DNA of 64,000 nt. It comes from Embleya scabrispora DSM 41855 (lineage in GTDB: Bacteria > Actinomycetota > Actinomycetes > Streptomycetales > Streptomycetaceae). Location: assembly GCF_000372745.1 (NCBI RefSeq), contig NZ_KB889683.1:1-64000 (forward strand). Direction: 5' to 3'. The position numbers and the translations under genes were made by a program. The notes under the pieces were generated by a model that did not search any database, was not told the DNA's origin, and worked only from the letters and a program-made list of their open reading frames with translations. Positions 1 to 64,000 of the stretch are shown here, in pieces (position 1 is the stretch's first letter; each line of letters begins with the position of its first letter).

Positions 1-162
1 TCGATGCGCTTCGGGCTCACCGACGGTCAGCCCAAGACGCTCGACGAGATCGGCAAGGTCTACGGGGTCACCCGGGAGCGGATCCGCCAGATCGAGTCGA
101 AGACCATGTCGAAGCTGCGCCACCCGTCCCGCTCCCAGGTGCTGCGCGACTACCTGGACTAG
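1..162 (+). CDS. hrdB: Principal sigma factor, C-terminal end (HrdB/RpoD type), partial
   Basis: Only the last 53 codons lie in the window; the gene begins upstream of base 1. The fragment is sigma-70 region 4.2, the helix-turn-helix that reads the -35 box. The recognition helix [11 protein letters not shown] is intact, followed by [17 protein letters not shown] and a TAG stop. This ending matches from memory the group 1 sigma factor HrdB of streptomycetes, so the likely role is housekeeping promoter recognition. A related Hrd paralogue cannot be excluded from 53 residues. A strong hairpin follows nine bases after the stop. Confidence 0.85.
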
Positions 163-170
163 GCAGGACC

Positions 171-217
171 CCGGGTACGGACGGACCGCCACCTTGGCGG
201 CCTCCGTCCGTACCCGG
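171..217 (+). terminator. Strong hairpin after the sigma factor gene
   Basis: A perfect 15-base inverted repeat, CCGGGTACGGACGGA at 171-185 and its complement at 203-217, encloses a 17-base loop. There is no clear U-tract, as is common for actinobacterial intrinsic terminators. It sits between the sigma factor stop and the end of the convergent Asp-tRNA synthetase gene and could serve both strands. Confidence 0.75.
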
Positions 218-240
218 CGCCACACCCGCGGGCCGCGTCG

Positions 241-1548
241 TCAGGGCGCCAGCCGGTGCGGGCCGCGGAAGAGGAATGTCGCGTCCCGGATCGAGGGCAG
301 GTCCAACAGCAACATCAGCAGTCGGCTCAGCCCCAGGCCCAGGCCCCCGTGCGGCGGCATGCCGTAGCGGAAGCAGTCCAGGTAGGACGCGAGCGGTGCG
401 GCGTCCATGCCCTTTTCCCGCAGTTGGCCGAGCAGCCGGTCGTGACGGTGCTCGCGTTGTGCGCCCGTGGTGATCTCGACGCCCTTCCAGAGCAGGTCGA
501 AGCTCTCCGTGACGGTGGGGTCCTCGTCCGGGCGCAGGTGGTAGAACGGCCGGATCCCGGCCGGGAAGCGGGTCACGAAGACGAACTCGTGTCCGGTCTC
601 CGCCGCGATCCGCGCGCACAGCGCTCGTTCGCCCTCGGGGTCCAGGTCCACCCTGGTGCCCGCCGGGTCCCAGCCCTCGGCACGCAGTCGGGCCAACGCG
701 TCGGCCATGGTGATCCGCGGGAACGGCCGCTCGGGGACGGTGACCTCGATGCCGAGAAGATCCTCGATCGCCGCGCCGTGGACGGCCCGGACGTCGGCCA
801 GTACCGCCCCCAGCAGGCGCTCCTCGAAGGCCATCACGTCCTCGACGCCGTCGATCCAGGCCAGTTCGGCGTCGACACCGGTGAACTCGGTGGCGTGTCG
901 GGACGTGTACGACGGCTCGGCGCGAAAAACCGGCCCGATCTCGAAGACCTTGTCGACGCCGGCCGCGATGGCCATCTGCTTGTGGAACTGTGGCGATTGG
1001 GCCAGGTAGGCGGGGCGGCCGAAGTAGTCGACGGTGAACACCTCGGCGCCGGATTCGGACGCCGTGCCCATCAGCTTGGGCGTGTGCAACTCGGTGAAGC
1101 CCTCCGCCGCGGTGACCCGGCGCATCGCCTGCTCGACCGTGGTCTGTACGTCCAGGACCAGTCGCCGGTCGGGACGGCGGAGGTCCAGGAAGCGCCAGTC
1201 GAGACGGCGCTCGGGGCCGGTGTGCGCGTCGATCGGCAGTCCGGGTTCGGCGGGCGAGACGATCTCGACCCGTTCGGGGAGCAGTTCCAGGCCGCCGAGG
1301 CGGACCACCTCGTTGGTCACCACCTTGCCGGTGATCCGTACCGCCGACTCGACGGTGGCCTGCTCGAACGCGGCCTCGATCGGGTCGTCGGCGCCGGCCC
1401 GCGCGTGCGTGACCTGGACCCGCCCGGTGTGGTCGCGCAGGACGACGAACTGCATGCGGCGTTGCAGCCGGAGCGTATCGATCCAACCATGCACGGTGAC
1501 CGTTTCACCCGGATGCTCGGACAGGTCTCGGACGAGGGTGCGCGGCAT
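241..1548 (-). CDS. Aspartate--tRNA(Asp/Asn) ligase, archaeal-type (non-discriminating)
   Basis: A class II aminoacyl-tRNA synthetase of 435 residues that charges tRNA with aspartate. An OB-fold anticodon-binding domain fills about residues 1-105. The aspartate-site motif QSPQFHKQ is at 184-191, class II motif 2 (GPVFRAEPSYTSRH) at about 205-218, and motif 3 (GLGLGLSRLLM) near the C-terminus. The length and the lack of the bacterial GAD insertion place it with the archaeal-type enzymes, which often also charge tRNA-Asn and are then annotated aspartate--tRNA(Asn) ligase; that dual role is inference. The ATG at 1548 follows AAGGGAG at good spacing; the open frame extends 66 codons further upstream but without a comparable site. 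Confidence 0.9.
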   Translation of the reverse strand: MPRTLVRDLSEHPGETVTVHGWIDTLRLQRRMQFVVLRDHTGRVQVTHARAGADDPIEAAFEQATVESAVRITGKVVTNEVVRLGGLELLPERVEIVSPAEPGLPIDAHTGPERRLDWRFLDLRRPDRRLVLDVQTTVEQAMRRVTAAEGFTELHTPKLMGTASESGAEVFTVDYFGRPAYLAQSPQFHKQMAIAAGVDKVFEIGPVFRAEPSYTSRHATEFTGVDAELAWIDGVEDVMAFEERLLGAVLADVRAVHGAAIEDLLGIEVTVPERPFPRITMADALARLRAEGWDPAGTRVDLDPEGERALCARIAAETGHEFVFVTRFPAGIRPFYHLRPDEDPTVTESFDLLWKGVEITTGAQREHRHDRLLGQLREKGMDAAPLASYLDCFRYGMPPHGGLGLGLSRLLMLLLDLPSIRDATFLFRGPHRLAP

Positions 1549-1901
1549 GGCGGCAACTCCCTTGGTTGCGGGCGCGTTGGTCGCGCCGGGTACGGCGGGT
1601 GGTAGACGGCCACCCGAGGAGATGGTCAGCGTAGGTGGCCCGGTCGGCGGTGTCGCCGGATTAACGCGGCGGCCGAGGGCGCGGGATACCTCTCTCGCCG
1701 ATGCCGAGCCCGTCGGGGCGTCGGTCGGCGGATGGGCCTTGCGCATATCCGGCAGGGGCGTACATCACCCGACTTGTTCGCTTGCCTGGACGCGAACTGC
1801 CGTCGATGGGACGGCAATTGATGACGGGGGGCGTTACCTGCGGTTTACCATCGGCGGTGTGCCGCACCACCCCCGATCGGCGGCCCGAAGGTGTTGAGAT
1901 C
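1549..1901. other. Divergent intergenic region, 353 bases
   Basis: This gap lies between the start of the Asp-tRNA synthetase (minus) and the DUF574 methyltransferase (plus) and must hold both promoters. A 7-bp hairpin (TGCCGTC at 1798-1804, GACGGCA at 1810-1816) is visible, but I see no convincing promoter hexamers. Open frames here are extensions or shadows of the neighbours. Confidence 0.5.
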
Positions 1902-2741
1902 ATGTCCGAGAACACTGGAGACCGAGTGTGGTCCACCGAGCCCGCCGGCGAGCGGCCGCCGGCCGGAATCGACGTCAACGTGCCGAGCGTCGCGCGCATC
2001 TACGACTTCCTGATCGGCGGCAAGGACAACTACGCCGCCGACCGCGCCGTGGCCCGGAAGTTGATCGAGGTGGCGCCCGACCTCGAACACGACGCCGGCG
2101 CGCATCGCCGGATCCTGCACCGGGGCGTGCGATTCCTGGTCGAGCAGGGCATCCGGCAGTTCGTCGACATCGGGTCCGGGCTGCCGACCGCGCAGAACAC
2201 CCACCAGGTCGCCCAGGCACTGGCCCCGGAGACCACCGTGGTCTACGTGGACAACGACCCGATCGTGCTCGCGCACGGTCGCGCACTGCTCGCCGAGAAC
2301 GAGCGGACCACGGTGATCACCGCCGACCTGCGTGAGCCCGCGTCGATCCTGAAGAACCCGGACGTGCTGCGCCTGATCGACTTCGATCGGCCGGTCGCGC
2401 TGATGTTGCTCGGGGTGATCCACCACATCAACGACGACGAGGACCCGGCCGGCCTGCTGCGCACCTACCTCGACGCGCTGCCGTCCGGGAGTTGGCTGTT
2501 CCTGACCCACTTCCTGCGCAGCGGCCCGGAGTCGGAGCGGATGGAGCAGGTGATGCAGGGCTCGCACAAGAGCGGGCGCTTCCGCGAGCGCGAGGAGATC
2601 GCGGCCTACCTGGACGGTCTCGAGACGGCCGAACCGGGCCTGGTCTACATCGACCTGTGGCGTCCCGAGGAGCCGGTGGACGAGGCGACCCTGTCGGTCA
2701 CCAAGCGCCTGGTCCTGGGCGCGGTGGCCCGCAAGCCGTAA
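1902..2741 (+). CDS. SAM-dependent methyltransferase, DUF574 (SAV2177) family
   Basis: A 279-residue protein of the actinobacterial S-adenosyl methyltransferase family PF04672. The family signature is clear: ARIYDFLIGGKDNYAADR at about residues 31-48, then the SAM-binding loop FVDIGSGLPT at 87-96 and an acidic strand VYVDNDPIVL. LMLLGVIHHI further on matches the substrate-side segment. These enzymes are abundant in streptomycetes and their substrates are largely unknown, so no pathway is assigned. ATG 1902 is chosen because the family normally begins about 20 residues before the NVPSVARIYD motif and GAAGGTG precedes it; the open frame extends to 1701. Confidence 0.88.
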   Translation: MSENTGDRVWSTEPAGERPPAGIDVNVPSVARIYDFLIGGKDNYAADRAVARKLIEVAPDLEHDAGAHRRILHRGVRFLVEQGIRQFVDIGSGLPTAQNTHQVAQALAPETTVVYVDNDPIVLAHGRALLAENERTTVITADLREPASILKNPDVLRLIDFDRPVALMLLGVIHHINDDEDPAGLLRTYLDALPSGSWLFLTHFLRSGPESERMEQVMQGSHKSGRFREREEIAAYLDGLETAEPGLVYIDLWRPEEPVDEATLSVTKRLVLGAVARKP

Positions 2742-2770
2742 CGGCCGGTCGCGGGGCCGCGGGCAACGAG

Positions 2771-2820
2771 CCTCGGCCCGAGGGCGGTTCGCGGGTGCGC
2801 GAACCGCCCTCGGGCCGAGG
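2771..2820. terminator. 22-bp stem bidirectional terminator
   Basis: A perfect 22-base inverted repeat (2771-2792 and 2799-2820) with a 6-base loop lies between the convergent methyltransferase (plus) and MFS transporter (minus). It is one of the strongest hairpins in the window and probably terminates transcription from both sides. Confidence 0.8.
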
Positions 2821-2851
2821 TCCCGGTACGGGGTGGGCGATCCACCCGCGA

Positions 2852-4330
2852 TCACCGCACCGCCGGGATCCGGGCCGCCGAATCGGTGGTCGGCGTGCCG
2901 GTCGCGACCGGCACGGATGCCGCGGCGCCGCGGGCGAAGCGCAGTGCCACCAGGGCGGTCGCGCCGACGCCCGCGCCGGCGATCAGCACCGCCGTACGCA
3001 GCCCGGCCGGCGTCGACGAGTGGGCGTTGGCCACCGCGACCAGGATCGCCAGGCCCACCGCGCCGCCGATCTGCTGGGCGGTGGAGGCCATGCCGGACGC
3101 GATGCCCTGCTCGTGGCCGGCCACGCCGACCGCGGCGGCGCCGAACATCAGCGTGTAGCCGGCGCCCTGCCCCAGACCCAGGATCACGAAGCCGGGGACC
3201 ATGGACGCGTACGAGCCGTCTGCGGACATCGACAGGCCCACCACGACGGTGCCCGCCGCGCCGACGAGCAGGCTCGCGATCATCGCGGTGCGCGCTCCGA
3301 ACCGGGTCGCCGCCCGGCCGCCGAGCAGCGAGCCGGCGGTGATCGCGAGCATCGGGACCAGGTACGCCAGGCCGGTCTCCAGCGCGGTGTAGCCCTTGAC
3401 CTCCTGGAAGTAGACGGTGAGGAAGTAGGCGAGCGTGCCGATCGTCGCCATGTAGAGGAAGGTGACCGCCATGCCGGTGCTCAGGTTGCGACCGCGCAGC
3501 AGGCGCAGCGGCATCAGCGGGTCCGGGCTGCGGCGTTCGACGGCCAGGAAGGCGCCGATCAGGACCGCCCCGAAGGCGACGCTCGCCAGGATCGGCGCGG
3601 AGGTCCAGCCCGACTCGGGGGCCTGGACGAAGGCGAACACGATCGCGATGGTGCCGATGGTGGAGGTGAGTGCGCCGGCCAGGTCGAAGCGGCGGTCGGC
3701 GCGCCGGGCGCCGTCCGCGGGGATCAGCCGGAGCGCGGTCAGCGCGGCGGCGCCGGCGAGCGGGACGTTGACGTAGAACACCGCCTGCCAGCCCAGGAAC
3801 TGGGTCAGCACCCCGCCGAGCAGCGAGCCCACGATCATCCCGCTGCCACCCGCCGCGCCCCACACCGCGAACGCCCGGTTGCGCTCCTTGCCCTCGGCGA
3901 ACAGGGTGCCGACCAGGGTCAGCGTCGCCGGGAACAGGAAGGCCCCGCCCACCCCTTGCACCGCGCGGGCCGCGATCAGCAGCCCGGGGTCACCGGCGAG
4001 GCCGCCGGCCAGCGAGGACCCGGCGTACAGCGCCAGGCCCAGGACGAACATCCGGCGTGGTCCGTACAGGTCGCAGGCCCGGCCGCCGAGCAGCAGCAGG
4101 CCGCCGAACGCGACGGCGTAGGCGCTGACCACCCATTGCAGGCTCTGCGCGGTGAAGCCGAGGCCGTCGCCGATCTGGGGCAGCGCGACGTAGACGATGT
4201 TGTAGTCGACGGAGATGATCAATTGGGCGAAGGCGAGCAGGGCCAGGATCAGCGCGGGGCGCCGGCGGTTCGTGGTGTTCCCGGTCTTCGTTTCGCTCTC
4301 GGTGCCCGTGGTGGTGGTGGTGGTGGTCAT
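2852..4330 (-). CDS. MFS drug/proton antiporter, DHA2-like (EmrB/QacA type)
   Basis: A 492-residue integral membrane exporter with about 14 hydrophobic segments. The first helix region (LLAFAQLIISVDYNIVYVAL) carries the DHA2 signature Asp, and motif A appears as GRACDLYGPRRMF. Motif C is seen in the fifth helix region. It probably exports a small lipophilic compound. The N-terminus begins with seven consecutive Thr codons read from a GGT-rich tract. Its ATG at 4330 overlaps the stop of the upstream AhpD-like gene by four bases (ATGA), so the two are translationally coupled. Divergent control by the MocR-type regulator at 4905 is likely. Confidence 0.88.
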   Translation of the reverse strand: MTTTTTTTGTESETKTGNTTNRRRPALILALLAFAQLIISVDYNIVYVALPQIGDGLGFTAQSLQWVVSAYAVAFGGLLLLGGRACDLYGPRRMFVLGLALYAGSSLAGGLAGDPGLLIAARAVQGVGGAFLFPATLTLVGTLFAEGKERNRAFAVWGAAGGSGMIVGSLLGGVLTQFLGWQAVFYVNVPLAGAAALTALRLIPADGARRADRRFDLAGALTSTIGTIAIVFAFVQAPESGWTSAPILASVAFGAVLIGAFLAVERRSPDPLMPLRLLRGRNLSTGMAVTFLYMATIGTLAYFLTVYFQEVKGYTALETGLAYLVPMLAITAGSLLGGRAATRFGARTAMIASLLVGAAGTVVVGLSMSADGSYASMVPGFVILGLGQGAGYTLMFGAAAVGVAGHEQGIASGMASTAQQIGGAVGLAILVAVANAHSSTPAGLRTAVLIAGAGVGATALVALRFARGAAASVPVATGTPTTDSAARIPAVR

Positions 4331-4857
4331 CGCTGCTTCCCCCGTTCGTCGGTGCCGGCGACCTTGCCGGTGCCGATCGCGATTCGGTTCCAGGTGTTGA
4401 TGGTGAGGATCAGGGCCATCAGGCGGGCCAGTTCGCACTCGTCGAATCGGTCCGCGGCGCGGGCGTAGACGTGGTCCGGGACGCCGTCGGCGGCGACCAG
4501 GGTCAGCGCCTCGGTCAGCGCGAGGGCGGCCTGTTCCCGCTCGGTGAACAGGTGCGGGGCGTTTCGCCACAGCGCGACCAGGGCCAGGCGTTCGTCGCCC
4601 GCGCCCGCCTTGTGCGCGTCGGTCCAGTGCATGTGCAGGCAGTACGCGCAGCCGTTGAGCTGCGAGGCGCGGACCTGGACCAGCTCGACCAGCGCGGGGT
4701 CCAGCCCCTCCCGGGCGGCGACGTCGAAGCCGATCAGCGACTTGAACGCCTTGGGCGCGGCGCGGGCGAAGTCGACCCGGACGGCTCCGGGGTCGGGGCG
4801 GGGATGGGGTTCGAGGTCGGCCTCGGCGGGCCGGTCGGTGCGGCGTTCGCTGCTCAT
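4327..4857 (-). CDS. Carboxymuconolactone decarboxylase/AhpD-like peroxidase
   Basis: A 176-residue protein of the CMD/AhpD fold. The redox motif CAYCLHMH (Cys70, Cys73, His77) fits the CxxCxxxH active site of alkylhydroperoxidase-D-like proteins, so a peroxide- or thiol-based detoxification role is likely rather than lactone decarboxylation. It is the first gene of an operon with the MFS pump and starts 47 bases from the divergent MocR regulator, which suggests a response to a toxic or oxidising compound. Substrate unknown. Confidence 0.88.
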   Translation of the reverse strand: MSSERRTDRPAEADLEPHPRPDPGAVRVDFARAAPKAFKSLIGFDVAAREGLDPALVELVQVRASQLNGCAYCLHMHWTDAHKAGAGDERLALVALWRNAPHLFTEREQAALALTEALTLVAADGVPDHVYARAADRFDECELARLMALILTINTWNRIAIGTGKVAGTDERGKQR

Positions 4858-4904
4858 GACGACGAATCTAGGCGCGGAAGCGACCCGGTATAGGGTGCAG
4901 TTCC

Positions 4905-6335
4905 ATGTCGGAAATCGAGGTCAATTCAGCCGAGTGGATCGGCCGCGACCTGCACCTTGAGTTGTCGGGTACGGGAAGCCGGCGGGCCGTGCTGATCCGC
5001 GCGATCCGTGAGGCGATCCGCACCGGTCGGCTGGCTCCGGACACACCGCTGCCGCCGTACCGGTCGCTCGCGGCCGATCTGGGCATCGCCCGCAACACGG
5101 TCGCCGACGCGTACGCCGAGTTGGTCGCGGAGGGCTGGCTGACGGCGCGTCAGGGCTCCGGTACCCGAGTCGCCCGCCGGGCCGAACCGCTCGCCGCGCC
5201 GCGCCGCCGTGCCCGGACCGGGCTGCCGGCGCGGCCTGCCGGCTCCACGCACAATCTGCGCCAGGGGCAGCCGGACGCGGCGTCCTTCCCGCGTACCGCG
5301 TGGGTCGCGTCCGCCCGCCGGGCGCTGAACGCCGCGCCGAACGAGGCGTTCGGGCCCGGCGATCCGCAGGGACGCCCGGAGTTGCGGGCCGCGCTGACGG
5401 ACTACCTGGCGCGGGCGCGCGGGGTGCGTACCCACCCGGATCGCATCGTGATCTGCTCGGGCTTCGCGCACGCGTTGCGGCTGCTGTTCGCCGGCGTGCT
5501 GCGCGGGCCGGCCGCCGTGGAGTCGTATGGGCTCGCCTTCCACCGCTCGATCCTGGCCGCCGCGTCCGTCCGCACGCTGCCCCTGCGCATCGACGAACAC
5601 GGCGCCGATACCGACGCGTCACCCGTCCTGTCGGGCGCGCGTGTGGCGGTGCTGACCCCGGCGCACCAGTTCCCCACCGGCGGCCCGCTGTCGCCCGAGC
5701 GGCGGGTCGCCGCGCTGGACTGGGCGCGGGCCCAGGGCGGGATCGTGCTGGAGGACGACTACGACGGCGAGTTCCGCTACGACCGGCGTCCGGTGGGCGC
5801 GGTCCAGGGGATGGATCCGGACCGCGTGGTGTACGTGGGCTCGGTCAGCAAGAGCCTGTCCCCGGCGATCCGGCTCGGCTGGATGGTGCTGCCCGAGCAC
5901 CTGGTGGAGGACGTCCTGGCGGTGAAGGGCCTGCGCGAGGCATGGGCCGGCGTCACCGATCAGCTCACCCTCGCCGACTTCATCGAGGGCGGCCACTACG
6001 ACCGGCACATTCGCCGGATGCGCCAGCGTTACCGCGCCCGCCGCGACCACCTGCTCGCCGCGTTGGCCGAAAACGCCCCGCACGTCACCGCGACCGGCAT
6101 CGCCGCCGGCCTGCACGCCGTCCTGCGCCTGCCACCGGGCACCGAGTCCTCCACCGTCAAGGCCGCCACGTGGCAGGGCCTGGCTCTCGACGGCCTCTCC
6201 ACGTTCCGCCACCCGGACGCGACGGGCCCGGCTCCGGACGGGTTGGTGGTCGGCTACGCGACGCCCCCGGACCACTCGTACCCGGCAGCGGTGGAGGCGC
6301 TGTGCCGCTCGCTGCCGCCGGCGGAGGGCGAGTAG
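4905..6335 (+). CDS. MocR/PdxR-type transcriptional regulator (GntR HTH + aminotransferase fold)
   Basis: A 476-residue fusion. Residues about 15-85 form a GntR winged helix (PLPPYRSLAADLGIARNTV, then GWLTARQGSGTRV). The rest is a fold-type I aminotransferase domain that binds pyridoxal phosphate as an effector: LEDDYDGEFRYD holds the Asp that contacts the pyridine ring, and SVSKSLSPAIRLG holds the Schiff-base Lys. MocR proteins usually control themselves and a divergently transcribed target; here that target is the AhpD-like/MFS operon 47 bases away. ATG 4905 follows immediately upstream purine-rich sequence; no shorter start is better. Confidence 0.92.
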   Translation: MSEIEVNSAEWIGRDLHLELSGTGSRRAVLIRAIREAIRTGRLAPDTPLPPYRSLAADLGIARNTVADAYAELVAEGWLTARQGSGTRVARRAEPLAAPRRRARTGLPARPAGSTHNLRQGQPDAASFPRTAWVASARRALNAAPNEAFGPGDPQGRPELRAALTDYLARARGVRTHPDRIVICSGFAHALRLLFAGVLRGPAAVESYGLAFHRSILAAASVRTLPLRIDEHGADTDASPVLSGARVAVLTPAHQFPTGGPLSPERRVAALDWARAQGGIVLEDDYDGEFRYDRRPVGAVQGMDPDRVVYVGSVSKSLSPAIRLGWMVLPEHLVEDVLAVKGLREAWAGVTDQLTLADFIEGGHYDRHIRRMRQRYRARRDHLLAALAENAPHVTATGIAAGLHAVLRLPPGTESSTVKAATWQGLALDGLSTFRHPDATGPAPDGLVVGYATPPDHSYPAAVEALCRSLPPAEGE

Positions 6336-6398
6336 CGAGCCGGTCGTGCGGGCGGTGCCGTCGCCCGTCCGGCGGTCGTGCCGGTACGGCGGCCCGGC

Positions 6399-7412
6399 CT
6401 ACGCCAACGCGTTCACGATCGTGTTGAACGCCGCCGGCAGGCGGTGGGCCGCGGGGACGATCAGGCGGGCCGTGTGCGGGTGGGCCCGGGCGGTGAGGAG
6501 GGTCTCGGTGAGGAGGCGGTGGCGGCGGGACAGGCGGCGCCAGTCGGCCTCGTAGCGCTCGGGGCGGCCCGTGACGAGGGCGGCGACCAGGGCCCGGGCC
6601 GAGGCCAGGGCCAGGGCGATGCCCTCGCCGGTGAGCGCGTCGGTGTAGCCGGCCGCGTCGCCGACCAGCAGGACGCGGCCCGCGACCCGGGTGCGGACCC
6701 GGCGGCGCAGCGGCCCCGCGCCGCGTACGTCGCCGGCCGCCGCGCCCGCCAGCCGGGCCCGCAGCGCGGGAAACGCGGCCAGGTGGTCGTCGTAGGGCCG
6801 CCCGCGCGGCCCGAGCACCGCGACGCCGACCAGGTCCGGTCCCACCGGCGTCACATACGCCTCGCCGTGCGGCGACCAGTACACCTCGACGAAGTCCGTC
6901 CAGGGGGCGACCGCGAAGTGCCGGCGCAGGCCGTACCGCCGGGCTCGGCGATCCGGTCGCGCGGGCCCGAGGGCGGCTCGGATCGGCGAGTGCAGGCCGT
7001 CCGCCGCGACCAGCCAGTGCGCGGTCAGTCCGGCGGCGGCCACCCCGTGTGCGTCCTGCCGCACGTCGCCGACCCGGCCGACCCGGTGCTCGACCCCGAG
7101 CGCCGACGCCCGTTCGTACAACGCCGCGTGCAGCGTGGTGCGTCGTACGCCCAGCCCCGGACCCGCCCGGAACCGGGCCTCGACCGCGTGCCTGGCGTCC
7201 AGGTACCGGATCCCGGCCAACGGCCGTCCGGCGGGCGTGATGCCCAGCCGGGCGAGCGCGGTCACGCCCGCGGGCATCAGCCCCTCGCCGCACGCCTTGT
7301 CCACCGGGGCCGGCCGCGGCTCCACCACGACCACGCGCAGCCCCGCGAGCGCACCGTGGATCGCGGTCGCCAGGCCGGCCGGCCCGCCGCCCGCGACGAG
7401 CAGGTCGATCAC
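6399..7412 (-). CDS. FAD-dependent oxidoreductase, SrsC/AgqC-like (geranylgeranyl reductase family)
   Basis: A 337-residue flavoprotein. The Rossmann motif LVAGGGPAGLA at about 5-15 binds FAD, CGEGLMP follows near residue 46, and the second FAD motif GDAAGYTDALTGEGI lies near 270; the last two are typical of geranylgeranyl-reductase-like enzymes. As last gene of a type III PKS operon it matches SrsC/AgqC, flavin hydroxylases that oxidise an alkylresorcinol ring to a hydroquinone, but a prenyl-chain reductase is also possible. The GTG start at 7412 overlaps the stop of the methyltransferase gene by four bases (GTGA), giving translational coupling. Confidence 0.82.
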   Translation of the reverse strand: MIDLLVAGGGPAGLATAIHGALAGLRVVVVEPRPAPVDKACGEGLMPAGVTALARLGITPAGRPLAGIRYLDARHAVEARFRAGPGLGVRRTTLHAALYERASALGVEHRVGRVGDVRQDAHGVAAAGLTAHWLVAADGLHSPIRAALGPARPDRRARRYGLRRHFAVAPWTDFVEVYWSPHGEAYVTPVGPDLVGVAVLGPRGRPYDDHLAAFPALRARLAGAAAGDVRGAGPLRRRVRTRVAGRVLLVGDAAGYTDALTGEGIALALASARALVAALVTGRPERYEADWRRLSRRHRLLTETLLTARAHPHTARLIVPAAHRLPAAFNTIVNALA

Positions 7413-7927
7413 GCGGTCGCCGTCGACAGCGCGGCCGACTCGCAGCGGATCCGGACCACCATCAGCGCGGTGTTGAGCCCGGTGAACACGAGCGCGGTGA
7501 CCCACGCGCCGTGCACCAGGGGCAGCGCCAGGCCCTCGACCGCGACCGCGAGGTAGTTCGGATGCCGCAGCCGGGTCCACCGGTACGGCCCGCGGCGCAC
7601 CAGCGGCAGCCCCGGCACGACCACCACCTGCGTGTTCCAGTGTGGGCCGAGCGCGGTGACGCACCACCAGCGCAGCGCCTGCGCGGCGAGCACGAGGGCG
7701 ACCATGGTCCATCCGAACCAGGGCGCGAATGGCCGGTCGGCGGACCACACTTCGAGCACGCATGCGGCCAACAGGCCGACGTGCAGCACGACCATCGGCG
7801 GATAGTGCCGCCGTCCGCTGACCACGCCGCCCCGGGCCAGGCTCCAGGCGAGGTTGCGTCGGGCCACCGCCAACTCGGCGACGCGTTCGAGGGCGACCAG
7901 GCCCACCAGTGCGAAATACCAGTACAT
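7409..7927 (-). CDS. Isoprenylcysteine carboxyl methyltransferase-family membrane methyltransferase, SrsB/AgqB-like
   Basis: A 172-residue protein with about four hydrophobic segments and the ICMT-type C-terminal signature GPYRWTRLRHPNYLAV, which binds SAM in this membrane family. In the srs and agq phenolic-lipid pathways the equivalent gene O-methylates the phenolic ring made by the type III PKS. It lies seven bases after the PKS stop and overlaps the FAD enzyme by four bases, so the three form one operon. Role in ring methylation is inferred from this context. Confidence 0.85.
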   Translation of the reverse strand: MYWYFALVGLVALERVAELAVARRNLAWSLARGGVVSGRRHYPPMVVLHVGLLAACVLEVWSADRPFAPWFGWTMVALVLAAQALRWWCVTALGPHWNTQVVVVPGLPLVRRGPYRWTRLRHPNYLAVAVEGLALPLVHGAWVTALVFTGLNTALMVVRIRCESAALSTATA

Positions 7928-7934
7928 CCCCGAC

Positions 7935-8990
7935 CTACCACTCCAAGAGGACGAGCTCGGAGCAGAACCCCGGGCCCATCGCGATCATCAGGCCCGACGT
8001 TCCCGGTTCGGGTCGGGCGGCCATCGTGTCGCGCAGCACGTGCAGTACCGAGGTGGACGACAGGTTTCCCGTCGCGGCCAGCGAACGCCATGTCAGGTCC
8101 AGCGCGCCGGCCGGGAGTTCGAGCGTCTCGGCGACCGCTTCGAGCACCTTGGGCCCTCCCGGGTGGCATACCCACGCGGTGATGTCGGCCGCGGTCAGCT
8201 CGTGTTCGGCGAGGAAGGCTCGCACGTCGCCGCCCAGGTACTCGCGGACCACGTCGGGGACGTCCGAGCCCAGCACGATCCGAAAGCCGGAGCCGCCCAC
8301 GTCCCAGCCCATCACCCGGCCCGAGTCCGGGTACATCCGACCACGACTGGACACCACGCGCGGTCCGTGCCCGGGGCCGGTGCGCGCGTCCCCGCAGGCG
8401 ACCACCGCCGCCGCGCCGTCGCCGAACAGCGCGCCCGCGACCAGGTTGGCCATCGAGGCGTCGGCGCGCTGGAGGGTGAGCGAGCACAACTCGACGGAGA
8501 CCAGCAGCGCGACGTGCTCGGGCCACCCGCGCAGGTAGTCGTGTACCCGGGCGATCCCGGCGGCACCCGCGACGCAGCCCAGGCCGAACACCGGCAGTCG
8601 CTTGACGTCGGGGCGCAGGCCGAGCCGCCCGACCAGGCGGGCGTCGATCGAGGGGACCGCGATTCCGGTCACCGTGGTGAACACGATCAGGTCCACGTCG
8701 CGCGCGCTCAACCCGGCGGCGCCGAGTGCGGACTCGGTCGCCTCGGCGGCGAGTTCGACCGCGACGTCCAGATATGCGTCGTTGGCCGCGCCGAAGTCGT
8801 CCAGCTTGGCGTAGTGGTCCAGGGGTAGGGCCAGGTGGCGGGTGTCCACCCGGGCGCTCGCGTGCAGGCGGTTCAGGACGCGGCGATCGGCGCCCGCCGG
8901 CAGGCACATCGCCGCGAACGTCTCGGTGATCTCGGCTTGCGGGTATCGGTGCGGCGGCAGTGCACCACGGACGGCGGCGATGCGGGTCAC
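7935..8990 (-). CDS. Type III polyketide synthase, alkylresorcinol/phenolic lipid type (SrsA/AgqA-like)
   Basis: A 351-residue chalcone/stilbene synthase family enzyme. The catalytic triad is intact: Cys139 in FGLGCVAGAAG, His276 in WVCHPGGP, Asn309 in AATGNLSSTS. It condenses an acyl starter with malonyl units and cyclises the chain to an aromatic ring. Order and strand relative to the following ICMT-type methyltransferase and FAD enzyme reproduce srsABC of Streptomyces griseus and agqABC of Actinoplanes missouriensis, so an alkylresorcinol-type lipid is the best guess; the first-step acyl chain cannot be read from sequence. GTG 8990 follows a GGGGG site and gives the normal family length; the open frame extends to 9230. 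Confidence 0.9.
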   Translation of the reverse strand: MTRIAAVRGALPPHRYPQAEITETFAAMCLPAGADRRVLNRLHASARVDTRHLALPLDHYAKLDDFGAANDAYLDVAVELAAEATESALGAAGLSARDVDLIVFTTVTGIAVPSIDARLVGRLGLRPDVKRLPVFGLGCVAGAAGIARVHDYLRGWPEHVALLVSVELCSLTLQRADASMANLVAGALFGDGAAAVVACGDARTGPGHGPRVVSSRGRMYPDSGRVMGWDVGGSGFRIVLGSDVPDVVREYLGGDVRAFLAEHELTAADITAWVCHPGGPKVLEAVAETLELPAGALDLTWRSLAATGNLSSTSVLHVLRDTMAARPEPGTSGLMIAMGPGFCSELVLLEW

Positions 8991-9340
8991 GGCGTACCCC
9001 CGACGGGATGAGGGAGAGGGAGCGGAAATGCTGGACGGCGAACGGGGATGGCCAAGGCGGCGGTTGCGCTGAACGGGTGCGGGTTCACACCGGGTGGCCG
9101 AATCACCTGCCGAGGCGACGACGAGGGCGATAGAAGAGCGGGGACGACAAGGTGAGGCGGAAGACGAGGGCGGACGGCGCGGCGGGACGACGGCGGGAGG
9201 CGGAACGGCAGCGATCGCAACCGCCGGCAATCGGGAACGCCGGCACGGTGCCCGGCGGGAACAGCGAACCCACGTTGTTTGCCCGCGCTCGCGGCCCGCA
9301 TGCGCCGGCCCCGCACCGATCTCCCGGAAAGGTCACCCTC
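8991..9340. other. Divergent promoter region of the phenolic-lipid cluster, 350 bases
   Basis: This region separates the type III PKS operon (minus) from the UbiA-like gene (plus) and should contain both promoters. Base composition stays high in GC with purine-rich runs on the plus strand. I see no clear promoter hexamers, palindrome or small gene. Confidence 0.45.
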
Positions 9341-10258
9341 GTGAGCGAAGCCGCGACGTCGAGCCACCCGACCGTGATCACACCCGGGCACCCCCACGAA
9401 CGCGCCCCCGTCCTCGGTCTCCTGCTCGCCTGCCACCCCGGCCCGACCGTCGCGGTCACGGCCCTGGTGACCGCGCTGGCCGCCGCGGCCGGCCGGGACG
9501 CCAAAGGCTGCGCACTGGTCGGCGCGGCGGTGCTCAGCGGCCAGTTGTCGGTCGGGTGGTGCAACGACGCGGTGGACGCCGCCCGCGATCGGGCCGCCGA
9601 ACGGACCGGCAAGCCGGTGGTCGCCGGCCTGGTCGGGCCCGAACGGGTGGCGCTCGCCGCCCGAGCCGCGCTCGTGGCATGCGTACCGCTGTCCTATGCG
9701 TCGGGACCGGCGGCGGGCACCGCGCATGTGGTCGGGGTGGGAGCCGCGTGGGCCTACGACCTCGGGGTCAAGGGCACCGCCTGGTCCTGGGTGCCCTATG
9801 CGGTCGGCTTCGCCGGCCTGCCCGCGTTCGTCGCGTTCGGGCTGCCCGGGCGGCCGGCGCCCACGTGGTGGATCGTCGCCGCCGCCGCGCTGCTGGGCTG
9901 CGGCGCGCACCTGGCCGACGCCCTGCCGGACCTGGATGCCGACCGTACGGGCGGCGTACACGGGCTGCCGCACCGGCTCGGCCCGGCCCGCATTCGCGCA
10001 CTCACCCCGCTGCCGCTGCTCGGCGCCACCGCGCTGCTCGCGTACGGCCGGCCGGACCGGGCCGGCCGGCTCGCCCTGGCCGGCGCCGGCGCCCTGGCCG
10101 GCGCGGGTGCGCTGCTCGGCGGCCGGCGTCCCGGGGTCCCGTTCGTCACCGCGATCGCCGTCGCCGCGATCGACGTGGCCCTGCTGCTGCGCAGAGGTAC
10201 CGGCATCGCGCGACCCGGATCACGTCGGGTCCGACGATCATCACGCCAATGCGCGTAG
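9341..10258 (+). CDS. UbiA-family aromatic prenyltransferase, AgqD-like
   Basis: A 305-residue polytopic membrane protein. Both UbiA metal/diphosphate motifs are present: NDAVDAARD at 75-83 fits NDxxDxxxD, and DALPDLDAD at 193-201 is the second Asp-rich motif. It would transfer an isoprenyl group to an aromatic acceptor at the membrane. Its divergence from the PKS/methyltransferase/flavoenzyme operon matches agqD, which prenylates the hydroquinone in Actinoplanes missouriensis; a menaquinone-type role is the alternative. GTG 9341 follows GGAAAGG at 9326-9332; the longer open frame to 9152 gives a Pro/Arg-rich, unlikely N-terminus. Confidence 0.85.
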   Translation: MSEAATSSHPTVITPGHPHERAPVLGLLLACHPGPTVAVTALVTALAAAAGRDAKGCALVGAAVLSGQLSVGWCNDAVDAARDRAAERTGKPVVAGLVGPERVALAARAALVACVPLSYASGPAAGTAHVVGVGAAWAYDLGVKGTAWSWVPYAVGFAGLPAFVAFGLPGRPAPTWWIVAAAALLGCGAHLADALPDLDADRTGGVHGLPHRLGPARIRALTPLPLLGATALLAYGRPDRAGRLALAGAGALAGAGALLGGRRPGVPFVTAIAVAAIDVALLLRRGTGIARPGSRRVRRSSRQCA

Positions 10259-10331
10259 ACCGGGCCCGGCCAGAACCGTTTCGATATGCCCCGGAAAAGC
10301 GGCTGATCGGATGAAATGTCCCCATCGCTGC

Positions 10332-10346
10332 TTGACATACTGTCAA
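10332..10346. promoter_or_regulatory. Palindrome TTGACATACTGTCAA upstream of the ABC importer
   Basis: A perfect inverted repeat, TTGACA-TAC-TGTCAA, lies in an unusually AT-rich stretch (about 10320-10400) 177 bases before the binding-protein gene. The left arm also equals a consensus -35 hexamer, so it may be both promoter and operator; the best -10 candidate about 18 bases on (TCGTAT) is weak. The binding protein for it is unknown. Confidence 0.45.
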
Positions 10347-10522
10347 ATTGGATCTTCGTATTTAACAATCTGTCCCATTGTCCAGTTCAGAGCACCAGGA
10401 AATCATTCATGCCCATAGCTCGATCCCGGATTCACACAAACCGCCCGCAGATCGGGCACCGCAAGCCGGCTCGTGCCCTGCCGATCCCCCTGTTGTCCCC
10501 TCATACCTGGAGGAACCCGCAC

Positions 10523-11428
10523 ATGAGCGGACGCCTTACCCACCGCCGCCTGATCGCCTGCGCCGCAACCTTGGTCGCGGGCTCCATGCTCCTGACCGGC
10601 TGTGGGGACGACGGCGGCGACAGCGCGCTCGGCAAGAAGGACGAGAACGCGCCGTTCTTCAAGATGCTCCCGCCGGACGTCCAGAAGTCCGGCAAGCTCA
10701 AGATCGGCTCGGAGATCGCGTACGCGCCGATCGAGTTCATGAAGGACGGCAAGGCGGTCGGTGTCGACCCCGAGCTGGCCGCCGCGCTCAGCAAGCAACT
10801 CGGCGTCAAGTACGAGTACAAGAACTCCCAGTTCGACTCGCTGATCACCGGGATCACCTCCAAGCGCTTCGACATGGTCATGTCCGCGATGACCGACAAG
10901 AAGGAGCGCCAGGGCCAGGGGCTCGCGTTCGTGGACTACTTCCGCGCCGGTACCTCGATCCTGGTGCAGAAGGGCAACCCGCAGAACATCAAGACCCTCG
11001 ACGACCTGTGCGGCAAGACCGTCGCGTTGCAGCAGGCGACGACCAACGAGGACGTCGCGATCGCCCAGTCCAAGAAGTGTGAGGAAGCGGGCAAGGGCGC
11101 GATCACGATCCAGAAGTACGAGCACGACGGCGAGGCCCTGCTCAAGCTCAAGACCGGCGCCTCCGTCGCCGACCTCAACGACTTCCCGGTCGCCGCGTAC
11201 AACGCGCAGACCTCCGGTGGCGGCAAGGACTTCGAGGTCACCGGCGAGCAGATCGACGCCGGCCTCTACGGCATCGGCGTCGGCAAGGACAACACGCAGC
11301 TCCAGCAGGCGCTGAAGTCGGCGCTGGAGGCTCTGATCAAGAACGGCGAATACGCCAAGATCCTGGCCAACTGGAAGGTCGAGGCCGGGGCCGTCAACGA
11401 GGTGACCATCAACGGCGGCACTTCCTGA
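10523..11428 (+). CDS. Amino-acid ABC transporter substrate-binding lipoprotein
   Basis: A 301-residue family 3 (polar amino acid type) solute-binding protein. A lipoprotein signal peptide ends in LLTGCG, with the lipid-carrying Cys at 27. The mature part shows typical lobe segments: [33 protein letters not shown] and [15 protein letters not shown]. It captures an amino acid outside the membrane for the permease/ATPase encoded downstream. The ligand cannot be read off. ATG 10523 has an excellent GGAGG nine bases upstream; a hairpin after the stop may limit read-through so that the binding protein is made in excess. Confidence 0.93.
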
Positions 11429-11433
11429 TCCGA

Positions 11434-11470
11434 GGTCCGGCCCGCCGCCCCGCGGCGGCGGGGCCGGACC
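11434..11470 (+). terminator. Intra-operon hairpin between binding protein and permease
   Basis: GGTCCGGCCC (11434-11443) is complementary to GGGCCGGACC (11461-11470), with a further GC-rich inner stem. Lying between the binding-protein stop and the permease start, it is placed to attenuate or stabilise transcripts so that the binding protein exceeds the membrane subunits. Confidence 0.6.
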
Positions 11471-11539
11471 GGCGGACCGTTCCCTCGGTCCCTCCGCGCC
11501 CGCTTCCGCACTCGTGCTCCAAGAGGAGGTCACCTTCCC

Positions 11540-12454
11540 GTGACCACGCCCCCAACCCCCGCCGCCGACAAACAGCCGGCCAAGCGGGAACACATCAAAG
11601 CGATCCCGGTGCCGCACTACGGGCGTTGGGTCGCCGCCGTCGTGGTCCTGGTCGGGGTCGGCCTGCTGATCAACGCCTTCGCGACCGCGAAGATCCAATG
11701 GAGCATGACCGGCAAGTACCTGTTCGACGACCAGATCATGAAGGGCGCCGGCAACACGCTCCTGATCAGCCTCGCCTCGATGGCGCTCGGTCTGGTCCTG
11801 GGCATCGTCGCGGCGATCATGCGGCTGTCCGGCAACCCGGTCACCTCCACCGTCTCCTCGGTCTACATCTGGTTCTTCCGCGGCACCCCGGTCCTGGTCC
11901 AGTTGCTCATCTGGGGCAACCTCGCGCTGGTCTTCCCGACCATGTTCGGCCAGAACACCAACGACGTGATCACCCCGTTCATGGCGGCGTTCCTCGGCCT
12001 CGGCATCAACGAGGGCGCGTACATGGCCGAGATCGTGCGATCGGGCATCCAGTCCGTCGACGAGGGTCAGACCGAGGCGGCGCACGCGCTCGGCATGTCC
12101 AAGGGCCGTACCCTGCGACGGATCGTGCTGCCCCAGGCGATGCGGGTGATCGTGCCGCCCACGGGGAACGAATTCATCAACATGCTCAAGACGTCCTCGC
12201 TGGCCAGCGCCGTGGTGTACCCCGAGGTGCTGCAGAAGGCGAAGGACGTGTACACCAACAACCTCGCGGTGATGGAACTGCTCTTCGCGGCCTGCTTCTG
12301 GTACCTGCTGCTCACCACGGTCTTCAGCATCGGCCAGTACTACCTGGAACGCTATTTCTCGCGTGGGGCCAGCCGGGCGCTGCCGCCCACCCCGCTCCAG
12401 CGGATCAGGGCCAACCTGTTCCCCACCCGGCGTTCGGGAGTCGAGATCCGATGA
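11540..12454 (+). CDS. Amino-acid ABC transporter permease (HisM/GlnP type)
   Basis: A 304-residue inner-membrane subunit. After a cytoplasmic N-terminus of about 25 residues come roughly five or six hydrophobic segments. The family motifs [10 protein letters not shown] and [15 protein letters not shown] are followed by the ATPase-coupling EAA loop, [22 protein letters not shown] split over about 180-201, and TSSLASAV. One gene suggests a homodimeric pore. GTG 11540 lies ten bases after AGAGGAGG. Its stop overlaps the ATPase start by four bases (ATGA). Confidence 0.93.
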
Positions 12455-13257
12455 CGACCAACTTCGACAAGCCCGCGCCCAAGGCGGCCGATCCCGGGCG
12501 ACCGATGGTCAAGGCCGAGGACGTCTGCAAGTCGTTCGGCGCGGTGGAGGTGCTCAAGGGCATCGACCTGGAGGTCGGATCCGGCGAGGTCATGTGCATC
12601 GTCGGCCCCTCCGGCTCCGGCAAGTCCACCTTCCTGCGCTGCATCAACCACCTGGAGAAGGTCAACGCCGGGCGGCTGTGGGTGGACGGCGAACTCGTCG
12701 GCTACCGGGAGAAGGAGGGCAAGCTCTACGAACTCCGGGACAGCGAGGTCGCGCTCAAGCGGCGCGACATCGGCATGGTGTTCCAGCGCTTCAACCTCTT
12801 CCCGCACATGACCGCCGCGGGCAACATCATGGAGGCGCCCACCCAGGTCAAGGGCATAAGCAGGTCCGACGCCCGGGAGCGCGCCCACCAGCTCCTGGCC
12901 CGGGTCGGCCTGGCCGACAAGGCGAACGCCTACCCCGCCCAGCTCTCCGGCGGCCAGCAGCAGCGGGTGGCCATCGCCCGGGCGCTGGCCATGGACCCCA
13001 AGCTGATGTTGTTCGACGAGCCGACCTCCGCGTTGGACCCCGAACTGGTCGGCGAGGTCCTGGACGTGATGCGCGGCCTCGCCGAGGACGGCATGACGAT
13101 GATCGTGGTCACCCACGAGATGGGCTTCGCCCGCGAGGTCGGCGACTCGCTGGTGTTCATGGACGACGGACTCGTCGTCGAGGCCGGCCTGCCGCGCGAG
13201 GTGCTGACCAACCCGCAACACGAGCGCACGAAGGCGTTCCTGTCCAAGGTGCTGTGA
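12451..13257 (+). CDS. Amino-acid ABC transporter ATP-binding protein (GlnQ/HisP type)
   Basis: A 268-residue ATPase that powers import by the preceding permease. Walker [10 protein letters not shown] is at 52-60, the Q-loop in [12 protein letters not shown], the signature LSGGQQQR near 168, Walker [13 protein letters not shown] near 190 and the H-loop THEMGFA near 217. A short charged insertion (about 83-97) precedes the Q-loop, as in many actinobacterial relatives. The ATG overlaps the permease stop (ATGA), so the two subunits are coupled. A hairpin follows 24 bases after the stop and closes the three-gene operon. Confidence 0.95.
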
Positions 13258-13281
13258 CGGCGGTGCGATTATCTCGCATCG

Positions 13282-13319
13282 TGCTCCGTCCGGGGCGGTG
13301 ATCCACCCCGGACGGAGCA
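13282..13319 (+). terminator. Terminator of the amino-acid ABC operon
   Basis: TGCTCCGTCCGGGG (13282-13295) pairs perfectly with its complement at 13306-13319, a 14-bp stem with a 10-base loop followed by AATTCC. It lies directly after the ATPase gene and before the CFA-synthase-like gene. Confidence 0.75.
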
Positions 13320-13408
13320 ATTCCGTTCGCGGTCCCGGTTCGTCGGGGTAGGAAAAAGGTGTCACCCGGCTCGGGAGTCCGGGGTTCCACACCGCGGAGG
13401 AATCCGTC

Positions 13409-14740
13409 ATGCCGCACACCGCCGACCGTCTGGCCGCGCTGGCCCAGCAGGTACTCGGGCGCCCCACGCCGATCCGGATCCGGGCCTGGGACGGCAGCGA
13501 GGCCGGGCCGCCGGACGGGCCGGCCCTGGTCGTTCGCAACCGACGCGCGCTGCGCCGGCTGATGTGGAAGCCGGGCGAGCTGGGCTTCGCCCGCGGTTGG
13601 GTCTCCGGCGATCTCGACGTGGACGGCGACCTGTACGACGCGCTGGACCGGCTGGCCGGCATCGCCCTGCACCGCGACCAACCGCCGCCCGGCGGCGCAC
13701 CGGCGGCCAAGGCCCACGCCGGCCGCGCCGAGGGCCCGCTCCCGTCCGTGCGGGCCGCGCTGGGCGCGCTGCGCCCGATGGGCGAGGCGCTCACCCTGAC
13801 CGGACTGCCGGTACCGCCGCCGGCGCCTGTCGAGGAGGTCCGTCGCCGCCAGGGCATACTGCACAGCGTGCGGCGCGACCAGGAGGCGATCCGGCACCAC
13901 TACGACGTCGGCAACGACTTCTACGCGCTGATCCTGGGCCCCTCGATGGTCTACTCGTGCGCCTACTGGGACCGCCCCGACGCGACGCTGGAGGACGCCC
14001 AGCGGGCCAAGCTCGACCTGATCTGCCGCAAGCTGGCCCTGGGCCCGGGAATGCGCCTGCTGGACGTGGGCTGCGGGTGGGGCTCGATGGCGCTGCACGC
14101 CGCCGAGCACTACGGCGTCCAGGTGGTCGGCATCACCATCTCGCGCGAACAGGCCGACCTGGCTCGCAAACGGGTCTCCGAGGCGGGCCTGACCGGCCGG
14201 GTCGAGATCAGAATCCAGGACTACCGCGAACACGCCGACGGCCCCTACGACGCGATCTCCTCGATCGGCATGGCCGAACACGTGGGCCGGATCCGCTTCC
14301 GCGAGTACGCCGACTCGCTGTACGAACTCCTGCGCCCCGGCGGCCGGCTGCTCAACCACCAGATCGCCAGACGCCCGGCGCCGAACGAAGCGGCCTACCG
14401 CGTCGACGAGTTCATCGACCGCTACGTCTTCCCCGACGGCGAACTGGCGCCGGTGGGCCGCACGGTGTCGGTCCTGGAGGAGGCGGGCTTCGAGGTCCGC
14501 GACGTACACGCGCTGCGCGAGCACTACGCGACCACGCTGCGCGCGTGGGTGGCCAACCTGGAGGCCGACCGGGAGCGCGCCACCCGCCTCACCTCCCCCG
14601 GCCGGGTCCGCGTCTGGCGCCTGTACATGGCGGCCTCGGCCCTGGCCTTCGAACAAAACCGCATCGGCGTCAACCAGATCCTGGCGATCAAGACGCCGGC
14701 CTCGGGACACTCGGGCATGCCGCCGACCCGAACGATGTGA
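13409..14740 (+). CDS. Cyclopropane-fatty-acyl-phospholipid synthase family SAM methyltransferase
   Basis: A 443-residue protein of the CFA synthase/mycolic acid cyclopropane synthase family. An N-terminal lipid-associated domain (about 1-130) precedes the hallmark IRHHYDVGNDFYALILGPSM (164 onward) and the SAM-binding loop LLDVGCGWGSMALHA. GVTIS-like GITISREQ, and SIGMAEHVG with the active-site Glu/His region, follow. It should add a methylene or methyl group from SAM to an unsaturated membrane acyl chain. Substrate within the family is uncertain. ATG 13409 follows GGAGGAA. Confidence 0.9.
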   Translation: MPHTADRLAALAQQVLGRPTPIRIRAWDGSEAGPPDGPALVVRNRRALRRLMWKPGELGFARGWVSGDLDVDGDLYDALDRLAGIALHRDQPPPGGAPAAKAHAGRAEGPLPSVRAALGALRPMGEALTLTGLPVPPPAPVEEVRRRQGILHSVRRDQEAIRHHYDVGNDFYALILGPSMVYSCAYWDRPDATLEDAQRAKLDLICRKLALGPGMRLLDVGCGWGSMALHAAEHYGVQVVGITISREQADLARKRVSEAGLTGRVEIRIQDYREHADGPYDAISSIGMAEHVGRIRFREYADSLYELLRPGGRLLNHQIARRPAPNEAAYRVDEFIDRYVFPDGELAPVGRTVSVLEEAGFEVRDVHALREHYATTLRAWVANLEADRERATRLTSPGRVRVWRLYMAASALAFEQNRIGVNQILAIKTPASGHSGMPPTRTM

Positions 14741-14840
14741 GCGGCGGGGGGCGGCCATACAGCGACCGGCACCCGACTCCCGCCGCCGATTTCCCCCGGC
14801 CGCCCCACCGACGCACCGTGGCCGACGCCGAGGTCGGAAC

Positions 14841-14875
14841 AGCCCCGACGCTGTGTGACTCGGAGAGTCGGGGCT
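14841..14875. terminator. Hairpin between convergent methyltransferase genes
   Basis: AGCCCCGAC (14841-14849) pairs with GTCGGGGCT (14867-14875). It lies between the CFA-like gene (plus) and the PIMT-like gene (minus), 16 bases from the latter's stop, and probably terminates the minus-strand RiPP-like operon as well. Confidence 0.6.
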
Positions 14876-14890
14876 GATCCTTCCGATCCT

Positions 14891-16000
14891 CTAGAGGGCC
14901 TTCCGCAGGATCGACGGCCCGCAGTCCACTCGACCAAGCGGCCCGTCGTGCCATGTCCATTGGCCATCGACCGTCACGGTGAGGCCGTGTTCTTCGCGTG
15001 GGGGCTCACCCCGCGCCCGCCACGCTTGGTAGGCGGCCTCGATCTCCCGCCACAGATCGCGCGGGCCGCCCTCGTTCACCTCGAACGAGGGGGCGTCCGG
15101 TACGTAGTCGACGGACGCCCAGGACTGTCCGTCGGCGTACCACGTGGTGAACTCCCCGGCGTGCGCGCCCGACCCGAAGAACGTGCGTTGCTCGACGTCG
15201 GGCAGCCGCAGCCCGATCGCGAAATCCGCGTGCTCCTCCTGACGGGGACGCGGATCCGTCGTCATGTGGCGGACCCTGCCCGCGCTCGGGTCCGCGATCA
15301 CGTCGCCCACGAAGCGCCGGGTCTCGAACCTCGGACGCTGCGACCGGGCCCACATGAAGTTGACGTTCCCCACGAACCGGCCCGACGCCGTGCCGTCGGC
15401 CGCGACGACCAGGCGCAGGAGTCCGGAGTTGTGGAAGGCCGTGCCCCAGGGGGTGAGGATCACCCCTTTGGGCCGGACCTGCTCCACCCACGCGTAGGGC
15501 ACGTTCCGTACCGCCATGGTGGCGATGAGCCGGTGGTAGGGGGCGCCTTCCCGGTAGCCCAGCAACCCGTCGCCGACGATCAGGCTCGGCTTCAAGTCGG
15601 CGTCATGCAGGGACTTTTGCGCCTGGATCGCAACGAGGGGATCCACTTCGATCGAGGTCACCCGGCCGGCCGTGAGCGCGGTGGCCAACAGCGCCGTGGA
15701 CCATCCGGTGCCGGTACCGATTTCGAGGATGTCGTGACTCGGGTCGACGTCGAGTTGTTCGAGCATGTGCCGCACGAGGGAGGGTTGCGACGACGACGAC
15801 GTCGGGATCAGGCTCCCGCCCGGCATGCCGTCATCCATCTGGGTGACAAGCGGGATGTCGGCCGCCACGGCCTCCGCCCACGCCTCGGGGTCGGTGTCGC
15901 GGTCGATCCGGACGTCGTCATTCCCCCACACCGCCGCCGGGACGTACGAGCGCCGGGGCGTGTCCGCGAACACGCCGTCCCAGTCGACCAAGGCACTCAC
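14891..16000 (-). CDS. PIMT-like O-methyltransferase, RiPP-associated (candidate imiditide maturase)
   Basis: A 369-residue SAM methyltransferase related to protein L-isoaspartyl methyltransferase. PIMT features are visible: SSSSQPSLVRHMLEQL at about 68-83, SAM motif I ILEIGTGTGWSTALL at 91-105, and IATMAVRNVPYAW followed by GVILTPWGT in place of the usual VPVG loop. Housekeeping PIMTs are about 210-230 residues; this one has an extra C-terminal region of roughly 140 residues, as in methyltransferases that modify Asp in lasso peptides, graspetides, FxLD lanthipeptides and imiditides. Its GTG at 16000 overlaps the stop of a 41-codon, highly charged peptide gene (GTGA), with AAGGAGAGGG inside that gene as ribosome site. 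I infer that it esterifies an Asp of this peptide, leading to an aspartimide. No ATP-grasp, LanB or lasso gene is nearby. Confidence 0.82.
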   Translation of the reverse strand: MSALVDWDGVFADTPRRSYVPAAVWGNDDVRIDRDTDPEAWAEAVAADIPLVTQMDDGMPGGSLIPTSSSSQPSLVRHMLEQLDVDPSHDILEIGTGTGWSTALLATALTAGRVTSIEVDPLVAIQAQKSLHDADLKPSLIVGDGLLGYREGAPYHRLIATMAVRNVPYAWVEQVRPKGVILTPWGTAFHNSGLLRLVVAADGTASGRFVGNVNFMWARSQRPRFETRRFVGDVIADPSAGRVRHMTTDPRPRQEEHADFAIGLRLPDVEQRTFFGSGAHAGEFTTWYADGQSWASVDYVPDAPSFEVNEGGPRDLWREIEAAYQAWRARGEPPREEHGLTVTVDGQWTWHDGPLGRVDCGPSILRKAL

Positions 16001-16122
16001 TTGTCCCTCTCCTTGTCGCGGTCCTTGTCCTCCGGCGGCACGGGCCTGTCCCACTGGCCATCGCGCTGTCGTTGGGGGGTCTTGGCGTCGCCGTCCTTGT
16101 CGTCCTTGGCGTGATTCCCCAT
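15997..16122 (-). CDS. Small highly charged peptide, candidate RiPP precursor for the PIMT-like enzyme
   Basis: A 41-residue peptide with 23 charged residues (11 basic, 12 acidic), no Cys and no hydrophobic stretch. It contains two Asp-Gly pairs (residues 10-11 and 21-22), the classic context for aspartimide formation; the second lies in QRDGQWDRP. The tail alternates Lys/Arg with Asp/Glu. The ATG at 16122 has GGGAGG seven bases upstream. An in-frame ATG at 16191, overlapping the stop of the preceding gene (ATGA) and also preceded by AGGAGG, would give 64 residues; third-position GC favours the shorter form. The stop overlaps the methyltransferase start (GTGA). Imiditide precursors are known to bind their methyltransferase through charge pairing, which fits; function here is inference. 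Confidence 0.7.
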   Translation of the reverse strand: MGNHAKDDKDGDAKTPQRQRDGQWDRPVPPEDKDRDKERDK

Positions 16123-16187
16123 CGTCGTACCTCCCGAGTTTTTGTAGGTCGAGCCGGTGTCGGTCGGTGGTGGCATCGAATTCGCCG

Positions 16188-16640
16188 TCATCGCTCCTCC
16201 TCGTCGAGCAGGAAAGGAGGTTCCGACCAATCGGCCACCGCGCCCAACGGGCAGCCGACTCGCTCCAGGTCGGACAACAATGCGAACCACTCGGGGCCGA
16301 GCGGCGGTTGAACCGTCGCCAACATGCCCTTGTCCACGGCGCACAACTCCGTGAGCGTGCCGTCCGGCCGGAGGGTCGCGTCTTCCACGCCGACGTATCT
16401 CACGCTCCGGTACAGAATCGGCGGAGGCGGCCGAAGAATGACCAAGTCCCGCACCCAGCAGGCGAATTCGATTCCGCTGCGCAGCCGTAGGTGAACCTGC
16501 CGCCCGCGCACGTCCATGAGCACACCCTCTCGGCCCGAATAGGCGTCGCGACACCACGCGTGCCGGTAGCGCTCGAAGAACGCGTGGCCCAAGTCGAGAT
16601 CCTCCTGCGTACTCCCGGATGCCCGCTGTCGAGTGGTCAT
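16188..16640 (-). CDS. Conserved-looking hypothetical protein in the PIMT operon
   Basis: A 150-residue soluble protein that I do not recognise. It has an acidic C-terminus (LLDEEER), several aromatic-rich beta-like stretches (VHLRLRSGIEFACWVRDLVIL) and two Cys in the middle third, plus GCPLGAVADW near the end. The ATG at 16640 overlaps the stop of the upstream 78-codon gene, and its own stop overlaps the alternative ATG (16191) of the charged peptide, so it is part of a tightly coupled four-gene transcript ending in the PIMT-like enzyme. A peptide-recognition or immunity role is possible but unsupported. Confidence 0.7.
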   Translation of the reverse strand: MTTRQRASGSTQEDLDLGHAFFERYRHAWCRDAYSGREGVLMDVRGRQVHLRLRSGIEFACWVRDLVILRPPPPILYRSVRYVGVEDATLRPDGTLTELCAVDKGMLATVQPPLGPEWFALLSDLERVGCPLGAVADWSEPPFLLDEEER

Positions 16641-16873
16641 CGGGCGTTCCGCCCACCCGAGCGCAGCCCACGGAACCGCACCGCCAACCGACGCGAACGT
16701 AGCCACGCGCGCCGAAACGGCACCGGAGACGGGGCGAACGAGGGAGTCTCGGCGCCCCGCCCACCGACCCACTCTCGGACCAGCAAGCACAACCGCTCGT
16801 CCTGCCCGTCGCGCTCCCCGCCGCTCGGCATGCGCACCGAACCGCGTTGGGTCCATCCGATTTGATGTGTCAC
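16637..16873 (-). CDS. Small basic hypothetical protein, first gene of the PIMT operon
   Basis: A 78-residue Arg-rich protein (tail RRAWLRSRRLAVRFRGLR) of unknown function. The GTG at 16873 has GGGAG about seven bases upstream; an ATG at 16927 would add 18 residues. Its stop overlaps the ATG of the next gene (ATGA), the main argument that it is real. It starts 113 bases after the end of the XRE regulator gene on the same strand. Confidence 0.5.
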   Translation of the reverse strand: MTHQIGWTQRGSVRMPSGGERDGQDERLCLLVREWVGGRGAETPSFAPSPVPFRRAWLRSRRLAVRFRGLRSGGRNAR

Positions 16874-16986
16874 AGGAACTCCCGAGCCTTTCGGGCGAAT
16901 TGGTGTACCTGTGAACGTAGAAACCACTGCCCGGCGAGACCAGGGACGCTATGGGCCACCTTGCTCGCGAGGTAGGACGTTGCGTC

Positions 16987-18204
16987 CTACCCGGTGCCGA
17001 TCTGCAAGCGGTCGGCGAGGGCGAGGATCGGGGCCGAACGGCGGCGCTCGCGGGAGGCGAGGTCTGCGACTACTCGGCGGGATGTGGCGTGGTAGCGCAT
17101 CCATTCGGGGGCGGTGTGTTCGGCCTTGAGCATGGCGCGGGTTGCCCGGTCGTCGTTTGCGAGGTCGATGTGGGCGAGTGCGCGGTCGACGTAGTACCGC
17201 GCCTGCCACGTGGGCGGCAGGCTGGTCAGGTCGGTGATGCGCCGTGCTTCGGCCAACGCCTGTTCGGGTCGGTCCATTTCGACGAAGGCGTTGACCGTGG
17301 CGACACCGGCATTGGTGGGGCCGAACGGGGTGGCGTAGTCGATGCGGTCGGTGCCGATCCGGGCAGCGGCGGCGTTGGCAAGGCGCAGGAGTTCGGCGGC
17401 GGTGTCCTTGCGCTCCGCGCGTACGGCGGCCGAGGCGGCGCGTAGCAGCAGGATGCCCCACAGGGCCACGTCGATCAGCGGTGTCTTCGTCCACGACGGC
17501 TCGATCTTCTCCGCGGTTGCCTCGGCCACCCGCTGTGCGTCGTCTATCCGGCCCTGCTTGCTGAAGATCCACGACAGCGTCGACATGCCCATGACTTCGA
17601 GTCGGGGGTCATCGGAGTGCCGGGCCGCGATCCCGGCTCGCTCCATCGCCGTATACGCGGCGTCCTCCTTGCCGAACGCGGCCAGAGTCGTCGCCGCGAC
17701 CTGGTACGCCTCCGCCAGGATGGCGAACGAGGCGGCGCGGTCGGCGCCGGAGTGTTCGCGCGTCGCGGAGCGAGCGTCCGAGATGAGGCGCGGCAATACG
17801 GCGGCGATCTCCGACAACTTCCCTTCGCGCCGGATCACCTCCGTCGACCTCAGCGACGCCCGGAGATCCAGGACGGACGGCGATTCCCCGTCGGCGACCT
17901 CCATCTCGTCTTCGATCAACTCGGAGACCGGAGTCACGGCCCGCCGGAGCGCCAGCAGGCTCGGTAGGGGATCCCGGTGCGCCGCGCCCTCGAACGTGGT
18001 CGGCTGCCCGATCAGGATCGACGTTTCCACGTCGAGCGCCCTCGCGAGCGCGTTGAGCGTCGCGAGCCGGGCCGTGAGTCGCTGGTTCTGTTCCAGCTTG
18101 CGAACGACATCGACGGAGACTCCCGCAACGGCAGCGAGCGACTCCTGAGTGTGGTCCCTCCGCAGGCGCAACCGCGCGATGCGATCCCCAATGCTGTCTT
18201 GCAT
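16987..18204 (-). CDS. XRE-family transcriptional regulator with TPR-like C-terminal domain
   Basis: A 405-residue regulator. An XRE/Cro-type helix-turn-helix covers about residues 4-60 (DHTQESLAAVAGVSVDVVRKLEQ), and the remainder is an all-helical TPR-like domain rich in AAxA and leucine patterns. This is the common actinobacterial architecture paired with small DUF397 proteins, and a DUF397 gene is indeed divergent, 170 bases away. Such pairs often sit beside specialised-metabolite genes and may sense a peptide or small ligand. It lies directly upstream of the PIMT operon on the same strand and could control it. ATG 18204 follows GGGAG. Confidence 0.88.
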   Translation of the reverse strand: MQDSIGDRIARLRLRRDHTQESLAAVAGVSVDVVRKLEQNQRLTARLATLNALARALDVETSILIGQPTTFEGAAHRDPLPSLLALRRAVTPVSELIEDEMEVADGESPSVLDLRASLRSTEVIRREGKLSEIAAVLPRLISDARSATREHSGADRAASFAILAEAYQVAATTLAAFGKEDAAYTAMERAGIAARHSDDPRLEVMGMSTLSWIFSKQGRIDDAQRVAEATAEKIEPSWTKTPLIDVALWGILLLRAASAAVRAERKDTAAELLRLANAAAARIGTDRIDYATPFGPTNAGVATVNAFVEMDRPEQALAEARRITDLTSLPPTWQARYYVDRALAHIDLANDDRATRAMLKAEHTAPEWMRYHATSRRVVADLASRERRRSAPILALADRLQIGTG

Positions 18205-18373
18205 GGTTCGGACTCCCGGCGAGGTAGGCGCTGACCCCACGGTACGCCCGCAGACCGGCCGAGAATCGCGGGAACCGACCACCGGCTCACGTCATACGAT
18301 CGGCTACGCGCCTATGCCTTTCCCCGAAAGAGTCGGCAGCGATGATCCGGGCAACCATCAAGGAGTTGCAACC

Positions 18374-18571
18374 ATGCACCGAACCCAAGACGCAGACGTC
18401 ACCACGTGGCGCAAGAGCTCGTACAGCAACGGAGATCAAGGCAACTGCGTCGAGGTCCGCGACGATCGCCCGGGCATCGTCCCGGTACGTGACTCGAAGG
18501 AGCCGAGCGTGGGTCAACTCCTCATCGGCGTGACCTCATGGACAGCGCTGACCGACGCCCTCCAAGGCTGA
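18374..18571 (+). CDS. DUF397 domain protein
   Basis: A 65-residue DUF397 protein (PF04149). The family signature is complete: TWRKSSYSNGDQGNCVEV, then VPVRDSKEP and a C-terminal SWTALTDAL. DUF397 proteins are partners of XRE regulators such as the divergent gene here and modulate them, for example in BldB-like or morphology-linked circuits; the exact role of this one is unknown. ATG 18374 has AAGGAG nine bases upstream. Confidence 0.92.
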   Translation: MHRTQDADVTTWRKSSYSNGDQGNCVEVRDDRPGIVPVRDSKEPSVGQLLIGVTSWTALTDALQG

Positions 18572-18588
18572 CTCGACCCGGCCGACCC

Positions 18589-19260
18589 CTACGCCTCCGG
18601 AACCGCTTCCGAGGGGCAGCCGAACATCTCTCGGCATGCCGCCAAGCCCTCGATCTTGGTTGGGATTGTGCGGTGTTCGTGCCAGGCGTCTCGGGTCAGG
18701 CGGAGGCGGCGGACCGGGCGTGGGGGGCCGGATTCGTCGGCCGGGAGGATTTCGAGGCCGTCGTCGGTGTAGCCGAGGCGTCGGGAGACTGCGAGGGAGG
18801 GGACGTTGTCGAGGAGCGCCGAGGAGACGGCCCAGTGGGCGCCGAGGCCGGTGAAGGCCAGCTCCAGCATCGCGGCGCGCATCTCCGTACCGAAGCCGTG
18901 GCCCTGGTGGGCCAGGCCCAGCCAGGAGCCCGAGCCGACCTCGCGCCGGCGGGCGAAGTCCTTGGCGCCGCAGTCCTGGGTACCGACGATCACGCCCTCG
19001 TGTACGACGGCGAGGATCAGCCGCCAGTCGTCCGGTTGCCAGTTCGCCCACGTGGCCCAGTAGTGCTTCAGACCGTTGCGGGCGAAGGCCGGCTGGGCCT
19101 GACGCGTCCACGGCTTGGCAAAGGGCATCCGGTCGGGGGGATGGATGCCGCGCGCGGCCAGTTCCACGAGTTCCACCAGGTCGTCCTGGCTCGCCGGTCG
19201 AAGCTCCAGTCGAGGCGTGGTCAACCGTAGGCCGAACACCGGCCAATGATCAGTGAGCAT
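18589..19260 (-). CDS. GNAT N-acetyltransferase, RimJ/RimL type
   Basis: A 223-residue acetyl-CoA-dependent acyltransferase. The start [19 protein letters not shown] is typical of the RimJ/RimL subfamily, and [22 protein letters not shown] contains the Q/RxxGxG/A acetyl-CoA loop. [17 protein letters not shown] matches the C-terminal N-x-x-S-x-x-x-x-x-x-L-G-Y motif. Substrate unknown (ribosomal protein, small amine or antibiotic). It is convergent with DUF397 and 62 bases after the TetR gene on the same strand. Confidence 0.88.
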
Positions 19261-19322
19261 GGTCGATTCTCGACGCCTCGCACCCTCCCACGCGAACGAA
19301 TTCCGCCACGCCGGCCGCCCTC

Positions 19323-19958
19323 CTACCGCTCCCCCGTCGTCGGCGCCAGCCCATGCAGCAGCAGGTCCGCGAACACGTCGCCCACCTCGCGCGGGGACAT
19401 CGGCCCGTCGAGCTGGTACCAGCTGTTCAGGTGGTGCACGCCGCCGAAGAAGTTGTGCGTGGCGATGTCGGCCGACACGTCCGCGCGCAACAGGCCCTCG
19501 CGCTGGCCCTGTTCGATCAGCGAGCGGAAGCGCTCGTGGTAGCGCCGCCGTTCGGCCCGGATCTCGTTGCGCTTGTCCGGCGCGAGCAGGTGCATCGAGC
19601 GGAAGTAGACGACCGCGTCGTCGATGTTGCCCAGCGTGGTGACCACGACGTCCGCCGCCGCCTCGCGCAGGCGGTCCACGACCGGCTCGGTGCCGTCCGC
19701 GATGGTGTTCAGCCGCTCGGTCTGCATCGCGAGCATCCGGTGGTAGATCTCCACCAGGAGGTCGTCCTTGGACGCGTAGTAGTGGTACATCGCACCCTTG
19801 GTGACCCCGGCGGCGGCCACGATCTCCTGGACCGAGGTGCTCTCGAAGCCGCGCTCGGCGAACATCCGCGAGGCGATCCGCAGCAGCCGCTGTGGCAGGG
19901 GTGTCTCGTCGGCCTCGGACAGTACCGGTGCCGCGTTTCCGCGACCTCTAGCCGCCAT
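19323..19958 (-). CDS. TetR-family transcriptional repressor
   Basis: A 211-residue repressor with an N-terminal helix-turn-helix ([42 protein letters not shown], about 26-67) and a ligand-binding helical domain. It is divergent from an acyl-CoA dehydrogenase/SDR operon, and a perfect 16-bp palindrome lies in the gap, so it probably represses that operon and itself until an acyl-CoA or acid inducer is present. ATG 19958 is preferred to a TTG at 19967, which would overlap the GAAAGG ribosome site. Confidence 0.92.
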
Positions 19959-20004
19959 GATGTCCAACCTTTCGAGGGAGCGTTCGACGCTACCCTAGCC
20001 AAGA

Positions 20005-20020
20005 TACCGACCGGTCGGTA
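20005..20020. promoter_or_regulatory. TetR operator palindrome TACCGACCGGTCGGTA
   Basis: A perfect 16-bp palindrome, 46 bases from the TetR start and 85 bases before the acyl-CoA dehydrogenase start. Its form is typical of operators of TetR-family regulators of fatty or organic acid catabolism. Placement fits simultaneous control of both divergent transcripts. Confidence 0.7.
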
Positions 20021-20105
20021 CCGTATTTCGCGCACGGCACGTTTCGCGCACCCTACGGGCCACGAAACGTCCGCGTCGTCCGCGACCAGGGAGAGGAAGG
20101 CGCCG

Positions 20106-21332
20106 GTGGACTTCAGCTACGACGCACGGACCGAGGAACTGCGTGAGCGACTGCTCGCGTTCATGACCGAGCACGTGTACCCCGCCGAAGCCGTGTTCAC
20201 CGAGCAGGTGGCCGAGCCGGGCGCCGATCCGTGGGGCCGGCCACCGGTGATCGAGGAGCTCAAGATCGAGGCCCGCAAGCGCGGCCTGTGGAACCTGTTC
20301 CTGCCGGGCGCCGAGGGCGCGGGTCTGAGCAACCTCCAGTACGCGCCGCTGGCCGAGATCGCCGGGCGCAGTCCGCACCTGGGCCCCGAGGCGCTCAACT
20401 GCGCCGCGCCCGACACCGGCAACATGGAACTGCTGCACGACTTCGGCACTCCCGAGCAGCGGGAGCGGTGGCTGAAGCCGCTCCTGGAGGGCACCATCCG
20501 CTCGGCGTTCTGCATGACCGAGCCGGACGTCGCCTCCTCCGACGCCACCAACATCACCACGCGCATCGTCCGCGACGGCGACGAGTACGTAATCGACGGC
20601 CGCAAGTGGTGGTCCTCCGGCGCGATGGCGCCCACCTGCGAGATCCTGGTCGTGATGGGCAAGACCGACCCGGACGCGCCACGCCACCGCCGGCAGAGCA
20701 TGATCCTGGTCCCGCGCGACACCCCGGGCGTGCGCATCCGCCGCGGGATGCACGTCTTCGGCTACACCGACGGGCCGCACGGTGGTCACGCCGAGGTGGT
20801 CTTCGACAACGTACGGGTGCCCGCCGCGAACCTGGTCGGCAACGCCGGCGACGGCTTCGCCATCGCGCAGGCCCGGCTGGGCCCGGGCCGGATCCACCAC
20901 TGCATGCGGCTGATCGGGATGGCCGAGCGCGGCCTGGAGCTGATGTGCCGACGGGTGGTCGCCCGCGAGGCGTTCGGCGGCCCGCTCGCCGATCAGGGCG
21001 TGATCCAGGAGTGGATCGCCGAGTCCCGGGTGCGCATCGAGCAGTTGCGCCTGCTCGTACTCAAGACCGCGTGGCTGATGGACACCGTCGGCAACCGCGG
21101 CGCGCACCGCGAGATCCAGTCGATCAAGATCGCCACGCCGCTCACCGTCGAGTGGATCCTGGACAAGGCCATCCAGGCGCACGGCGCGGGCGGCCTGTCC
21201 CAGGACTTCGTGCTCGCGTCGCTGTGGACGCACGCGCGCACGCTGCGCCTGGCCGACGGGCCGGACGAGGTACATCGTCGTTCGCTCGCCCACCGCGAGC
21301 TCAAGTCCTACCGAGAGGCAGCCGCCCAGTGA
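20106..21332 (+). CDS. Acyl-CoA dehydrogenase, ACAD10/11-like
   Basis: A 408-residue flavoprotein that introduces a double bond into an acyl-CoA. The FAD/substrate segment [20 protein letters not shown] and the strand WWSSGA are typical, and the C-terminal [12 protein letters not shown] with [19 protein letters not shown] is the signature of the ACAD10/11-like branch, which can act on short or hydroxylated acyl chains. First gene of an operon with two SDRs and a phosphotriesterase-like enzyme. GTG 20106 has AGGAAGG upstream; the open frame to 19353 runs through the TetR gene and is not coding there. Its stop overlaps the next start (GTGA). Confidence 0.92.
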
Positions 21333-22084
21333 GCGAGTCGTCCCGTCCCGTGGCCATCGTCACCGGCGCGAGCCGAGGCATCGGCCTGGGCATCGCCCAG
21401 GCCCTGGTCGCGCGCGGCGACCGGGTCTGCGTGACCGCGCGCGGCGCGGACACGCTGGCCGAGGTGGTCGCCTCGCTCGGCGGCCCCGAACACGCGATCG
21501 GCGTCGCCGGCAAGGCGCACGACCCGGTCCACCAGGACGCCGCGGTGACCGCGACCCTGGAGGCGTTCGGCCGGATCGACATGCTGGTCAACAACGCCGG
21601 CATCAACCCGGTGTACGGCCCGCTGGTGGAACTCGACCTGGACGCCGGGCGCAAGATCCTGGAGGTCAACCTGCTCGCCGCGCTCGCCTGGACCCAGCGG
21701 GTGCACAAGGCGTGGTTGGGCGAGCACGGCGGCGCGATCGTCAACGTGTCCTCGCTCGCCGGCGAGCGGCCCGCCCAGGGGATCGGCTTCTACGGCGTCA
21801 GCAAGGCCGCGCTGACCCACCTGACCGCCCAACTCGCGAGCGAACTCGGGCCGCGGGTACGGGTGAACGCGGTGGCGCCGGCCGTGGTCAAGACCGTCTT
21901 CGCGACCGCGCTGTACGAGGGCCGTGAGGAAGAGGTCGCGGCGGCCTATCCGATGGCCCGGCTGGGCGTGCCCGAGGACGTGGCCGGCGCGGTGGCGTTC
22001 CTGCTGTCCGAGCAGGCGGGTTGGATCACCGGTCAGACGCTGCTGGTCGACGGCGGCGTGAGCCTGTCCGGCGGTGTCGGATGA
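21329..22084 (+). CDS. Short-chain dehydrogenase/reductase (3-oxoacyl reductase type)
   Basis: A 251-residue classical SDR. Cofactor loop TGASRGIG at about 12-19, NNAG in LVNNAGINP, catalytic Ser in NVSSLAG, YGVSK as the YxxxK pair, and the C-terminal [15 protein letters not shown] typical of FabG-like enzymes. It probably oxidises a hydroxyacyl intermediate formed after the dehydrogenase. It overlaps the genes on both sides by four bases (GTGA and ATGA), so translation is coupled across three genes. Confidence 0.92.
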
Positions 22085-22884
22085 CCGCGCTCGCCGGCGC
22101 CAATGTGGTGATCACCGGCTCCGGCGCCGGGATCGGCGCGGCGCTGGCCCGGCGTTTCGCCGCCGACGGCGCGCGTGTGGTGGTCAACGACCTGGACGCC
22201 GACGCGTGCCGTGCGGTCGCCGCCGACATCGACGGCATCGCACTGCCGGGCGACGCGGCCGGCGAGGAGGGCGTCGCGGCGCTGATCACCGGTGCCCGCA
22301 AGGCGCTCGGCGGCGAGATCGACATCTACTGCGCCAACGCCGGCATCGGCGAGGGCATGGGCCTGGACGCCTCGGAGCAGTCGTGGGACCGCTCGTGGGA
22401 CGTCAACGTGATGGCACACGTACGCGCCGCGCGACTGCTCACCCCGGCCTGGCTGGCCCGGGGCCGCGGCCACCTGGTCACCACGGTCTCCGCCGCCGGC
22501 CTGCTCACCATGTTGGACGCGTCGGCGTACTCGGTCACCAAACACGCGGCGTACGCGTTCGCCGAGTGGATGGCGATCACCTACGGCGCCAAGGGCATCA
22601 CCGTGCAGGCGGTCTGCCCGCTGGGCGTGCGCACCGCGCTGCTCGGCGCGACCGGCGAGGCCGCGGCGCTGCTGCTGAACGACGGCGCGGTCGATCCGGC
22701 GGAGGTCGCCGAGGTGGTCGCCGAGGCGATCACGAACAACGCGCCGTTCCTGGTTCTGCCACACCCCGAGGTGGCCCGGATGTACGCGGGGCGGGCCGCC
22801 GATCCCGATCGTTGGCTGGCCGGAATGCGCAAACTCCAGGCCCGTCTGGAATTTGCGAAGGACGGCAGGGGGCAGGAAGGCTGA
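22081..22884 (+). CDS. Short-chain dehydrogenase/reductase
   Basis: A 267-residue classical SDR, distinct from the preceding one. Cofactor loop TGSGAGIG near the N-terminus, CANAG instead of NNAG, catalytic Ser in VSAAG and YSVTK as the YxxxK pair. The C-terminal part lacks the G-W-x-T-G-Q ending of FabG-like enzymes. Substrate unknown; operon context suggests oxidation or reduction of a catabolic intermediate. ATG 22081 overlaps the previous stop. Confidence 0.9.
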   Translation: MTALAGANVVITGSGAGIGAALARRFAADGARVVVNDLDADACRAVAADIDGIALPGDAAGEEGVAALITGARKALGGEIDIYCANAGIGEGMGLDASEQSWDRSWDVNVMAHVRAARLLTPAWLARGRGHLVTTVSAAGLLTMLDASAYSVTKHAAYAFAEWMAITYGAKGITVQAVCPLGVRTALLGATGEAAALLLNDGAVDPAEVAEVVAEAITNNAPFLVLPHPEVARMYAGRAADPDRWLAGMRKLQARLEFAKDGRGQEG

Positions 22885-22962
22885 TCATCCGGTTCGAGAC
22901 GGCGGCGCCGTGCCGCAGGCTTGGCCGGCGCGACGCAGCCGACGCAGCCGAAGGAGCCGCAG

Positions 22963-23934
22963 GTGCCGGTGAACGAGATCGAGACGGTGCTCGGGCCGGT
23001 GCCCACCGCCGCGCTCGGCACGACCCTGATGCACGAGCACATCTTCGTGCTGACCCCGGACAGCCAGGCCAACTGGTCCCCGGACTGGGACGAGGAGGCC
23101 CGGGTCGCGGACGCGGTCGAGCGGTTGCGAGCGCTGCGGGCGGCCGGTGTGACCACCATCGTGGACCCCACGGTGGACGGGATCGGGCGGAACGTGCCGC
23201 GCGTGCGGCGGATCGCCGAACAGGTCCCGGACCTCAACATCGTGGTCGCGACCGGAATCTACACGTACGTCGACGTCCCGGCCTTCTTCCGCCATCGAGG
23301 CCCGGGCGCGCTGCCGGGTCTGCCGGATCCGATGGTCGACCTGTTCGTCCGGGACATCCGCGAGGGCATCCAGGGCACCGGGGTCAAGGCCGCGCTGCTC
23401 AAGTGCGCGATCGACGAACCGGGCCTGACCGGCGGCGTCGAGCGGGTGTTGCGCGCGGTGGCCCGGGCGCATCTGGAGACGGGCGTGCCGATCATGGTGC
23501 ACACCCACCCGCGCAGCCGGACCGGATCACACGTACGCCGGGTGCTGACCGAGGAGGGCGTGCCCGCCGCACGCGTGCAGCTCGCGCACAGCGGGGACAC
23601 CGACGACGCCGATCACCTGACCGAACTCGCCGACGCGGGTTACCTGTTGGGGATGGACCGGTTCGGCCTGGACACCACGATGCCGTTTGCGGAGCGGGTC
23701 GCGATCGTGGTCGAGATGTGCCGTCGGGGGTATGCGTCGAGCATGGTGCTGTCCCAGGACGCGGCGTGCCATATCGATTGGATCGACCCGGAGTTGATGC
23801 CGCTGCTGCCGGACTGGCACTACCGGCACGTGCTGAACGACGTGCTTCCGGCGCTGCGCGCGCACGGCGTGCCCGACCCGGATGTAACCGCGATGCTGGT
23901 GGACAACCCGCGCCGGTGGTTCGAACGGGCCTGA
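22963..23934 (+). CDS. Phosphotriesterase-family metal-dependent hydrolase
   Basis: A 323-residue TIM-barrel amidohydrolase of the PTE/PHP family. The binuclear metal ligands are visible: HEH in TLMHEHIFV, the carbamylated Lys in AALLKCAID, His in VHTHPRS, His in QLAHSGD and Asp in LSQDAACH. Family members act as lactonases or esterases more often than true phosphotriesterases, so lactone hydrolysis in the same catabolic route is plausible. GTG 22963 lies six bases after AAGGAG. A 78-base gap separates it from the SDR. Confidence 0.88.
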   Translation: MPVNEIETVLGPVPTAALGTTLMHEHIFVLTPDSQANWSPDWDEEARVADAVERLRALRAAGVTTIVDPTVDGIGRNVPRVRRIAEQVPDLNIVVATGIYTYVDVPAFFRHRGPGALPGLPDPMVDLFVRDIREGIQGTGVKAALLKCAIDEPGLTGGVERVLRAVARAHLETGVPIMVHTHPRSRTGSHVRRVLTEEGVPAARVQLAHSGDTDDADHLTELADAGYLLGMDRFGLDTTMPFAERVAIVVEMCRRGYASSMVLSQDAACHIDWIDPELMPLLPDWHYRHVLNDVLPALRAHGVPDPDVTAMLVDNPRRWFERA

Positions 23935-23953
23935 GCCGGGCGCCGATCGTCGA

Positions 23954-23986
23954 CCCGGGCGCCGAAGTGGGTCTTCGGCGCCCGGG
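23954..23986. terminator. Terminator between convergent PTE-like and FMN reductase genes
   Basis: A perfect 14-bp stem, CCCGGGCGCCGAAG (23954-23967) with its complement at 23973-23986 and a 5-base loop, 19 bases after the phosphotriesterase-like stop. It is likely bidirectional. Confidence 0.75.
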
Positions 23987-24055
23987 CGGCCGTCCTCGTA
24001 GGCGGCGTCCCCGTCCATGGCGTTCCGGTCCGCCGCGTCCTCGCCCGTGACGTCC

Positions 24056-24691
24056 TCAGCCGCGGCGCAGCGCGGCCAACTGCTCGGCGAACGGGACCAC
24101 TTCCTCGAATTCCGCGGCTGGCGCAGCTGCGGCCCGGGGCAGTCCCGCCGCGAGGTCGGCGAGTTCGCCGCCGGCGCGGGCGATCCGCGCGGCCAGGTCG
24201 TCGCCGGCGCCCGCCGACGCGCCCCAGTCGCCGGTCGCCGCATACACCGAGGTCGGTGTGACCGTGGCCCGCAGGTAGGCGAACAGCGGGCGCAGCGCGT
24301 GCTCCAGGGCCAGCGAGTGGCGCGCGGTACCGCCGGTCGCCGCGATCAGTACCGGCTTCCCGGTCAGCGCGGAGTTGTCCAGCACGTCGAAGAAGGACTT
24401 GAACAGCCCGCTGTAGGACGCGGTGAAGATCGGCGTGACCGCGATCAGCGCGTCCGCGCGGGTGACCGTCTCGATCGCGGCGCGCAGTCCCGGCGGCGGG
24501 AATCCGGTGACCAGGTTGTGGGCGATGTCCACCGCGACGTCGCGCAGTTCGACCGTGTGGACATCGGCCTCGACACCCCGATCGAGCAGCTGCCGCCCGG
24601 TGGCCTCGGCCAGTCGGTCGCCGAGCATGCGGGTGGACGAGGGTTTGCCCAGTCCGGCCGAGACGACCACGAGCTTGACGGGTTGCGCCAT
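24056..24691 (-). CDS. NAD(P)H-dependent FMN reductase, CE1759 type
   Basis: A 211-residue flavodoxin-fold reductase. VVVSAGLGKPSSTRML at the N-terminus binds the FMN phosphate, and VTPIFTASYSGLFKSFFDVLD is the conserved flavin-side segment. It follows a luciferase-like monooxygenase gene by 55 bases on the same strand; this duo is the known CE1758/CE1759 pairing, in which the reductase supplies reduced FMN to the monooxygenase. Confidence 0.9.
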   Translation of the reverse strand: MAQPVKLVVVSAGLGKPSSTRMLGDRLAEATGRQLLDRGVEADVHTVELRDVAVDIAHNLVTGFPPPGLRAAIETVTRADALIAVTPIFTASYSGLFKSFFDVLDNSALTGKPVLIAATGGTARHSLALEHALRPLFAYLRATVTPTSVYAATGDWGASAGAGDDLAARIARAGGELADLAAGLPRAAAAPAAEFEEVVPFAEQLAALRRG

Positions 24692-24746
24692 GGTGATCCT
24701 TCTTCCTTTCTCTCGGTGGGGTGAGTACGGCGGTACGTACGGCCGG

Positions 24747-25865
24747 TCAGAGCGCGGGCGCGCTCTCGTTCGCGGCGCTCTCCGCCGCGGCCTCGTCCCG
24801 CCGGGCCACCAGCGCCGCGTGGGTGGGGCCCGCGGGCACGTCGGCTCCGCGTCGGGCCGCGAACTCCGTGCGCAGCACCGGGAGTACCTCCTCGCCGAGC
24901 AGGTCGAGCTGCTCCAGCACGGTCTTCAGCGGAAGTCCCGCGTGGTCCATCAGGAAGAGTTGGCGCTGGTAGTCGCCGAACGAGTCGCGGAAGGTCAGCG
25001 TCTTGTCGATCACCTCCTGCGGGCTGCCCACGGTCAGCGGCGTCTGGTCGGTGAACTCCTCCAGCGACGGACCGTGGCCGTACACCGGCGCGTTGTCGAA
25101 GTACGGACGGAACTCGCGCACCGCGTCCTGCGAGTTCTTCCGCATGAACACCTGCCCGCCGACCCCGACGATGGCCTGCTCGCGCGTGCCGTGGCCGTAG
25201 TGCTCGAAGCGGTCGCGATACAGGTTGATCAGCCGGACGAAGTGGTCCCGGGGCCAGAAGATGTTGTTGGCGAAGAATCCGTCGCCGTAGTAGGCGGCCT
25301 GCTCGGCTATCTCGGGACTGCGGATCGAGCCGTGCCACACGAACGGCGGGACGCCGTCCAGCGGTCGCGGGGTCGAGGTGAAGCCCTGGAGCGGGGTCCG
25401 GAACCGGCCCTCCCAGTCGACCACGTCGTTGCGCCACAGCTCGTGCAGAAGCGCGTAGTTCTCGATCGCCAGCGGGATGCCCTGGCGGATGTCCTGGCCG
25501 AACCACGGGTAGACCGGTCCGGTGTTGCCCCGGCCCATCATCAGGTCCACCCGGCCGTCGGCCAGGTGCTGGAGCATCGCGTAGTCCTCGGCGATCTTCA
25601 CCGGGTCGTTGGTGGTGATCAGCGTGGTGGACGTGGAGAGGATGATCCGCTCGGTCCGCGCGGCCACGTAGCCGAGCAGCGTGGTCGGCGACGAGGGCAC
25701 GAACGGCGGGTTGTGGTGCTCCCCGGTCGCGAACACGTCCAGACCGACCTCTTCGGCCTTGAGCGCGATCGCCACCATCGCCTTGATCCGCTCGTGCTCG
25801 GTGGGCTCCCGGCCGGTGGTGGGGTCGACGGTGACGTCTCCGACGGTGAAGATCCCGAACTGCAC
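24747..25865 (-). CDS. Luciferase-like FMN-dependent monooxygenase, CE1758 type
   Basis: A 372-residue TIM-barrel flavin monooxygenase of the bacterial luciferase family. MQFGIFTVGDVTVDPTTGR opens the protein, GEHHNPPF and RTERIILSTSTTLI follow, and GRGNTGPVYPWFG is a family-specific loop. It uses reduced FMN from the adjacent reductase and oxygen to oxidise an unknown organic substrate. GTG 25865 (translated as Met) gives the family N-terminus; a further GTG nine bases upstream is possible. A TTGA-ACAG-TCAA palindrome sits 20 bases upstream. Confidence 0.9.
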   Translation of the reverse strand: MQFGIFTVGDVTVDPTTGREPTEHERIKAMVAIALKAEEVGLDVFATGEHHNPPFVPSSPTTLLGYVAARTERIILSTSTTLITTNDPVKIAEDYAMLQHLADGRVDLMMGRGNTGPVYPWFGQDIRQGIPLAIENYALLHELWRNDVVDWEGRFRTPLQGFTSTPRPLDGVPPFVWHGSIRSPEIAEQAAYYGDGFFANNIFWPRDHFVRLINLYRDRFEHYGHGTREQAIVGVGGQVFMRKNSQDAVREFRPYFDNAPVYGHGPSLEEFTDQTPLTVGSPQEVIDKTLTFRDSFGDYQRQLFLMDHAGLPLKTVLEQLDLLGEEVLPVLRTEFAARRGADVPAGPTHAALVARRDEAAAESAANESAPAL

Positions 25866-25885
25866 GGTGACCACTCTTTCATTAG

Positions 25886-25897
25886 TTGAACAGTCAA
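25886..25897. promoter_or_regulatory. Palindrome TTGAACAGTCAA before the luciferase-like gene
   Basis: A short inverted repeat TTGA-ACAG-TCAA in a locally AT-rich patch, 21-32 bases upstream of the monooxygenase start. Its form resembles MarR- or HxlR-type sites. Which regulator binds is unknown; none is encoded directly beside it except the GntR gene at 26093. Confidence 0.4.
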
Positions 25898-25992
25898 TCA
25901 CCGGGTGAAAGCGAGATCCCGACCGCGCTATTCCCGAAGGGGGCGCGCGGCGCGGGCCGGCGCGTCGCCGCGCTGGGGCACGAGGGACCGGA

Positions 25993-26088
25993 GGGGCGCG
26001 GACTGGGCGGGACGCGCTACGCGGCCGTGTGCCACCCGCGCCGCGCGCTGCCCGCGCCGCGCCCACACCCCCGCCCAGTCCGCGCCCC
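25993..26088. terminator. Long inverted repeat with 60-base structured loop, downstream of the GntR gene
   Basis: GGGGCGCGGACTGGGCGG (25993-26010) is perfectly complementary to 26071-26088, with a 60-base GC-rich loop. It starts four bases after the stop of the GntR gene on the minus strand and so probably ends the leuA-GntR transcript. Confidence 0.6.
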
Positions 26089-26092
26089 GCGC

Positions 26093-26785
26093 CTACTCGC
26101 GCAGGATGCCCAGGCTTACCGCCAGCTCCGCTTCCGTCACCCGGCCTGCCCTCTCCGCGTCGCCCGCTCGGATTGCCGCGACCATGGCCGCGTGGGCGTC
26201 GGCGCCCGGGTCCGGGGAGGCGGTTCGCAGGTTCTTTTCGTCCATGACGGCGAGCAGGTCGAGCAGGCTCGGCCGCATGGTCACCTGGAAGACCGCGAAG
26301 AGGTCGGTCAGTACCTCGTTGTGCGCCGCCGCGACGATGCTCGCGTGGAAGGCGATGTCCGCGTCGATGTACGCCGCGTCGTCGCCGAGCGCGGCGGCCC
26401 GCGCGGCCAGGCCGGCGTCCAGCGCGGCGAGGTCCTCGTCGGTGCGCCGCTCCGCGGCCAACATCGCGGCTCGCACCTCGATCAGGTTGCGCACCTCGTA
26501 GACCTCGGCCGCCGAGGCTCGACGCAGCCGCGCGGGCAGGTCCTCGACCGGTTCGGTGGCGATCACGAAGACGCCGGCCCCCTGCCGGGACTCGACCAGC
26601 CCGGCTCCCGCCAGCGCGCGGATCGCCTCGCGGACGGTCGAGCGGCCGATGCCCAGTTCCTTGCCGAGCGCGACCTCGCCGGGCAGCTTGGCGCCCACCG
26701 GCCAGCGCCCGGCGGCGATCTGGTCACGAAGCCGTTCGGCCGCCTGGCCGACCAGCGGGCTGCGGCGCAGGGGGCCGAACGTCAT
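26093..26785 (-). CDS. FadR-type GntR transcriptional regulator (FCD domain)
   Basis: A 230-residue regulator. The winged helix (about 10-75) shows KLPGEVALGKELGIGRSTVREAIRAL and QGAGVFV; the rest is a helical FCD ligand domain with RNLIEVRAAMLAA and metal/ligand histidines in DIAFHASIVAAAHN and DAHAAMV. FCD regulators usually sense small organic acids. It follows leuA by 38 bases on the same strand, and a site matching the GntR consensus TNGTNNNACNA lies just upstream of the leuA leader, so it may report on a branched-chain intermediate such as isopropylmalate; that is inference. Confidence 0.9.
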   Translation of the reverse strand: MTFGPLRRSPLVGQAAERLRDQIAAGRWPVGAKLPGEVALGKELGIGRSTVREAIRALAGAGLVESRQGAGVFVIATEPVEDLPARLRRASAAEVYEVRNLIEVRAAMLAAERRTDEDLAALDAGLAARAAALGDDAAYIDADIAFHASIVAAAHNEVLTDLFAVFQVTMRPSLLDLLAVMDEKNLRTASPDPGADAHAAMVAAIRAGDAERAGRVTEAELAVSLGILRE

Positions 26786-26823
26786 CGCGTGTCACCTTCA
26801 CATCTCAGGTCGTCCGATGAACC

Positions 26824-28629
26824 CTAGCCGGGCACAACACCCGCCCCCTCCCCCACGCGCGCCCGGTTCACCGCCGACACCGTCGCGTGCACCGAGGCGG
26901 CCAGGATCGAGGTGTCGATCCCGACCCCCCAGCGGGTGACTCCGTCGACCCGGCACTCGACGTACGACGCCGCCTGTCGGTCGCCGCCCGCACCGATCGA
27001 GTGCTCGACGTAGTCCAGGATCTCGACCCGGATCCCGGCCGCGCCGAATGCCGAGGTCAGTGCGGACAGCGTTCCGTTTCCCTCGCCGACCACCGGGCGC
27101 GCGCCGGTGGGATCGGTCAGTGTCCCGGTGAACAGGTGCCGCCCCGGTTCGGTCTCCTCCGCCCGCCACCCGGTGACGTCGACCGGCGCGCGGCGGTCCC
27201 GGTACTCCCGCCCGAACAACTCGCCCAGTTCGGCCGCGGTGATCTCCTCGCCGCTGTCGTCGGTGGCTTCCTGGACCACCCGGGAGAACTCGATCTGGAG
27301 CCGGCGCGGCAGGTCCAGACCGTGCGCGCTCTGCATCAGGTAGGCGATGCCGCCCTTGCCGGACTGGCTGTTGACCCGGATCACCGCCTCGTAGTCGCGG
27401 CCCACGTCGGCCGGGTCGATCGGCAGGTACGGCACATCCCACGGCGCCTGGGCCACGGTCCGGCCCAGCCGTTCGGCCCGCCGCGCGTGGTGTGCGAAGC
27501 CCTTCTTGATCGCGTCCTGGTGGGTGCCGGAGAACGCGGTGTAGACCAGGTCGCCGCCGTAGGGGTGGCGGGCGTGTACGTCGATCCGGTTCGCGTACTC
27601 GACGGTGCGCCGGATCTCGTCGATGTCGGAGAAGTCGATCATCGGATCCACGCCCTGCGTGTACAGGTTCAGCGCGAGCGTGACCAGGTCCACGTTGCCG
27701 GTCCGCTCGCCGTTCCCGAACAGGCAGCCCTCGATCCGCTGCGCCCCGGCCAGCAGCGCCAGTTCGGCACAGGCGACCCCGGTGCCGCGGTCGTTGTGCG
27801 GGTGCACGGACAGGATCACCGCGTCGCGGCGGGCCAGATGGCGGTGCATGTACTCGATCTGGTCGGCGTACACGTTCGGCGTGGCGATCTCGACCGTGGC
27901 CGGCAGGTTGTGGATCACCGGTCGGTCCCGGCTCGCGTCCCACAGCTCGGTGACGCTGTCGCACACCTCCAGGACATAGTCGGGTTCGGTCAGGTTGAAC
28001 ACCTCGGGCGAGAACTCGAAGCGGATGTCCGCCCCCGGCCGGGCGTCCGCGCCGCGGGCGACGTCCTTGGCGCCGGCCAGGATCAGGCCGTGCAGCGCGG
28101 CCCGGTCGTGCCGGAGCACCACGTCGCGCCAGGTCGGCGCGGTAGCGGTGTACATGTGCACCACGGCGTGCGGCAGGCCCTCGATGGACTGATAAGTGCG
28201 TTCGATCAGGTCGGTCCGGGCGGCGGTGAAGACCACGATCGTCACGTCGTCCGGGACCGCGTCGCTCTCCGCCAGATGCCGGACGAAGTCGTAGTCGGCG
28301 CGGCTCGCCGACGGGTAGCCGACCTCGATCTCCTTGAAGCCCATCGCAACCAGCAGGTCGAACATCCGCCTCTTGCGCACCGGGTCCATCGGCTCGGCCA
28401 GCGCCTGATTGCCGTCCCGCAGGTCCACCGGGACCCACAGCGGGGCCTGTTCGATCCGTCGGGTCGGCCAGGTTCGCCGATTCGGGTCGATCTCGACCCG
28501 GACCCGCTCGTGCGCCGGGCGGTAGCGGTGATGCGGCATCGCGCTCGAACGCTGCCGGTTCCAGTGCGGTCGGCCGTCGGGGATGGGGCCGGCCGGGGTG
28601 CGCAGGGTGGGGAAGCTGTCGTCGGTCAT
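26824..28629 (-). CDS. leuA: 2-isopropylmalate synthase
   Basis: A 601-residue enzyme that condenses 2-oxoisovalerate with acetyl-CoA, the committed step of leucine biosynthesis in the cytoplasm. The catalytic barrel carries [10 protein letters not shown] (metal and substrate site) and [16 protein letters not shown] with the HxH metal ligands; [10 protein letters not shown] is the conserved glycine-rich segment. The C-terminal 150 residues form the regulatory LeuA domain that binds leucine for feedback inhibition. Length fits the long actinobacterial form. A 14-codon leucine-containing leader peptide and hairpins precede it, indicating transcription attenuation. Confidence 0.95.
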
Positions 28630-28661
28630 GGTGCGGAGTCGTCCTCGCCGTTCGAAGGGTC

Positions 28662-28698
28662 GACCGGCAGCACCGAACCCCGCGGCGGGGTGCCGGTC
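28662..28698 (-). terminator. leuA attenuator hairpin
   Basis: GACCGGCA (28662-28669) pairs with TGCCGGTC (28691-28698), with an inner CCCCG/CGGGG stem (28678-28682, 28686-28690). It lies between the leader peptide and leuA. The segment 28680-28690 can instead pair with 28707-28717 inside the leader coding sequence (11 bp, CCGCGGCGGGG), a mutually exclusive fold as expected for attenuation by ribosome stalling. Confidence 0.65.
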
Positions 28699-28701
28699 GG
28701 A

Positions 28702-28746
28702 TCAGGCCCCGCCGCGGCCACCGAGAAGGAGGACGCGCAGCTTCAT
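28702..28746 (-). CDS. leuL: leuA leader peptide
   Basis: A 14-codon open frame, MKLRVLLLGGRGGA, upstream of leuA on the same strand. Three consecutive Leu codons (CTC CTT CTC), plus one at position 3, would make ribosomes stall when charged tRNA-Leu is scarce. The last codons overlap one arm of an alternative hairpin with the attenuator. Such leucine leaders before leuA are described for actinobacteria. The likely promoter lies very close upstream, so the leader mRNA may be nearly leaderless. Confidence 0.75.
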   Translation of the reverse strand: MKLRVLLLGGRGGA

Positions 28747-28766
28747 GGCGACGACGCTAGCACAAC

Positions 28767-28777
28767 TTGTCTGACAA
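28767..28777. promoter_or_regulatory. GntR-consensus palindrome TTGTCTGACAA at the leuA promoter
   Basis: The palindrome TTGTC-T-GACAA fits the GntR/FadR-family consensus TNGTNNNACNA exactly. It lies 21-31 bases upstream of the leader ATG, overlapping the promoter core; a possible -10 element, TAGCGT, reads at 28759-28754 on the minus strand. The FadR-type gene co-transcribed with leuA is the obvious candidate protein. Confidence 0.5.
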
Positions 28778-28906
28778 CCTGACGTCTTTGTCGATTCGCC
28801 CGCCGACCGAGCCGGCGGGGCGGGCGCCGCTCGGGGCGCGTGGCCGGAAATGGCCGGAGGCGGGCAAGCGATGGCGCCGTCCTCGGGGCGCTGTCGCGCG
28901 ACGAAA

Positions 28907-28940
28907 GGAGGCGCCGACCCGGTTACCCGGGGGCGCCTCC
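28907..28940 (-). terminator. Rho-independent terminator after the small Tudor-like gene
   Basis: GGAGGCGCC (28907-28915) pairs with GGCGCCTCC (28932-28940), with an inner CCCGG/CCGGG stem; read on the minus strand it is followed by TTTCGT. It lies 30 bases after the end of the 73-residue gene. Confidence 0.75.
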
Positions 28941-28969
28941 CATGTGCCGACCGCGTGGAGTCGGGATGT

Positions 28970-29191
28970 TCAGAGATTGCTCAGCTTCGCGTAGGGACGG
29001 CAGATCCGCTCCTGACGCGACCCGAAATCGACAGTGACCGCGATGTCCTCTTCGACACCGACGATCCGACCGAGTCCGTACTGATCGTGCGTCACTCGTG
29101 CACCGAGTTCGAAATCCTCGATGATGGGAGCGACCGGGACATTGAAGGGACTGGTGGGCAGAATGCGCCGGGTCACGGCTGACGTCGTCAT
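28970..29191 (-). CDS. Small conserved protein with Tudor/CarD-like domain
   Basis: A 73-residue protein. Its core, ARVTHDQYGLGRIVGVEEDI followed by VTVDFG, resembles the beta-barrel found in CarD N-termini and in the UvrD/PcrA C-terminal Tudor domain, which bind RNA polymerase. I recall close relatives as conserved hypotheticals in streptomycetes; a role in transcription or repair coupling is inference. ATG 29191 gives a compact protein with little sequence before the domain; the frame continues upstream to 29335 without a clear ribosome site. Its own terminator makes it monocistronic. Confidence 0.75.
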   Translation of the reverse strand: MTTSAVTRRILPTSPFNVPVAPIIEDFELGARVTHDQYGLGRIVGVEEDIAVTVDFGSRQERICRPYAKLSNL

Positions 29192-29646
29192 CCCCACCAG
29201 TATGCGCCTGTCGGGTGACGCGCGGGGCGTTCGGGGGCGGTATAGGCGAAGCCGTAACCGGAAAGTGTCCCCACGATATGGCGGTTCGAATCCCGTATGC
29301 GCCCCTCGAAGGCGACCGAAATGCCCCGCGCCCAACTCTGCCGCAGGTCACGCGGGATCCGGCCACGACCGGACGGCACACCCTATGTGAACAACGCCCC
29401 GGTACACCCGATTGGGCCGATCGGGCGACGTCCGAACGCATCGCCGACGCCCGCTCGGAGCAGCCCGCCGCAGGGCGGGACCGGCGCCGCGATCGGGTCG
29501 TGACCCGTCATCGCGGGTACCTCGGAACCTCGCGCCGGGTACGACCGGGCGGTCATGTCGCGAGCTTGTCGCAACCCGCCGCCGACGGCGGCCGAGGCGG
29601 CTCCGGGCCGCCCGTACCAGCTGCGGCCCGCCGATAGGGTCGCGGC
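29192..29646. other. Intergenic region, 455 bases, no supported gene
   Basis: This region separates the divergent small Tudor-like gene (minus) and the 237-residue hypothetical (plus). It contains a GGTTCGAATCCC string at about 29283-29294 that recalls a tRNA T-arm, but no complete cloverleaf could be folded. Open frames here lack coding features. Both promoters should lie here, but none is obvious. Confidence 0.45.
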
Positions 29647-30360
29647 ATGAGCGACAGCACCGCCGGCCCCGCCCCGATGGACATCGAGCTGGTCAGGCCG
29701 CCCGAGATCCTGCTTGCGCACGAGGAGGTACGGGTCTTCCACGGCGGCATCCTGCGCACACCGGCCGGTCTGTACACCACGATCGGCATGGAGACCCCGG
29801 CCCGCCCCGCCGGCCCGCGCCCGCCGGCGCCGCCGCGGTTCGGACAGTACGGGGTGTCGGTGACCCGCTCGGGCGACCGGTTCGCCTATTCGGCGCTGGC
29901 CACGACCTTGTCGGCCGGGCCGATCCGCTTCACCTCCTGTCTGTTCGGTCCCGTCCCGGACGGCGATCTCGTCCTGGACGTGGTGTTGCCGACCATTCCG
30001 CGTCGCCTGGTGTTGCGCTTCGACTCCGAGCGCCACGACGGCAGCGGACCGGCGCTGGTCGCGCCGCCCGCGATCGTGCGCACCGAGGCGGGCGTGACGC
30101 TGTGGCACGCGGGTGTGTTGGCCACCGACGCCGGTCGGCTCACCCACGTGGAGGCGACCTCCGCGGACGACCGCGCGCTCGGCGGCGCCAAGTGGGACGT
30201 CGAGCACAAGCCGTTGACGGTGACCTGGGACGACCCGACGCCGCCCCGCGAGGCGCACCAGCGAGGGCGGGACTTCGTGAGCACGGACAGCTGGATCGCC
30301 GCACCCCACGCGCGCGGCACGCTGTCCTGCGGACCGCTGGACGTGGCGCGGGGGTTCTGA
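29647..30360 (+). CDS. Hypothetical protein, 237 residues
   Basis: I do not recognise a family. The protein is soluble, with an N-terminal Pro-rich linker at about 50-65 (PARPAGPRPPAPPRFG) and otherwise beta-rich segments such as RLVLRFDSERHDGSG and ALGGAKWDVEHKPLTVTWDDP. There is one Cys pair at distance (SCLFG, LSCGP). No signal peptide or membrane helix is seen. ATG 29647 is the first start; the upstream AGGGTCGCGGC is a weak ribosome site. Codon usage matches neighbours, so it is probably expressed. Confidence 0.65.
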   Translation: MSDSTAGPAPMDIELVRPPEILLAHEEVRVFHGGILRTPAGLYTTIGMETPARPAGPRPPAPPRFGQYGVSVTRSGDRFAYSALATTLSAGPIRFTSCLFGPVPDGDLVLDVVLPTIPRRLVLRFDSERHDGSGPALVAPPAIVRTEAGVTLWHAGVLATDAGRLTHVEATSADDRALGGAKWDVEHKPLTVTWDDPTPPREAHQRGRDFVSTDSWIAAPHARGTLSCGPLDVARGF

Positions 30361-30466
30361 CCGGCGGGAGTTTCGGGCGGCGGGATTTCCGGGCGGCGGG
30401 AGTCCGACCGAAGGCCGCGCGGCGGCGCGTCACGGGTAGGCGGGCCGGCGCCGAGCGGCATCCGCG

Positions 30467-30687
30467 CTACAGCTCCGACCCGCCGGTGGCGTCGATCGTG
30501 CCGCCGGTCACCCAGCGCGCGTCGTCGGAGGCCAGGAACGCGACCAGGTCGGCGACGTCGGCCGGTCGGCCGACCCGACCCAGGGCCGCGCGGCTCGCCG
30601 CCCGCGCCTCGGCCCGTCCGCGACCGCGCGGCCGATTCCCCTGCTCGCGCCGGTGACGAGCGCGGTCTTGGCGGTGAGCTTGCGCAT
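30467..30687 (-). pseudogene. Internally deleted short-chain dehydrogenase remnant
   Basis: The ATG at 30687 opens a perfect SDR N-terminus, [20 protein letters not shown], with the cofactor loop TGASRGIG, but after about 25 codons the frame runs into unrelated sequence. A second frame then reads the SDR C-terminus, GRVGRPADVADLVAFL and WVTGGTIDATGGSEL, ending at 30467. The middle, some 170 codons with NNAG and YxxxK, is missing and the two parts are out of frame. An internal deletion of about 500 bases in an SDR of roughly 245 residues explains this. It follows the SnoaL-like gene by 53 bases and was probably its operon partner. Confidence 0.8.
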
Positions 30688-30740
30688 GGTGGCGCCCCTT
30701 CGTCGGCGGCCGCTTTTCTTTAGCGCTCGCTACAGAAACT

Positions 30741-31133
30741 TCATCGGGCCGACCCCAGACCACGATCGGCGGCCGATCCGGCGAGCATGAGCGTGGTCTC
30801 CTCGATCCGGCGGAACCGGCCGTCCGGCGCGAACTCGCCGAACAGGTACACCTCCATCGCCACCGTCGAGCCGTCCGTCTTGCGCACCTCGATGGTGTGC
30901 CGGTCGGCGTAGAGCGACCCGTCGGACAGTTCCTCGTGCAGTCGGATCCGGCCGTCGACCACGACCGAGCGCAGGTGCGCGATGTGCTCGACGAAGCCCG
31001 CCCGATCCGCCCAGACGCCGTCGGTGCGCTGGCGGTAGTCCGGTGCGAAGTGCCGGTCGATCGCGGTGTCGAGGTGCAGCTCCGGGCGGAAGAGGAGGTC
31101 GGTGAGGGCGGGAACGAGTGCGGTTCGAGGCAT
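30741..31133 (-). CDS. SnoaL/NTF2-like protein
   Basis: A 130-residue protein with the NTF2-like cone fold pattern: a helical N-terminus, HFAPDYRQRTDGVWADRAGFVEHI in the middle and strands IEVRKTDGSTVAMEVYLFGEF and FRRIEETTLML. Family members include polyketide cyclases, steroid isomerases and binding proteins; no catalytic assignment is possible. It is divergent from a MarR regulator with two matching operators between them and precedes an SDR pseudogene, so it is probably the remaining target of that regulator. Confidence 0.8.
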   Translation of the reverse strand: MPRTALVPALTDLLFRPELHLDTAIDRHFAPDYRQRTDGVWADRAGFVEHIAHLRSVVVDGRIRLHEELSDGSLYADRHTIEVRKTDGSTVAMEVYLFGEFAPDGRFRRIEETTLMLAGSAADRGLGSAR

Positions 31134-31170
31134 GGCGGGACGACTCCGATCGAGATGGCCTATCGATAAT

Positions 31171-31223
31171 GCGTGCGCTGCGCACGCTTTTGACCATAGC
31201 CCATAAGCGTGCGCGGCGCACGC
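31171..31223. promoter_or_regulatory. Twin 17-bp palindromes, MarR operators
   Basis: GCGTGCGC-T-GCGCACGC (31171-31187) and GCGTGCGC-G-GCGCACGC (31207-31223) are perfect inverted repeats that differ only in the central base. Their centres are 36 bp apart. They occupy the gap between the divergent SnoaL-like gene and the MarR gene, the second one ending 12 bases before the MarR start. Confidence 0.8.
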
Positions 31224-31235
31224 TAATCTGGGCGC

Positions 31236-31685
31236 ATGGAACATTCGAGGGGACACGAGGTCGCCGACGCCCTGGGGCGACTGCTCCGCCGCAGCACCCG
31301 CGCCACCCTGTACGCGGGCCTGACCGAGGGCCTGGGGCCGGCCGTGGACGACGTGACGTATCCCGTGCTCAGCGGCCTGGCTCGGACCGGGCCGTGCAGC
31401 GCGGCGGACCTGGCCGGCGAGATCGGGCTGGACCGGTCCGGCGTCAGCCGCCGCGCATCCCGCCTGGAGGCCGCCGGCCTGGTCCGCCGCGAGCCCGACC
31501 CGGACGACCGCCGGGCCGTACTGCTCACCCTGACCGACGCGGGTTCGGCATGCGTGCGCGAATTGCGCGAGCGACTCGCGGAGCGGCTCGAATCGGCACT
31601 CGCGCAGTGGCCGGCGGACGAGGCGCGGATCTTCGCCCGCGGCTTGCGCCGCTTCGTCGAGGACGGGCCGTTTACGGAGGCGTAG
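31236..31685 (+). CDS. MarR-family transcriptional regulator
   Basis: A 149-residue dimeric winged-helix repressor. The recognition region CSAADLAGEIGLDRSGVSRRASRLEAAGLV (about 54-83) is followed by the wing VRREPDPDDRRAVLLTLTDAG, a textbook MarR signature. Two nearly identical palindromes upstream of both this gene and the divergent SnoaL-like gene indicate autoregulation and control of its neighbour. The inducer is unknown. Confidence 0.92.
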   Translation: MEHSRGHEVADALGRLLRRSTRATLYAGLTEGLGPAVDDVTYPVLSGLARTGPCSAADLAGEIGLDRSGVSRRASRLEAAGLVRREPDPDDRRAVLLTLTDAGSACVRELRERLAERLESALAQWPADEARIFARGLRRFVEDGPFTEA

Positions 31686-31826
31686 CGGCAGGCCGACTAC
31701 GGAGGCGTAGCGAACAGGCCGCTCACGACAGGCGCAGCGGACAGGCCGGCCGCAGCAGGCGGCAGCCGCTTCTTGCGGCACCCTCGACCGTCAGACGACT
31801 TTGCCAATCCTTGACTTTACATGCGT

Positions 31827-31855
31827 ATAGCCACGGGCTATGTTTACGACCGTAA
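31827..31855. promoter_or_regulatory. Two adjacent palindromes upstream of the MFS gene
   Basis: ATAGCC-ACG-GGCTAT (31827-31841) and TTACG-AC-CGTAA (31844-31855) are perfect inverted repeats that lie back to back, 36-64 bases before the MFS start. A TTGACT at 31811-31816 could be the -35 element. The downstream TetR gene is the likely binding protein. Confidence 0.55.
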
Positions 31856-31890
31856 GCACACAGGCGTTAATTTTAATCAGGGGGTACCTC

Positions 31891-33495
31891 GTGAGCAGTC
31901 CGGAAACCCGATCGGCCGGCGCCGGCCCCGCCGACGCCCCGGAGGCCGCGGGCCACCCGCGCCGGTGGGCCGCGCTGCTCGTGCTCAGTTCGACACTGGT
32001 CGCGGTGACGCTGGACAACTCGGTGCTCAACACCGCGCTGCCCTCGTTGGCGAAGGGGCTGGACGCGTCGACGTCGGATCTGCAATGGATCACCGACGCG
32101 TACACGCTGGTCTTCGCCGCCCTACTGCTCCTCGCCGGCAGCCTGGGCGCCCGGTTCGGCGCCCGGCGCGCGCTGCTCGGCGGCCTCGCGCTCTTCGGTG
32201 CCGGGTCGGCCATCGCGGCGGTGTCCTCGACCGCGGCCGAACTGATCGCCTGGCGGGCGGTGATGGGCCTGGGTGCGGCGTTCGTGATGCCCGCGACGCT
32301 GGCCATCATCATCCGGATGTTCCCGCCGGTCGAACGGCCCAAGGCGTTCGCCGTCTGGTCGGCCGCGGCGGGCGTCGGCGTGCTGATCGGCCCGGTCACC
32401 GGTGGCGCGCTGCTGATGCGCTTCTCCTGGTCCAGCGCCTTCTGGATCAACGTCCCGCTCGTGCTCGCCGCGCTCGTCGGCATCCTGCGGATCGTGCCGA
32501 GCATCCCGCGCCAGGGCACGGCGCGACTCGACCTGCCCGCCGCGGTGTTGTCCATCGTCGGCCTGGGCACCCTGGTCGACGCGATCATCGAGGCGCCCGA
32601 GCGCGGCTGGACCGCGCCGGTCACCCTCGCCGAACTGGGCGCGTTCGTGGTGTTCACCGCCGTGTTCGTGGCCTGGGAACTGCGCCGCGACGAACCGATG
32701 GTGCAGGTCCGCCTGTTCGCCAACCGGGGCTTCGTGCTCGCCGCCGCGACGCTGGCGGTGACCTTCTTCGCGCTCTTCGGCACGCTGTTCGTGCTCTCCC
32801 AGTACTTCCAGCTCGTGCACGGGTACAGCCCGTTGGAGGCCGGTCTCTCCGCGATGCCGTTCGCCGTGGCGATGGCCGCGATGTCCGGGCTGTCGCCGGT
32901 GGTCACCGCCCGGTTGGGCATCCGCGGCACGCTCACCGTCGGGCTCGGCGCGATCGCGGTCGGCCTGTCGGTGCTCGGTCTGACCACCGACAACACCACC
33001 CCGTTCGTCGCGCTGGCCGGGGAAATGGCCCTGGTCGGCGCCGGGATGGGAATGATGATGGCCCCGGCGAGCATGGAGATCACCGCATCGGTGCCGGTCC
33101 GCTTCTCGGCGATGGCGGGTGCGCTCAACAGCGTGGTCCGCGAACTCGGCGGCGTGCTGGGCATCGCGGTGGTGGGCACGCTGGTCTCCGCGCACTACCG
33201 GGGCGAGATGGCCGACCAGCACCTGACCGGCCCGGCCGCCGTCGCCGAACACGACCTGCCCAGCGCGCACGCCGTGGCCGCGCAGCTGTCCCCCGAGGCC
33301 GCCGGTCGACTCACCTCGGCCGCCGACCACGCCTTCACCACCGCGATGAACAACGGCGCCCTGACGGCCGCGGCGGTCGCCGCGATCGGCGCGATCGTGG
33401 TCGCCTTCGGCCTCCCGCGCCGGGCGGGCAGCACCCCGGTCGCCGTCGGGCAGCCCGCCGAATCGGCCAACACCCGTGCCGTACCGGCGGCCTGA
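31891..33495 (+). CDS. MFS multidrug exporter, DHA2 family (EmrB/QacA type)
   Basis: A 534-residue membrane protein with about 14 transmembrane segments. TLVAVTLDNSVLNTALPSLA in helix 1, the motif A-like LGARFGARRALLGG and the helix 5 motif C region AVWSAAAGVGVLIGPVTGG are typical of drug/proton antiporters of this type. The N-terminus has a 30-residue cytoplasmic extension. GTG 31891 follows AGGGGG; the frame continues to 31840 across the operator region. The TetR gene downstream probably regulates it. Confidence 0.9.
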   Translation: MSSPETRSAGAGPADAPEAAGHPRRWAALLVLSSTLVAVTLDNSVLNTALPSLAKGLDASTSDLQWITDAYTLVFAALLLLAGSLGARFGARRALLGGLALFGAGSAIAAVSSTAAELIAWRAVMGLGAAFVMPATLAIIIRMFPPVERPKAFAVWSAAAGVGVLIGPVTGGALLMRFSWSSAFWINVPLVLAALVGILRIVPSIPRQGTARLDLPAAVLSIVGLGTLVDAIIEAPERGWTAPVTLAELGAFVVFTAVFVAWELRRDEPMVQVRLFANRGFVLAAATLAVTFFALFGTLFVLSQYFQLVHGYSPLEAGLSAMPFAVAMAAMSGLSPVVTARLGIRGTLTVGLGAIAVGLSVLGLTTDNTTPFVALAGEMALVGAGMGMMMAPASMEITASVPVRFSAMAGALNSVVRELGGVLGIAVVGTLVSAHYRGEMADQHLTGPAAVAEHDLPSAHAVAAQLSPEAAGRLTSAADHAFTTAMNNGALTAAAVAAIGAIVVAFGLPRRAGSTPVAVGQPAESANTRAVPAA

Positions 33496-33512
33496 CGCAG
33501 CGTCACCCCAGC

Positions 33513-33544
33513 GCACGGCGACCGGGCCGACCCGGTCGCCGTGC
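33513..33544 (+). terminator. Hairpin between MFS and TetR genes
   Basis: GCACGGCGACCGGG (33513-33526) pairs perfectly with its complement at 33531-33544, a 14-bp stem with the tetraloop CCGA. It could end the MFS transcript or reduce read-through into the TetR gene 45 bases further on. Confidence 0.7.
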
Positions 33545-33589
33545 ACCCGTCGTCCGGCGACCCATCGTCGACACACCCGAGGAGGCACC

Positions 33590-34267
33590 ATGCCCGCAAG
33601 CGCCGCTTCCACGCCTCGTACGCTGGCCGCCATGGACGACGATCAGGGGCCGAACCGCCGACGCAATCGCCGCGGCCAGGGTGCGCTTCTGCGCGACGAC
33701 ATTCTCGCCGCGGCAACCGCACTCATCGAACGCGACGGACACTCCGGCGATGTGACGCTGCGCCGGATCGCGCGCGAGGCCGCGATCACCGCGCCGTCGA
33801 TCTACGCGCACTTCCACGACCTCGACGACATCCTCGACACCGTGCTCAACGGCTACTTCGACGACTTGCAGGCGGCCATCGTGGCCGCCGCCGCCGAGGA
33901 GAGCGAGGCGGACCGTTCGCTGCTCGCGGGTTGTCGCGCGTACGCCCGGTTCGCGATGGAGCGCCCCGGCCGCTACCGCGCGCTGTTCCACCGGATGCGC
34001 CCGCCGGCCGGCGATGCGAACGAGCCGCCTTCGCCGCCGCCCGCGCTGCCCAGTCGCATGGACGTCTTCCAGACCCTGATCGACGCGATCGCCGCCACCG
34101 CGGCGGCCGGCCAATCGGCCGGGACCGATCCGTTCGAGGACGCGCTGGCCGTGTGGGCCGCGATGCACGGCGCGATCCTGCTGCGGATGACCGCGCCCGT
34201 CTTCGACTGGCCGCCGCTGACCGACTTCATCGACACACTGGTCATCCGCACCGCCCGGCTGTCCTAG
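33590..34267 (+). CDS. TetR-family transcriptional regulator
   Basis: A 225-residue regulator. The helix-turn-helix spans about 30-75 ([45 protein letters not shown]). The C-terminal half is an all-helical ligand domain of the TetR_C type with a Pro-rich loop near 160. Co-directional with and downstream of an efflux pump, it is a likely repressor of that pump through the palindromes at 31827-31855. ATG 33590 has GAGGAGG seven bases upstream. Confidence 0.9.
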
Positions 34268-34419
34268 GACGCGAGCGCGCGCTTTTCGGACCCCGCCGGT
34301 CCGCCGGTGCCGGTATGTCCGCTCTTGTGGGCATCACCCGATCCGGGCGTGCCATTGCGGGCTCCGGCATGGAAGGGTGTCCCCACGGATCGAATCCAGT
34401 TCGAGAGCAGGAACGCACC

Positions 34420-34650
34420 ATGGCTGACGAGACACCCGCGAACGAGACACCCGAGGAGACGGTCGTCGAGGCCACCGAGCCCGAGACGCCCGAGGACGAG
34501 ACCAAGCGCAAGTTCCGCGAGGCGCTCGCCCGCAAGCGCGGCACCAAGACCGACGGCACCGGCGAGGGTCCCGGCGGCGACGGGTCGAAGATCCACGGTG
34601 CGCACGGGCCCGCCGCGCAGCAGCGCTCGTTCCGCCGCAAGAGCGGCTGA
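34420..34650 (+). CDS. DUF5302 domain protein
   Basis: A 76-residue soluble protein. A Thr/Glu/Pro-rich acidic N-terminus (about 1-30) is followed by [13 protein letters not shown] and a Gly-rich linker, then [21 protein letters not shown]. The ending and the KFREALARK motif match DUF5302, a small streptomycete family of unknown function, from memory. The strong split into an acidic half and a basic half suggests disorder. ATG 34420; the ribosome site is modest. Confidence 0.85.
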
Positions 34651-34792
34651 GTCGAAACCGCCCTGCGCACCGATTCCCTGTGCGTCGAATCGAATCGGCG
34701 AGGGGCTGCCTTCGCCGGGTTACCGAGCAGTAGGATCGCCGGATCGCGAGATCTCGTGGCATGCCTCCTGCCCGCCCGGCGAAGGGTCCCCC

Positions 34793-36538
34793 GTGTTCGA
34801 CTACGACGTTCTGGTCATCGGTTCGGGTTTCGGCGGTTCGGTCGCGGCGTTGCGGCTGACCGAGAAGGGCTATCGGGTCGGCGTCCTGGAGGCGGGTCGG
34901 CGCTTCGCCGACGCGGATTTCCCCAAGACCTCATGGCAGTTGCGCGACTTCCTGTGGGCACCGGCGCTGGGCCTGACCGGCATCCAGCGCATCCACGTGC
35001 TCAAGGACGTGGTGGTGCTGGCCGGAGCGGGCGTGGGGGGTGGTTCGCTGAACTACGCGAACACGCTCTACGAGCCGCCGCAGCCGTTCTTCGACGACCC
35101 GCAGTGGGGTCGCATCACCGACTGGCACGCCGAACTCGCACCGTTCTACGCCCAGGCCAAGCGCATGCTCGGCGTGGTGACCAACCCGCACATGACGCCC
35201 GCCGACGAGCACATGAAGGCCGTCGCCGAGGACATGGGCGTGGGCGACACCTTCCATCTCGCGCCGGTCGGCGTGTTGTTTCCCGAGGGCGGGCAGCGGC
35301 CGGGCGAAGAGGTGGCCGACCCGTTCTTCGGCGGGGTCGGGCCGCGCCGGACCACGTGTACCGAATGCGGTTCGTGCATGACCGGTTGCCGGGTCGGCGC
35401 GAAGAACACACTGCTGAAGAACTACCTGTACCTGGCCGAACGAGCGGGTGCGGAGGTGCATGCGGAGCGTACGGCGCGCCGGGTTCGGCCGCTCGGCGCG
35501 GGGTGGCACGCGGACGGGTCCACCGGCGGCTACGCGGTGGAGACCGTACACAGCGGACCGGCGACGGCGCCGCGTATGCCCCGCACCTGGACCGCCGAGC
35601 AGGTGGTGTTCGCCGCGGGCACGCTGGGCACCCAGCGCCTGCTGCACCGGATGGCGGCCGAGGGTACGCTGCCGCACCTGTCCGGCACGCTCGGCCGGCT
35701 GACCCGGACCAACTCCGAGGCGCTGGTCGGCGCGGTCGCACCGACCACCGGGGTGATCGACGCGACGCGCGGGGTGGCCATCACGTCCTCGTGGCACCCG
35801 GACGCGGACACCCACATCGAACCGGTCCGCTACGGCAAGGGCTCCAACGCGATGGGGCTGTTGCAGACCCTGCTCACCGACGGGGACCGGCCGCGGGTCC
35901 GCCAATTGTTGCGCCAGTCGTTGCGGGACCCGGCCAAGCTGCGGCTGCTGAATGTACGCAACTGGTCCGAACGGGCGATCATCGCACTGGTGATGCAGTC
36001 CCGGGACAACTCGTTGACCGTGTACCGCAAGCGCGGCGTGTTCGGACGGACCCGGATCACCACCCGGCAGGGCCACGGCGAGCCCAACCCGAACTGGATC
36101 CCGGCCGGCCACGAGGCGGTACGCCGGATCGCGCAGCGGCTGGGCGGGGTGGCCGGCGGCACCTGGGGCGATCTGGCCAACGTGCCGATGACCGCCCACA
36201 TCCTGGGCGGCTGCGTGATCGGCGACTCGGCGACGACCGGGGTGGTCGACCCGTATCAGCGGGTGTACGGCCACCCCGGGTTGCATGTCCTGGACGGAGC
36301 GGCGGTCAGCGCGAATCCGGGCGTCAACCCGTCCCTGACCATCACCGCGCAGGCGGAACGCGCGACCGCGTTGTGGCCGAACCGCGGACAGGCCGACCCG
36401 CGGCCGGAGTTGGGTTCGCCCTACCGGCGGATCGCCTGCACCGCACCGGTGGCGCCGGTGGTCCCGGCGGGCGCGCCGGGGGCATTGCGACTGCCGATCG
36501 TCGAGGTGCGCTCGGGCCTGCGGCCGACGGACGATTGA
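34793..36538 (+). CDS. GMC-type FAD oxidoreductase, ChoD/cholesterol-oxidase-like
   Basis: A 581-residue flavoprotein. FAD loop VIGSGFGGSVAALRL near the start, LAGAGVGGGSLNYANTLY for the GMC signature, and NPGVNPSLTITAQAERAT at the end. Between about 182 and 192 it carries TCTECGSCMTGCRVGAKNT, a CxxCxxCxxxC set resembling a [4Fe-4S] site; the same segment is, from memory, conserved in mycobacterial ChoD (Rv3409c-like) proteins. It may oxidise a sterol-like or other alcohol. A true Fe-S cluster is not certain. GTG 34793 follows GAAGGG. No steroid-degradation genes lie nearby. Confidence 0.87.
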   Translation: MFDYDVLVIGSGFGGSVAALRLTEKGYRVGVLEAGRRFADADFPKTSWQLRDFLWAPALGLTGIQRIHVLKDVVVLAGAGVGGGSLNYANTLYEPPQPFFDDPQWGRITDWHAELAPFYAQAKRMLGVVTNPHMTPADEHMKAVAEDMGVGDTFHLAPVGVLFPEGGQRPGEEVADPFFGGVGPRRTTCTECGSCMTGCRVGAKNTLLKNYLYLAERAGAEVHAERTARRVRPLGAGWHADGSTGGYAVETVHSGPATAPRMPRTWTAEQVVFAAGTLGTQRLLHRMAAEGTLPHLSGTLGRLTRTNSEALVGAVAPTTGVIDATRGVAITSSWHPDADTHIEPVRYGKGSNAMGLLQTLLTDGDRPRVRQLLRQSLRDPAKLRLLNVRNWSERAIIALVMQSRDNSLTVYRKRGVFGRTRITTRQGHGEPNPNWIPAGHEAVRRIAQRLGGVAGGTWGDLANVPMTAHILGGCVIGDSATTGVVDPYQRVYGHPGLHVLDGAAVSANPGVNPSLTITAQAERATALWPNRGQADPRPELGSPYRRIACTAPVAPVVPAGAPGALRLPIVEVRSGLRPTDD

Positions 36539-36645
36539 CGGCGGTCGGCGGTCGGGAGTCGGGCCGACGGCCGGCCGGGGGTTCGTGGCGACCCGGCACG
36601 CGGGTGGATCGCGTGCTCGGCCGGCCGGGGTGCCGGCCGGTCCGG

Positions 36646-39600
36646 CTACCCTCGTGCCGCGCGGGCCTGCGCTGCCCAGTGCTTCGCTCCCCAGGTGTCC
36701 GCGATCTCCGCGGCGCGGTCGAAGTGTTCGAGCGCTTCCGTCTCTCGGCCCAGGAAGCGGGCCAGCTCGCCCAGGGTGTGGGCGGGCGGCCGGATCGCCA
36801 GGGACAACCCCGCACAGGCGGGCGCGGCATCGCGCAGTGACAGCAGGGTCGGGTAGAGCGCGGCGGCCTCCTCGTGTTCGCCCAACGCCACCACCGCCGC
36901 CGCGCGCAGGACCGACATCGGGGTGTGGAAGAAGTCGCGGCGGATCGGCTCGATGACCGACCGGATCGCCCGCGCCTGCTCGATCCGGCCGTCGGCGGCC
37001 ACCGCGAGGGCACACAGGTCGGCCACGAACGGTCCGAAGCCGGCCAGCATCTCCGGTGCCTCCGGCGCGAGTTCCGCAATCCGGCCGCGGCTGAGCAGGA
37101 TCGTGGCGAGGGCGAGCCGGCGCAGGCCGTACGCGTGCAGCGAACCCTGCGCGATCATCGGCTCGGTGGCCCGGACGTAGCGCTCCTCGGCCTCCTCGAA
37201 ACGGCCGTCGATGTGTGCGAGGGCCGCGAGCGCGACGGCATCGACGCCGATCGCGTCCGGCATCCGGTACGCCTCGGCGATTGCCGCGCTCTCCTTCACC
37301 AACCGGCGCGCGACGGCCGGATCGTTGTGGTCGGCCGCAGCGGTGGCCAGGTTGTATCTGCCGTACCAGCGGTACTCCGGCAGATCGAACTCGTCCGCGA
37401 TCCGGGTTAGTTCGACGGAAACCTCGGCCCGGGCCGGCGCGTGCGGCAGGCTGTCCAGGTTGCCGGTGAGCGTGGTCAGGGTGAGTGCCCGCAGATCGGG
37501 ATCGCCCAGGTCGGCCGCGAGCGCGACGGCCTCCTCGGCCGCCGCGCTCGGGCTGGGGTCGACGTCCTCTCCCCTCAGCTCGCCGGCGTAGCCGACCAGC
37601 AGCCGGCATCGGGTCCGCGGGTCGAGGTCGGTCCGCGCGATCAGCCGGCGCAGCGCCGCCACCACGCCGAGGTCCAGGCTGCCGTACGGCCGGCTCTGCC
37701 ACGGCGTGGGCACCGTCCACGCGGTGAACGCGGCGATCGTCAGGTCGTCGCGGTGCGCCGACTCGGCCGCTTCGAAGGCGCGTTGCCGGGTCTGCCGGGC
37801 CGCCGCGACGTCGCCGGCGCGGACCTGGGCGCGCAGCAGCCGGCCGAACAGGTCGGCCCGTCGGCCGTCCCGGTCGCCGGCGGTGTCGGCGGGAATCCGG
37901 TCCAGGCATTCCAGTGCGCGGGCGAGCACGTCGACGGCCGTGTCGTGGGCGAAACGGCGCTCGGCCAACTCGGCTGCGGCGACGCACACTTCGACGGCCC
38001 GAGCCGCGGTGCCGGCGCCGGCCGCGTTGCCGTAGTGGTAGGCCAGCGCCGAGACGTCCCCGGTACCGAGCCGTTCCAGGGCGGCGGCGATTCGGGTGTG
38101 CATCCGGGTGCGGCGCAGCCCGCTCAGGTCGGCGACCATCGTGTCGCGGACCAGCGCGTGCACGAACCGCACTCGACCGGGGGCCGGTTCGGTGAGCAGG
38201 CCGGCGATCAGGCCGGCGTCCAACGCGTCCAGCACGCCGCCCTCTTCGACCTCGGCCGCGTCCACCAGCACGTCCACGTCCACCTCACGGCCCGCGACCG
38301 AGGCCAGCCGCAGCACCGCGACGGCCGGGTCGGGCAACCGGGCCAGCCGCCGGCGCAGCACGTCCCGGACCCCCTCGGGCACGTCGGAGAGCGCGACCAG
38401 GGCCCCTTCGCTGTCCAGCAGGCGGGCGCTCTCCCGGATGTAGAACGGGTTGCCGCCGGTGCGTTCGGCAAGCGCGGTGATCGTCGCGGGGTCGACGGGC
38501 GTCTGCGACACGGCGGCCACGACCCGGGCCACGGCGGCTTCCGGCAGGCCGGGCAGCGCCAGCCGGACCGGCGATCGGCGGGCCAGGCCGGCCAGGGTCT
38601 CGGTGAGCCGGCCGTCCACCTCGTCGGGACGGTACGCGGCGACCACGAACACCGGCGCCCCCGCGGCGTCGCCGTCGGCCGCGGCGGCGAGCAGGGCCAG
38701 CGTCTCGGCGTCGGCCCGGTGCAGGTCGTCCAGCAGGACGGCCAGCGGCCGGCGCCGGGCACCGGCCGCGAGCCAGGACCAGACCGCCCGGTGCAGCCGG
38801 AACCGGCCCGCCGCGGTGTCCTGTTCGGGCCCCTCGGTCGCGTCGTCGCCCAGCAGCGGCGCGAGTGCGGCGGCCGACTCGGGTGGCGGCGGCACGACCG
38901 CGGCGATCGACCGCAGTGCCTCCACCCACGCCCATGCGGGCGGTGCGCCGTCCACCTCGGGACAACGCCCGGTGGCCACGAGCAGCCCGGCCCGCTCCAG
39001 TTCACCGCCGAGCCGGCCCAGCAGCGCGGACTTGCCCAACCCGGCCTCGCCGGTGACCAGCGCGACCCGCAGGCCGGCCGACCCGGTCTGTCCGGCCGCG
39101 CCCAGCAGCGCGGCGAGTTCGTCCTCGCGCCCGACGAACAAATCGGCGGGGCCGCCGGGTCGCGGGTCGGCGGGTATCGCGCCGAACGCGGGCTCCGCGG
39201 TCGGGCCCCCCGGCGGCGGACGCTCGGGCCCGGCGTCGAAGCCGTCGCGGTCGGCGTAGCCACCGGGCGGGTCGCCGCCGAGGTCGGCTCGACCGGTCGC
39301 CGGTCTCGATGCGCCCTTGGCGGCGTCACCCTCCGCGTCGCCGACCGCGGGCCGGTCGCCGCCGGCCGCCGCGCCCACCGGCCCCGTCGCCGCGTGCAGT
39401 ACGTCCATGTGTCGACCCAGGATCGCCGCCTCGACCTCGGTGAGGGCGGGACCCGGGTCCAGGCCGACGTCGGCCGCCAGTACCGCGCGGGCCCGGCGCA
39501 GCGTGGCCAACGCGTCCGCCTGGCGGTTGTCCGCCCACAGCGCCAGTGCGTGCAGTCGCCACGCCTCCTCGCGCAACGGCGCCTCGCGGGTGAGCCGTTC

Positions 39601-40158
39601 GGCATCCGCCGCAGCGCCCGCCGCAGCGCCCGAGCGCAGGCCGGCGGCGATGTGCAACTCGCGTGCGCTCAGTTGCAGTTCACTCAGTCGGGCGGCCTCC
39701 GCGAGGGCCCACGGCTCATCCGAGGCGGCGGCGAACGCCGGGCCGCGCCACAGGGCCAGCGCCGCCTCGACCAGGGTTCGCGCCCGGGCCGGGTCGGTCT
39801 CGGCCGACTCCCGCGCGCTCCGGAGCAGGCGTTCGAAGCGCCACGCGTCCACCGCGTCGTCCGGCAGTCGCAACACGTATCCGGGCGCCGCGCTGACCAG
39901 GATCGTGGCCGGGGCTCGCCGCGGCCGACCCGGTTCGAGCAGACGACGCAGGTTGGACACGTACGCCTGAAGGGAGGTGACGGCCTGGGCGGGCGGTTCG
40001 CCGCGCCACAGGTCCTCGATCATCCGGTCGATCGACACGACCCGCCCGCGGGCGGCCACCAGGAGCGCGAGTACGGCGCGCTGACGCGGACCACCCAGTG
40101 GGACGGTCGCATCGTGCACTTCGGCCTCGAACGGGCCGAGCACGCGCAGGTACACCAT
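36646..40158 (-). CDS. Large SARP-type regulator with ATPase and TPR domains (AfsR-like)
   Basis: A 1170-residue regulator. An OmpR-like DNA-binding domain (about 1-95, LRVLGPFEAEV through SNLRRLLEPG) is joined to a BTAD domain (about 100-245). After a Gly/Pro-rich linker comes an AAA/NB-ARC-like ATPase (about 320-620) with Walker A GEAGLGKSALL and Walker B PLAVLLDDLHRAD, followed by a long helical TPR-like region to the end. This is the architecture of large actinobacterial SARPs such as AfsR-type and PimR-type activators of secondary metabolism. No biosynthetic cluster is adjacent, so it may act at a distance. ATG 40158. Confidence 0.92.
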   Translation of the reverse strand: MVYLRVLGPFEAEVHDATVPLGGPRQRAVLALLVAARGRVVSIDRMIEDLWRGEPPAQAVTSLQAYVSNLRRLLEPGRPRRAPATILVSAAPGYVLRLPDDAVDAWRFERLLRSARESAETDPARARTLVEAALALWRGPAFAAASDEPWALAEAARLSELQLSARELHIAAGLRSGAAAGAAADAERLTREAPLREEAWRLHALALWADNRQADALATLRRARAVLAADVGLDPGPALTEVEAAILGRHMDVLHAATGPVGAAAGGDRPAVGDAEGDAAKGASRPATGRADLGGDPPGGYADRDGFDAGPERPPPGGPTAEPAFGAIPADPRPGGPADLFVGREDELAALLGAAGQTGSAGLRVALVTGEAGLGKSALLGRLGGELERAGLLVATGRCPEVDGAPPAWAWVEALRSIAAVVPPPPESAAALAPLLGDDATEGPEQDTAAGRFRLHRAVWSWLAAGARRRPLAVLLDDLHRADAETLALLAAAADGDAAGAPVFVVAAYRPDEVDGRLTETLAGLARRSPVRLALPGLPEAAVARVVAAVSQTPVDPATITALAERTGGNPFYIRESARLLDSEGALVALSDVPEGVRDVLRRRLARLPDPAVAVLRLASVAGREVDVDVLVDAAEVEEGGVLDALDAGLIAGLLTEPAPGRVRFVHALVRDTMVADLSGLRRTRMHTRIAAALERLGTGDVSALAYHYGNAAGAGTAARAVEVCVAAAELAERRFAHDTAVDVLARALECLDRIPADTAGDRDGRRADLFGRLLRAQVRAGDVAAARQTRQRAFEAAESAHRDDLTIAAFTAWTVPTPWQSRPYGSLDLGVVAALRRLIARTDLDPRTRCRLLVGYAGELRGEDVDPSPSAAAEEAVALAADLGDPDLRALTLTTLTGNLDSLPHAPARAEVSVELTRIADEFDLPEYRWYGRYNLATAAADHNDPAVARRLVKESAAIAEAYRMPDAIGVDAVALAALAHIDGRFEEAEERYVRATEPMIAQGSLHAYGLRRLALATILLSRGRIAELAPEAPEMLAGFGPFVADLCALAVAADGRIEQARAIRSVIEPIRRDFFHTPMSVLRAAAVVALGEHEEAAALYPTLLSLRDAAPACAGLSLAIRPPAHTLGELARFLGRETEALEHFDRAAEIADTWGAKHWAAQARAARG

Positions 40159-40331
40159 CTCTCCCCCTTTACCCGACGCGGTTCGCGCGGCCCATCATCG
40201 GCGAGCCGCTCGCCGGACAACCCCGCCGGGCGGCTCCATGTTCCTTCCAGGATTCCTCCAAGAGGCCGGGACCAGGCTATGAGCATGCCCGGCGACACCC
40301 CGTCGAGGGCCCACCGAAGGGATCACCCACC

Positions 40332-41009
40332 ATGAGCGCCTCGTCCTCCTCGCCCGTCTCCCCCGCCTCGGCCGGCTTCGACACCCGGGAAATGGTGATC
40401 GTCCACCGCGGGCTGCGCCGCGAATCGCGCCTGCTGATCGAGTTGATCGCCGCCGTCGAGCCGGGCGACACCGCCCGGGCCAAGGTGCTCGCCGACCACT
40501 TCGACCTGTACCGGTTGGGCCTGCACGGCCACCACACCGGCGAGGACGAACTGCTGTGGCCGCCGCTGCTGGCGCGTGTCGACCTGGAGGCCGACCTGGT
40601 GTTGCGGATGGAGGCCCAGCACGAGCGGGTGGCCGGCTCGCTGACCACCGCCGGGGAGCTCATCGCGGCGTGGGCGCCCGGCGCGGGGGTCTCCGAGCGC
40701 GACGCGGCGGTGGCGGCGCTGGTCGAGCACCGCGCGGCGCTGGTCGAGCACCTCGACGAGGAGGAGGCCGAGCTGCTCCCGCTCGCACAGCGGCTGCTGA
40801 CCGCGCAGGAGTGGCAGGCGATGGGCGAGCACTTCGTGGAGACCACGCCCAAGCCGCAGATCCTGCTTCTGCTGGGCGTAGTGCTGGAGGATGCGGACGC
40901 CGCCGAGCGGGCCACGATGCTCGGTGGGTTGCCGCTCCCGGCCCGGCTGATCTGGCACCTGGTCGGCCGCCCGATGTACGCCCGCACCGTCCGCCGCGTC
41001 CGGGGGTGA
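40332..41009 (+). CDS. Hemerythrin HHE-domain protein
   Basis: A 225-residue helical protein with an HHE cation-binding domain. Probable iron ligands are His in VIVHRGLRR, His-Glu in LHGHHTGEDELLWP, His in EAQHERV and His/Glu in EHLDEEEAELLP. Actinobacterial members are thought to bind a di-iron centre that senses oxygen, NO or redox stress. The C-terminal 60 residues (from TPKPQ) form an additional helix pair. ATG 40332 is used; an in-frame start at 40279 is possible. Confidence 0.85.
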   Translation: MSASSSSPVSPASAGFDTREMVIVHRGLRRESRLLIELIAAVEPGDTARAKVLADHFDLYRLGLHGHHTGEDELLWPPLLARVDLEADLVLRMEAQHERVAGSLTTAGELIAAWAPGAGVSERDAAVAALVEHRAALVEHLDEEEAELLPLAQRLLTAQEWQAMGEHFVETTPKPQILLLLGVVLEDADAAERATMLGGLPLPARLIWHLVGRPMYARTVRRVRG

Positions 41010-41103
41010 GCAAGGGTGAACACCACGCCCGCCGGCCGGACGGCGACGCCCGTCTCCCGCGCGCTCTCGCGCACGAGTGCGGCCGATTGCATTGGATGGC
41101 CCC

Positions 41104-41649
41104 ATGAGCACCGCACTCGCCGTTCATCCCGCCCTGTCCCACCCCGAGTTCCTGGCCGAGCCCGTGGCCCGTGTCCTGGCCGGCTGGTCGACCGAGGCCG
41201 CCGACCTGGTCGAGGTCGCCGCGATCGATCCCGAACTGGCCGACACCGCCGCGTTCTGCGCGCGCTACGACGTGGCCCCGGCCGACGGCGCGAACTGCGT
41301 GGTGATCGCCGCCAAGCGTGGCGACACGGTCACCTACGCGGCATGTCTGATCACCGCCACCACCAGGGCCGACGTGAACGGCCTGGTCCGCCGGCACCTC
41401 GATGCCCGCAAGGCATCGTTCGCGCCGGTGGACACGGTGCTCGCCGCGACCGGGATGGAGTACGGCGGGATCACCCCGATCGGTCTGCCCGCGGACTGGC
41501 CGATCCTGATCGACGCGGCCGTCGCCGCTCATCCGCGCATCGTGGTCGGCTCCGGGATCCGCAGCTCCAAACTGTGGGTGCCCGGCCGGCTGTTGGCCGA
41601 ACTCCCGGGCGCACAGGTCCTGCCCGGCCTCGGCCTACCGCCGGCCTGA
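41104..41649 (+). CDS. YbaK/EbsC-family aminoacyl-tRNA deacylase-like protein
   Basis: A 181-residue protein of the YbaK/ProX fold. The conserved segment CVVIAAKRGDTVTYAACLIT contains the essential Lys of the deacylase active site, and FAPVDTVLAATGMEYGGITPIGLP is the family glycine loop. These proteins clear mischarged tRNAs in trans. The start ATG is at 41104 after a weak ribosome site; gene spacing from the hemerythrin-like gene is 94 bases. Confidence 0.88.
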   Translation: MSTALAVHPALSHPEFLAEPVARVLAGWSTEAADLVEVAAIDPELADTAAFCARYDVAPADGANCVVIAAKRGDTVTYAACLITATTRADVNGLVRRHLDARKASFAPVDTVLAATGMEYGGITPIGLPADWPILIDAAVAAHPRIVVGSGIRSSKLWVPGRLLAELPGAQVLPGLGLPPA

Positions 41650-41680
41650 TCCCGGCGTACCGCCGGCCCGACCGTCGGAT

Positions 41681-41715
41681 CGTCCTGCCCGCGCCGAGGG
41701 GACCCGGGCAGGACG
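41681..41715. terminator. Bidirectional terminator between YbaK and amidohydrolase genes
   Basis: CGTCCTGCCC (41681-41690) pairs with GGGCAGGACG (41706-41715) around a 15-base loop, 32 bases after the YbaK stop and 10 bases from the end of the convergent amidohydrolase. Confidence 0.65.
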
Positions 41716-41724
41716 AACGCGCCG

Positions 41725-43518
41725 TCAGCAGTGGTGCGTGAACAGCTTCGTTCCCACGCCCGAGGGCACCGGGACGGGCATCTCCTCGACGGGCGGGTGG
41801 ACCGTACGGCCCGCCTTGATCGTCTCCTCGATGGTGATCTCCCCGATCGCCTCACCCGCCACCGTCGCCGGATTCGCGCTCAGGATCACCAGGTCGGCCA
41901 GCTTGCCCACCTCGATGCTGCCCTTGTCGCCCTCCTCGCCGTACTGGTAGGCCGCGTTGATGGTGATCGACCGCACCGCGTCCGCTCCCGACACGCAATG
42001 GTGCTTGCCGAGGGTCATCCCCTTCCGGGTCTTCCGGGTGACCTGGCTGGACAGGATCGCGAGCGAACTCGGCCGGGCCACCGGCGCGTCGTGGTGGGAC
42101 GTGTAGACCATGCCGCGGGCCAGGGCCCACCCCGCGGGTGAGATTTCGACGGCGCGCTCTTCTCCGAGCACCGTCTCGTAGTACCAATCGCCCCAGTAGA
42201 ACGTGTGCATCGAGAAGAACGACGGGATGATGCCCAACCGGCGAAACTCCTCGATCTGGTCCTCACCCGCCGTCTGACAGTGGATGCCCGTCGTGCGCCG
42301 ATCGGCCGGCCTCGCCTCCTTGGTGGCGATCCGCACACAGCGGATGAATTGGGCGATCGCCGCGTCCCCGTTGACGTGCGCGATCACCTGCCAGCCGTGC
42401 CTGAAACCGGCCCGGACCTGGTCGAGGGCGTCCTCGTCCTCCAGCGCCGGGTAACCGCAGTACTCCTCGTCCGGATCGCCCGGCAGGGGCTTGTACGGCT
42501 CGCGCAGCCAAGCCGTCCGGCCCTGCGGGGAGCCGTCCAGGTTCAGCTTGATCCCGGCGGCCCGCAGGCCGTTCACGTACTCCGCGCTCGCCTCGACCAG
42601 ATGCGGCGTCTTGATCGCCTCGGCCGCCTTCACGTAGACGACGACGTCCAGGGGCAACGCCTTGGCCGCCGCGAGTGCGCGCAGATCGCCCAGCACCGCA
42701 AGTTCCGTGGCGCCCTCCTGCACCGTGGTGAAGCCGTAGCTCGCCGCCGCCTTCAGACCCTTGTCCAGGAAGCGCGCCCGGTCCTGCTCGGCGATGCCCA
42801 TGATGGCGCGACCGGAGGCGGGAAGGAACGCGGTCTCCTCCAACACCCCGTCCGGCTCGCCGAACGGCAGTACCGACTCGTCGCCGCGTCGGATCCTCCC
42901 GCCCTTCGGATCCTTCGTGGCGGCGCTGTACTCCAGGACCTCCAGCCCCTTGCTGTTCACCGCGCCCAGGTGGAACGACTGGTGGATGGCCAGCACCGGC
43001 CGCTCGGTGGAGACCCGGTCCAGGTCCTCCCGGGTCGGATGCAGCCCGCCGTCCAGCAGCGCGTCGTCGTAGCCGAACCCGACGATCCACCCGGATCGCC
43101 GGCCGACCTCGCCGTCCGCGAACTCGCGCAACTTGCGCACGATCGTGTCGATGTCCCCGACGTCGCCGTCCGGTTCGGGAAGCAGGTCGGCGATCGTCTC
43201 CTGGAGGCCGGTGCCCACCACGTGGCCGTGCGGGTCGATGAAGCCCGGCAGCAGCGCCCGGCCGGCCAGGTCGTACAGCACGGTCGCGGGCCCCTGCCAC
43301 CGCGCGAGCGCCTCGTCCAGGTTGCCGACGAAGACGATCCGGCCGTCCTTGACGGCGACCGCCTCGGGTCGCGCACCGGCCTCCGCCACGACCTCCTTCG
43401 GGCCGGGCCCACCCGCCACCGTCTCGATTTCGCCGCCGTGGAAGATCACATCGGCCGTTCCGGGGCCGGACCCCGTACCCGCTTCCGCGCCCGCTTCCGG
43501 CGCGAATTCGTTGGACAT
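41725..43518 (-). CDS. Amidohydrolase, YtcJ/N-substituted formamide deformylase-like
   Basis: A 597-residue metal-dependent hydrolase of the amidohydrolase 3 family. LLPGFIDPHGHVVG near residue 90 gives the HxH metal ligands, and HVNGDAAIAQF and GIHCQTA carry further family residues. The C-terminus returns to the beta-sandwich (GSIEVGKLADLVILSANP). Relatives hydrolyse N-substituted formamides or cyclic amides; no substrate can be inferred. It lacks a signal peptide. An acidic, Gly/Glu-rich stretch of about 20 residues precedes the core. Confidence 0.88.
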   Translation of the reverse strand: MSNEFAPEAGAEAGTGSGPGTADVIFHGGEIETVAGGPGPKEVVAEAGARPEAVAVKDGRIVFVGNLDEALARWQGPATVLYDLAGRALLPGFIDPHGHVVGTGLQETIADLLPEPDGDVGDIDTIVRKLREFADGEVGRRSGWIVGFGYDDALLDGGLHPTREDLDRVSTERPVLAIHQSFHLGAVNSKGLEVLEYSAATKDPKGGRIRRGDESVLPFGEPDGVLEETAFLPASGRAIMGIAEQDRARFLDKGLKAAASYGFTTVQEGATELAVLGDLRALAAAKALPLDVVVYVKAAEAIKTPHLVEASAEYVNGLRAAGIKLNLDGSPQGRTAWLREPYKPLPGDPDEEYCGYPALEDEDALDQVRAGFRHGWQVIAHVNGDAAIAQFIRCVRIATKEARPADRRTTGIHCQTAGEDQIEEFRRLGIIPSFFSMHTFYWGDWYYETVLGEERAVEISPAGWALARGMVYTSHHDAPVARPSSLAILSSQVTRKTRKGMTLGKHHCVSGADAVRSITINAAYQYGEEGDKGSIEVGKLADLVILSANPATVAGEAIGEITIEETIKAGRTVHPPVEEMPVPVPSGVGTKLFTHHC

Positions 43519-43730
43519 CCCCGCTCACCCTCTCCTTCATTGCCTCGACGATCGTGTCGCTATGCAGTCTGTCGACAACTCAGCGTGACAGCGAAGGTGA
43601 AATTCGGACATCCTGTGCGCGGCGGGCGGCCGAGGGGCGAAGGACGGCACGGAAAGTCGACCGGCGTCCCGGGTCCCTCCTCCGGGCCGATCGTCTCCGG
43701 GCCGGTACCCCCGCGTGGCCCGACCATCGG

Positions 43731-44840
43731 CTACCTGGCCGAAGTGTCCGAGATCAACAGGTCCATCACGCTCGGCAGCCCCCCGGCGACGAACGCCGCA
43801 CGCTGCCGGTCGGCGCCCGTACCCTGCCGGATCATCCGCTCCACCAGGGCGAACACCCGTGTGGTGTCCCCGAATTCGTCCAGCACCGGAGCGACGTGCG
43901 CGAGCATTTCGCGGACCAGGTCGCCCGCGTCGACCCGACGGGCCGTCCCCGCCGGTCCCACCGGCCCGAACAGATCCCCGTCCAACCCGTCGCGGGCCGC
44001 CAACCAGCAGGCGGCACGCAGCAGTTCCGCGTCCGGAGTGGCGTACGGCGCCTTGTCGCCGTGCTGTTGCAGCGCGGTGACCACGAGCGCCCGGACCAGC
44101 CCGGCCAACATCACCGCATCGTCCGCCCGCGACTGCACGTCCGGGCAACGGATCTCGATGGTGGGAAACCGCTCGGACAGCCGCACCTGCCAGTACACCT
44201 GACCGCGGTCCAGCATCACCCCCAGTCCGAGTAGTGCGTCCACCCTGCGTTCGTACTCCTCCAGGTCGATGAACACCGGGGGTTGCCCCTCGACCGGCCA
44301 GCGCGCGTAGTGGATCGTGCGCCAACTCGCGAACCCGGTGTCCACCCCCTGCCAGAGCGGGGAGTTGGCACCCAACGCGACGAGCGCGGGCAACCAGGGA
44401 CGGATCCGGTTGACGATCTGCACACCCGTCTCCCGATCCGGCACCGCCACGTGCACGTGCATCCCGTGTATGAGTTGCACGTCGGCCAATCGCCGGGCGT
44501 TCTCGGCGATCGCGAGATAGCGCGGATGCTCGCTGATCTCCATCGGCTTCCCGTCACCCGCGGGCGCGGTCCCGCAGGCCACCATCCGGCAGCCGACCCG
44601 CTCGGCCGCCGCCGACAGTTCGTGCCGCATCCGGTACAGGTGCCCGCCGATCTCGTCGAGCGAGGAGCACACCGGGGTCGCCACCTCCAACTGCGCCTTC
44701 AGTAACTCGGGCTGCACGTCGTTGAAGTCGAACCCGGGCCGCAGACTCACCTCGGCCCGGACCCGCTCGGCCGCCGGTACCGGCAGTCCGCTGACCGGGT
44801 CGACGAGCAGGTACTCCTCCTCGACCCCCAGAGTGGTCAT
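43731..44840 (-). CDS. Glutamate--cysteine ligase-like carboxylate-amine ligase (YbdK/GCS2 family)
   Basis: A 369-residue ATP-dependent ligase of the GCS2 family. TLGVEEEYLLVDPVSGLPV at the N-terminus carries the Glu residues that bind metal, and HGMHVHVAVPDRETGV, TGFASWRTIHYARWP and TIEIRCPDVQ are hallmarks. It may join glutamate to an amine, as in EgtA-like or YbdK-like proteins; actinomycetes make mycothiol rather than glutathione, so true glutathione synthesis is unlikely. ATG 44840; the frame extends upstream to 45008. Confidence 0.9.
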   Translation of the reverse strand: MTTLGVEEEYLLVDPVSGLPVPAAERVRAEVSLRPGFDFNDVQPELLKAQLEVATPVCSSLDEIGGHLYRMRHELSAAAERVGCRMVACGTAPAGDGKPMEISEHPRYLAIAENARRLADVQLIHGMHVHVAVPDRETGVQIVNRIRPWLPALVALGANSPLWQGVDTGFASWRTIHYARWPVEGQPPVFIDLEEYERRVDALLGLGVMLDRGQVYWQVRLSERFPTIEIRCPDVQSRADDAVMLAGLVRALVVTALQQHGDKAPYATPDAELLRAACWLAARDGLDGDLFGPVGPAGTARRVDAGDLVREMLAHVAPVLDEFGDTTRVFALVERMIRQGTGADRQRAAFVAGGLPSVMDLLISDTSAR

Positions 44841-45191
44841 CACCGAACCGTCCTTTCGAGCGGGCGAACCCGCCGGGCAGGGCCTCCGCCTGGACATGAC
44901 CCGTCCGGGTCGGTGTGCGCCGCGCGTGCCCGGCCACCCGTCGGTCCCGGCCATGCTCCGGAACCCCACCGGGTGTGGCACATCACGCCGCAGTACGTGC
45001 TCGACCAAGATCCGGACAGGCCGTACTACTCGGGAGGACTCGCTCGGTTGTACCCGTATCCACCGCAGGTCGACACGTCGACCCGGGGTCGCGTCCGGGC
45101 GGCGCGGCCTCGCGACGGGGCCGGAGCACCAGATGTCCGGGCCCTGTGATGGGGTGTAACCCGCAAGCGGAACGGGCGAATACGGGGTTGA
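44841..45191. other. Divergent intergenic region, 351 bases
   Basis: The region between the GCS2-like gene (minus) and the 1549-residue gene (plus). A short GACCCG-TC-CGGGTC hairpin (44898-44911) is visible. Two short open frames on the plus strand have no ribosome site or recognisable family. I see no convincing promoter. Confidence 0.45.
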
Positions 45192-48100
45192 GTGGTGTCA
45201 CGGGTACAGGTCGCGAACAAGGCTCTTCTGGTCGGACTGCTGTTCGAAGGCGCCGCCGTCGGCGATTTCGGCCGGGTCCGCCACCGCATCGGCGACGATG
45301 TGATCGGCGCGCTCCTCGGCGACCGAAAGCCCGCGCCGAGCCTGCGCGCGCTCGCCGCGCGCGATCCCGACCCGTGGATACGCCGCACCCTCGCGCACAA
45401 CGGAACCGTGCTCACGCCGGCCGACCTCGCCGCGCTGCTCGAACAACCGGACCCGGTGGTCGACCGGATCGTCTACGCACATCCCGAGGCCACCACCTGG
45501 ATGCGCCGGGTCGTGCTCGCCCCCGGTCGCTACACCGAGACGCCGCATCCGTTGACCGCGCTGCACGAGGAATTGCTCGGCCTGCCCGCGGCGGGGGAAC
45601 AACCGCGCGGGCTGGGCGCCGCCGTGGTCGCCGAACGACCCGATCTGGTCGCGCACGCGCTGCGGGTGTGCGCCGGCACACTGACCCCCGCCGAGGAGCT
45701 GCGCGGGCTGCTGTCGCTGAGCCGCCACGGCGGCACCGACCTGCTGCCCGAGGCGCTGCGACACGTGCGGCCTGAGGTGGCCGCGCTCGCCACCGGGCCG
45801 GTCGAGGCGACCGGAGCGGGCGAGGCGACCGGCGCACTCGACGCCCTGGCCGCCGCGGTGGCCGAGGCCGAGGGCCCCGTCGGGCTGATCGCCGAACTGC
45901 GCTCCGGAGGTCATCCCTCCACCTGGCGTCGGGAGATCGACTGGGCCGCGCTGCGGGACGAACAGCGGCGCGAGCCGCTGCCGGAGGCGGCCGCCGTACT
46001 GCTCGCCGCCGACCCGGACTGCCCCGAGGACCTGCTGGTCGCGCTGTACACCACACATCCGACGACGGTGGGCCCGGTGGCCCGGCCGGCGCTCGCGGTA
46101 CTGCGGGCGGCGATCGACACCCCCAAGCACCCGGCGCTGGCCCGGATCGCCGCGCTCACCCGCGACCTGGCCGAGCCCGCCGACCTGGCCCGGATCCTGT
46201 ACGAGGTGGCTCCCGCCCGGACCGCGGTCGCCGCGCTGGTCGAACTCCCGGAGTGTGCCGAGCTGCGCGAGTTGTCGCACCGACACCTGGGCGCCCACGC
46301 CGACCGCTGGAACACCCTGCGTGCGGTGCTGCCCCGGCATCGTGACGCGCTGCCGGCCCTGCTGGCGGGCATCGAGGCGGGCACCGTCACCGGACCGCCG
46401 GAGCAGGTCGGCGGCCCGCCGCCGACTCTGACCAAGCCGTTCCGGCACCTGCTGACCTGCGCCGATGCGGACGACCTGCGCGAGTTGTTGCCCGACCTGC
46501 CCGACGTCCTGGTCCGCGACCTGCTCTCCAGCGGATCGCTCCCGCGGCACGTGCACGAGGCGGCGATCACCTCGACCGACCCGCGCGCGTGGGAGGCGAT
46601 GGCCCGCAATGTCGGCCTGGACATCCGCGAGCTCGCCCGCCTGGTCGCCAAGCAGGTCCCGGCGGTGGATGCCGCCGCCTATCTCAGCATGCGCTCGACC
46701 CCGTCGTTGCGCCGCACCATCGCCCGACGCCCCGCCCTGGACCCGGGTCTGCGCAGCGAGTTGCTCACCCACGGCGACCGGCGCACCCTGCTTCCGCTGT
46801 TGGCGAGCGGCGAACCCGAACTGGCCGAGCGGGCCCTGTCGTTCGGCTGCCGCAAGATCGCCCAGCAGTACGCCTACGTCAGGGTGTGGGAGCGGCACGG
46901 CCCGGACGGCGTGCGCGCGCTCCTGGACAGCACCGGGACGGCCACCGCGGCGCAGATCCGCAAGCGGGTGGAGGCCGCGCTCAAGGCCGAGGACGGCCTG
47001 ACCGACCTGCGCGCGAGCGGCGAACCGTACGACGACCCGGCCACGTTGCCGCACCGCTTCCAGACCCGGACCAGCCGCACGACCGTGCGCGATCTGGTGC
47101 ACGAGCCGTACGCGCACGACTTCCCGCTGCTGATGGCGGCCAACCGCGAGGAGCCGTTCGCCTACGAGGCGATCGACGACCTGATCCGGCACGAGGACGC
47201 CACCGACGAGGATCGAGCGCGGTTGCGGCTGATGCTGGTCAACGCCCAACGCACGTACGCGCGCCGGTCGATCGACACCCCGCCGCTGGAGTGGCTGCGC
47301 TCCGAGCCGTTCAACCGGGACGAGGACTGGGTGAACGGGGCGGTGGAGCACGGCCTGCTCGATCCGGCCCGGTTGGTCGACGTGGCCCATCCGGCGCAGG
47401 CCGTGGTCCTGTCCGCGCACGGGCTGAGCCCGGAGGCCGTGCTGGCTCCGATGCGGGCCCGGTTGGCCGAGCTGACCCGGGAGCATCTCGCGGGCCACAC
47501 CGAGGCGTTGGCCGTCGCGGTCGGCCTGATCGACGGCTTCTCCGGGTCGCTCGCCGAGCTGATCGTGCTGGCCGGCCAGGCCGCGGGTCCGCGCCCCGAG
47601 GCCGAGGAGTTGGCTCGGGCGGACGCCGCGGCGCTGGAGGTCGCGCGGCGCGAGGCGGCCGAGACGGCGAACAGCGAGCAGGTGTCCACGCCCGCGGCGA
47701 CGGCCGGGCGGGCCAAGGCGGGCCGGGCCGCCGAGTTCGATCGCACCTCCCCACTGGTGGCGGCGCATCTGCTGCGCACGATGGCGGCGGGGTCGGACCC
47801 GGAACTCGGGCCGGATTCCGCCCCGGTGCCGGACGATCCGAGCGTGCTCGCGGCACTGGCGTCGGTGCGGATCGTCGACACGCCGGGGTACGAGTTCCCG
47901 AGTTGGCTCTACGAGGCGTGCTTCGGCAGCGATTCGGTGCAGCCGCGGGTGGCCCTGGGGCGCCGGGTGTTCGACGAGTCGGTGGCCAACGACCTGATCG
48001 ACCTCGGCGAGCCCGAGGTATTGGCGGCGATGGCCGAGAACAAGGACCTGGAGGAGCCGACGAGGGATCGACTCGCCTCGATCCTGGCCGGCACCCCGGC

Positions 48101-49841
48101 CGAACGCCCGGAGCGGTACCCGACGAAGGACACCTGGCCGGGCCCGAGCCGGCCCGGTTCGTATCTGCGCTGGATCGGCGAGTACTTCCACGAAAAGCGG
48201 GACGGCGGCGACTTCCTGGCCGAGGGCGCCTATCGGCACGGCTTCGTCGGGCCGATCGACGTGCTCGGTGTGCTGCCCGCGCGGGCGCTGACCCCGCTGC
48301 CCAGGAGGTGGCGCTCGCGGATCGTGGCGGGTCCGCTGAACCGGGCGGTGGAGGCGCTGGTCGCCGAGCGGTTGGGCGTCGACCCGGAACGGTGGTTGGC
48401 CGCGCTGATCGCGATGGACTCCGCCGGCGACCGCTCGTTGCCCGAACTCCTGGACGCGGCCGCGCGGTCGGGGGCCGACGGGGACGGTGATTGGCAGCGG
48501 GTCGAGTCGCCGATCACGATCGAGTTCGCCGCGGCCCACGCGAACACCTGGCGGATTCGCCGCGGTTGGCGGTGGCCGGCCGGCGACCTGCTGCTGCGCG
48601 CGTCGCCCGAGGCGCTCACGGTGGTGCTGCCTCGCCTCGGCGAGCACGCCTACCCCACGCTGTGGGCGTACGCGCGCCACGCCGAACACGCGTCGCGCGC
48701 GATGGACGAGTACCCGTTCCTGGCGAACGACCGGGCCGCGCTGCGGATCATGGCGGCCTGGCGCCGCGACGCCGACGTCCGGGCCCGGTTGTTGCGGCTG
48801 GACGACCCGGAGTTGAACGCGGACCTGTACGGGACGCCGCTGGTGCGCGAGGGCGTCGCGGTGCGCCGAGCGGTGTTGTCCCGAGTGCCGCGGGGGCGGC
48901 CCGCGAGCGGGCCGACGGATCTGCTCCCGCTGGATCCGGCGCTGCGCGAGCGGTTGCTGGTCGACCATCGGGCCACCGGGTCGGTGCTGCCGGCGCTGCG
49001 GATCAAGGTCGAGGCGGCCGACCCGGAGCTGATCGAGCACACCCTGCGCCAGTTGGGCAAGAAGGGCTCGCTGCTGGACCGACTCCTGGGCCTGCGGGGC
49101 CTGTTGCGGTACGGCGGCGCGGCGCGCATCGGCGAGCTGGTCGAGCAGGGCGTGCTCGGTGCGACGGCCGGCCGGGTGGTGGTCAAGGCACTCGCGACGG
49201 CCGATCCGGACGCGGCGCTGACCGAGCGGATCGACCGCGAGCGGGCCGGCGACAAGCTGGTGGCCAAGCTGCGCAGGTGCTTCGGGACGACCGACACCGA
49301 CGAGGTGCTCGACCTGCCCTATCTGCGCGACTGGGACCTGATCGTCGCCGAGCACGAGCGGGAGCCGTTCCCGGCCGAGGTGCTGAACCGGCTCGTGCTC
49401 CAGCCGGATTCGCCCGCGCGGCTGCTCGAACTGGGGCCGGTGTACTACCGGGTGGCCCTGAACGCGGCGTCCCTGGACGCCGAGCACGCGCGCGCCTCGG
49501 TCGCCTTCGGGAACAACACCCTGGGCGACGCCGTGTGGTACATAACGTTGGACAACCTGGTCACGGCCGGCCTGCTGACCGGCCACGACCTGGTGCACGT
49601 CGCCCGGGGTGCCGGCTCGGTGCTGCGCTGGATCGCCGAGGCCGCCCATCGCATCGACGTCGAACCGCCCATCCGCGCGGCCGCGACCGAGGCCCGGGCG
49701 GAGATCGCCGCCCTGCTCGAGACCCGTCTCGGCACCGACCCGACGGCATGGGCCCCGGTCTTCGCCGCCCTCGCCGGCTGCGACCCCACCTGGTCCCCGG
49801 AAGCCCCGGGCTCCACCGTCGCGGCCCTGTTGACCCGCTGA
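45192..49841 (+). CDS. Giant repeat protein of unknown function (leucine-rich-repeat-variant-like), 1549 residues
   Basis: The protein has no signal peptide or membrane segment. Much of it consists of short helical units with DPDPWIRRTLAHNG- and PDPVVDRIVYAHP-like elements, i.e. a proline- or aspartate-started two-helix repeat resembling leucine-rich-repeat-variant (LRV) or HEAT repeats; further units read STPSLRRTIARRPALDPGL and GEPEVLAAMAENKDLEEPT. The central region (about 600-800) contains RTSRTTVRDLVHEPYAHDF, and a low-complexity Glu/Ala-rich stretch lies near 810-850. A scaffold or protein-interaction role is likely; no enzyme motif was found. Two adjacent GTG codons (45192, 45195) can start it. 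A strong hairpin follows the stop. Confidence 0.75.
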   Translation: MVSRVQVANKALLVGLLFEGAAVGDFGRVRHRIGDDVIGALLGDRKPAPSLRALAARDPDPWIRRTLAHNGTVLTPADLAALLEQPDPVVDRIVYAHPEATTWMRRVVLAPGRYTETPHPLTALHEELLGLPAAGEQPRGLGAAVVAERPDLVAHALRVCAGTLTPAEELRGLLSLSRHGGTDLLPEALRHVRPEVAALATGPVEATGAGEATGALDALAAAVAEAEGPVGLIAELRSGGHPSTWRREIDWAALRDEQRREPLPEAAAVLLAADPDCPEDLLVALYTTHPTTVGPVARPALAVLRAAIDTPKHPALARIAALTRDLAEPADLARILYEVAPARTAVAALVELPECAELRELSHRHLGAHADRWNTLRAVLPRHRDALPALLAGIEAGTVTGPPEQVGGPPPTLTKPFRHLLTCADADDLRELLPDLPDVLVRDLLSSGSLPRHVHEAAITSTDPRAWEAMARNVGLDIRELARLVAKQVPAVDAAAYLSMRSTPSLRRTIARRPALDPGLRSELLTHGDRRTLLPLLASGEPELAERALSFGCRKIAQQYAYVRVWERHGPDGVRALLDSTGTATAAQIRKRVEAALKAEDGLTDLRASGEPYDDPATLPHRFQTRTSRTTVRDLVHEPYAHDFPLLMAANREEPFAYEAIDDLIRHEDATDEDRARLRLMLVNAQRTYARRSIDTPPLEWLRSEPFNRDEDWVNGAVEHGLLDPARLVDVAHPAQAVVLSAHGLSPEAVLAPMRARLAELTREHLAGHTEALAVAVGLIDGFSGSLAELIVLAGQAAGPRPEAEELARADAAALEVARREAAETANSEQVSTPAATAGRAKAGRAAEFDRTSPLVAAHLLRTMAAGSDPELGPDSAPVPDDPSVLAALASVRIVDTPGYEFPSWLYEACFGSDSVQPRVALGRRVFDESVANDLIDLGEPEVLAAMAENKDLEEPTRDRLASILAGTPAERPERYPTKDTWPGPSRPGSYLRWIGEYFHEKRDGGDFLAEGAYRHGFVGPIDVLGVLPARALTPLPRRWRSRIVAGPLNRAVEALVAERLGVDPERWLAALIAMDSAGDRSLPELLDAAARSGADGDGDWQRVESPITIEFAAAHANTWRIRRGWRWPAGDLLLRASPEALTVVLPRLGEHAYPTLWAYARHAEHASRAMDEYPFLANDRAALRIMAAWRRDADVRARLLRLDDPELNADLYGTPLVREGVAVRRAVLSRVPRGRPASGPTDLLPLDPALRERLLVDHRATGSVLPALRIKVEAADPELIEHTLRQLGKKGSLLDRLLGLRGLLRYGGAARIGELVEQGVLGATAGRVVVKALATADPDAALTERIDRERAGDKLVAKLRRCFGTTDTDEVLDLPYLRDWDLIVAEHEREPFPAEVLNRLVLQPDSPARLLELGPVYYRVALNAASLDAEHARASVAFGNNTLGDAVWYITLDNLVTAGLLTGHDLVHVARGAGSVLRWIAEAAHRIDVEPPIRAAATEARAEIAALLETRLGTDPTAWAPVFAALAGCDPTWSPEAPGSTVAALLTR

Positions 49842-49848
49842 CCGCGTG

Positions 49849-49878
49849 CCCGCCATCCACCGATCGGTGGATGGCGGG
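49849..49878 (+). terminator. Terminator after the giant repeat protein
   Basis: CCCGCCATCCACCG (49849-49862) pairs perfectly with CGGTGGATGGCGGG (49865-49878); the two-base gap opens to a tetraloop or larger in practice. It lies seven bases after the stop. Confidence 0.75.
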
Positions 49879-49965
49879 TGCCCGGCGGTGGAGGGCCCGG
49901 ACGGAACGTGGACCGTTCGGGTGAGCGGGCGTGTACCCGGCCGCTGCGGCGACCACGTTCACCCC

Positions 49966-50916
49966 ATGGCCGATCTGCCGGTGTATCCGCCCATGCTCGC
50001 CACCGCGGGCACGCTGCCGCCGGCCGCCGAGGACGATCGCTGGGCGTACGAGACCAAGTTGGACGGTCAGCGATGTGTCGGCTACCTGCCGGGTGACGGC
50101 ACGGTGGTGTTGCGGTCGCGCTCGGGAGCGGACATCACCGCGGCCTATCCGGAGTTGCACGCGCTGGGTACGGCGCTCGGTACCCGCTCGGCGGTGCTGG
50201 ACGGCGAGGTGGTCGCCCTGGACGAGCGCGGGCACAGCAACTTTCAGCGCCTGCAGCCCCGGATGGGATTGGCCGAACACTTGGGCGAGGTGGCTCGGAT
50301 GCGCGATCGGGTGCCCGTCCGGTTGCTCCTGTTCGACGTGCTGTTCCTGGCCGGCGGGTCGCTGATCCGCCGCCCGTACGCGGATCGGCGCCGGGTGCTC
50401 GACGGGCTCGATCTGCGCGGCCCGCACTGGTCCACACCGGCCGCGTTGGTCGGGCACGGCGAGGCGGCGCTCGCGGCGACCCGGGCGGAGGGCCTGGAGG
50501 GGCTGGTCTGCAAGCGCCTGGACTCGGTGTACACGCCGGGCGAGCGCTCGCCGAACTGGGTGAAGGTGCGGCACGTGCACACCCTGGACGTGATCGTGGG
50601 CGGCTGGGTCCCCGGGCGCGGTCGGCTCACCGGGTTGCCCGGCGCGCTGTTGGTGGGGGTGCGCGAGGAAGGCGTGTTGCGCTACGTCGGCGCGGTGGGC
50701 ACGGGTTTCGCCGATCGGGATCGGGTCGTGCTCGGCGAGTTGTTGCGGGTGTCCGCGATCGACACGTGCCCGTTCACACCCCGGCCGCAGGTGGCAGACG
50801 CGCGCTGGGTGTTGCCGCGACTGGTCGGCGAGGTCCGGTATGCGATGCGCACCCGCGCGGGCCTGCTGCGCCATCCCTCCTGGCACCGGCTGCGCCCGGA
50901 CCTGGCCGAGGACTGA
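49966..50916 (+). CDS. ATP-dependent DNA ligase, NHEJ type (LigC/LigD ligase domain)
   Basis: A 316-residue stand-alone ligase. Motif I YETKLDGQRC carries the adenylated Lys; LDGEVVALDERG is motif III, LLLFDVLFL lies in motif IIIa/IV region, and GLEGLVCKRLDSVYTPGERSPNWVKVR gives motifs IV and V. The C-terminal OB domain is present. Size and motifs fit the ligases that seal breaks in bacterial end joining. ATG 49966 begins MADLPVYPPML, the usual start; the frame extends to 49846. A matching polymerase gene is convergent downstream, but no Ku gene is in the window. Confidence 0.9.
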   Translation: MADLPVYPPMLATAGTLPPAAEDDRWAYETKLDGQRCVGYLPGDGTVVLRSRSGADITAAYPELHALGTALGTRSAVLDGEVVALDERGHSNFQRLQPRMGLAEHLGEVARMRDRVPVRLLLFDVLFLAGGSLIRRPYADRRRVLDGLDLRGPHWSTPAALVGHGEAALAATRAEGLEGLVCKRLDSVYTPGERSPNWVKVRHVHTLDVIVGGWVPGRGRLTGLPGALLVGVREEGVLRYVGAVGTGFADRDRVVLGELLRVSAIDTCPFTPRPQVADARWVLPRLVGEVRYAMRTRAGLLRHPSWHRLRPDLAED

Positions 50917-51009
50917 ACGGCACCACCCGATCGGGCGGGCGAGCCCTGCGCACCGCCGACCCCGTGGCCGGCGGGTCCTGAGCCCGGTGAACCCGGCGCC
51001 CGAAGCGTC

Positions 51010-51891
51010 CTACGGCAACCGCCCGGTAGTCTCGGCGGCCAGCAGCGGCGCGAACCCGTCGCCGTCCCGGGCCACCCGCTCCAGCACCTGCGCCGGGCCG
51101 AACACCAGGTCCGCGTCCGACTCGATCTCGGCCCAGGTCACCGGTGCCGACACGGTCGGCTCGGGCTGGGCTCGCAGCGTGTACGGCGCGGCGGTGGTCT
51201 TCGCGCTCGCGTTCTGGCTCCAGTCCACGAATACGTGGTCGGCGCGCAGGTTCTTGGCCATCCGGTGCACGACCAGTTCCGGGTGCTCCCGCTCCAGGCG
51301 CATCGCGAGCGCCTTGGCGTACCCGCCGACCGCCGCCTCCGATGTCGGCTCCAGGGCCGCGTACAGATGCAGCCCCTTGCTGCCCGAGGTCTTCGCCACA
51401 CAGGTCAGCCCGTCCGCCGCCAGCAGGTCGCGGGCCAGCAGCGCGACCCGGCGACACTCGGGCATACCCGCGCCCGGACCGGGGTCCAGGTCCAGGACGA
51501 GCCGATCGTGGCGGTCCGGGTCGGCGCCCCACTGCGGCACATGGATCTCGATCGCGGCCAGGTTGGCCGCCCACATCAGGGCGGCCAGTGAGTCGACGTC
51601 GACCTGATCGCGGCTCTCGTCCCGGCCGGCCACCTCGATGGTGCGCACCCAGTCGGGCGCACCGGGCGGCACGTGTTTGTTGTAGAAGCGGCTGCCGCCG
51701 TCCACGCCGTCCGGATAGCGGACGAATGTGGCCGGGCGTCCGGTGACGTGTGGGAGCAGGACCGGGGCGATCCTGGCGTAGTAGTCCAGCGCCCGGCCCT
51801 TGGTGTATCCGGTTCGAGGCCACCACACCTTGTCGAGGTGGGTGAGGGTCAGCGAACGTCCGTCGACTGTCGTGGCGATACGGTCCGGCAT
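51010..51891 (-). CDS. Non-homologous end-joining polymerase/primase (LigD PolDom)
   Basis: A 293-residue archaeo-eukaryotic primase-type polymerase. LTHLDKVWWPRTGYTKG opens the domain, FYNKHVPPGAPDWV follows, the catalytic Asp pair lies in RLVLDLDPGPGAGM, and KTSGSKGLHLYAAL contains the phosphate-binding residues. HVFVDWSQNASAKTTAAPYTLR is the family signature. It fills gaps during end joining and is normally the N-terminal part of LigD; here, as in many actinomycetes, it is a separate gene, convergent with the ligase. ATG 51891; other ATG codons upstream are less likely. Confidence 0.92.
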   Translation of the reverse strand: MPDRIATTVDGRSLTLTHLDKVWWPRTGYTKGRALDYYARIAPVLLPHVTGRPATFVRYPDGVDGGSRFYNKHVPPGAPDWVRTIEVAGRDESRDQVDVDSLAALMWAANLAAIEIHVPQWGADPDRHDRLVLDLDPGPGAGMPECRRVALLARDLLAADGLTCVAKTSGSKGLHLYAALEPTSEAAVGGYAKALAMRLEREHPELVVHRMAKNLRADHVFVDWSQNASAKTTAAPYTLRAQPEPTVSAPVTWAEIESDADLVFGPAQVLERVARDGDGFAPLLAAETTGRLP

Positions 51892-51974
51892 ACCGAGAGG
51901 GTCCCCCGACGCCGTGTTTCGATGCATGGGGTCGACATGGGGTCGACCGATCGCCGGGCGGCCTCTCGCGGACC

Positions 51975-52253
51975 TCACTCGTTCGGGAAGGCCGCCATCC
52001 GCTCGTCCAAGGGCACCGGCTCCTCGGCGATGCCGTCCGCCGAACCGCTCGCGAACCGTGCGCACACCCCTCGGCAGGCGAAGGTCTGCCGACCCTCCAC
52101 GTGTCCGACCGGCACCGCGTCGTGCGCGGGTCGGTCCGCTGCGGCCCGCAGGTCGCGGCCGCACATCGTGCAGGCCAGACCGTAGGTCATCTCGACCGTG
52201 GTCTCCGGTCGAGCGCTTCGGCGGTGTCCCGCGATCGAGTGCTGTGAGTACAT
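51975..52253 (-). CDS. Small Cys-containing hypothetical protein
   Basis: A 92-residue protein with CTMCGRDL near residue 28 and FACRGVCARF near 60, i.e. two Cys pairs that could bind zinc. No other motif is recognised. It lies 83 bases upstream of the end-joining polymerase gene on the same strand, but a functional link is speculation. ATG 52253; the tail is acidic. Confidence 0.6.
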   Translation of the reverse strand: MYSQHSIAGHRRSARPETTVEMTYGLACTMCGRDLRAAADRPAHDAVPVGHVEGRQTFACRGVCARFASGSADGIAEEPVPLDERMAAFPNE

Positions 52254-52508
52254 GGGTTCGAATCCTCTGGTCGGTCTGGTGCGCGGATGTCCGGATCGCC
52301 GCAGACGACGCCGCCATGGTTGACGGCATACGAGGTGCCCTCGGTCTCCCCAAAGTACTCCTACCGTTCCACCGTCCAGACCCCTGCACAAAATCGTTTC
52401 GACATCGCGTCGGGACCGATTCGGCCCGCCGCGCGCCGACCTCCGGGCGCGGCGACGGGGCCCGTCGCATGGACGGGCCCCGTCTCCGGTGGTTCGGCGA
52501 CGCGTCGG

Positions 52509-52679
52509 CTACCAGCGGTACCAACGCCCGCGACGACCACCCGCGCCGGCGCTGCGGAAGACGAACCCGAGGGCCCAGAGCACCAGTACGACGACGGCTA
52601 TCCACCAGAGAGCCTTGAGGGCGAATCCTGCACCGAACAGGATCAAAGCGAGCAAAAGCACTACAAGCAGCGGAATCAT
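52509..52679 (-). CDS. Small hydrophobic membrane protein
   Basis: A 56-residue protein with two hydrophobic segments, MIPLLVVLLLALILFGAGF and LWWIAVVVLVLWALGFVF, and a basic tail GGRRGRWYRW. Small proteins of this type are common in streptomycetes and of unknown function. ATG 52679 has GGAGGTGG about eight bases upstream. Likely a peripheral stress or membrane-stability peptide, but that is a guess. Confidence 0.8.
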   Translation of the reverse strand: MIPLLVVLLLALILFGAGFALKALWWIAVVVLVLWALGFVFRSAGAGGRRGRWYRW

Positions 52680-52743
52680 CGTGAACCACCTCCGCTCGGA
52701 CGTCTGCCCCGGAAGGCGGGGTTCACGCGGTGCGATCGCAAAG

Positions 52744-54237
52744 TTATTCGACGGCGCCCGCACCCGAGTCGGGCTCCTCGGTGCCCGCCGGCGCACCCGC
52801 GCGCAGCTCCGCGGCCACCCGTGCGCCGATCTCCCGGACCACGTGCGCGAACAGTTCGACGTCCGCCGCGGTGGTCCGCCAGTTCACGATCGCCGGGCGC
52901 AGTGCGACCCGGCCCTCGTACACGGTGGTGCCGGCGTACACCCGGCCGTCCTCGTTGAGTTCGGCGCCGAGCCGGCGGTTCAGCTCGTCGAGTTCGGCCT
53001 CGCCGAGCACGGCGTCGGGGCGGTAGCGCAGGCACACCACACACAGCCGTACCGGCGCCAGCAGTTCCAGATCGGGGGCCTCCTCGGCCAGCGCGCCGAG
53101 GTGGTTCGCCAGGTCGTTGTGCCGCTCGATCATCGCCCGGTATCCGGCCCTGCCGTACGCGCGCAGCGTGGCCCAGATCGGCAACGCCCGTGCTCGGCGC
53201 GAGGATTCGGGGCCGAGCGAGGCGTAGTTGAGGTGCGTGTCGCCGGCGCCGGGCAGGTACGGGGCGTTCCACGCGCCGAATGCCCTGCCCATCAGCTCGG
53301 CGTCGCGCACGAAGGCGAAGCCGCTCTCGTAGGGCACGTTGAGCCACTTGTGCCCGTCGGAGGCGACCGAGTGCGCCCGTTCGACGCCCCGGACCAGGTG
53401 CCGCAGCCGCGGCGAGACCCCGGCGAACAGGCCGAACGCACCGTCCACATGCAGCCACGCGCCGTAGCGCCGGGCCAGGTCGGCGAGCGCGTCGATCGGG
53501 TCGAAGTCGCCGGTGTCGACCCCGCCCGCGGTGGCGATGAGCACCGCGGGTCCGTCGATCTCGATCAGCGCCCGCTCCATCGCGTCGATGTCCACCCGGC
53601 CCGCGTCGTCGCGCGCGCACACCCGCAGCGTGTCCCGCCCGCAGCCCAGGATCTGCAACGCCTTGCGATTGCTGGGATGTACGTAACCGCTCGCCAGCAC
53701 CGGCATGGTCGGCAGTCCGGCGAGCCCGTCGGCGCTCACGTCGACGCCGTGCCGCGCGGCCCACCAGTGGCGGGCGCAGGTGAGCGCGGTGAGATTGGCG
53801 AAGGTGGCGCTGGGGGTGAGCACGCCGCCGTACGCGTCGGGCAGCCCGAACAGGTCCTTGAGCCAGCCGAGCACCACCGTCTCGGTCTCGGTCGCGAGGG
53901 GCGACGCGGCCCACAGGCCGGCCGGCTGGTCCAGCAGCGCGGTGATCCAGTCGCCGGCCTGCGCGGCGGGCGTGGCGCCGCCGACGACGAAGTGGAAGAA
54001 CCGCGGACCCGAGGACTGCATCGCGGCTCGGGTGCCGACGTCGAGCAGTTCCTCGACGGCGGCCAGCGTGCCGTCGCCACGCTCGGGCAGCGGACCGCCC
54101 AACCGGTCGAAGAGCACGTCGGCGGCCGGCTCCCGGACCGGCAGCTCGGGAAGCGCCTCCAGGTAGGGCCCGGCGGCCTTGGCCACCAGGTCGAGGGCGA
54201 GCCGGGCGAGGTCGCGTTCGTGGAGGGGGTCAGCCAT
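52744..54237 (-). CDS. Pyridoxal-phosphate-dependent amino-acid decarboxylase (group II)
   Basis: A 497-residue PLP enzyme of the aromatic-L-amino-acid/glutamate decarboxylase family. GVLTPSATFANLTAL binds the cofactor phosphate, WLHVDGAFGLFAG holds the Asp that pairs with the pyridine nitrogen, and SVASDGHKWLNVPYESGF holds the Schiff-base Lys. Substrate amino acid is uncertain. ATG 54237 gives a normal N-terminus (RDLARLALDLV). Confidence 0.9.
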   Translation of the reverse strand: MADPLHERDLARLALDLVAKAAGPYLEALPELPVREPAADVLFDRLGGPLPERGDGTLAAVEELLDVGTRAAMQSSGPRFFHFVVGGATPAAQAGDWITALLDQPAGLWAASPLATETETVVLGWLKDLFGLPDAYGGVLTPSATFANLTALTCARHWWAARHGVDVSADGLAGLPTMPVLASGYVHPSNRKALQILGCGRDTLRVCARDDAGRVDIDAMERALIEIDGPAVLIATAGGVDTGDFDPIDALADLARRYGAWLHVDGAFGLFAGVSPRLRHLVRGVERAHSVASDGHKWLNVPYESGFAFVRDAELMGRAFGAWNAPYLPGAGDTHLNYASLGPESSRRARALPIWATLRAYGRAGYRAMIERHNDLANHLGALAEEAPDLELLAPVRLCVVCLRYRPDAVLGEAELDELNRRLGAELNEDGRVYAGTTVYEGRVALRPAIVNWRTTAADVELFAHVVREIGARVAAELRAGAPAGTEEPDSGAGAVE

Positions 54238-54386
54238 ACCGGCAGGGGATCACGCGAACCCGGTCCGCGTCGAGTATCTCCGTTCCGGGCAAGGTCGTTG
54301 ACGGCTCATCAGGGCGGCGGAGCGTGGGCGTGCGCGGCGCGGGGAAGGCCCGCTGCGGGGGGCGATGACCTCTGTCTGGAGGAAGC

Positions 54387-54956
54387 GTGGCAACCGACAT
54401 CGAGCGGACCCATCACCGAGGCGGCGACCTCGACGAGATTCGGCAGGTGCTGCTCGACATCTATGCCGAGGTATACGCGGCGGACCTGGACCGCCCCTTC
54501 CACTCGGTGCGCAGCTTCGCGGAGCGGTTGGCCGGATACGCCGCCGCGCCGGGCTTCGAGTGCGTCGTGGGCTGGAGCCGGGACGTCCCGGTGGGCTACG
54601 CGTTCGGCTACACCCTCCAGGCCGGAGCCCGATGGTGGATCGGGCTGACCGAGCCGGTGCCCGCGGTGGACATCGAGGAGGACGGCCGGCGCACGTTCGC
54701 GCTCAACGAGTTGATGGTCCGCGAACCGTGGCGCGGTTCGGGCGCGGCCCGCACCATTCACGACACGCTGGTGGCGGCCCGTACCGAGCGGCGGGTGACC
54801 CTGCTGGTGGATCCGACCCACCCGAAGGTCCTCGCGCTCTACGAACGGTGGGGCTATCGGGTGCTCGGCAATGTGCGTCCGGCCTGGCCCGACGCGCCGT
54901 TGCTCACGGCGTTGCTGCTGGATCGAAGCCGACCCGGTGCCGCGCCCGCGAGGTGA
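54387..54956 (+). CDS. GNAT-family acetyltransferase
   Basis: A 189-residue GNAT protein. LNELMVREPWRGSGAARTIHDTL contains the acetyl-CoA pyrophosphate loop (R-G-S-G-A), and NP-like VDPTHPKVLALYERWGYRVLG is the C-terminal motif. Substrate unknown. GTG 54387 (read as Met) has GGAGG a few bases upstream; spacing is short, so the start is slightly uncertain. It is divergent from the PLP decarboxylase. Confidence 0.85.
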   Translation: MATDIERTHHRGGDLDEIRQVLLDIYAEVYAADLDRPFHSVRSFAERLAGYAAAPGFECVVGWSRDVPVGYAFGYTLQAGARWWIGLTEPVPAVDIEEDGRRTFALNELMVREPWRGSGAARTIHDTLVAARTERRVTLLVDPTHPKVLALYERWGYRVLGNVRPAWPDAPLLTALLLDRSRPGAAPAR

Positions 54957-55040
54957 CGGCGGCGTCGCGGACCCGGGTCGGCACGCCATCGAGAAGCTTG
55001 CCTCTGTTTAGTTTCGGTGTGCGTGCGTAGGGTGCGCGCC

Positions 55041-55472
55041 ATGAGTGACGCGACCGCGAACAAGCGGCTGATCGAACAGTTCTGGCAGGACCTGTACGCC
55101 CGCGACTTCGGCAAAGTCGCGGGCTACTTCGCCGCCGACGGCCACTACACGGACGTCGCCGCGCCCGGTCCCGGCGCGACCGGGCCGGCCGCCGTGGAGG
55201 CCCGGCTGCGGCTGGGGCTGGAGATGCTCACCGGCTACATCCATCACCACCGGAGCACCGTCGCGGAAGGCGACCTGGTGGTCACCGAACACGCCGAGGA
55301 GTGGCACTGGGAGAGCGGCGAGCAGGTGGTCCTGCCGTTCGTGTCCGTCCACGAGTTCCGGGACGGGAAGATCGTGCGCTGGCACGACTACTGGGACTTC
55401 GGCACGCTGATGAACGCCGCGCCGCCGTGGTGGCTCGAGCACGTCGCCAAGGGCTACGCGCAGGGCGCCTGA
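55041..55472 (+). CDS. SnoaL-like/limonene-epoxide-hydrolase-like protein
   Basis: A 143-residue NTF2-fold protein. The pattern NKRLIEQFWQDLYARDFGKVAGYFAADGHYTDV followed by VSVHEFRDGKIVRWHDYWDFGTL is typical of the SnoaL-like group that includes ketosteroid isomerase-like and epoxide-hydrolase-like proteins. No defining catalytic triad can be assigned. The gene stands alone and ends in front of a strong bidirectional hairpin. Confidence 0.87.
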   Translation: MSDATANKRLIEQFWQDLYARDFGKVAGYFAADGHYTDVAAPGPGATGPAAVEARLRLGLEMLTGYIHHHRSTVAEGDLVVTEHAEEWHWESGEQVVLPFVSVHEFRDGKIVRWHDYWDFGTLMNAAPPWWLEHVAKGYAQGA

Positions 55473-55552
55473 CGGGCTTCGCACGCGCCCGCCGGGAGCG
55501 CCGGGCGGCACGCGGTCCCACCGAAAGGCACCCCGGGCGGGGTCGTCTTCCA

Positions 55553-55586
55553 CGAGCCGCCCACGACCGAGGTCGTGGGCGGCTCG
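55553..55586. terminator. Bidirectional terminator between SnoaL-like and MarR genes
   Basis: CGAGCCGCCCACGAC (55553-55567) pairs perfectly with its complement at 55572-55586 around a CGAG tetraloop; a 15-bp stem between convergent genes, 81 bases after the SnoaL-like stop. Confidence 0.75.
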
Positions 55587-55638
55587 CGTCGTGCGGCGGT
55601 GCCGACGGGTGGACGATCGGCGGGCGGCCGGAATCGGA

Positions 55639-56109
55639 TCAGGGACGCGGTTCGACGCGCTCGACCACGGTGTCCGCGATCTGCTCCAGCATCGCGATCT
55701 GTTCGGCGGTGAGCAGGTCGATCAGGTTCCGTCGGACCGAGGCGACGTGGTGCGGCGCGGCCTCCTCGATCACCCGCAACCCCTCGCCGGTCAGCACGAT
55801 CTCGGCGCCGCGCCCGTCCCGCGCGCACTCCTCGCGGCGGACCAGGCCACGCTGCTGCATGCGCTTGACGTGATGCGACATCCGGCTCTGCGACCACAAC
55901 ATGCGCTCGGCCAACTCGCCCAGTCTGCGCCGGTGCCCGCTCGCCTCGGAGAGTTCGGACAGCACGTCGTAGTCGGGATCGGACAGGCCCGAGTCGACGG
56001 CCAGATCACGGGCCACCCGGGTGTCCACGAGCAGCCGCAATCGACGATATCCCCGCCACGCGCGCTGCTGCCCCGGGTCGAGCCAGGGCGTCTCCTCGAT
56101 ACGGGCCAT
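55639..56109 (-). CDS. MarR-family transcriptional regulator
   Basis: A 156-residue winged-helix regulator. RRLGELAERMLWSQSRMSHHVKRMQQRGLVRREECARDGRGAEIVL (about 61-106) is the DNA-binding domain and wing. The divergent membrane protein/PPOX genes are its likely targets; two inverted copies of a 15-base site lie in the gap. ATG 56109. Confidence 0.92.
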   Translation of the reverse strand: MARIEETPWLDPGQQRAWRGYRRLRLLVDTRVARDLAVDSGLSDPDYDVLSELSEASGHRRRLGELAERMLWSQSRMSHHVKRMQQRGLVRREECARDGRGAEIVLTGEGLRVIEEAAPHHVASVRRNLIDLLTAEQIAMLEQIADTVVERVEPRP

Positions 56110-56130
56110 GGCTACCAATCTAGCAGCTAC

Positions 56131-56176
56131 TTGACATGTCATGTACTTGCCCGGGACGATCTACATGACACATCAA
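56131..56176. promoter_or_regulatory. Inverted pair of 15-base sites, probable MarR operator
   Basis: TTGACATGTCATGTA (56131-56145) recurs in inverted orientation as TACATGACACATCAA (56162-56176), 13 of 15 bases identical. The first copy itself contains the perfect palindrome TGACATGTCA. The sites lie 22-67 bases from the MarR start and in front of the divergent YczE-like gene. Confidence 0.7.
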
Positions 56177-56245
56177 CTACTCCCTGCGGCCCGACGTCCT
56201 GCCCGACGTCCGTGCCGACGGGGTGGCCAGGAAGGCCGGTGCCGC

Positions 56246-56971
56246 GTGAGCACGCTCGATCGCCTGCCGAATCGGCTGATCCGGCTGTTCCTCGGCCTGG
56301 CCATGTTCGGGCTCGGCATCGCGCTGATGGTGCGGGCGCGACTGGGCCTGGATGCCTGGAACGTGCTGCACGAAGGCGTCGCGGAGCGGACCGGGCTGCC
56401 GTTCGGGCGGATCGTGATCGGCACCGCCGTCCTGGTGCTGCTGCTGTGGATCCCGCTGCGGCAACGACCCGGGATCGGCACGATCGCCAACGTCGTGGTG
56501 GTCGGCCTGGTGGTGGACGCGCTGCTGTGGCTGCTGCCGGCGCCGGAGAACCCGGCTCTGCGGGCGGGGCTGCTGGCCGCGGCGATCGTGGTGACCGCGA
56601 TCGCCACCGGGTTGTACATCGGCGCCGGCCTGGGCCCGGGCCCACGCGACGGGCTGATGACCGGCTGGGCCGCCCGCGGCCACTCGATCCGCCTGGGCCG
56701 CACCGTGATCGAGGCGAGCGTCCTGGTGGCCGGCGTGCTGCTGGGCGGGACGGTCGGCGTAGGCACCGTCGTGTTCACCCTCACCATCGGGCCGCTGGCC
56801 CACTGGTTCCTGCCCCGGCTGACGCTGGGGCCCGTATCGGAAACGAGCCACCGACCATGGACACGGAACTCCTCGGCACCGACCGACGCGGCGTCCTCAC
56901 CACCCTCAAGCGGGACGGCCGCCCCCAACTCTCCCCGGTCTCCTACCTGTGGGAGCCGGACCGCCGGTTGA
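56246..56971 (+). CDS. YczE/YitT-like integral membrane protein
   Basis: A 241-residue membrane protein with about five or six hydrophobic segments (RLFLGLAMFGLGIALMV, IVIGTAVLVLLLWIPL, IANVVVVGLVVDALLWLL, and further). The conserved loop GAGLGPGPRDGLMTGW is the family signature. Function is unknown; in Bacillus, YczE supports peptide antibiotic production, but that link need not hold here. The last 38 codons overlap the PPOX gene out of frame and add a hydrophilic tail (SETSHRPWTRNSSAPTDAA) that exceeds the usual length of about 200-215 residues. GTG 56246 follows GGAAGG at 56230-56235. Confidence 0.82.
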   Translation: MSTLDRLPNRLIRLFLGLAMFGLGIALMVRARLGLDAWNVLHEGVAERTGLPFGRIVIGTAVLVLLLWIPLRQRPGIGTIANVVVVGLVVDALLWLLPAPENPALRAGLLAAAIVVTAIATGLYIGAGLGPGPRDGLMTGWAARGHSIRLGRTVIEASVLVAGVLLGGTVGVGTVVFTLTIGPLAHWFLPRLTLGPVSETSHRPWTRNSSAPTDAASSPPSSGTAAPNSPRSPTCGSRTAG

Positions 56972-57270
56972 TTCGGATCTCGGCCACCGCGGACCGCGCC
57001 AAGACCCGCAACCTCGCCCGCGACCCGCGCGCGAGCTTCCTGGTCACCGCCCCCGACTACGCCGGCTACCTGGTCGCCGAGGGCCACGCCGAGATCGGCG
57101 CCGAATGCCGCTCCGCCGACGACCCGGCGGCCGACGAACTGGTCGAGGTGTACCGCCGGATCGTCGGCGAACACCCGGACTGGACCGAGTACCGCGCCGT
57201 GATGGCCGCGGAACGCCGCGTCGTCATCCGGATCACCGTCGAGCGCACCTACGGCTGGTCTCGCACCTGA
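56857..57270 (+). CDS. PPOX-class flavin/F420-dependent oxidoreductase
   Basis: A 137-residue split-barrel protein. GVLTTLKRDGRPQLSPVSYLWE and ISATADRAKTRNLARDPRASFLV are the typical pyridoxamine-phosphate-oxidase-like motifs of actinobacterial F420-dependent reductases. It would reduce an unknown small molecule using F420 or FMN. ATG 56857 lies inside the 3' end of the YczE-like frame, an overlap of 115 bases; GGAAACGAG is a modest ribosome site 8-16 bases upstream. Confidence 0.87.
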   Translation: MDTELLGTDRRGVLTTLKRDGRPQLSPVSYLWEPDRRLIRISATADRAKTRNLARDPRASFLVTAPDYAGYLVAEGHAEIGAECRSADDPAADELVEVYRRIVGEHPDWTEYRAVMAAERRVVIRITVERTYGWSRT

Positions 57271-57525
57271 GTGGGCCCGACCCGAGAACGTCGCGCTCCC
57301 GGCCCGCACGGGGGGGCCGGGGGCGCGACCGACGCGGTCCGCCCCGCTCGGCGGCGGGCCGTCGAGAACGCCGACCGCACCGACGCCGTGGCGGCGCGTG
57401 ATGCGCGGTGACCGGACGCCGGCCCGCCCGGCCCGCCGAGCGCGGGAATTGGTCCAGGTCCCGGCACGACGTAGAGTTTCGCCGGGGTTTTGTGGTGGCG
57501 GCGAACACAGGAAACGGCAACGGCG

Positions 57526-58995
57526 ATGACAGCGAGTAGCGATATTCAGGCGGACACGGGCGTGGCGGAGGGGGTCGACCCCGCGCGTATGGAGCTGTGC
57601 CTGAGCGTGCTCGCCGAGGTCGAGGGCCTGGACGTCGAGCACCCGGACGCGGTGCGGATCCGGCGGGCCACGGCCGGCATCTACAAGAGCGTCAAGGAGC
57701 GCCGCCGCAAGGAGCGTCGGGACCGGGTGATCGCCAACGACGAGGCGGTCACCGCCGCCACCGCGACCGGCGCGCCGGGGCGGATCGACGACGAGACGCT
57801 GGGCATCGCACTGACCACGGTCACCACGACCGAGATCGCCGGCGTGCTCGAACGCGCCCGGGCCTGCTACATCTGCAAGAAGCGTTACCGCGAGGTGGAC
57901 GCGTTCTACCACCAGCTGTGTCCCGAGTGCGCCGCCGAGAACCGGGCCCGCCGCGACCAGCGCACCGACCTGACCGGACGCCGCGCCCTGCTCACCGGCG
58001 GCCGGGCCAAGATCGGCATGTACATCGCGCTGCGCCTGCTCCGCGACGGCGCGCACACCACGATCACCACCCGCTTCCCCAACGACGCGATCCGCCGGTT
58101 CGCCGCGATGCCGGACAGCGCGGACTGGCTGCACCGGCTCAAGATCGCCGGGATAGACCTGCGCGACCCGGCCCAGGTGGTCGCCCTGGCCGACTCGGTG
58201 GCCGAGGCCGGGCCGTTGGACATCCTGATCAACAACGCCGCGCAGACGGTCCGCCGGACTCCGCAGGCGTACGCGGCGCTGGCCGCCGCCGAGGCCGCGC
58301 CGCTCCCGGCCGGCGAGTTGCCGGAGATGGTCTCGTTCGGCCACATCGGCGGCAGCGGCCACGTGCTGCTGCCCGGCCAGTCCCGCACCGAGGACCAGGC
58401 GCTGACCCCGCAGGCGCTCACCGCCCTCGCGCTGACCAGCGGATCGGCCTCGCCGGCCCGGATCGAAACCGGCACCGCGATCGACGCGGGCGGCCTGGTG
58501 CCCGACCTGGACCCGGTGAACAGTTGGACGCAGCGGGTGCACGAGGTGGACCCGGTCGAATTGCTCGAGGTCCAACTGTGCAACGTGACCGCGCCGTTCG
58601 TCCTGGTCAGCCGGCTGCGTCCGGCGATGGCCGCGGCCAAGGCCCGACGCAAGTACGTGGTCAACGTGTCCGCGATGGAGGGCCAGTTCAGCCGCGGCTA
58701 CAAGGGGCCGGGTCACCCGCACACCAACATGGCCAAGGCCGCACTGAACATGCTGACCCGCACCAGCGCCGAGGAGATGCTCTCCGACGGCATCCTGATG
58801 ACGGCCGTGGACACCGGCTGGATCACCGACGAGCGCCCGCACCCGCAGAAGATGCGACTCGCCGACGAGGGCTTCCACGCGCCGCTCGACCTGGTCGACG
58901 GCGCGGCGCGGGTCTACGACCCGATCGTGCGCGGCGAGGCCGGCGAGGACCTGTACGGCTGCTTCCTCAAGGACTACGCGCCGGCCGCCTGGTAG
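57526..58995 (+). CDS. SDR-type oxidoreductase with N-terminal zinc ribbon
   Basis: A 489-residue protein with an unusual architecture. Residues about 1-110 are a charged helical domain; CYICKKRYREVDAFYHQLCPEC at 114-135 has two Cys pairs in a zinc-ribbon arrangement. Then follows an SDR Rossmann domain with TGGRAKIG (157-164) and INNAAQTVRR. The active-site region NVSAMEGQFSRGYKGPGHPHTNMAKAALNML keeps the Lys of YxxxK, but the Tyr position is Thr (TNMAK). I recall a group of SDRs with the same HPHTNMAKAAL string, so this is probably conserved and not damage. Function unknown. ATG 57526; a GTG further upstream is possible. Confidence 0.83.
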   Translation: MTASSDIQADTGVAEGVDPARMELCLSVLAEVEGLDVEHPDAVRIRRATAGIYKSVKERRRKERRDRVIANDEAVTAATATGAPGRIDDETLGIALTTVTTTEIAGVLERARACYICKKRYREVDAFYHQLCPECAAENRARRDQRTDLTGRRALLTGGRAKIGMYIALRLLRDGAHTTITTRFPNDAIRRFAAMPDSADWLHRLKIAGIDLRDPAQVVALADSVAEAGPLDILINNAAQTVRRTPQAYAALAAAEAAPLPAGELPEMVSFGHIGGSGHVLLPGQSRTEDQALTPQALTALALTSGSASPARIETGTAIDAGGLVPDLDPVNSWTQRVHEVDPVELLEVQLCNVTAPFVLVSRLRPAMAAAKARRKYVVNVSAMEGQFSRGYKGPGHPHTNMAKAALNMLTRTSAEEMLSDGILMTAVDTGWITDERPHPQKMRLADEGFHAPLDLVDGAARVYDPIVRGEAGEDLYGCFLKDYAPAAW

Positions 58996-59236
58996 GCCGC
59001 CCACCTGCGCGTTCCGGCCCCGGCGGAGGTTCTCGCCGGGGCCGGTTCGGGTTCGGGCGGGGTTGCTCGAAAAAAACTTTCGGCGGCGTTGAACCCTCTT
59101 CGACCCCTCCCCCGTACTGCTGGATGTCGACGCGCAACGACCGGCACGCGAACCGGTCGACTCGGGAACGGATACCGAAATCCGCCTCCCGTACCGCCGT
59201 TCGATACATCCGACGATCATCCCCCGGGGGTTCACC

Positions 59237-59860
59237 ATGTCTGTTTTCAGCACCCGCGGCATCGCCGCCGTCGCCATCGCCGGCGCGCTCGGTCTGGGCC
59301 TGTCCGCCTGTGGCAGCGACTCGAAGGACGACGGCAAGGCCGCCGGCACCACGACACAGCCCTCCGCGCAGCAGTCCCAGCCCGCGCAGAACACACCCGG
59401 CACGCCCGCCGCTCCCGGGCAGAGCGCGAACGGCACGGCGGGCAAGGCCGTGTTGAAGGCGGGCACCGACGCCAAGCTCGGCGCGATCGTCGCCGACGGC
59501 TCCGGTTTCACCCTGTACCGCTTCGACAAGGACACCGCCAAGCCGTCCAAGTCCAACTGCGACGGCGACTGCGCCGCGAAGTGGCCCGCGGTCACCACCA
59601 CGGGCGGTGTGACCCTCGACGGTGTCGACCAGTCCGCGGTCGGCAGCGTCACCCGCAGCGACGGCAGCACCCAGGTCACCATCGGCGGTTGGCCGGTGTA
59701 CCGGTTCGCGGCCGACGCCAAGCCCGGCGACACCAAGGGCCAAGGCGTGAACGGCACTTGGTTCGCGGTGACGCCCGACGGCAAGAAGGCCGGGGCGGCC
59801 ACGAGCACGGCGCCGCAGACCGACAAGCCCTCGACCGGCAGCGGCGGTTCCGGCTACTGA
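59237..59860 (+). CDS. Lipoprotein with secreted-repeat domains (DUF305-unrelated, COG4315 type)
   Basis: A 207-residue secreted lipoprotein. A signal peptide ends in LGLSACGS (lipobox LSAC, Cys25). After a Thr/Pro/Gln-rich linker (about 30-75) come two copies of the roughly 45-residue repeat PF03640 seen as GFTLYRFDKDTAKPSKSNCDGDCAAKWPAV and GWPVYRFAADAKPGDTKGQGVNGTWFAV. These are found in predicted surface proteins of actinobacteria; two Cys in the first repeat may form a disulfide. Role unknown. Confidence 0.87.
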   Translation: MSVFSTRGIAAVAIAGALGLGLSACGSDSKDDGKAAGTTTQPSAQQSQPAQNTPGTPAAPGQSANGTAGKAVLKAGTDAKLGAIVADGSGFTLYRFDKDTAKPSKSNCDGDCAAKWPAVTTTGGVTLDGVDQSAVGSVTRSDGSTQVTIGGWPVYRFAADAKPGDTKGQGVNGTWFAVTPDGKKAGAATSTAPQTDKPSTGSGGSGY

Positions 59861-60059
59861 TCGACCCGAGCGCCGGCGGCCGCCCACCCGGCCGCCGCTC
59901 CACCTGCCGACTCCCGAACAGCACGGCCGAGTTGCCGATCAGCACCGCAGGGGGTCACCCGGAAGTTGGGCCCAGCACCCCCGCGCCACCGACGCGGACG
60001 AGGCCCGGCCGATCCACTCACGCGAAATCCACCGACCCATGTCCTCGGGGAGACACGTC

Positions 60060-61514
60060 ATGCCCGCACGCAAGTACACGCTGCCCACCATCGCCCTCGC
60101 CGCCGGCCTCGCGTTCGCCGTCACCGGTTGCTCGTCCTCGGACACCGAGTCCGGTGCCGGCAAAGCCGATTCGGCCGGTGTGGCCAAGGGCGCCAACGAC
60201 CCCGGCTCGCCCGGCGGCGAACACGGCACCGAGCACGGCACAACCGCCCCCGCGTCCGACCGGACCACCACCGGCGCGGCCGCACCCGCGACCGGCGAGG
60301 AGACCTTCTTCGCCGCGGGCCTGTCCGGTGCCAACGAGGTCCCGGGCGGCAACGCGGCGGTCGGTGACAAGGACGGCAAGGGCACCGCGCTGGTCCGGAT
60401 CAAGGGCGACCAGGTGTCCTTCGGGATCCGCTGGGAGGGCATCGGTGCGCCGACCGCGGCCCATCTGCACCTGGGCGGCAAGGGCACGAACGGCGAGGTG
60501 AAGGTGCCGTTCTTCGCATCGGCGCTGCCCGGCACCGCGAACGCGGTCACCGGAAGCGTCAAGGTCACCGACGCCGCGCTGCTGGAGAAGATCAAGGCCG
60601 ACCCGGCGAGCCTGTACTTCAACGTGCACACCGGCGAGTTCCCCGGCGGCGCGGTCCGCGGCCAGTTGGTCAAGCTCGCCCGCCCGGCCGACGTGAACAG
60701 CGTGCTCAAGAACGGCACGCTGCCCGCCGAGGCGACGGGCAAGCAGGAGGTGCAAAACGCCGAGGGCAAGAAGACCGGCGACCCGGACGGCCGCGCCGAC
60801 ACCTCGGTACGCCCGTGGGGCAACTGCATCGACTGGTCGTTCAGTTGGACCGGCGTGGCCCCGCCCACAGTGGGCCACCTGCACAAGGCGGCGGCGGGCA
60901 GCAACGGCGACGTGGTCGCGCCGCTGTTCGACGCGAAGGGCGGGCTGCCGCAGTCGGTGACCGGTCTGGCCGGCACCGTGGAGGGGATCGACCCGGCCGT
61001 GGTCGAGCGGATCAACGCGACACCCGCGAACTACTACACCAACCTGCACACGGGCGAGTTCCCGGGCGGCGCGGTGCGCGGGCAACTGGAGCGGAAGGTC
61101 ACCCCGAAGTCGCCGGCGTTGAACCTGTCGGTGGTCGCGGGCAAGCAGATATACCAGTGCACGACCAAGGACGGCGTCACCGCGTTCACCCAGCTCGACG
61201 TGGCCGCGAAGCTCCAGGGCGATCTCAAGCACACGTTCGTGAACCCGACGGCCGGGCCGCCGCAGTGGATCGCTCCGGACGGCAGCTCGGTGACCGGTGC
61301 GGTGGCGAGCAAACTGCCCAACGGCGAGGGCAACATCCCCGAGTTGGTGCTGAACGCGACCCAGACCGGCAAGCCGGATCTGCTGCTCTCCGCGAGCACT
61401 CAGGTGTTGCGGCTGAACACGCGGGGCGGGGTGGCGCCGGCGGGCACGTGCGACCCGGCAGGCCGGCCCACCGCCGAAGTGCCCTACCAGGCCGACTACC
61501 TGTTCCTCGGCTGA
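60060..61514 (+). CDS. CHRD- and DUF3455-domain lipoprotein
   Basis: A 484-residue secreted lipoprotein. The signal peptide ends in FAVTGCSS (Cys22). A disordered linker to about 80 is followed by a CHRD domain (FFAAGLSGANEVPGGN ... FNVHTGEFPGGAVRGQL), a second related domain ending in TNLHTGEFPGGAVRGQL, and a C-terminal DUF3455 domain ending YQADYLFLG. CHRD domains are named for chordin and occur in bacterial surface proteins of unknown role. ATG 60060 has GGGGAG eight bases upstream; an ATG at 60039 is less likely. It lies 200 bases after the preceding lipoprotein gene and may be expressed with it. Confidence 0.9.
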   Translation: MPARKYTLPTIALAAGLAFAVTGCSSSDTESGAGKADSAGVAKGANDPGSPGGEHGTEHGTTAPASDRTTTGAAAPATGEETFFAAGLSGANEVPGGNAAVGDKDGKGTALVRIKGDQVSFGIRWEGIGAPTAAHLHLGGKGTNGEVKVPFFASALPGTANAVTGSVKVTDAALLEKIKADPASLYFNVHTGEFPGGAVRGQLVKLARPADVNSVLKNGTLPAEATGKQEVQNAEGKKTGDPDGRADTSVRPWGNCIDWSFSWTGVAPPTVGHLHKAAAGSNGDVVAPLFDAKGGLPQSVTGLAGTVEGIDPAVVERINATPANYYTNLHTGEFPGGAVRGQLERKVTPKSPALNLSVVAGKQIYQCTTKDGVTAFTQLDVAAKLQGDLKHTFVNPTAGPPQWIAPDGSSVTGAVASKLPNGEGNIPELVLNATQTGKPDLLLSASTQVLRLNTRGGVAPAGTCDPAGRPTAEVPYQADYLFLG

Positions 61515-61560
61515 CTCGAACCCCCGCTCCCCCGAGCCGGGTTGCTCATCCCGAAAGGCC

Positions 61561-61600
61561 CCGAAGGGCCGCGCGTCCACCCCCACGCGCGGCCCTTCGG
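61561..61600. terminator. Bidirectional terminator, 16-bp stem
   Basis: CCGAAGGGCCGCGCGT (61561-61576) pairs perfectly with its complement at 61585-61600 around an 8-base loop. It lies between the convergent CHRD lipoprotein and MDR reductase genes. Confidence 0.8.
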
Positions 61601-61623
61601 CCGGTCCGGACCCGCTCGCCGGC

Positions 61624-62643
61624 TCACTCCGGCAGGGCGACGACCATCTTCCCGGTGTTCTCCCCGCGCAGCATGCCCAGGAGTGCTTCGAGGTTGTTCT
61701 CGATCCCCTCGACCACCGTCTCGCGGTACTTGAGGCTGCCCTCGCGCAGCCAACCGCCCACCTCGGCGAGGAACTCGTCGCGCCTGCCGAAGTGGTCGAT
61801 CACGATGAAGCCTTGCAGCCGCAGCCGCTTGCCGATCGACAGCGCCAGATTGCGCGGCGCGGGGGTCGGCTCGGTGGCGTTGTACTGCGCGATCGCGCCG
61901 CACATCGCGACCCGCCCGTGTGTGTGCAGTGCGCCGATCGCGGCCTCCAGGTGCTCGCCGCCCACGTTGTCGAAGTACACGTCGATGCCGTCGGGCGCGG
62001 CCTTGCCGAGCTGCTCGGCGACCGGTCCGTCCTTGTAGTTGAACGCGGCGTCGAAGCCGTACTCGTCCACGAGCAGCGCGACCTTCTCCGCCGAACCGGC
62101 GCTGCCCACCACGCGCGAGGCGCCCTTGAGCCGGGCGATCTGGCCGACCTGGCTGCCCACCGCGCCGGCCGCGCCGGAGACGAACACCGCGTCACCCGGC
62201 CGGAAGGAGGCGACGTCGAGCAGGCCCGCCCACGCGGTCAAGCCCGGCATGCCCAGGACGCCCAGGTACGCGGACAGCGGCGCGAGGTCGGAGTCCACCT
62301 TGACCGCCCCGGCGCCCTTGCCCTCGACCACCGAGTACTCGCGCCAGCCGAGCCAGTGCTGCACCGTGTCGCCGACCTCGAAGCCGGTCGCCCTGGACGC
62401 GACGACCCGGCCGACCGCGCCACCCTCCATGGCCTGATTCAGCTCGAACGGCGGGGTGTACGACTTGACGTCGTTCATCCGGCCGCGCATCGCGGGGTCG
62501 ACCGACAGGAACAGGTTGCGGATCAGCATCTGCCCGTCGGCGAGCTCCGGGATCTCGACCTCGCGCAGGGCGAAGTCCTCCTCCTTCGGCCAGCCCTTGG
62601 GGCGGGCCAGGATGTGCCATTCGCGGCTGGTGGTGGGGGTCAT
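61624..62643 (-). CDS. Zinc-independent NADP-dependent MDR oxidoreductase (CurA/leukotriene B4 dehydrogenase-like)
   Basis: A 339-residue medium-chain reductase. FLSVDPAMRGRMND opens the catalytic domain, GGAVGRVVAS and GMPGLTAWAGLLDVASFRPGDAVFVSGAAGAVGSQVGQIARLKG carries the NADP loop AAGAVGS, and the zinc ligands of alcohol dehydrogenases are absent. Such enzymes reduce the double bond of alpha,beta-unsaturated ketones or aldehydes. ATG 62643 is preferred to a TTG at 62646. The next gene upstream on the same strand is an MFS exporter, 70 bases away. Confidence 0.92.
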   Translation of the reverse strand: MTPTTSREWHILARPKGWPKEEDFALREVEIPELADGQMLIRNLFLSVDPAMRGRMNDVKSYTPPFELNQAMEGGAVGRVVASRATGFEVGDTVQHWLGWREYSVVEGKGAGAVKVDSDLAPLSAYLGVLGMPGLTAWAGLLDVASFRPGDAVFVSGAAGAVGSQVGQIARLKGASRVVGSAGSAEKVALLVDEYGFDAAFNYKDGPVAEQLGKAAPDGIDVYFDNVGGEHLEAAIGALHTHGRVAMCGAIAQYNATEPTPAPRNLALSIGKRLRLQGFIVIDHFGRRDEFLAEVGGWLREGSLKYRETVVEGIENNLEALLGMLRGENTGKMVVALPE

Positions 62644-62713
62644 CAATGTGGCCTTTCTCGACGGTGGCGGTGGTCGGGGCGTCGGTGCGGCGGTCGATGC
62701 GGCGGTTCGTCCG

Positions 62714-64000
62714 TCAGGCGTCCACGGACTGTCGGGCCGGCGGCACGGAAACGGCCACGGATTCGGCCCTGGCGGGTACCCGCTTGAGGCCCAGCAACGC
62801 CACCCCGACGACCAGAAGCAGCATCACACCGGCGATCACGAAGCTCAGCGTGAACTGGCTCTCGGCGGGGATCGGCGGGAGGCCGGCGGGCAGGCCCTCG
62901 ACCGACTTGGAGGCGAGCAGGGAGGTGATCACGGCGCTGGCGATCGAGCTGCCGACGCTGCGCGAGATGGAGTTGATGCCGTTCGCGATGCCGGTCTGGT
63001 GGTGCGGCACGTTGGCCACGATGAGCGCGGGCATCGCCGCGTACCCGAAGGAGATCGCGATGCCGGTGAGCATGCCCGCGAGGATCACCGACGCGGACGC
63101 GCCGTGGCCGAAGGCGAGCCACGCGAAGCCGGCGATACCCACCACCGAGCCGATCGCCAGGGTCACCCGGGCGCCGATCCTGCCTACCAGAAGACCGCCC
63201 AGCGGGGCCGCGAGCAGCGAGATCAGCGCGCCCGGGAGCAGGTATTCGACCGAGGCCCGCAGCACCGACGCGGTGAATCCGTAGCCGGCCGCCCGCTCCG
63301 GCATCTGGACCAGGTAGGAGATGCCGATGAACTGGCTGAAGGCGGCGAAGCCGACGAACAGGCCGGCCAGGTTGGTCAGCAGGACCGGGCGGTGTACGAA
63401 CATCCGCAGGTCCACCAGCGGGTCGGCGACCCGGCGCTCGACCCGGACCCACACACCCGCCATCAGTACGGCGCCGACGAAGGCGCCGATGGTCCGGCCG
63501 GACGCCCAGCCCCATTCGTGGCCCTGCGAGATGCCCAGGAGCAGGAGTACCAGGAACACGCCGAGGGTGGCCGCGCCGAGCAGGTCGATCCGGCCTCCCG
63601 CCTTGGCGCGACTGGCCGGCACCCGCAGAATCACCGCGAGCAGGGCGACGGCGGACAGGATCGCGGAGAACCAGAAGACCAGGTGGTAGTTCGGGTCGTC
63701 GCCGCGGGTGAGCAGCCCGGTGGCCACCAGCGAGAGGCCGCTGCCGAACGCGAGCGTGCCGCTGATCAGCGACATCGCGCCGGGCAGCTTCTCCACCGGC
63801 AGTTCCTCGCGAATGATCGACAAGGCGAGCGGGAAGATCGCGGTCGCCGCGCCCTGGAGCACCCGACCCAGGATCAGCAGCGGCAGCGAGGACGTGACCG
63901 CCGCCAGCACGGAGCCGGCGATCATCACGATCAGTACGCCGATCAGCGTCGGCTTCTTGCCGTGCTGGTCGCCGAAGCGGCCGAGCAGCGGGGTGAACAC
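62714..64000 (-). CDS. MFS transporter, DHA2-like, partial (N-terminus beyond the window)
   Basis: The C-terminal 428 residues of a multi-drug-type major facilitator; the gene runs off the right end of the window. The fragment begins at the helix 2-3 loop, LLGRFGDQHGKKP (motif A), and includes GRVLQGAATAIFPLALSI, and about 11 further hydrophobic segments. LTRGDDPNYHLVF is a loop typical of this subgroup. It is upstream of the MDR reductase on the same strand and may be co-transcribed with it. Confidence 0.88.
   Translation of the reverse strand: MFTPLLGRFGDQHGKKPTLIGVLIVMIAGSVLAAVTSSLPLLILGRVLQGAATAIFPLALSIIREELPVEKLPGAMSLISGTLAFGSGLSLVATGLLTRGDDPNYHLVFWFSAILSAVALLAVILRVPASRAKAGGRIDLLGAATLGVFLVLLLLGISQGHEWGWASGRTIGAFVGAVLMAGVWVRVERRVADPLVDLRMFVHRPVLLTNLAGLFVGFAAFSQFIGISYLVQMPERAAGYGFTASVLRASVEYLLPGALISLLAAPLGGLLVGRIGARVTLAIGSVVGIAGFAWLAFGHGASASVILAGMLTGIAISFGYAAMPALIVANVPHHQTGIANGINSISRSVGSSIASAVITSLLASKSVEGLPAGLPPIPAESQFTLSFVIAGVMLLLVVGVALLGLKRVPARAESVAVSVPPARQSVDA

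Follow-up and report, generated by a model that had tools for sequence, protein, structure and literature searches.

The window, a stretch of 64,000 nucleotides from Embleya scabrispora DSM 41855, carries a two-gene unit on its minus strand: the gene of a 41-residue peptide (positions 15997–16122) and, directly after it, that of a 369-residue PIMT-family aspartyl O-methyltransferase (PAMT; 14891–16000, GTG start). The stop codon of the peptide gene (15999–15997) and the GTG start of the methyltransferase gene (16000–15998) share the bases GTGA, which confirms the four-base overlap reported in the original prediction. Upstream of the precursor and on the same strand lie the genes of a 150-aa protein (16188–16640) and, before it, a basic 78-aa protein (16637–16873), and these two reading frames also overlap by 4 bases. 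They are preceded by the gene of an XRE-type HTH regulator whose C-terminal part is an all-helical TPR domain (16987–18204, minus strand, in the direction of the operon) and, divergent from it, that of a DUF397 protein (18371–18571, plus strand). Neighbors between 10316 and 21332 include a solute-binding protein, a permease, a cyclopropane synthase, HTH, DUF397, acetyltransferase and TetR proteins, an acyl-CoA dehydrogenase, and an ABC ATPase (about 12487–13257) named from its translation. None of the neighbors tested in this interval is a primary RiPP enzyme of the ATP-grasp, lanthipeptide, or lasso type, in agreement with the earlier statement that no ATP-grasp, lasso cyclase, or LanB gene lies nearby.

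The peptide, MGNHAKDDKDGDAKTPQRQRDGQWDRPVPPEDKDRDKERDK, has 12 Asp/Glu and 11 Lys/Arg residues (net charge −1), contains no Cys, and carries two Asp-Gly pairs, at residues 10–11 and 21–22; the ORF count thus reproduces the 41 residues, 23 charges, and two Asp-Gly pairs first described. Gly and Pro account for 7 of its 41 residues, poorer than the class average of ∼34% together given for published precursors (PMC10787088, available text). Strong positive charges are ascribed to imiditides in the available text of PMC13001092; the window peptide is net negative by one. A GGGAGG ribosome-binding site (16130–16135, minus strand) stands 7 nt before the ATG, and the 5′ flank that includes it resembles, by eye, that of relatives over ∼40 bases, beyond which the window carries the 150-aa ORF instead. 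A possible in-frame N-terminal extension (16123–16191, minus strand), whose ATG at 16191 shares bases with the stop codon ending the 150-aa ORF, would give a 64-aa form, and several relatives likewise have an open reading frame upstream of the peptide. Likeness to the relatives enters this extension by only ∼4–15 codons, matching their 5′ flank. The 64-aa reading is a possible alternative, and the ribosome-binding site favors the 41-aa form. The precursor had no match in NCBIfam, and its single row in PHROGs (E 0.14) was taken as chance.

In the methyltransferase, residues 68–216 match Pfam PCMT (PF01135) with 89.2 bits (cut-off 20.3) and are followed by ∼150 further residues, so that the description as a PIMT-like enzyme with a long C-terminal extension stands. 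An AlphaFold model built with 48 aligned PAMTs (pLDDT 92) places a C-terminal domain of more than 100 residues from residue 242 onward, with a predicted order of beta, alpha, four beta, alpha, and then two strands. The beta–alpha–four-beta–alpha order is the one given for RiPP PAMTs and for Thermotoga maritima PIMT in the text available to us (PMC10787088). The best PDB match of the model is this T. maritima enzyme (1dl5; E 1.5e-18, 353–357 columns), the sole PIMT among the PDB matches listed that aligned over nearly the full length; the rmsd of ∼8 indicates that the two domains are placed unlike those of 1dl5. Near the C terminus lies WxxxGxP, in the form WRARGEP (W327-G331-P333), a motif described as conserved across the PIMTs of imiditide, lasso, and graspetide systems (PMC13001092, available text). 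The motif occurs in 87 of the 113 PAMT-like proteins scanned and in 39 of the 51 that are peptide-labeled. Fold order and motif place the C-terminal region with the RiPP PAMTs; a match to housekeeping PIMTs only is not what was found.

The closest named record is from Embleya sp. NBC_00888 (71%). Seven loci encode PAMTs 67–73% identical to that of the window. Six of them (L009 and L040–L044) have the gene of a homologous peptide immediately before the PAMT gene and overlapping it by the same GTGA, and no peptide was detected at the remaining locus, L010 (PAMT 70% identical). Codons 2–23 of the seven peptides, that of the window included, align without gaps, and H4, D10, G11, D12, K14, T15, P16, R18, D21, and G22 are invariant in all. 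Among these 22 codons, 10, 9, and 16 columns vary at codon positions 1, 2, and 3, respectively, and each of the 21 peptide pairs has a pN/pS below 1 (0.04–0.79). The precursor is under purifying selection, and because six of the seven close loci keep the peptide with pN/pS below 1 throughout, the pair is not a product of chance; conservation of the small ORF, on which the original prediction had been made to depend, was thus found in the relatives. The window’s own genome (11.39 Mb) gave 22 rows of PAMT matches, equal to 20 distinct places once gene pieces were joined. An imiditide-like peptide stands directly upstream at 8 of these 20, the window included; this is a lower bound, because the remaining 12 include several places that are too fragmentary or too near the end of a contig to be judged.

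We assign the locus to the imiditides (type I pamtides), as a linear 41-residue precursor and a dedicated PAMT translated as a coupled pair, with a probability of roughly 0.86. The assignment, already put forward as imiditide-like in the original prediction, is supported by the C-terminal fold, WxxxGxP, the conserved short Asp-rich precursor, the lack of another RiPP enzyme among the neighbors tested, and the tree position. A tree built from 109 PAMTs puts the window in an eight-row set with 100% support (SH-aLRT support only), and the 67-row region around this set holds 45 of the 50 peptide-labeled rows and 2 of the 25 ATP-grasp-labeled rows, the latter labels coming from a motif regular expression and being doubtful for at least two rows, L058 and L083_2, whose loci also carry a peptide. 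The remaining 23 ATP-grasp-labeled rows form a separate region, and 5 of the 50 peptide-labeled rows lie apart from both. By its sequence, therefore, the window PAMT groups with peptide-linked and not with ATP-grasp-linked PAMTs.

The pair is one more representative of the already described imiditide class, with a precursor family of its own. Like NmaA-NmaM of Nonomuraea maritima and SpaA-SpaM of Streptomyces sparsogenes, it is a two-gene unit with a Cys-free, Asp-rich, linear precursor of ∼45 residues and a PIMT homolog that has a C-terminal domain and WxxxGxP, with no other RiPP enzyme nearby. It differs from NmaA and SpaA, in a comparison made without an alignment to them, in its family pattern (MGxH...DGDxKTPxRxxDGQ), its charge of −1, and its lower Gly/Pro content, and from the Nma and Spa loci in standing behind an HTH-TPR regulator and the genes of the 78- and 150-aa proteins. 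With the graspetide-associated PIMT homologs (graspimiditides; TIGR04188) the window PAMT shares the enzyme superfamily and the C-terminal domain, but it has no ATP-grasp ligase among the neighbors tested, lies in a separate tree region, and scores 289.8 bits against TIGR04188, below the curated cut-off of 380 bits, which is no clean divide in itself (the ATP-grasp-labeled paralogs L017 and L018 score 417 and 323). Cysimiditides, or type II pamtides, are likewise two-gene units with a PAMT, but their precursors carry two CxxCxGxG motifs and the window precursor has no Cys.

Two other accounts of the enzyme were weighed against this assignment. The catalytic domain matches canonical PIMTs, as would be seen if the enzyme were of the housekeeping type, repairing isoAsp in proteins, with the small ORF either fortuitous or serving no purpose beyond translational coupling. 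Against this stand the C-terminal domain with WxxxGxP and the score against the canonical family TIGR00080, 81 bits where the cut-off is 159. The selection acting on the peptide and the recurrence of imiditide-like peptides at PAMT-like places of the same genome also speak against it, and we regard this account as extremely improbable. Alternatively, the PAMT could modify another protein, with the peptide serving as a small regulatory or antitoxin-like protein; PAMTs beside FHA proteins have been proposed to modify those proteins (PMC10787088, available text), and XRE/DUF397 pairs have been proposed as toxin–antitoxin systems (PMC6262351, available text). Against this, the peptide is of low complexity and rich in Asp, its DG motifs do not vary, and in the available texts on the published pairs the precursors SpaA and NmaA are modified by their neighbors SpaM and NmaM (PMC13001092, PMC10787088). 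A different target for the enzyme is, we judge, very improbable, if slightly less so than a housekeeping role.

A further question was the extent of the unit. The genes of the 78-aa protein, the 150-aa protein, the peptide, and the PAMT lie on the same strand with 4-base overlaps, probably in one transcript, and might form a single biosynthetic unit in which the first two proteins bind or present the precursor; the original prediction had likewise held that they could be new components. The distribution of the 150-aa gene points elsewhere. It was absent from all six other close peptide–PAMT loci (8.6–14 kb read), and no PAMT was present at six of its own seven other loci (12–18 kb read), the remaining one (L037) having an ATP-grasp-labeled PAMT. 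Of its eight loci, four lie in the window’s own genome and the rest are spread over three further genomes from the genus, and it was found in 4 of 4 genomes of the genus and in none of the 196 others among 200 family genomes (E up to 1e-6), a range far narrower than that of imiditides. At all eight loci, a DUF397 gene and an XRE regulator stand beside it (DUF397 occurs at only 33 places in the whole genome of the window); the regulator has a DUF5753-type profile match at seven and is of the HTH-TPR kind in the window. Given this linkage, with the imiditide pair present only in the window, we rejected the 150-aa protein as an imiditide partner, and a four-gene biosynthetic unit is very unlikely.

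On sequence evidence, the 78- and 150-aa proteins are thus probably not imiditide parts but belong to a separable, XRE/DUF397-linked module. Neither has a family in Pfam, NCBIfam, or PHROGs, and the 78-aa protein accompanies the 150-aa protein at two of the latter’s seven other loci. Two of the eight copies of the 150-aa gene may have decayed (L028/L036 and L029/L037 have a stop inside the match). An SH3-like domain common to the 150-aa protein and phage-encoded proteins of 71–75 aa was considered from reading the sequences, and we make no claim for it. The arrangement resembles the WhiJ-BldB-AbaA/IosA loci, in which abaA paralogs or iosA lie beside whiJ/bldB paralogs as the 150-aa gene and its relatives lie beside XRE/DUF397 genes; BldB paralogs we take to be DUF397 proteins. 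Next to a whiJ-bldB paralog pair of Streptomyces venezuelae, the slot is occupied by abaA paralogs or iosA, and overexpressed abaA6 or iosA disturbs sporulation (PMC10294661, available text). The window differs from those loci in that its regulator is of the HTH-TPR kind, the imiditide pair follows, and the 150-aa protein falls outside the families of the three databases. The two genes are best read as a module of the XRE/DUF397 type, like the abaA/iosA slot, which the imiditide pair has joined.

Returning to the imiditide pair, we infer its chemistry, its modified site, and recognition by charge by analogy with NmaM and SpaM. The C-terminal domain of the PAMT would bind the charged precursor, and the enzyme would methylate one Asp with SAM. 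The ester would close spontaneously on the next backbone amide to give an aspartimide, which could in turn hydrolyze to isoAsp or Asp. Both DG sites, Asp10 and Asp21, are invariant in the close family. The context of Asp21, DGQWDRPVPP, recurs in remote precursors as DGKWDKPIPP (L089), DGNQPGRPIPP (L014), DGHKPEKPVPP (L049), and DGRQPGRPIPP (L011) and, in a later survey, as DGKWDKPVPP (L183). Among 48 listed precursors, picked by eye from earlier outputs, nine have DG followed within 1–6 residues by (K/R)P(I/V)P, four of them from the window’s close set and five from other PAMT branches. The listed precursors contain 73 DG pairs against 42 ± 5.5 in shuffles, although the peptide filters were preset to the expected composition, which biases composition and DG counts of distant precursors upward. 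Because DG in a Pro-rich context recurs in remote precursors, Asp21 appears the likelier modified residue, with Asp10 the second choice.

We also examined the regulator next to the module. Its predicted fold is an N-terminal HTH followed by a TPR solenoid (pLDDT 87.5). Foldseek returned PlcR with PapR first (E 1.2e-5, TM 0.35) and ComR second (2.7e-4), and VIA-align gave Z scores of 15.5 to 18.9 against Rap, AimR, and NprR rows, among them Rap 4gyo (Z 18.9, rmsd 4.5, 264 aligned), AimR 5zw6 (Z 18.0, rmsd 4.3, 241 aligned), and NprR 5dbk (Z 17.4, rmsd 4.1, 266 aligned); eukaryotic TPR proteins match as well or better (Z up to 21.5). The modeled architecture is RRNPP-like, which by itself shows no function. 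The peptide gene lies ∼0.9 kb from the regulator, and the peptide has no signal sequence by eye.

Such regulators recur near other PAMT genes. With self-built profiles (3 seeds for XRE, 4 for DUF397, then iterated, and 12 for HTH-TPR), 15 of 35 peptide-linked PAMTs were found to have an XRE, DUF397, or HTH-TPR gene no more than 3 kb away, compared with 4 of 35 in a ring at 3.5–6.5 kb (discordant 14 to 3, p = 0.013). This survey left out 30 of 65 peptide-linked PAMTs with short flanks, two duplicate rows, the window, and the phages, and it includes thirteen Embleya loci and several loci per genome. Taken alone, neither XRE/DUF397 (11 vs. 4 of 35, p = 0.09) nor HTH-TPR (4 vs. 0 of 35, p = 0.125) reached significance. 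An earlier, smaller sample gave discordant counts of 7 vs. 2 for 15 peptide-linked PAMTs (p = 0.18) and 19 vs. 4 for all 49 PAMTs (p = 0.003). PAMT genes therefore lie near XRE/DUF397 or HTH-TPR regulators modestly more often than the outer control ring would give. These regulators are not a mark of imiditides alone, since 18 of the 47 PAMTs for which no peptide was detected also have one inside the 3-kb limit (5 of 47 in the ring); three members of the window’s close set (L040, L155, and L156) have none by the profiles. Pfam confirmed DUF5753 for two of the regulators matched. Based on position and this modest association, we infer control of the imiditide pair by the HTH-TPR regulator and the 78/150-aa module. 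Regulator co-occurrence has already been noted for graspetide groups 11 and 13 (PMC13097080, available text). The available texts of PMC10787088 and PMC13001092 contain neither the word regulator nor the word phage, and no mention of a regulator link of imiditides was found in the literature searched, of which Cao 2023 (PMC10947588) is not a part.

The PAMT also matches eight phage records, from five S. venezuelae phages, at ∼40% identity. RiPP genes are known on phages in general. Four of these phages, Alderaan, Ididsumtinwong, Austintatious, and PapayaSalad, belong to Austintatiousvirus, and in each the gene of a 47- to 48-aa peptide beginning MSGKHGGG stops eight bases short of the PAMT gene. 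The cassette is flanked by the endolysin gene on one side and the repressor region on the other, with an integrase seen in two of the four phages, and upstream of the cassette stand two small ORFs and a divergent regulator. Ididsumtinwong has DUF397 plus XRE in this place, as does Austintatious according to the profiles; in PapayaSalad the regulator is a 407-aa HTH protein related to that of the window (27% over 401 aa, E 5e-13), and in Alderaan an XRE protein unmatched by the self-built profiles. As judged from their sequences, the imiditide-like cassettes of these Streptomyces phages are complete, and some are accompanied by regulators of the same kinds. In Streptomyces sp. CBMA152 (L069), a 1.3-kb stretch with the peptide and PAMT genes was the only part of the 7.5 kb searched to match the phages (72% DNA identity), as expected of a moving cassette. 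No paper was found under the genus name Austintatiousvirus, and no report of imiditides on phages was found in the literature searched, Cao 2023 (PMC10947588) again lying outside it.

The biological role of imiditides is stated as unknown in PMC13001092 (available text). With this locus the class gains a compact precursor family in which the candidate site is clear, and the setting lifts it above a routine case: a genome can hold several pairs, phages carry them too, and regulators are among the neighbors. Function could be sought in a genome with at least eight pairs, in the S. venezuelae phages, where a complete cassette meets alternative regulators in the same slot, and in the recurring XRE/DUF397 or HTH-TPR neighborhood, the XRE/DUF397 types being tied in Streptomyces to sporulation (PMC10294661, available text) and antibiotic production (PMC6262351, PMC10364602, available texts). 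Taken together, these three features hint at involvement in a decision of the cell or in the choice of lysogeny, a hypothesis to which we give a low probability. In the boldest form of this idea, which we offer as speculation and think unlikely, imiditides would not act as antibiotics; they would be the output or the signal of switch loci with WhiJ/BldB-type or RRNPP-fold regulators, in bacteria and in Streptomyces phages with integrase or repressor genes; an Asp–aspartimide–isoAsp clock would be read by, or act on, a developmental or lysogeny decision in an arbitrium-like or IosA/AbaA-like manner.

PAMT genes were also present on 19 IMG/VR contigs, which can include host DNA. Judged by eye, nine of these encode a peptide of the type I-like sort, and no fewer than two of the nine contigs come from the Austintatiousvirus phage group; one contig carries a CxxCxGxG peptide. 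Proteins of 71–75 aa are encoded by the phages as well.

At L009, one of the six close loci in which a homologous peptide directly precedes the PAMT, the imiditide pair has a radical SAM protein (7856-9846, minus strand; PF04055, 51 bits, with a SPASM score slightly below the cut-off) and a second PAMT (6064 to about 7257, minus strand) directly upstream in the same genome. Because rSAM-PAMT clusters are already on record with no known substrate (PMC10787088), the imiditide precursor at L009 is a candidate substrate of such a cluster. At L010, the seventh close locus, a PAMT 70% identical to that of the window (about 5612-6716, minus strand) adjoins an XRE/DUF397 pair; no precursor was detectable near this enzyme, which is possibly an orphan.

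Among 48 PAMT-adjacent type I-like precursors chosen by eye, 41 have His at one of positions 1-8, in most cases as part of MG[KREDNQ]H. This is a leader motif common to type I precursors, although the manner of selection partly biases the result. Type II (CxxCxGxG) precursors adjoin PAMTs at L202 (about 8033) and L169 (about 7770). The former begins with MGKH, as type I precursors do, hinting at an N-terminal recognition motif common to both types.

Complete imiditide-like cassettes, each encoding a 47-48-aa peptide and a PAMT, were found at about 5700-7110 in four Austintatiousvirus loci (L038, L039, L063, and L064), from phages of Streptomyces venezuelae. Two small ORFs lie upstream of the peptide and PAMT, and the regulator slot varies: some phages have XRE/DUF397 there, while another has a protein related to the HTH-TPR regulator of the window. 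At L036 (7333-9906), a HATPase gene (PF13581) is followed by a relative of the window's 150-aa protein and is divergent from an XRE-DUF5753/DUF397 pair, an arrangement like that of AbaA-type loci.
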